Positions 1 to 18,245 of a stretch of DNA of 18,245 nucleotides are shown here, piece after piece. Position numbers and translations under genes: made by a program. Under the pieces are notes generated by a model. That model worked only from the letters and a program-made list of their open reading frames with translations. It did not search any database and was not told the origin of the DNA. Numbering within the stretch: the stretch's first letter is position 1; each line of letters starts with the position of its first letter. This DNA is from Nitrosarchaeum sp. (lineage in GTDB: Archaea; Thermoproteota; Nitrososphaeria; Nitrososphaerales; Nitrosopumilaceae), in NCBI GenBank assembly GCA_013140415.1, contig JABFSW010000029.1:1-18245 (forward strand), read 5' to 3'.

Positions 1-679
1 GATGAAATGAAGATTTAAAATTATTGTAAAAATTATTCATATTATTTTTGACAATTGAAATATTTTCATCAATATCAGAACGAATTTTTTGAGGATCAAT
101 GTATGGTATTTGGTGTAACTTTTCCTGAGTCTTATCAAGCCAAAGATTGACCATTTCCGCATTTATTTCTAGATGAAATTGCAATCCAACTGCACTATTA
201 ATTTGAAATGCTTGGTTTGGATAATTTTCAGAATGAACCAATCTAACTGCTTTTTCAGGCAAATCAAAAGTGTCACCATGCCAATGAAATACGGTAAAAG
301 GATTTGTAAAGCCAGAAAATAATTTGGAATTATTATCAATTCTCAAATCATGGTAAAACCCAATTTCTTTTTTGGGACCACGATACACTCTACCTCCAAA
401 AGTTTTTGCAATCAATTGTGAGCCTAAACAAATTCCAAGTACTGGAATATTATCATCTACGGTTTTTTTAATCAGTTTTTGTTCTGCTTGCAAATAAGAC
501 AGATCATCATTAACGCTTTCAGGTGCACCTAAAATTACTACAAGAGAATAGTTTTTTTCCGGAAGTTTCTCGTGTTTTGCATTAACTGAATGAATAACAA
601 ATCCATCCTTGTTTAGAAGTTCACCTAGATATCCAATCTCTTCTATTCTTGTATTTTGTATAACTAAAACTTCAGACAC
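1..679 (-). CDS. Class I glutamine amidotransferase (GuaA-type GATase1), 3' end outside window
   Basis: About 226 codons are visible, starting at a GTG (679-677); an in-frame stop lies four codons upstream, so the start is well constrained. The translation (beginning VSEVLVIQNT) has the complete GATase1 triad: the nucleophile elbow GICLGSQ with Cys84, an HWHGD segment near residue 132, and QFHLE with His169 and Glu171. This family hydrolyses glutamine and passes the ammonia to a partner or synthetase domain. Stand-alone members of COG0518 are common in archaea and their acceptor is often unknown. No synthetase domain is visible, and the usual length of about 230-240 residues suggests little is missing beyond the left edge. 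It diverges from the Toprim gene across 49 nt. The fold and catalytic residues are clear; the substrate is not. Confidence 0.85.
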   Translation of the reverse strand, partial: MSEVLVIQNTRIEEIGYLGELLNKDGFVIHSVNAKHEKLPEKNYSLVVILGAPESVNDDLSYLQAEQKLIKKTVDDNIPVLGICLGSQLIAKTFGGRVYRGPKKEIGFYHDLRIDNNSKLFSGFTNPFTVFHWHGDTFDLPEKAVRLVHSENYPNQAFQINSAVGLQFHLEINAEMVNLWLDKTQEKLHQIPYIDPQKIRSDIDENISIVKNNMNNFYNNFKSSFH

Positions 680-701
680 AAATAATTTTTAGTAAAAGTG
701 A

Positions 702-708
702 TTAATAT
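702..708 (+). promoter_or_regulatory. Candidate box A (TATA-like) of the Toprim gene
   Basis: TTAATAT lies 21-27 nt before the GTG at 729, the spacing expected for a leaderless archaeal transcript. No Shine-Dalgarno sequence is visible before that start. AT-rich spacers yield such matches by chance, so this is tentative. Confidence 0.35.
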
Positions 709-728
709 GTTAAAGCACTTATCACGCT

Positions 729-1106
729 GTGCTTGTAACAGAGCAAGAGATTCATGAGATAAGAAATTTTGTATTTCAACTAAATTTAATGAAAAGTAGT
801 GTTGTTGTTGTAGAAGGAAAAAGAGATGTATCTGCATTAAAGAAACTAGGATTTTCAGGACAAATAATTGAATTTCATAAATTTGGAGGAATTGTCAATT
901 TTGCAGATTATGTTGCAAGATATGAAAAACTGATTATTCTATTTGACAGAGATAGAAAAGGAAGATACCTGACAGGAAAAACAATTCAACTTTTACAACG
1001 TAGAACAAAAATTGATCTTTCTTTTAAAAGAAAACTTGCAGTGATAACCAAAGGAAAAGTAAGGTTTGTTGAACAACTAGTTTGTTATGAATCGTATCTA
1101 GTCTAA
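729..1106 (+). CDS. Small stand-alone Toprim-domain protein
   Basis: This 125-residue protein starts at GTG. It has the two Toprim signatures: a strand ending in VVVVEGKRDV (Glu29, residues 25-34) and LIILFDRDRKG (Asp73, Asp75, residues 68-78). These acidic residues bind metal in Toprim nucleotidyl-transfer and hydrolysis enzymes such as primases, topoisomerases, RNase M5 and OLD nucleases. The layout matches the short archaeal 'small primase-like' Toprim proteins (UPF0292/COG1658 type), whose substrate is not established. It diverges from the amidotransferase and converges with glutamate dehydrogenase, with 2 nt between the two stop codons. The domain call is firm; a specific role such as rRNA processing or DNA repair would be a guess. 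Confidence 0.8.
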   Translation: MLVTEQEIHEIRNFVFQLNLMKSSVVVVEGKRDVSALKKLGFSGQIIEFHKFGGIVNFADYVARYEKLIILFDRDRKGRYLTGKTIQLLQRRTKIDLSFKRKLAVITKGKVRFVEQLVCYESYLV

Positions 1107-1108
1107 GT

Positions 1109-2383
1109 TTATGGCCAAATACCTTTTTGGTTAAAGGCCTCTACAACTCGACCTACTGCCAAAGCCATAGTAGCTCGTCTCATGTCAATTTTGTGTTTAT
1201 TGGCTAATGCATATGCATCTTTGAAACCTTTTGTGATGTTACCTTCCATCTTTTTTGCAACTTCATCAAAAGTCCAATAGTAACCCATGTTATTTTGTAC
1301 CCATTCCAAATATGAGATACATACACCACCAGAGTTTGCCAAGATATCTGGAATTACTAGGATTTTCTTTTGGTAAATTATAGGATCTGCTTCAGGTAAT
1401 GTTGGGCCGTTTGCAGCTTCGGCAATTATTTTACATTTGAGATTCTTTGCAATCTTTGCATCAATTTGATTCTCCAATGCTCCTGGAACCAGAATATCAC
1501 ATTTTGTTGTTAGTAATTCCTCAGTAGAAATTTTCTTACTTCCAGGGAATCCAACAACAGATTTTGTCTTTGCTTTAAATTCAATTAACTTACTAACTTT
1601 AGCTCCGTTTGGAATCAATATAGAACCTTTAGAGTCACTTACAGCAATAACTTTGGCACCCATTTTTTCTAAATATTCACCAGTAAATGTAGATGCATTT
1701 CCAAATCCCTGCAAAACAACTTTGGCACCTTTCAAATTAAGTTTCAAAGCTTTTGCAGCTTCTCTTACACAATATGATACACCTAATCCAGTAGCAACGT
1801 CTCTTGCCAGAGAGCCACCCATTGAAAGTGGTTTTCCAGTAATCACAGCAGGGGAGTAAATGTTTCCGTTTAGTTTGCTAAAGGTATCCATAATTTGAGT
1901 CATTTCTCTACCAGTGGTATAAACATCAGGAGCTGGTATATCTTTGCCAGGTCCAATAATTTCAAATATTTTATATGTAAATCCTCTGGTAAGTCTTTCT
2001 AATTCAGCATCACTTAGTTTTTCTGTCTTTGGATTGACATAGATTCCTCCTTTACCACCTCCAAGTGGAATGTCAACAATAGCACATTTCCATGTCATCC
2101 AAGAAGATAGTGCCATGACTTCACGTTCCATGTATTCAACTCCACCTTCGGGGTTAAAGTATCGGATTCCACCTTTGTATGGACCTCTATCATTATTGTG
2201 TTGACTTCTAAAACCGGTAAACATTCTAATTTGTCCATTATCCATTTTGACTGGAATTTTTACTCTCAAAACTTTGTTTGGTGTTGCTAGATATTCGCGT
2301 AGACCTTTGTCCTTAATTCCAAGAACATCGCATGCATCATTGACTTGTTTTGTTGCGTTTGCAAAAGGATCCAGTTTTACCAA
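1109..2383 (-). CDS. gdhA: Glutamate dehydrogenase (NAD(P)-dependent)
   Basis: The enzyme interconverts 2-oxoglutarate plus ammonium and glutamate in the cytoplasm, a main entry point of ammonium into amino acids. At 424 residues it is the normal length of the hexameric bacterial/archaeal form. The substrate and catalytic residues are in place: PYKGGIRY (Lys70), WMTWKC (Lys99), GGGKGG (Lys111, catalytic) and PAPDVYTTGREM (Asp153). The Rossmann loop is LQGFGNAS (Gly226, Gly228), and ILANSGGV near the C-terminus is typical. Cofactor preference cannot be read safely; Asp250 follows the second strand. The only plausible start is TTG at 2383; the nearest upstream ATG is out of frame. The winged-helix regulator lies 79 nt upstream on the same strand, but a separate box A suggests an independent promoter. 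Confidence 0.95.
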   Translation of the reverse strand: MVKLDPFANATKQVNDACDVLGIKDKGLREYLATPNKVLRVKIPVKMDNGQIRMFTGFRSQHNNDRGPYKGGIRYFNPEGGVEYMEREVMALSSWMTWKCAIVDIPLGGGKGGIYVNPKTEKLSDAELERLTRGFTYKIFEIIGPGKDIPAPDVYTTGREMTQIMDTFSKLNGNIYSPAVITGKPLSMGGSLARDVATGLGVSYCVREAAKALKLNLKGAKVVLQGFGNASTFTGEYLEKMGAKVIAVSDSKGSILIPNGAKVSKLIEFKAKTKSVVGFPGSKKISTEELLTTKCDILVPGALENQIDAKIAKNLKCKIIAEAANGPTLPEADPIIYQKKILVIPDILANSGGVCISYLEWVQNNMGYYWTFDEVAKKMEGNITKGFKDAYALANKHKIDMRRATMALAVGRVVEAFNQKGIWP

Positions 2384-2408
2384 GACGATCGATTTTGGAA
2401 TATCATAT

Positions 2409-2417
2409 TATATTAAG
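2409..2417 (-). promoter_or_regulatory. Candidate box A of gdhA
   Basis: Read on the minus strand this is CTTAATATA, 26-34 nt before the TTG start. That spacing suits a leaderless or nearly leaderless transcript and supports the TTG as the real start. Confidence 0.4.
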
Positions 2418-2462
2418 TTTAGTTCAAAATATTAGATCGCATATTATGTAGCTACAAATTGA

Positions 2463-2849
2463 TTAAAGATAGACCTTTTTTTGATTCATTTTTTGATCTA
2501 GTTTATCAATTGCCATATCAAGTGCACCAATGTTAACTTCTAAAAATGTAGATAGATGAAATATTGCCCCGTACTTTTCACCAATTTTGAGGATCATGTT
2601 ATTTTTTTCCAGTACTTTCATGTGATGTTGAATAGCCTTGTAATCTAAGTGAAGTTCCAGTGCCAATTGGTGTGTGTTGTATGATCGTTCAAGCAAGAGC
2701 ATGATTATTCGTAATCTTGTAAAACCACCTCTTGTGCTGGTAAACAAATAGAACAGTAACTTACTGGTCTGTTTGTCTGGTTTTCTTTGTTCTGATTGAG
2801 ATTTAGATTTTAAAATTTCCTTGAATTCTAGTAGTTGGGCTCTAGTCAT
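2463..2849 (-). CDS. Winged-helix (ArsR-like) transcriptional regulator
   Basis: This 128-residue protein starts at ATG. Residues 42-99 form a winged helix-turn-helix: GGFTRLRIIMLLLE (helix 1), YNTHQLALELHLDYKAIQHH (turn and recognition helix, about 57-76), VLEKNNMILKIGE, then a short wing at GAIFHLS. This resembles the archaeal ArsR/MarR-like regulators that act as DNA-binding dimers. The first 35 residues are charged and probably disordered. No metal-binding cysteines are present, so metal sensing is unlikely. It diverges from psmA over 125 nt and sits upstream of gdhA; an inverted repeat in the divergent spacer is a candidate operator. The target genes are inference only. Confidence 0.75.
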   Translation of the reverse strand: MTRAQLLEFKEILKSKSQSEQRKPDKQTSKLLFYLFTSTRGGFTRLRIIMLLLERSYNTHQLALELHLDYKAIQHHMKVLEKNNMILKIGEKYGAIFHLSTFLEVNIGALDMAIDKLDQKMNQKKVYL

Positions 2850-2903
2850 TTACTTTCCTTGCACATTATGAGAAAAATTTGCTTAAAACACTATTTCCAG
2901 ATC

Positions 2904-2937
2904 TTGTCCATATCCATTACAGATCAATGGAGGACAA
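2904..2937. promoter_or_regulatory. Inverted repeat between the regulator and psmA (candidate operator)
   Basis: Two nested arms pair across a 7-nt centre: TTGTCC (2904-2909) with GGACAA (2932-2937), and CCATT (2914-2918) with AATGG (2926-2930). Four unpaired nucleotides lie on the left and one on the right. It sits just upstream of the psmA box A, where an archaeal activator or repressor dimer could bind. CAGATC also occurs twice (2898-2903 and 2920-2925). The symmetry is seen directly; the function is inferred. Confidence 0.45.
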
Positions 2938-2942
2938 TTACC

Positions 2943-2949
2943 CTTAAAT
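2943..2949 (+). promoter_or_regulatory. Candidate box A of psmA
   Basis: CTTAAAT lies 26-32 nt before the ATG at 2975, ideal spacing for a leaderless archaeal promoter. Confidence 0.5.
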
Positions 2950-2974
2950 TGACTGAGGAAGAACTCGTCGTATT

Positions 2975-3700
2975 ATGATGGCATCACGTGGGTACGATAT
3001 GACCCCTACAATGTATTCACCTGACGGTAGAATTTACCAAGTAGAATATGCTATTGAGACAGTAAAAAGAGGTACATTAGCAATAGGAGTTTGTAGTAAA
3101 GAAGGAGTCATCATGGCAGTTGAGGAAAAACCACGTGCACTACAGACCTCAAATGTAACGCAGAAAATTTTTCAAGTAGATTACCATATTGGAGTAGCAG
3201 CTGCAGGATACATTCCAGATGCTCGTGTTCAAGTAGATAATGCCAGATTTTTTTCACAGGGAACTAAAATGACTTATGATGAATCAGTAGAGGTTGCAAC
3301 TGTTGCCAAGCATTTAGCAGATCAATCTCACCAGTTTACACAATATTCAGGAGTACGCCCCAATGGAGTTGCTTTGATAATTGCAGGAGTTGATCAAAAG
3401 GGGGAATCAATCTATGTTACAGATCCTAGTGGAACTTATGTGCAGTATGCAGCAATTGCGATAGGTGCAGGTTCTGATGAAGTAAATGCATTTTTGGAAA
3501 AACATTATAATTCTAAGATGAGTTTGAGTGATGCAGCATCACTTGCTATTGCAGCAATTAATCTAAAAGCAGAACAAAAAGAAGGATTGAATCATATTAA
3601 AATGGCCAAAGTCACTTCAGATAAAAAAATATTTGAAAAAGTATCAGAATCAGATTTACAAAATTATTCTAAAAATGCATCTAAATTTACAACAGCTTAA
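2975..3700 (+). CDS. psmA: 20S proteasome alpha subunit
   Basis: Seven copies form each outer ring of the archaeal 20S proteasome, gating substrate entry and docking the PAN/Cdc48-type ATPases. The 241 residues open with the alpha-type N-terminal extension, Tyr-Ser-Pro-Asp-Gly-Arg then IYQVEYA (residues 14-26), the classic signature that gates the pore. KIFQVD (Lys64) is the likely equivalent of the lysine that receives the HbYX tails of activating ATPases, and GYIPDAR (78-84) is conserved in alpha subunits. No N-terminal threonine nucleophile is expected. Two tandem ATGs (2975, 2978) are possible starts and differ by one residue. No beta subunit is nearby. The gene is preceded by a box A and an inverted repeat, and diverges from a winged-helix regulator. 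Confidence 0.95.
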   Translation: MMASRGYDMTPTMYSPDGRIYQVEYAIETVKRGTLAIGVCSKEGVIMAVEEKPRALQTSNVTQKIFQVDYHIGVAAAGYIPDARVQVDNARFFSQGTKMTYDESVEVATVAKHLADQSHQFTQYSGVRPNGVALIIAGVDQKGESIYVTDPSGTYVQYAAIAIGAGSDEVNAFLEKHYNSKMSLSDAASLAIAAINLKAEQKEGLNHIKMAKVTSDKKIFEKVSESDLQNYSKNASKFTTA

Positions 3701-3752
3701 GTTGAAATTTAGATTTGAAAACTATTCAAACTAGTCCATAAAGACGATAAAT

Positions 3753-4442
3753 ATGGGATTAGGAAGTTACTGGGGAGAAGTCATAGAAGTACTTCGTGAA
3801 ATCATACCAGTTTATGACAAAGTAAATTCATACATCTCACTTGGCAAAGATGTACAGCATAGAAATAGAGGAATATCAGGTAGAGTGTTTCCAGGAAATA
3901 AAATCTTGGATGCAGGATCCGGTTTTGGAAACATGTCTAAAACTGCCTTAAAGTTATGTGATGGAAAAATTTCAATTACACTTTATGATCCTCTTGTACC
4001 AATGTTAAAAAACACGGGCACCCATTTTGAAAAAATTCCGGATTTGATAAATGGTGTTTTTGAGCACATTCCATTTAAGAACGAAGAATTTGATGCTGTT
4101 TTGTGCGGATATTCACTTAGAGATGCCATCAATTTGAGAATTGCAATTTCAGAGATTCACAGAGTATTAAAAAATAATGGAAGATTTGTGATTGTTGATT
4201 TAGGAAAACCTGATGAGACAATAATCAGATTAGGAGTATCATTTTACCTAAAGTTCATTCTTCCAATACTGGCATTAATTGCAGGGGGAAGACTAGGTTT
4301 GAAATTCGGCACACTTTATGGCACATACAAAAGATGGCCACAAAACAAAAAGTTGGAAAAATTATTACTGGAAAAATTTTCCAAAGTGGAGTTTGAGAAA
4401 GATCTTATGGGCGGAGCAATAATGGTTGCCGCATACAAATGA
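3753..4442 (+). CDS. UbiE/COQ5-type SAM-dependent methyltransferase (quinone biosynthesis-like)
   Basis: This 229-residue class I methyltransferase has the UbiE-specific N-terminal signature YDKVNSYISLGKDVQHRNRG (residues 21-40), resembling the family's YDxMNxxxSxGxHxxWR. Motif I is LDAGSGFGN (52-60). Motif IV/V is EFDAVLCGYSLRD, and the family tail is present (KPDE, SFYLKFILPILA, GTYKRWPQN, MGGAIMVAA). UbiE enzymes C-methylate demethylmenaquinone or related quinols, and thaumarchaea are known to make menaquinones, so a role in quinone maturation is plausible. The hydrophobic stretch FYLKFILPILALIAGG may contact the membrane. Its stop overlaps the start of the MFS gene (ATGA, 4 nt), implying translational coupling. 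Other methyl acceptors cannot be excluded. Confidence 0.8.
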   Translation: MGLGSYWGEVIEVLREIIPVYDKVNSYISLGKDVQHRNRGISGRVFPGNKILDAGSGFGNMSKTALKLCDGKISITLYDPLVPMLKNTGTHFEKIPDLINGVFEHIPFKNEEFDAVLCGYSLRDAINLRIAISEIHRVLKNNGRFVIVDLGKPDETIIRLGVSFYLKFILPILALIAGGRLGLKFGTLYGTYKRWPQNKKLEKLLLEKFSKVEFEKDLMGGAIMVAAYK

Positions 4443-5596
4443 ACAAAGTACTGGTACTTGTAAACATCACCGGTTTAATCATAGGTATTTCTTATGGATT
4501 ACACGGTCCAATACTGCCAATATTTGCAAAAAACATAATCGGAGCATCGTATTCTGAACTTGGTTTTATCGGACTAGCAAATTTTATTCCTTACATGTTT
4601 ATTCCAATATTTGTTGGAATTCTTCTTGACAGATTCAATAACGGATACCTTCTAGCAATAGGTACAGCAATCAATTCAACATCAATCTATCTTCTTTCAA
4701 TAGCACAATCTGTCCCAGAGATAATGGGATTCAGAGTAATGACTGGAATAGCTCATGCATTTTTCTGGCCACCATGTCAAGCCATTATTTCCAATGAAAG
4801 CAATGAACAAACTAGAGTCAGAAACATCTCATGGTTTACAATGTTTTTTGTGATGGGATTTATGATTGGTCCATTATTAGGAACAGTATTTCTTGAAGGT
4901 CTAGATATTACCTATAGAATTCTATTTCAAATAACTTCATTTATTTTGGCTAGTACCATAATTTTTGCTCTTTTGATTTCTAGAAAAAGCATTACAAATC
5001 ATCACGAACGATTCTCACTTTCATCAATTAAAGAGATGAAGAAATTTCCAGAGGTGATAATATTGCTAATTTTTTGCACTTCATCTTTTGGGATAATTCT
5101 ATCAATTTATCCTGCGTTCTTAAATGACAGCGGAATGTCAGATACAGATATTTTGTTACTATACTTTGCTTTTGGAATTTCAAGAGTAATATCACTTGCA
5201 TTGGCAAGTAAATTCTCAAAAAAGACAAGTCAGACGCTAATTGCAGCTACCATAGCCATTTCAGTTGGGCTGGCAATCTCGGCGGTTTCAGATTCAATTA
5301 TCATGTTTGCAGTAGCTTTGGTGTTTATGGGATTTGGATTTAGCATATTTTTCCCACTAACTCTTGAAATAATTTTGAGCAGAACAAGTAAAGCAATATC
5401 AGGAAAAATAATAGGAGCTTATGAAACAGTTTTTGGTGTTGGGTGGGCAATAGGACCAACTCTTGGAGGACCAATAGCACAATCATTTGGTAACCAAACA
5501 CCATATTTTGTATTTTTTATCATAGGAATTGCAGTTACAATTCTAGCCATATTATGCCGAAAAAAATTAGAACCAAAAAGAGTGAAAAATAGATAG
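4439..5596 (+). CDS. Major facilitator superfamily transporter
   Basis: This 385-residue polytopic membrane protein has about 12 hydrophobic segments in two halves. The first helix is followed by GLHGPILPIFAK. The loop between helices 2 and 3 carries a motif A-like GILLDRFNNG (residues 60-69, Asp64 and Arg65). The central loop after helix 6 is hydrophilic (SRKSITNHHERFSLSS), and the second half holds GFGFSIFFPLTLEI and GVGWAIGPTLGGPIA, typical of MFS drug/sugar-type exporters. The direction and substrate cannot be told from sequence. It overlaps the UbiE-like gene by 4 nt, so the two are almost certainly co-expressed. The length is normal and there is no frameshift. Confidence 0.9.
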   Translation: MNKVLVLVNITGLIIGISYGLHGPILPIFAKNIIGASYSELGFIGLANFIPYMFIPIFVGILLDRFNNGYLLAIGTAINSTSIYLLSIAQSVPEIMGFRVMTGIAHAFFWPPCQAIISNESNEQTRVRNISWFTMFFVMGFMIGPLLGTVFLEGLDITYRILFQITSFILASTIIFALLISRKSITNHHERFSLSSIKEMKKFPEVIILLIFCTSSFGIILSIYPAFLNDSGMSDTDILLLYFAFGISRVISLALASKFSKKTSQTLIAATIAISVGLAISAVSDSIIMFAVALVFMGFGFSIFFPLTLEIILSRTSKAISGKIIGAYETVFGVGWAIGPTLGGPIAQSFGNQTPYFVFFIIGIAVTILAILCRKKLEPKRVKNR

Positions 5597-5645
5597 ACAT
5601 GAAATTACATGATCATTCTTTTAACTGATTAAAAATTTCTAATAA

Positions 5646-8573
5646 TTGAAAATGGTACTTGTGCGTGTAGCAATTTTAGTACTAATTGTGTTTGTAGGTA
5701 TTATTCCAGCAAGTGCTGAAGAAATAGAGATTCCAGAATGGGTAAAAACAACCCTGGTAATGTGGTCAGAAGGAAAAATATCAGATCAAGAATTTGTTAC
5801 GGCCATAGACTACCTAAAGGACAAAGGTATTGTAAAGTTATCATCTGTTAATGACGAAGAAGTTCAAAGACAAATTGATTACCTAAAGGCAAAAAATGAA
5901 GTGATAAGAAAAGAAGTGGAAGATCTTCGTGAGACAAACGAAGAGTATAGAATTTCATTAAAAAGTCAAGAGATCAATAAAGGAAGCACAACATCAATGT
6001 CACAGATGTTAAGCGAATATGAAGCCCTTCAAAAAGAAGTAAAAATACTAAGAGAGACTAACAAACAGTTTGCAAATCAAATCAATTCATGGATGAACAG
6101 TAACCAAATGGAAAATAATGAAGTTTTGGGAAATATAGACAATGAAAATACAATAGTTCAAATTGAATCACATTATGTAAAAAAATTAAATGAGCTAAAA
6201 CAAGAAGCTCAAGATTATAAAAATAAAATTGAAGAGTTACAAAATGAGTCATTATTGTATGAGAAAGATATTCAGTTATTAAAAATAGAAAATGAAAATA
6301 AAAATGATGCATTAAAGTCACTCAGAAGTGAAAATCAAGCAAGCAGAGATGATGTAAAACAATTAATTCAGGGAAACGAATCTTATGACAATCTAATTAC
6401 AACCATTCGCACAGAAAATTTGGAACAGAAAAAGAAACTGACAGAATATGAAAATACAATAAAAACATTCGATTCTAATTTTGGTATTTTAAATAAAAAA
6501 CAGTCAAATATGAAAGAGGAAATTTTGTCACTTAAACAAGAAAATTCGAAATATCAAGATATAATGAACAACATAGAAGGATTGAATCAGGAACAGAAAA
6601 ATATACTAGTTGCAAGCACAAAAGAACTAGAAGAGACAAACAAAAATCTCAGCATGCTAACGCAAAAAATTCAAAATTATGAAAGTTCCATTCTCTCTTT
6701 AGAAGCAAAAAATAAGGAATACCAAGGTAAAATCACTCAAAATGAGGTTGAAAAGTTGGGATATAAGGAACGAATCAACCAGCTTGAAGCAAAAAATTCA
6801 GAGCAACGAAAAAGCCTTGTCAATCTAACAAAGGAGTTTCATGAATCAGGTGAGCTTGCAATGTCAGTAAATTCAGAATTAACCACCTACAAAAATATCA
6901 TAAAGACATTAGAAAATGAAAATAAACAATACAAATCAAAAATTACAGAATTGGAAAACACAAATCATGAAAAAGACTCATCAATAATTTCATTAAATAA
7001 AGATCATGATGTACTAAATGATTTGATGAAAGACCTAAATTCCAAAATTAGTACATATGAAAATACCATTAAAGTTTTAGAAAATAAAAATAAAAACGAA
7101 CAAAGCTCAATTACAGATGCACAAATACAAATTGATGAATTAGATAAAAACTCAGGTACACTGAAATCTAAGATCATAGATTATGAAAATCAAATAAAGA
7201 AGTTACAGGTTGAAAATAAAGATAATAAAAATTCACTCAAATCAGTTACCAATGAAATGAGTGGAAATTACAACCTCATAAAAGAATTAAATCAAGAAAA
7301 AGAAGATTATGAAAAAAGACTTGAAGTATTAAAGAAAGAAAATAAAATTCTTAGCAACCAAGTTCAACTAGTAGAAAATCAAAATACAGATAAAGAATCA
7401 GGTCTAACTAAAATTTCATTAGAAAATGGAAAGTTAAAAAAACAAATTGATTCACTCCAATTAGAGATAAAACAGAAACACCAAGAAATTAATTCCTTAA
7501 AAAATACGCAGCTGGAAAAAGAATCTGTCAAAACATACGTAATTCAGCCCCCAGAATTACCTACGTTACAATATGATGACCATCAAGAGAAACTAGATAT
7601 AAAAAAACAGAGCGACAAATATTTGGTAGAAGTGAATTACCTCAAGGCAAAGAACATAGTTATTGATGAAGAAATTGAGACGCTGAGGGCAGAAAATGAA
7701 GAATATAGAATATTGATCAATTTACTAAAAAAAGGTGAAAAATCACAGACAGGAATTGCAAGTGCAAATCATGACAATATTAGTTCTAATCAAGGAAGTG
7801 TTGTTATGTACAAAACAGTAGATGAAGTAAAACAAATTCCTAAGGACTGGGTTAATAAAATTGATTCAACTAAAAAATATTCAATTTATGTTGAACCAAT
7901 ACCAAAATGGTCGTCAGATGTAAGTGGTGAAGTGAATGGCGCCATGAAATTCTGGAAAGATACAGCAAGTGTTAATTTTAATGTGGTAAATACACCAGAT
8001 ACAGACACTGTAATTATTAGCTGGAAAAAAACACTTCCAAATAACTATGACGGATACACCACAAATCAAAAACAAGTAGATGTAGCACTTGGAAGCTATG
8101 GTTGTGATAAGAATTGGAGAGCATATGATTCAAAATCAGTTAGAGATATTTTGATTCATGAGCTAGGACACATCTTGAATCTTGGACACGCTGTAGACAA
8201 AAGTAACATAATGTATCCAATGATTTATAGTGCAAAGTTTGTACCTGTGGATACAACAATTACCATAGATACAAAAGATTCTGCTTTTATCAAAACATGT
8301 TCTTTTAGCGCTGATCCCTCATACAAATATGTAGTAAAAGCACAGGATACAACTAAAAAGTTTGATTTATTTTTTGTTCCATCTAATGCAGAAAAACAAA
8401 TGTTTGATGCAGGTAAGAAATTTGACTATTATTCAGACATCAATTGTATTGGATTAGGCAAATCAGTACAAAGTGGAACATGCAAAAACGTAGTAGACAC
8501 AGGAGGGTTATTAATAATAAATTCTGAAAATAATGAAAAGATCACCGTAACCGTACACATCGAAGAAAAATAG
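5646..8573 (+). CDS. Secreted long coiled-coil protein with C-terminal metzincin (matrixin-like) protease domain
   Basis: This 975-residue protein starts at TTG 5646, or possibly ATG 5652, which keeps the signal peptide. A Sec signal peptide (residues 4-24, ending PASA) is followed by a short module with IPEWVKTTLVMWSEGKIS, DQEFV and IDYLKDKGIV (29-62), a type I associate with thaumarchaeal exported proteins. Residues from about 75 to 700 are Lys/Glu/Asn-rich heptads predicting a very long coiled coil. The catalytic part (about 730-865) has HELGHILNLGH (His838, Glu839, His842, His848) and a Met-turn SNIMYPM (Met856), the zinc site of M10-type metzincins. The usual Gly between the second and third His is Asn845. 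A Cys-containing C-terminal domain of about 100 residues follows, with no transmembrane anchor. It probably acts outside the membrane on a stalk or fibre. The substrate is unknown. tatA follows by 43 nt. Confidence 0.85.
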   Translation: MKMVLVRVAILVLIVFVGIIPASAEEIEIPEWVKTTLVMWSEGKISDQEFVTAIDYLKDKGIVKLSSVNDEEVQRQIDYLKAKNEVIRKEVEDLRETNEEYRISLKSQEINKGSTTSMSQMLSEYEALQKEVKILRETNKQFANQINSWMNSNQMENNEVLGNIDNENTIVQIESHYVKKLNELKQEAQDYKNKIEELQNESLLYEKDIQLLKIENENKNDALKSLRSENQASRDDVKQLIQGNESYDNLITTIRTENLEQKKKLTEYENTIKTFDSNFGILNKKQSNMKEEILSLKQENSKYQDIMNNIEGLNQEQKNILVASTKELEETNKNLSMLTQKIQNYESSILSLEAKNKEYQGKITQNEVEKLGYKERINQLEAKNSEQRKSLVNLTKEFHESGELAMSVNSELTTYKNIIKTLENENKQYKSKITELENTNHEKDSSIISLNKDHDVLNDLMKDLNSKISTYENTIKVLENKNKNEQSSITDAQIQIDELDKNSGTLKSKIIDYENQIKKLQVENKDNKNSLKSVTNEMSGNYNLIKELNQEKEDYEKRLEVLKKENKILSNQVQLVENQNTDKESGLTKISLENGKLKKQIDSLQLEIKQKHQEINSLKNTQLEKESVKTYVIQPPELPTLQYDDHQEKLDIKKQSDKYLVEVNYLKAKNIVIDEEIETLRAENEEYRILINLLKKGEKSQTGIASANHDNISSNQGSVVMYKTVDEVKQIPKDWVNKIDSTKKYSIYVEPIPKWSSDVSGEVNGAMKFWKDTASVNFNVVNTPDTDTVIISWKKTLPNNYDGYTTNQKQVDVALGSYGCDKNWRAYDSKSVRDILIHELGHILNLGHAVDKSNIMYPMIYSAKFVPVDTTITIDTKDSAFIKTCSFSADPSYKYVVKAQDTTKKFDLFFVPSNAEKQMFDAGKKFDYYSDINCIGLGKSVQSGTCKNVVDTGGLLIINSENNEKITVTVHIEEK
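5880..5954 (+). repeat. First copy of a duplicated coiled-coil module in the metzincin gene
   Basis: It encodes residues 79-103, beginning YLKAKNEVIRKEVEDLR and ending NEEYRI. The same pattern with identical spacing recurs at residues 665-689, so the two copies bracket the long coil. Many synonymous differences show this is not a recent duplication. Confidence 0.7.
7638..7712 (+). repeat. Second copy of the duplicated coiled-coil module
   Basis: It encodes residues 665-689, beginning YLKAKNIVIDEEIETLR and ending NEEYRI, and matches the copy at 5880-5954. It lies just before the linker to the protease domain. Confidence 0.7.
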
Positions 8574-8616
8574 CCTCAAACATTACGTTTAATTTCAAAT
8601 AAAGCCATTTTATGCT

Positions 8617-8961
8617 ATGCTCGATTATTCATTGAACATATTAGGCAGTGAATGGATAATCATAATTTTTGTTGCATTGATATTGATTTTAGGAACCAAT
8701 CAGCTTCCTAGTGCTGCAAAGAAACTAGGAAAAGCAGTAAATGAATTCAACAAAGCAAAAAATGAAGTTCAGAATCAGATGAAAGGCATTTCAAATACTG
8801 ATCTAGACATATCTGGACCTTTAGAAACTGAGAGACAAAAACTAGAAACAATTGCAAAGTCATTTGGAGTAAATGTTGTAGAAAAATCAGATGATGAACT
8901 TCGAAAGATAATTTCTGGAAAGATGGGACAAAAAAAAGATGAGTCAGAAAACAAGGTGTAG
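8617..8961 (+). CDS. tatA: Sec-independent protein translocase subunit TatA/E
   Basis: This 114-residue protein has the TatA layout: a short extracytoplasmic N-terminus, one transmembrane helix (EWIIIIFVALILIL, about 12-26), the hinge GTNQLP, then an amphipathic helix SAAKKLGKAVNEFNKAKNEV (about 33-52). A charged cytoplasmic tail follows (LETIAKSFGVNVV, SDDELRKII). TatA polymerises to form the conduit for folded twin-arginine substrates together with TatC, which is not in the window. The ATG at 8617 is used because the one at 8612 is out of frame. The gene follows the secreted metzincin, whose signal peptide has no twin arginine, so adjacency need not mean a shared pathway. It converges with the DNA methyltransferase, with 3 nt between stops. 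Confidence 0.9.
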   Translation: MLDYSLNILGSEWIIIIFVALILILGTNQLPSAAKKLGKAVNEFNKAKNEVQNQMKGISNTDLDISGPLETERQKLETIAKSFGVNVVEKSDDELRKIISGKMGQKKDESENKV

Positions 8962-8964
8962 AAA

Positions 8965-9741
8965 TTATTCAGATTTTTTTATTCGGTAGAGATTTCTATC
9001 TAGTCGTTTTTTGGCAAATTTATAATAATCAGGTACAATTTCAAACCCCAAATATTTTCTATTCATAGACTTGCTTACTACAGCTACTTGTCCAGATCCT
9101 AGAAAAGGATCTAAAACTATATCTTGTTTTTCACTAGAATAGTGTAGTAATTTTTCAATTAATTCAGCGGGAAGTTTCGTGGGAGTTTTTTCATCACCAG
9201 TCCAATATTCACGTTTAATTTCCCAGACATCCTCTTTATCTTTATAATGTAAGCTACGTCCTTCATTTGTTTTAGAATTTTTGTCAAATCTGGAAAATGG
9301 GAAAAATTTTCTTTGTTTATCATTTTTGCAAACATAAAGACAATGATAGTGTGAAGTGACAAATTTCTTTTTTGTTACAACACCAAATTGGTATTTCCAT
9401 ATTATGTGATTTATGGTAGTAAATCCAACATCGTCTAATGCTTTTAGGATATCTTTGAGATTATTCCAACCTGAAAAAACATACATGCTTCCAGAGTCTT
9501 TAAGAATACGAAATGCTTCCTTCATCCAATCATATGTGAAATCATAGTAATCTGCAGCTTTGATTTCATTGTATCCTTGCATTACTCTGGAAGAAATTCG
9601 ATTATAATTTGCCTTTGTAGCCTTGAAATTAATGGCAAATGGTGGATCAGTAATAATCAAATCAATTTTATTTTTGGGAATTAATTTCATGCCCTCAATA
9701 CAGTTCATATTGTAAATTTTGTTAATTTCAATTTTTTTCAT
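8965..9741 (-). CDS. Beta-class DNA methyltransferase (N6-adenine or N4-cytosine), solitary
   Basis: The likely product is 258 residues from ATG 9741. An open frame reaches 9837, but that start would leave only 15 nt to the divergent helicase, and a TATTAAA box A lies 26-32 nt before 9741. The catalytic motif IV, TDPPF (Asp32-Phe35), precedes the SAM-binding motif I, DPFLGSGQ (211-218), with LGFEI after it; that order defines the beta class. Between them is a variable region (about 60-200) with SMYVFSGWNN that should include target recognition. A DPPF motif does not decide between N6-adenine and N4-cytosine. No restriction endonuclease or specificity subunit is adjacent, so it is probably an orphan methylase for epigenetic marking or repair discrimination. 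The recognition site cannot be read from sequence. Confidence 0.88.
   Translation of the reverse strand: MKKIEINKIYNMNCIEGMKLIPKNKIDLIITDPPFAINFKATKANYNRISSRVMQGYNEIKAADYYDFTYDWMKEAFRILKDSGSMYVFSGWNNLKDILKALDDVGFTTINHIIWKYQFGVVTKKKFVTSHYHCLYVCKNDKQRKFFPFSRFDKNSKTNEGRSLHYKDKEDVWEIKREYWTGDEKTPTKLPAELIEKLLHYSSEKQDIVLDPFLGSGQVAVVSKSMNRKYLGFEIVPDYYKFAKKRLDRNLYRIKKSE
8974..8980 (+). terminator. T-tract downstream of tatA
   Basis: A run of seven T lies 12 nt after the tatA stop, inside the 3' end of the convergent methyltransferase gene. Archaeal transcription can terminate at such T-runs without a hairpin. It is supported by position only. Confidence 0.35.
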
Positions 9742-9766
9742 TTTTAAAATCAAGACTGTTTCCTCG

Positions 9767-9773
9767 TTTAATA
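9767..9773 (-). promoter_or_regulatory. Candidate box A of the DNA methyltransferase
   Basis: TATTAAA on the minus strand lies 26-32 nt before ATG 9741, favouring that ATG over the in-frame upstream start at 9837. Confidence 0.45.
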
Positions 9774-9852
9774 ATGTCGTGGAATAGTGTTTTTTGCTAA
9801 AATTAACAGTCAACCAATAAATCCTGAATATGTTCAATCAAGTAGATCTTAA

Positions 9853-12366
9853 TTGAAATTTTCATGTCCAAAATGCAAATCTAAATTAGAAATACAAAAA
9901 ACATTCAACAAAAAGATACACATATCATGCAATAATTGTGATATTGAAGATTTACTTGAATTTTCAAAAAATATTGATGAGGTATTCTTAGAGTTTCTTT
10001 CAAGATTTGACGAGGGATTAGTTACAAAAAAAGGAATTTCAAAAAACCTAAAAGATGAAGGAATCATCAGGGACGAAAAAGAGATCAAAGACATGATTGG
10101 AAAAAATAATCCAAATAAAATTACAGAATCAATTCTCTTCTCAAAAAAAGACTATATTTCACAATACAAAGTTCTAAAAAATCCTGAGCCTAAAATGGGC
10201 AATAATGTGGAAGATTTGGGATTAGATGAGTCAATAAGCAATTACTTGAAAGACATTGGAATTGAACAATTTTACAAATTTCAGGATGAAGCAATTGAAG
10301 AAATATCATTTGGAGAAAATGTAATAATTGAAGCACCTACAGCGTCGGGCAAGACAGAGGCATTTTTGATTCCAGTGATTCAAAAAATCAAAAAAGAATC
10401 AAGTGATGCCAAAGGAGTATTTGCAATATTTATCTATCCAACCAAAGCTCTTTCACGGGATCAACATCCAAAAATCCTAAAATTTGCAGAAAAAATTGGA
10501 ATAAATGCGCAGGTCTTTGACGGAGATACAGACCAGATAGAGCGAAGAGAAATTTTAGAGAATTCCCCACACATACTAATTACAAATTTTGATGTTTTAC
10601 ATTACCATCTTTGGCACCAAACAAAATTTGCATCGTTGCTTTCAACAATAAAAGTTGTAGTCGTAGATGAGGCACATGTGTATTCAGGAATTTTTGGGTC
10701 TAATGTTCATTATATTATAAAAAGATTGAAGCGAATTTGCAGTAACAAAATACAATTTGTTGCAGCATCCGCAACTCTAGAAGATGCTAAAAATTTTTGT
10801 GAGCAATTATTTGAAGTAAAGATGAAGATCATTTACGGTTCTGGTAAAAAAGGACAAACAGATTTTGTAATGTTATTTCCGTCACTTAGAACTCAACGTG
10901 CATTAATGGTTGATTTAACAAAGAAAATGACTGAAAAAAATCATAAAACAATGGTATTCAACAATTCACATCTTAACTCAGAACTTTTAGCAATACAGGC
11001 AAGAAAACAAAAAGTCAACATCAAAGTTCACAGAGCAGGCCTAATGGCAAATTATAGAAAATCAGTCGAGCAGGAATTCAAAGACGATAGACTGCAGGCT
11101 ATCTCATGCACTCCTACGCTTGAGCTTGGAATAGATGTTGGAAATGTGGACTGTGTGATTTCATCTACCATTCCGGTAAATAGATTAATTCAAAGAATTG
11201 GCAGGGCAGCAAGAAAAGGACAGCGTGGATATGCATTTTTGGCACTTGGAAATGATCCTATTTCACAGTATTACAAGAACCATCCTGAAGATTATTTTGA
11301 AGATGTTGAAAAAACATACATTGATCCAAAGAATCCGTTTGTAGAAGAATTTCAGGTATTGGCAATGGCTTGCGATAAACCAATTTCCAAACACGAGTTA
11401 AAAGAACATGAGGAAGTAATAGAAGATCATCTAAAGAAAGGAACCTTACTGCTTTACAATAACAGAATAATACCAAATTTTGACAAAATTGCTTCATTGT
11501 TAAATAATTACAGCATAAGAGGAATTGGAAAATCAGTAGATATTTTCTTAAATGAAAAGAAAGTTGGAGACAGAGTTCTTCCAATTGCTTTAGAAGAACT
11601 TCACAAAGATGCAATTTATTTTCTTGCAGGAACCAGATACAAAGTAAAAGAATTTGGATATCCTCAAAGAAATTTTGCAAGACTGGAGAGAATTTCCAGA
11701 GACTATCCATATTACACTAAAGCATTAACAGAAGAATGGCCAACAATTGAAACTATTTTTGAGAAAAGAAAAGCATATGGAATAGAAATTGCATTTTGTA
11801 AATTACATATACAAAAAAAAATCTACGGTTATGTCAACATTGAACTAGGACAAGAAGTTACACAGGGGCAAAAAGTTTTACTTGACACTCCTTTAGAATA
11901 TGACTTTATCACAAAAGGAATTGTATTTCATGCACCAAGACCAATCAAAGAAATCAAAAAATCCGAAGACGAAGATTACACAGAGGCAAGTGGATATCAT
12001 GCCACAGAACATGTTGTAATTGAAGGCAGCAACATGATAACAGGAGGAGTATCTCAAGACTTAGGAGGAATATCTTTGGGAACTTCGGGCTTAATTTTCA
12101 TCTATGATGCAGCAATTGGAGGAAATGGAGCAAGTAAAGCACTATTTGACAGATTTGAGAGAGCCCTGAAACGAAGCATGTTCATAGTAAAAGAATGCCC
12201 ATGTCAAAATGAAGCAGGGTGTCCACGTTGTACATTCTCATATAGATGTGGAAACAACAATGAATTCTTACACAAATATTCCGCATTAGAAATCCTTCAA
12301 AGGATTAATGACGGTGAAGAGACTAAACTAGTAGAACCCACTGAAGGCGACAGACCACTAGTGTAA
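9853..12366 (+). CDS. DUF1998 superfamily 2 helicase, MrfA/YprA (Hrq1-like) type, with N-terminal zinc ribbon
   Basis: This 837-residue DNA helicase starts at TTG. An N-terminal CPKC...CNNC ribbon (Cys5, Cys8, Cys26, Cys29) precedes the motor. Motor motifs are Walker A APTASGKT (161-168), DEAH (272-275), SAT (306-308) and motif VI QRIGRAARKGQRG (from 447). The C-terminal DUF1998 region carries CPCQNEAGCPRC (Cys782, 784, 790, 793) followed by Cys799, matching the metal-binding cysteines of MrfA. Characterised relatives are 3'-5' helicases: MrfA acts in mitomycin C repair and eukaryotic Hrq1 in crosslink repair. A role in excision of DNA damage is therefore likely but inferred. It diverges from the DNA methyltransferase; the SDR gene follows by 40 nt with its own box A. 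Confidence 0.88.
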   Translation: MKFSCPKCKSKLEIQKTFNKKIHISCNNCDIEDLLEFSKNIDEVFLEFLSRFDEGLVTKKGISKNLKDEGIIRDEKEIKDMIGKNNPNKITESILFSKKDYISQYKVLKNPEPKMGNNVEDLGLDESISNYLKDIGIEQFYKFQDEAIEEISFGENVIIEAPTASGKTEAFLIPVIQKIKKESSDAKGVFAIFIYPTKALSRDQHPKILKFAEKIGINAQVFDGDTDQIERREILENSPHILITNFDVLHYHLWHQTKFASLLSTIKVVVVDEAHVYSGIFGSNVHYIIKRLKRICSNKIQFVAASATLEDAKNFCEQLFEVKMKIIYGSGKKGQTDFVMLFPSLRTQRALMVDLTKKMTEKNHKTMVFNNSHLNSELLAIQARKQKVNIKVHRAGLMANYRKSVEQEFKDDRLQAISCTPTLELGIDVGNVDCVISSTIPVNRLIQRIGRAARKGQRGYAFLALGNDPISQYYKNHPEDYFEDVEKTYIDPKNPFVEEFQVLAMACDKPISKHELKEHEEVIEDHLKKGTLLLYNNRIIPNFDKIASLLNNYSIRGIGKSVDIFLNEKKVGDRVLPIALEELHKDAIYFLAGTRYKVKEFGYPQRNFARLERISRDYPYYTKALTEEWPTIETIFEKRKAYGIEIAFCKLHIQKKIYGYVNIELGQEVTQGQKVLLDTPLEYDFITKGIVFHAPRPIKEIKKSEDEDYTEASGYHATEHVVIEGSNMITGGVSQDLGGISLGTSGLIFIYDAAIGGNGASKALFDRFERALKRSMFIVKECPCQNEAGCPRCTFSYRCGNNNEFLHKYSALEILQRINDGEETKLVEPTEGDRPLV

Positions 12367-12378
12367 AATCAAAATGGG

Positions 12379-12387
12379 ATAAATATA
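12379..12387 (+). promoter_or_regulatory. Candidate box A of the SDR gene
   Basis: ATAAATATA lies 20-28 nt before ATG 12407, suggesting a separate leaderless transcript rather than read-through from the helicase. Confidence 0.45.
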
Positions 12388-12406
12388 ACAAATTTCCATC
12401 AATCAT

Positions 12407-13237
12407 ATGGAAAAAGTTGCCATTGTAACAGGAAGTTCATCAGGAATAGGATATGAAACTTCGCTGGCACTTGCAAGAGATGGGTTTTACACATTTGCAA
12501 CAGTTAGAAATCCCAAAAAAGCAGAGAGAATATTACAAATTGCAAAAAAAGAAAATTTGAAAATAGAAATTATTGAGCTAGATGTAGATGATGAAAAATC
12601 TATCAGTGCTACTATTGAAAAAATTATTTCAAAAAAACAACGCATTGATGTTTTAGTAAATAATGCAGGTTGGGGGTTGTTTGGTAGTGTTGAAGATGTA
12701 ACAATGAAAGATTTCAGAGCACAGTTTGAAACTAATTTCTTTGGAATAATCAGTATAATTCAAAAAGTTGCACCAATTATGAGAAAACAAGGTTCCGGTG
12801 TAATTGTAAATGTCAGCTCGGTTGCCGGAAGAATTGGCTTTCCAGGATCGCCTGCATATATTAGCTCAAAATTTGCATTAGAGGGATTATCTGAATCATT
12901 AAGATATGAATTAGGACAGTTTGGAGTAAAAATCATCATTATTGAGCCAGGAGTTATCAAGACAAATTTTTTCTCATCTATGAAGATTGCAGAGCCAAAA
13001 CCAGATTCACCATACAAAGAAATTACTGAAAAGGTAATCATGGGAATAAAGATGATGGCAGAATTGGGAACTCCTCCATCAGAAGTAGCCACTACAATTT
13101 TGAATGCAATTAAAGAAGAAAGCCCAAGACCAAGATACATTGTAGGAAATGATGCACAGATGTTTTTAGAAGCAAAAAAGACAAAAACAGATACCGAATT
13201 TGAGAACTATCTCAAAAAAGAACTATTTTCAAGTTAA
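12407..13237 (+). CDS. Classical short-chain dehydrogenase/reductase
   Basis: This 276-residue NAD(P)-dependent oxidoreductase has the cofactor loop TGSSSGIG (8-15). ATVRN at the end of the second strand has Arg and no Asp, which leans towards NADP(H). LDVDD, NNAG (85-88) and the catalytic Ser138, Tyr151 and Lys155 (NVSSVAG, AYISSK) follow, then EPGVIKTNF after the catalytic helix. The length is typical of classical SDRs. The substrate cannot be deduced; relatives act on sterol-like alcohols, sugars and acyl chains. It lies between the helicase and topoisomerase IB with no metabolic neighbour to narrow the function. Confidence 0.9.
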   Translation: MEKVAIVTGSSSGIGYETSLALARDGFYTFATVRNPKKAERILQIAKKENLKIEIIELDVDDEKSISATIEKIISKKQRIDVLVNNAGWGLFGSVEDVTMKDFRAQFETNFFGIISIIQKVAPIMRKQGSGVIVNVSSVAGRIGFPGSPAYISSKFALEGLSESLRYELGQFGVKIIIIEPGVIKTNFFSSMKIAEPKPDSPYKEITEKVIMGIKMMAELGTPPSEVATTILNAIKEESPRPRYIVGNDAQMFLEAKKTKTDTEFENYLKKELFSS

Positions 13238-13313
13238 AAACAATAACTACGTTAAATTGATATACACATAAGATAGAGTTTTTGTCAAAGTCCGCAATTT
13301 TAGATGATGAAAA

Positions 13314-14981
13314 ATGAAATGGAAAACACTACAACATAATGGAATCTTGTTTCCGCCTGCTTACGAAGCACATGGAATTAAGATAAAGATCAAAGGGGAA
13401 AGTATAGATCTTGATCTGAATCAAGAGGAGATGATATACCAATGGGCAAAAAAGAAAGATACCCCATATGCTCAAGACAAAGTTTTTCAGAAAAATTTTA
13501 CAGAAGATTTTGCTAAAACACTGCCGCCAAAATTTAAGAGTATTTCATATCAGGATATTGATTTTTCACATGCTTACAAAATAGTCGACAAAGAAAAAGA
13601 TCTCAGAGAGATGATGACAAAAGAGGAAAAGAAAGCATTAGCTGTTAAACGAAAAGAATTACGTGAAAAACTTGTACAAAAATACGGCAAAGCCATCATG
13701 GATGGAAAAGAGGTGGATGTTGCAAATTACATGGCAGAACCTCCAGGAATTTTTATTGGAAGAGGAGATCATCCACTTAGAGGAAAATGGAAACCTCGTG
13801 TAACGGCAAAAGATGTTACACTAAATCTAGGAAAAGATGCCAAAATCCCAGAAGGAAACTGGGGCAAAATTGTTCATGATAATGATTCAATGTGGTTAGC
13901 TGGTTGGACAGATTACCTTACTGAAAAAAGAAAGTATGTGTGGTTAGCAGACACTGCAGGATTAAAACAAGATAGAGACAAAGCAAAATACGAAAAAGCA
14001 GTCAAGCTATCAAAAGAGATTGAGAAAATAAAAGACAGAATAGTAAAAGATATGAAAGATAAAGATCCTAAAATTAGCAGAATCGCAACTGTATGTTATT
14101 TGATTTATAGAACTGCAATGAGAGTGGGAGATGAAAAAGATCCTGATGAGGCAGATACAGTTGGTGCAACTACATTAAGAAAAGAACACATCAACATTAC
14201 AGATAATACTATAGAATTTGATTTCTTGGGAAAAGATAGTGTAAGATGGAAAGAAACAGTAAAAGCAGAAGGCAATGACAAACAATTCCAAGAAAACCTC
14301 AAGAGAATAATCCAAAATAAAAAACCAAAAGACGAGATTTTTGAAGACATCACATCAAGACATGTGAATGCATATTATTCTAGTATAGTAAATGGATTAA
14401 CTGCCAAAGTTTTCAGAACTTATCTTGCAACTACAATGGTGAAAAATTATCTCAAAGAACATGACAAGATGAAAGGAAAAACGCCCAATGAAAAATTGTA
14501 TCATGCAAAATTGGCAAATTTGGAAGCAGCAATAATGTGCAATCATAAGAGAACCATACCAAAAACCTTTGAGGAAACACTTGAAAATAAGAGGGAGACA
14601 CTAAAAAACATCAACAAAGAACAACCTTGGAAAAAAACTCTAGACGCATTAAAAAAAGCAGAATTATCAGAAGATAAAACAGATGTACAAAAAAAGAATA
14701 ATGCAAAAAAAATTAAAACGCTGAATGAACAAATCAAAAAACAAAAAGAAAAACACAAAGAAAGAACTGAGAAATTACAGCTACAAATTGACTTGTCTGA
14801 AAAAACCAAAGACTACAACCTTGGAACATCATTGCGAAATTACATAGATCCGCGTATTTTCAAAGCATGGACTAATGAAGTAGGTGTAGAATGGGAGAAA
14901 TTATACACTGCTGCGCTACAGAAAAAATTCCTTTGGGTGCAAAACGAAAAAGTGAACTGGTCAGAGTTAGCCAAAGATTAA
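13314..14981 (+). CDS. DNA topoisomerase IB (eukaryote-type TopIB)
   Basis: This 555-residue type IB topoisomerase relaxes positive and negative supercoils through a 3'-phosphotyrosine intermediate. All five active-site residues of the human Top1 core have counterparts: Arg270 (AMRVGDEKD), Lys307 (FLGKDSVRW), Arg368 (AKVFRTY), His411 (CNHKRTIPKTFEE) and nucleophile Tyr510 (LGTSLRNYIDPRIFKAW). The N-terminal KWKTLQHNGILFPPAYE matches the start of the eukaryotic core, and a basic coiled linker spans about 420-500. The long N-terminal tail of eukaryotic enzymes is absent. This gene is a recognised marker of Thaumarchaeota and supports the organism assignment. The ATG at 13314 fits the start of the conserved core. 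The tRNA-Met follows by 80 nt. Confidence 0.96.
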   Translation: MKWKTLQHNGILFPPAYEAHGIKIKIKGESIDLDLNQEEMIYQWAKKKDTPYAQDKVFQKNFTEDFAKTLPPKFKSISYQDIDFSHAYKIVDKEKDLREMMTKEEKKALAVKRKELREKLVQKYGKAIMDGKEVDVANYMAEPPGIFIGRGDHPLRGKWKPRVTAKDVTLNLGKDAKIPEGNWGKIVHDNDSMWLAGWTDYLTEKRKYVWLADTAGLKQDRDKAKYEKAVKLSKEIEKIKDRIVKDMKDKDPKISRIATVCYLIYRTAMRVGDEKDPDEADTVGATTLRKEHINITDNTIEFDFLGKDSVRWKETVKAEGNDKQFQENLKRIIQNKKPKDEIFEDITSRHVNAYYSSIVNGLTAKVFRTYLATTMVKNYLKEHDKMKGKTPNEKLYHAKLANLEAAIMCNHKRTIPKTFEETLENKRETLKNINKEQPWKKTLDALKKAELSEDKTDVQKKNNAKKIKTLNEQIKKQKEKHKERTEKLQLQIDLSEKTKDYNLGTSLRNYIDPRIFKAWTNEVGVEWEKLYTAALQKKFLWVQNEKVNWSELAKD

Positions 14982-14994
14982 AAATTCATGTAAA

Positions 14995-15010
14995 AATGAT
15001 CAGAATCATT
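14995..15010. other. Small perfect hairpin after the topoisomerase gene
   Basis: AATGAT and ATCATT pair around a CAGA loop, 13 nt after the stop. It could help 3'-end formation, but no T-run follows directly, so the function is uncertain. A second 4-bp hairpin, CTAC-ATAC-GTAG, lies at 15017-15028. Confidence 0.25.
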
Positions 15011-15028
15011 CAAATCTACATACGTAGC

Positions 15029-15036
15029 ATTTAATT
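15029..15036 (+). promoter_or_regulatory. Candidate box A of tRNA-Met
   Basis: ATTTAATT lies 26-33 nt before the first tRNA nucleotide, consistent with a short 5' leader removed by RNase P. Confidence 0.35.
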
Positions 15037-15061
15037 TCTCAAATTATCTGAAATACATTAT

Positions 15062-15176
15062 GCCGGGGTAGCTCAGCCTGGTTAGAGTGCCAGTTAATTG
15101 GTAAACTCTACCGGTTCTTCCAAAAAAGGCAATACTCATAATCTGGAGGTCGTGGGTTCGAAACCCATCCCCGGCA
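15062..15176 (+). tRNA. Elongator tRNA-Met (anticodon CAT) with a 40-nt intron
   Basis: The acceptor stem pairs GCCGGGG (15062-15068) with CCCCGGC (15169-15175); the discriminator is A15176 and no CCA is encoded. The D stem is GCTC/GAGT, and the T arm is GTGGG-TTCGAAA-CCCAT. After removing 15094-15133 the anticodon arm becomes CCAGA-CTCATAA-TCTGG with U33, and the anticodon CAT at 15137-15139. The mature RNA is 75 nt. The G-C first pair and the body favour elongator Met over the initiator (A-U first pair in archaea) and over tRNA-Ile2. Exons are 15062-15093 and 15134-15176. Confidence 0.93.
15094..15133 (+). other. Archaeal tRNA intron at non-canonical position 30/31
   Basis: A bulge-helix-bulge can be drawn at the exon junctions. 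The 4-bp helix is TGCC (15088-15091) with GGCA (15128-15131). The 3-nt bulges are AGT (15092-15094) and ATA (15132-15134), each cut between its second and third nucleotide. The outer helix is GAG (15085-15087) with CTC (15135-15137). A hairpin GGTA-AACTC-TACC (15100-15112) lies inside the intron. This is the substrate shape of the archaeal splicing endonuclease. Confidence 0.85.
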
Positions 15177-15196
15177 TACATAAAATACAGATTACC

Positions 15197-15204
15197 TTAT
15201 TTTT
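15197..15204 (+). terminator. T-rich tract after tRNA-Met
   Basis: TTATTTTT lies about 20 nt after the tRNA and ends the transcript plausibly, before the convergent micro-ORF cluster. It is based on composition and position only. Confidence 0.35.
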
Positions 15205-15224
15205 CAAAAATCTAATGCAACAAA

Positions 15225-15410
15225 CTAATTTCCAATACACCACATGCATGAAGAAAAATTCATAGATTTTGCATTTTCCAATGTGTCAGGAGTAAAGTAT
15301 TGTCTGTCTTGTAATTTCATCTCCACAATCTTACATTCTTTTTTCATGTTGGCTAAATGATGCACAAGAGTGGTTTGTTTATCACCTAGAAAACCAGCCA
15401 TACCAATCAT
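15225..15410 (-). CDS. Small hypothetical protein, third ORF of the micro-ORF cluster
   Basis: This 61-residue ORF starts at ATG 15410, overlapping the stop of the zinc-finger ORF by 4 nt (ATGA), which argues for translational coupling and a real gene. It has a mixed, soluble-looking sequence: KQTTLVHHLANMKKECK, then PDTLENAKS and a Cys-containing end, CMWC, near the C-terminus. Codon use looks like that of neighbouring genes. I do not recognise the family. A Cys-x2-Cys pair with an upstream His-His could bind a metal, but this is speculative. No signal peptide or membrane segment is seen. Confidence 0.5.
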   Translation of the reverse strand: MIGMAGFLGDKQTTLVHHLANMKKECKIVEMKLQDRQYFTPDTLENAKSMNFSSCMWCIGN

Positions 15411-15511
15411 TCAGTTTTTTTCAAATGTGTCTTTTCATGAACAAGCACATTCTCAAATGTATCCATCCATCCTTCCCAATGAAAAGTGCAATCCTTGCAG
15501 TTATACTTCAT
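15407..15511 (-). CDS. Tiny C2H2-like zinc-finger protein (34 residues)
   Basis: The reading frame from ATG 15511 encodes a single finger: Cys5-x2-Cys8 (YNCKDCTF), a 16-residue spacer with two Trp, then His25-x3-His29 (VHEKTH) and a basic end, LKKTE. Classical C2H2 fingers have about 12 residues between the pairs, so this one is longer. One nucleotide separates it from the stop of the upstream ORF and 4 nt overlap the next one. Single-finger miniproteins of this shape occur in archaea, where they may bind DNA, RNA or protein. The finger and tight packing make it likely to be real; the function is unknown. Confidence 0.6.
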   Translation of the reverse strand: MKYNCKDCTFHWEGWMDTFENVLVHEKTHLKKTE

Positions 15512-15512
15512 T

Positions 15513-15623
15513 TTATTTTTCTTCCTGCTCAAGTTTCTTTTTTTCAGATTCTTTGAATGCGTTTACATCATCAGATGTCTTTTTTTGATTTCGTTGCAAT
15601 TTTGCAAATAGTTTTTTTAACAT
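15513..15623 (-). CDS. Small charged protein (36 residues), first ORF of the micro-ORF cluster
   Basis: It starts at ATG 15623 and encodes a Lys/Glu-rich, probably helical peptide: MLKKLFAKLQRNQKKTSDD at the start and ESEKKKLEQEEK at the end. The first ten residues could form a short amphipathic helix. A minus-strand box A 23-29 nt upstream gives the spacing of a leaderless promoter, which supports expression from exactly this ATG. One nucleotide separates its stop from the zinc-finger start. The family is not recognised. Confidence 0.5.
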   Translation of the reverse strand: MLKKLFAKLQRNQKKTSDDVNAFKESEKKKLEQEEK

Positions 15624-15645
15624 ACCTAATTAGGCTGTAACTAGG

Positions 15646-15652
15646 ATATAAG
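15646..15652 (-). promoter_or_regulatory. Candidate box A of the micro-ORF cluster
   Basis: CTTATAT on the minus strand lies 23-29 nt before ATG 15623, as expected for a leaderless archaeal mRNA. I see no other signal in the 182-nt spacer up to the methyltransferase stop at 15806. Confidence 0.5.
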
Positions 15653-15805
15653 GCAAGAATTTTCATGATCTAAATTTTCAAACGCAGCTGAGTAGTTAAT
15701 TCAGTCCTTCCTAATAGATATGCAAACTCACACCACTACGTTACTTGTATTACCTCAACGCTGCTTATAGAGATTCCATATTTTACCTAACAATACTGAC
15801 TACAT

Positions 15806-16678
15806 TCACTTTTTTGCAATTATCAAATCTACTTTATAGTTTAAAGTTGTGCGTGAATTTAGTTTTAGATTCCAGGTCAGATAAGAAGGCTTTTTTGTCT
15901 TTACAGTAATAGCAAATCCCAGCTCTTCTAGACTTGCTCTTAATGCTAATTCATCAAGTGGTTTTTTGACGGAATTTTTGCCTCTATCAAAATCATAAGG
16001 ATCAGATATTACAAAGTTACCTTTGAGAATTTGTTTGGAAACATGTTGCAGTAAATCTTTTGGCTCTACTAATTCTAAAACATTTAATGCTAAAATCAAA
16101 TCAAATTTTGTCTTACCAAAAACATTAGACATTAAATCGGCAACAAAATAATCCAAATTTTCTTTTTGTGTTTTTTTTGCAATACTAATTGCACTAAAGG
16201 ATCTATCAATTCCAAATACATGTTGATTGGAATCTGCAAGAAAACTACCTAAAATTCCAATAGAACACCCATATTCTAAAACAAGTTTTGATTTTGATAT
16301 AACACCTAATTCATTTTTAATTATAGAATAAAATTTAGATTTTTGACTATTTTGATAAATTTTACTCCATCTTTCTTCAAGTGTTGTTCTATCATCAATA
16401 TTTCGTTTAGAATTAGACAGCGAATGTTTAAGAAATTTCTTCATTTTATAATTAGATACAGAATGAAATAACTTTCCTCCCAATATCATACGCTCAGAAA
16501 TATATTTTGAAAAATCATCCCAAATGATTGGAATTTTTTGGATTATTGGAAAACACAATGTACATTTCTTGCATTCTAAAATTCCTTCTTCAATCTCTGT
16601 TTCTTTTTTAAATACATCAAGATCTAATTTAGAGCCACACCTAACACATCTTAGAAAATTTAGACTGAATTCATGCAT
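15806..16678 (-). CDS. Class I SAM-dependent methyltransferase with N-terminal Trm112-like zinc domain
   Basis: The 290 residues start at ATG 16678. An N-terminal zinc domain (1-56) has Cys11-x2-Cys14 and Cys36-x2-Cys39, then FPIIQKIPIIWDD, the Trm112/YcaR pattern of a four-cysteine knot ending in a proline-rich strand. A linker (57-130) leads to a Rossmann methyltransferase: motif I VLEYGCSIGILG (133-144), the acidic end of strand 2 GIDRS (Asp158), VADLMS, and motif IV FDLILALNVLELV (192-204). ISDPYDFDRG follows in motif V/VI. In other systems Trm112 activates RNA and protein methyltransferases in trans; here a similar module is fused in cis. The acceptor is unknown. It diverges from the 404-codon gene. 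Confidence 0.82.
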   Translation of the reverse strand: MHEFSLNFLRCVRCGSKLDLDVFKKETEIEEGILECKKCTLCFPIIQKIPIIWDDFSKYISERMILGGKLFHSVSNYKMKKFLKHSLSNSKRNIDDRTTLEERWSKIYQNSQKSKFYSIIKNELGVISKSKLVLEYGCSIGILGSFLADSNQHVFGIDRSFSAISIAKKTQKENLDYFVADLMSNVFGKTKFDLILALNVLELVEPKDLLQHVSKQILKGNFVISDPYDFDRGKNSVKKPLDELALRASLEELGFAITVKTKKPSYLTWNLKLNSRTTLNYKVDLIIAKK

Positions 16679-16757
16679 TTTTGTATATCAGACTAATCAA
16701 TTTGTAACTAATAATTTCTTTTAGATTCTAAAGAGGAATAATGTTAAATGTAGTATT

Positions 16758-17972
16758 TTGGCGATTTTATGCGAATTGGGAGAATTTGAAGAATTTGCAG
16801 AGGCATTATTTGGACAATTAACTGTAGAAATCAATGAGGAAAAAGAGATTGCCAAACTAGCAGACAGGGCAAGAGATGATCCTTCATTTAAAGTGAAATT
16901 TGAAGGATTAGAAAAAATAGCTCAAGAAGTCTTCCCATTACTAAAGAAAAAAGTTGAGGAATTTTTAGGAGTTAAAATCGCAGATAACTTGAAGATAGAG
17001 TTTCCGGATCTTACAGAATTAAAAAAATTAAAAGGGGAAAAAGTATTTTCAGATGAGAAATCAAAAGAGTACGTAAGAGAGTTATTTGATGCAGTTGCAA
17101 ATGAAGATCAAAAGAAAATTGCAGAACTAATGAAAAGAAATACTGCAAAATATCTTGTATACTCAACATATGCCATTCAGTACATCTCAAAGATTTCAAC
17201 TACTTATGGAGATTATTTGGATTCTGTAATTTATCTAAATAAATTTGTGCTTTCCAGATACCCTCAAATTATTTTGCACAAACAAGGAGAGCCATATGAA
17301 TCGAGATTTGCAAATGTCAATTCAGGTTATTTAGGAGCAGTAAAGATGACTGTTTTAGAAGAACAAATTCATTCATCACAAGAGAAACTACAGCAATTAA
17401 ACAAAAATGCGGCAACACAGGTCAATTTGATTAATGAGGAACTAGCAGGAATAATTCTAGAATTAGATAATCAAACAGTAAATAATCTTTCAGAATATTT
17501 ACAGCTTCAAGCTGTTCCAGATGACTTTCCATTTGCAAAAAAAGCAAACCTGTTTTTCTTCTTGAATCCAGATCATTTCTTAATTGAGCAAATAGGTCCA
17601 GATGTGATGACTTTCACACATGTGGAAATAGATCCTAAAATTTCAGATGCAATTCCACAGTTATTAGATATTTACAAAAAATGGCTAATTCCAATTCAAC
17701 AACATCATGCAGCTTTTACAATAATGGAGGGAATGGCAGGATTTGCCATAGAAAACATACTAAAAGAGGATAAAGATTTTCAAAATTATCTAGCCACCTT
17801 TATGGGCACAGATTTCTCATCATATCAGATTAGAAAAAACATGGGAAGAGACTTTACAAAAAATATCTATGAAAAATTAGGAAAAAATGCATTCAAAAAG
17901 CTAATGGAAACCCCACCTAATACAAGAGAAATAAAAGAGCCACAATTATACCTGAATAGGATAAAACAATAA
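16758..17972 (+). CDS. Conserved-looking hypothetical protein with EExxH and EGMAGF motifs
   Basis: This 404-residue soluble protein begins at TTG 16758; no in-frame ATG lies near. A GAGG at 16733-16736 precedes an out-of-frame ATG at 16741 instead, so the start is less certain than for other genes. I do not recognise the family. The first 130 residues are helical and charged. The middle contains TVLEEQIHSSQEK (Glu201, Glu202, His205) and LINEELAGI, and residues 316-329 read HHAAFTIMEGMAGF. The EExxH...EGxAGF order recalls gluzincin metallopeptidases (HExxH...EGxAxY) but with Glu in place of the first His, so activity is doubtful. There is no signal peptide. The SirB1-like gene starts 3 nt after its stop, so the two are probably one operon. 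Confidence 0.75.
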   Translation: MAILCELGEFEEFAEALFGQLTVEINEEKEIAKLADRARDDPSFKVKFEGLEKIAQEVFPLLKKKVEEFLGVKIADNLKIEFPDLTELKKLKGEKVFSDEKSKEYVRELFDAVANEDQKKIAELMKRNTAKYLVYSTYAIQYISKISTTYGDYLDSVIYLNKFVLSRYPQIILHKQGEPYESRFANVNSGYLGAVKMTVLEEQIHSSQEKLQQLNKNAATQVNLINEELAGIILELDNQTVNNLSEYLQLQAVPDDFPFAKKANLFFFLNPDHFLIEQIGPDVMTFTHVEIDPKISDAIPQLLDIYKKWLIPIQQHHAAFTIMEGMAGFAIENILKEDKDFQNYLATFMGTDFSSYQIRKNMGRDFTKNIYEKLGKNAFKKLMETPPNTREIKEPQLYLNRIKQ

Positions 17973-17975
17973 CAA

Positions 17976-18245
17976 TTGCAAGAAAAATTTGATCCCCTAG
18001 TTGCAGAATGGCTTTCATTTGTGAAAAATCCAAACTTCAATCTAGTTGAGAAATGTCTCAAATTTGCTCAAATTCTAGAATATCCTGATTTAGATGTTGA
18101 AGAATATATTCAGAAAATTGCCATTATCGGAAAATCATTAAAAGAGTCAATCAGTGATGTAAAAAATCCCACATATCTGATTTCAATTTTAAATGAGCAT
18201 CTTTTTGAAAATTTAGGTTTTGGTGGAGATAATGATGATTATTAC
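17976..18245 (+). CDS. SirB1-like transglutaminase-fold protein, N-terminal part
   Basis: Ninety codons run from TTG 17976 to the right edge; the in-frame stop just upstream is that of the preceding gene. The visible part is helical (LVAEWLSFVKNPNFNLVEKC, LEYPDLDVEEYIQKI) and ends with YLISILNEHLFENLGFGGD followed by Asn-Asp-Asp-Tyr-Tyr. That matches the family stretch 'LNxxLFxxLGFxGNxxDYYxPxNSxL' leading into the SirB1/transglutaminase-like core. Members are usually non-secreted, and their biochemical role is poorly defined. The catalytic region is outside the window. It is likely co-transcribed with the 404-codon gene. Confidence 0.7.
   Translation, partial: MQEKFDPLVAEWLSFVKNPNFNLVEKCLKFAQILEYPDLDVEEYIQKIAIIGKSLKESISDVKNPTYLISILNEHLFENLGFGGDNDDYY

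Follow-up and report, generated by a model that had tools for sequence, protein, structure and literature searches.

A long coiled-coil protein with a matrixin-type metzincin domain in Nitrosarchaeum: a candidate stalked protease

The gene, its parts and its surroundings

The window analysed here (the whole stretch of 18,245 nucleotides, from contig C28 of a 1.21 Mb Nitrosarchaeum genome that is 84.5% complete) contains an uninterrupted frame of 975 aa on its + strand (5646..8573; here ORF 5646-8573). The listed start is a TTG; the ATG at 5652 (residue 3) agrees better with the orthologues in the alignment of long forms and is the likelier start, in which case the protein would have 973 aa. 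By computational analysis, a signal-like peptide is followed by a module of about 40 aa that we call WSEG, a long coiled coil, a matrixin-type metzincin domain and a Cys-bearing domain of about 95 aa. This is essentially the architecture put forward in an earlier sequence-only reading of this DNA, and it recurs in full in 11 of the 14 long-form relatives aligned with ORF 5646-8573 (contig ends truncate L093 and L102, and the L095 ORF as read lacks the beginning of WSEG and the signal peptide ahead of it). Two relatives from Nitrosarchaeum metagenome-assembled genomes are 98% and 89% identical to it. The gene is under purifying selection: whole-protein dN/dS against three congeners is 0.13 (L090), 0.22 (L091) and 0.26 (L092), and the ratio is low throughout, with WSEG (0.00, 0.04, 0.17) and the C-terminal domain (0.05, 0.09, 0.18) among the lowest regions. 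It had been conceded at the outset that the protease might prove to be a separate gene in homologues, and the ORF a fusion artefact. Coil and protease lie in a single ORF in all 15 alignment rows (ORF 5646-8573 and 14 relatives, two of them cut), though coil-less relatives (L105 and L106) exist; the recurrence of the whole order of parts, and the purifying selection, led us to reject such an artefact. The protein was absent from titles and the beginnings of abstracts in the open-access literature (subscription papers lay largely outside the search), and it is not mentioned in the accessible parts of PMC6593220, PMC8889253 and PMC12153357.

The coil gene is present in four of the 18 genomes of the genus, between an MFS gene and tatA (the latter found in 15 of the 18). 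In all 11 sister genomes in which the slot could be read, MFS gene and tatA are adjacent without it, separated by 44-511 nt; in five of these 11 the gap holds a gene on the other strand, which we take to be PII-like. A leader stretch of tatA, which begins 4 nt past the stop of the coil gene, is kept in all 11. The coil gene of L102, from another genus, is likewise beside tatA, and nine other copies (L093-L101) have none of the neighbours of ORF 5646-8573 within the stretches covered. The position of tatA downstream was rejected as evidence of a functional link, since the MFS-tatA pair so regularly does without the coil gene and those nine copies do without these neighbours. A conserved block upstream of the coil gene suggests that it has its own promoter.

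The coiled coil: register, composition and length

The coil begins with a set of segments at residues 70-151 (5853..6098), containing the unit YLKAKN..LRETNEEYR and delimited from the alignment, the register and a low-confidence structure model; a break or linker follows at residues 152-172 (6099..6161; alignment and the same model). The main coiled coil occupies residues 173-624 (6162..7517) and ends at a Pro-containing break, QPPELP (residues 625-647, 7518..7586; alignment and model), beyond which a terminal coil (residues 648-695, 7587..7730) carries a second copy of the first unit, YLKAKN..LRAENEEYR (repeat family D3). The figure of about 620 residues of heptads given by the sequence-only reading was slightly generous, because the breaks near 152-172 and 625-647 leave about 580 residues in coil segments.

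Residues 70-625 contain neither Pro nor Cys. Over this stretch the hydrophobic pattern reaches a power of 48.8 at period 3.50, where no more than 7.5 was obtained in 200 shuffles, and the excess of hydrophobic residues at a and d is 0.553, against 0.264 ± 0.019 (maximum 0.314) in 300 shuffles; at the undecad period of 3.667 the power in the coil is 0.35. In windows taken at 14-residue steps between 173 and 607, the best register was identical in 31 of 32 (the exception starts at 299). The long stalk that had been proposed is thus supported in the form of one register, continuous apart from local breaks, and the discontinuous coil that would have counted against it was not seen in the register, both structure models being too poor to decide. 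The AlphaFold2 model of the whole protein, made from three near-identical sequences, has a mean pLDDT of 48 and places helices at 31-41, 47-59, 70-111, 118-151, 167-624 (with four short breaks) and 648-695. Position a is occupied by Ile (34%), Asn (23%) and Leu (17%), and position d by Leu (39%) and Tyr (21%), while e and g are mostly charged and rich in Glu and Lys. Parallel dimeric coils characteristically have Ile or Asn at a, Leu at d and charged residues at e and g, so that by coiled-coil rules the composition is typical of parallel dimers, and the protein probably dimerizes.

Heptad composition is shared with cytosolic coils of the SMC/Rad50 type, and SMC profiles do match the coil of ORF 5646-8573 (best E 2.8e-17). 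At 61.8 bits this match is far below the cut-off of 567, and we therefore rejected a cytosolic SMC-like protein, from which ORF 5646-8573 also differs in having no ATPase match, in its signal-like N-terminus and in its avoidance of NxS/T sequons. Across 12 coils of the long-stalk family, 47 NxS/T motifs were found against 100.6 expected from a heptad-aware shuffle (a ratio of 0.47), whereas the mirror motif S/TxN was as frequent as expected (105 against 101.5; 1.03); these counts come from related sequences and are hence dependent, and the set leaves out the near-copies L090 and L098 and the cut L093, and includes L103, which is not a long form. For SMC-type coils the corresponding ratios were 0.94 (71 against 75.9) and 1.09 in 12 from the genus, and 0.80 (20 against 25.0) and 1.16 in six from other families; these coils come from 18 of 24 loci, with limits set from general knowledge, and are termed SMC-type because none of 25 genomes gave a match above the curated cut-off. 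The motifs DxS/T and QxS/T are also below expectation, at 0.60 and 0.84 in the long-stalk coils; this deficit looks general to coils, since they are low in the SMC-type coils of the genus too (0.51 and 0.64). The NxS/T deficit is strongest in the long-stalk protein, and would fit an extracellular coil kept free of sugars.

The unbroken register is clearest in Nitrosarchaeum, where the power at period 3.50 in the longest Pro-free stretch is 45.7-52.5 in four forms; it is lower outside the genus, at 6.6-27.7 in eight other uncut long forms, 1.6 in L102 and 5.0 in L103. Long forms outside the genus are just 43-46% identical to ORF 5646-8573 (by tblastn), and yet the 286 coil residues between landmarks 181 and 467 show no insertion or deletion in any of the 12 uncut long forms, and the interval 548-608 has 60 residues in all 14 rows having both of its ends. 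The flanking linkers in the 12 uncut forms include two that vary (48-54 and 48-56) and a third (124-181) of 55-57 residues. From 181 to 608 the four Nitrosarchaeum rows each total 427 residues; of the eight other uncut forms, six total 470, L098 467 and L095 464. Conservation of coil length, one of the points that the sequence-only reading had proposed to check, therefore holds for the 12 uncut long forms, which fall into two length classes (427 and about 470), but it does not extend across the whole group: L102, which is cut and more distant, is 14 residues shorter in the interval 181-380 and totals 381, and the coil of L103 (725 aa) is shorter still. All this is suggestive of a selected length, but constant length is no proof of selection, because register-keeping alone favours few insertions or deletions.

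The two ends of the protein

A putative Sec-type signal peptide (residues 3-24, 5652..5717) was recognized by eye. It consists of a single hydrophobic helix (peak hydropathy 3.26) ending in GIIPASA before EE, an AXA-type site that lies just ahead of WSEG. Together with the sequon avoidance of the coil, this signal-like N-terminus makes secretion of the protein likely. A lone hydrophobic N-terminal helix could also belong to an uncleaved signal anchor that stays in the membrane and leaves WSEG some other job, an arrangement that we regard as improbable in view of the cleavage site and of the pace of change in the signal region: across its 23 codons, none of which is changed against L090, w is 0.49 against L091 and 0.86 against L092, faster than the rest of the protein, as expected for a peptide that is removed.

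WSEG (residues 27-66, 5724..5843) is predicted to form a helical hairpin, with helices at 31-41 and 47-59 in the low-confidence model. A 40-column model built from ten modules, among them the present copy, matches ORF 5646-8573 with E 2.1e-23, and at a threshold of E ≤ 0.001 recognizes 25 copies in 14 proteins of the source genome. In a search of 61 genomes, copies were found in all 37 from the family (three to 49 in each) and in none of 24 from elsewhere in the order. In 11 of the 14 carriers of the source genome the module is C-terminal, within 19 residues of the end, and in seven it reaches the last residue. It directly follows a signal-like N-terminus in two carriers, ORF 5646-8573 and one on C47, and was judged to be internal in a carrier on C50 from the relative L126, the C50 frame having a stop near the contig end. 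Eight of the carriers have an N-terminus that can be read, and each of these begins with a hydrophobic stretch by a crude hydropathy test; five are cut by contig ends. When the ten modules were compared with Pfam (E up to 10, with filters that drop most matches above 0.1), SLH was not among the matches, of which the best had E 0.019; one of the ten modules matched SHOCT at E 0.17. Its terminal position in carriers suggests that WSEG is a retention or docking module. A different role for the module, in pairing or in binding cargo, would allow the protein to be shed as a diffusible fibrous protease. The C-terminus of ORF 5646-8573 (KITVTVHIEEK) has neither a transmembrane helix nor a PEFG motif that might hold it, WSEG has no known function, and the relative L109 has two WSEG modules at the opposite end of its protease; but the prevalence of WSEG at or near the C-termini of its carriers is what would be expected of a retention tag, and a released fibre seems to us rather unlikely.

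At the other end of the protein, the matrixin-type metzincin domain (residues 736-880, 7851..8285) was delimited by a Pfam match and by alignment. The M10 assignment that had been proposed for checking is upheld by Peptidase_M10 (PF00413), which matches residues 742-862 with E 2.4e-9 and 37.7 bits (cut-off 24) and matches every one of the 17 rows in an alignment of related heads at E ≤ 0.01; by PDB profile comparison, karilysin (8b2q, 2xs3) and other matrixins are the nearest solved structures. The zinc motif HELGHILNLGH (residues 838-848, 8157..8189) has all the ligands of HExxHxxGxxH, with Asn in place of the usual Gly, and the Met-turn is SNIMYP (residues 853-858, 8202..8219; from motif and alignment), of which Met and Tyr are invariant in the 17 rows. 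Replacement of the Gly, seen in four of the 14 long forms (Asn in ORF 5646-8573 and L090, Ser in L091, Ala in L095), could weaken the enzyme, and a related lineage that shares the C-terminal domain no longer has HExxH. On these grounds the protein might be thought an adhesin, its stalk displaying a binding head in which the metzincin is dead or weak. However, all 14 long forms and all 17 head rows retain the Glu and every one of the three His, together with the Met in the Met-turn, and we consider an adhesin very improbable.

What had been described as a Cys-containing tail does contain Cys, but proves to be a separate domain of about 95 residues (881-975, 8286..8570), dominated by strands in a low-confidence model, with no relative in Pfam or the PDB (best PDB profile match E 0.14). 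Cys 885, 934 and 946 are invariant in the 17-row alignment, as is Cys 820 inside the protease. The AlphaFold2 model of head and C-terminal domain has a mean pLDDT of 40.6, which is low confidence.

ORF 5646-8573 thus has the zinc motif, the Met-turn and a detectable profile similarity in common with matrixins (PF00413, M10), and is set apart by the Gly-to-Asn change, the unmatched C-terminal domain and the long coil (the comparison with other matrixins being unsystematic in this last respect). Other matrixin-type genes of the family belong to the same protease family, and several share WSEG or the C-terminal domain, but those read are without the long coil, and some are arranged differently: L108 differs in its N-terminal region, L126 has what we take to be a TPR-like part, and L113 presumably has a PEFG-type tail (a PEFG motif and a hydrophobic helix at its C-terminus, by eye). 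The available part of PMC6697440 names arCOG04994 for sponge symbionts and matrixin genes for sponge-associated Nitrosopumilus.

A protease on a stalk?

We give about an even chance to the idea that this is a secreted, probably dimeric stalk that is held at its N-terminus and presents the metzincin some 65-85 nm away. Export by Sec and removal of the signal peptide would leave WSEG as the mature N-terminus, holding the protein at the cell envelope; the heptad coils of two chains, with Ile/Asn at a and Leu/Tyr at d, would associate in parallel as a rod, which at a coil rise of 0.1485 nm per residue would measure about 66 nm for the part in a single register, or as much as about 85 nm with every coil segment in line; and the metzincin, with the Cys-bearing domain, would be carried at its distal end beyond the S-layer, a position from which proteins might be cut at a roughly fixed reach from the cell. 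In the coil-less relatives L105 and L106, a signal-like N-terminus, WSEG (in L106 by eye), a short linker, protease and C-terminal domain follow one another in the same order, so the coil can be present or absent between WSEG and enzyme, and this is our main ground for taking it to be a stalk and not a rod for binding partners. Such a stalk is also supported by the register and composition of the coil, its freedom from insertions and deletions, the terminal position of WSEG, the scarcity of NxS/T and the low dN/dS. Against it stand the coil lengths of L102 and L103, the lower register power outside the genus, the start of L095, the replaced Gly, the low pLDDT of both models, the tendency of coils to keep their length anyway, the relatedness of the sequences behind the sequon counts, the deficits of DxS/T and QxS/T and the NxS/T ratio of 0.80 in SMC-type coils from other families. 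A bolder version seems somewhat unlikely, all the more so since the coils of L102 and L103 depart in length from the others: that WSEG is a general surface-retention module of the Nitrosopumilaceae (a counterpart of SLH), here holding a dimeric coil of selected length, a ruler, with an active metzincin beyond the S-layer.

The sequence-only reading knew of no described archaeal system with this arrangement, but had overlooked tetrabrachion of Staphylothermus marinus, which is similar in principle though made of different parts. According to the available part of PMC5744192, tetrabrachion is a 70 nm coiled-coil stalk of the S-layer that carries the protease STABLE; its four chains form a right-handed undecad coil, large beta arms make up the S-layer, and STABLE is a separate subtilisin, bound part-way along the stalk, with a proposed role in processing the tetrabrachion precursor. 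The likeness lies in the combination of a long archaeal coiled-coil stalk with a protease, given that ORF 5646-8573 would be secreted. ORF 5646-8573 is a single polypeptide with heptads, without arms and with a metzincin at its end, so it appears to resemble the tetrabrachion/STABLE system in outline without being a member of it, its parts being unrelated. The architecture is new, and built on known kinds of parts and systems. We infer a surface or S-layer placement; a partial view of the S-layer context in Nitrosopumilus is given by PMC11153153.

The proposal for STABLE invites the thought that ORF 5646-8573 serves envelope maintenance, its coil lying in or along the pseudoperiplasm or S-layer while the metzincin serves in the maturation or renewal of secreted proteins, those of the S-layer included. 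Matrixin-type genes are indeed common in the family (PF00413 matches in 218 of 250 genomes). Heads close to that of ORF 5646-8573 (E ≤ 1e-20) occur in 32 of these 250 genomes, though, and the long coil in only 14 (12 uncut, two cut by contig ends), a patchy distribution which argues that the long form is not needed for any general envelope task; and 65-85 nm seems long for the space beneath the S-layer. We therefore think envelope maintenance unlikely. Weaker relatives (E ≤ 1e-8) were found in 66 of 250 genomes drawn evenly across the order, two of them outside the family. A viral origin was rejected; a scan of viral contigs gave 24 loci, of which the best match covered 53 residues around the zinc motif and the widest 141 residues at 26% identity.

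If a protease is indeed held out on a stalk in this way, some ammonia oxidizers, usually seen as simple autotrophs, would bear a surface protease on a stalk of largely conserved length; in the bolder version, an autotroph would have a tethered protease reaching out to a fixed distance beyond the S-layer. The presence of WSEG on many secreted proteins of the family hints at a possible rule for the way in which these archaea keep proteins at their surface.

As to how the stalk arose, the 14 long forms make up a single clade (support 98/89) in a tree of 35 of the 41 family rows, from which six partial or distant rows (L115, L121, L125, L126, L128 and L129) were kept out by hand. L103 branches below stalk-less forms, so that the stalk may have had more than one origin. 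The shorter-stalked L104 adjoins the long-form clade, and its stalk consists, by eye, of four units similar to YLKAKNxVxxEExxxLRxxNEEYR, the unit found at both ends of the coil of ORF 5646-8573, which suggests that the stalk may have grown by duplication of a coil unit.

The MFS–tatA gap

The interval between the MFS gene and tatA (window 5597-8616; L171-L181 in the sister genomes) differs among genomes: it may be short, may hold a presumed PII-like gene, or may hold the coil protease. The PII-like gene lies on the minus strand within the gap, and was found there in five of the 11 sister genomes.

WSEG modules and their order

Among the 61 genomes searched, the WSEG module, for which Pfam has no matching model, was confined to the window's taxonomic family (the window protein's copy is at 5724-5843), reaching as many as 49 copies per genome, often paired in tandem about 50 residues apart. 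In the matrixin-type relative L109 (3686-5953), the order of protease and WSEG is the reverse of that in the window protein: the protease is N-terminal to two modules, both at the C-terminus.

Relatives lacking the zinc motif

Eight related proteins of 262-283 aa (L116, L118, L119, L120, L122, L123, L124 and L127) lack HExxH and cluster in the tree; one of them, L124 (G000:C167), is encoded in the window's own genome. At the HExxH position, four of the five inspected have HEIEY and the other (L127) has NNIEF. The group is probably a conserved pseudoprotease.

Other features of the window

No Pfam or NCBIfam model reached cut-off for a 404-aa ORF at window 16758-17969. At window 15062-15176, where Rfam gives a tRNA of 115 nt, ARAGORN called none; this tRNA possibly contains an intron.
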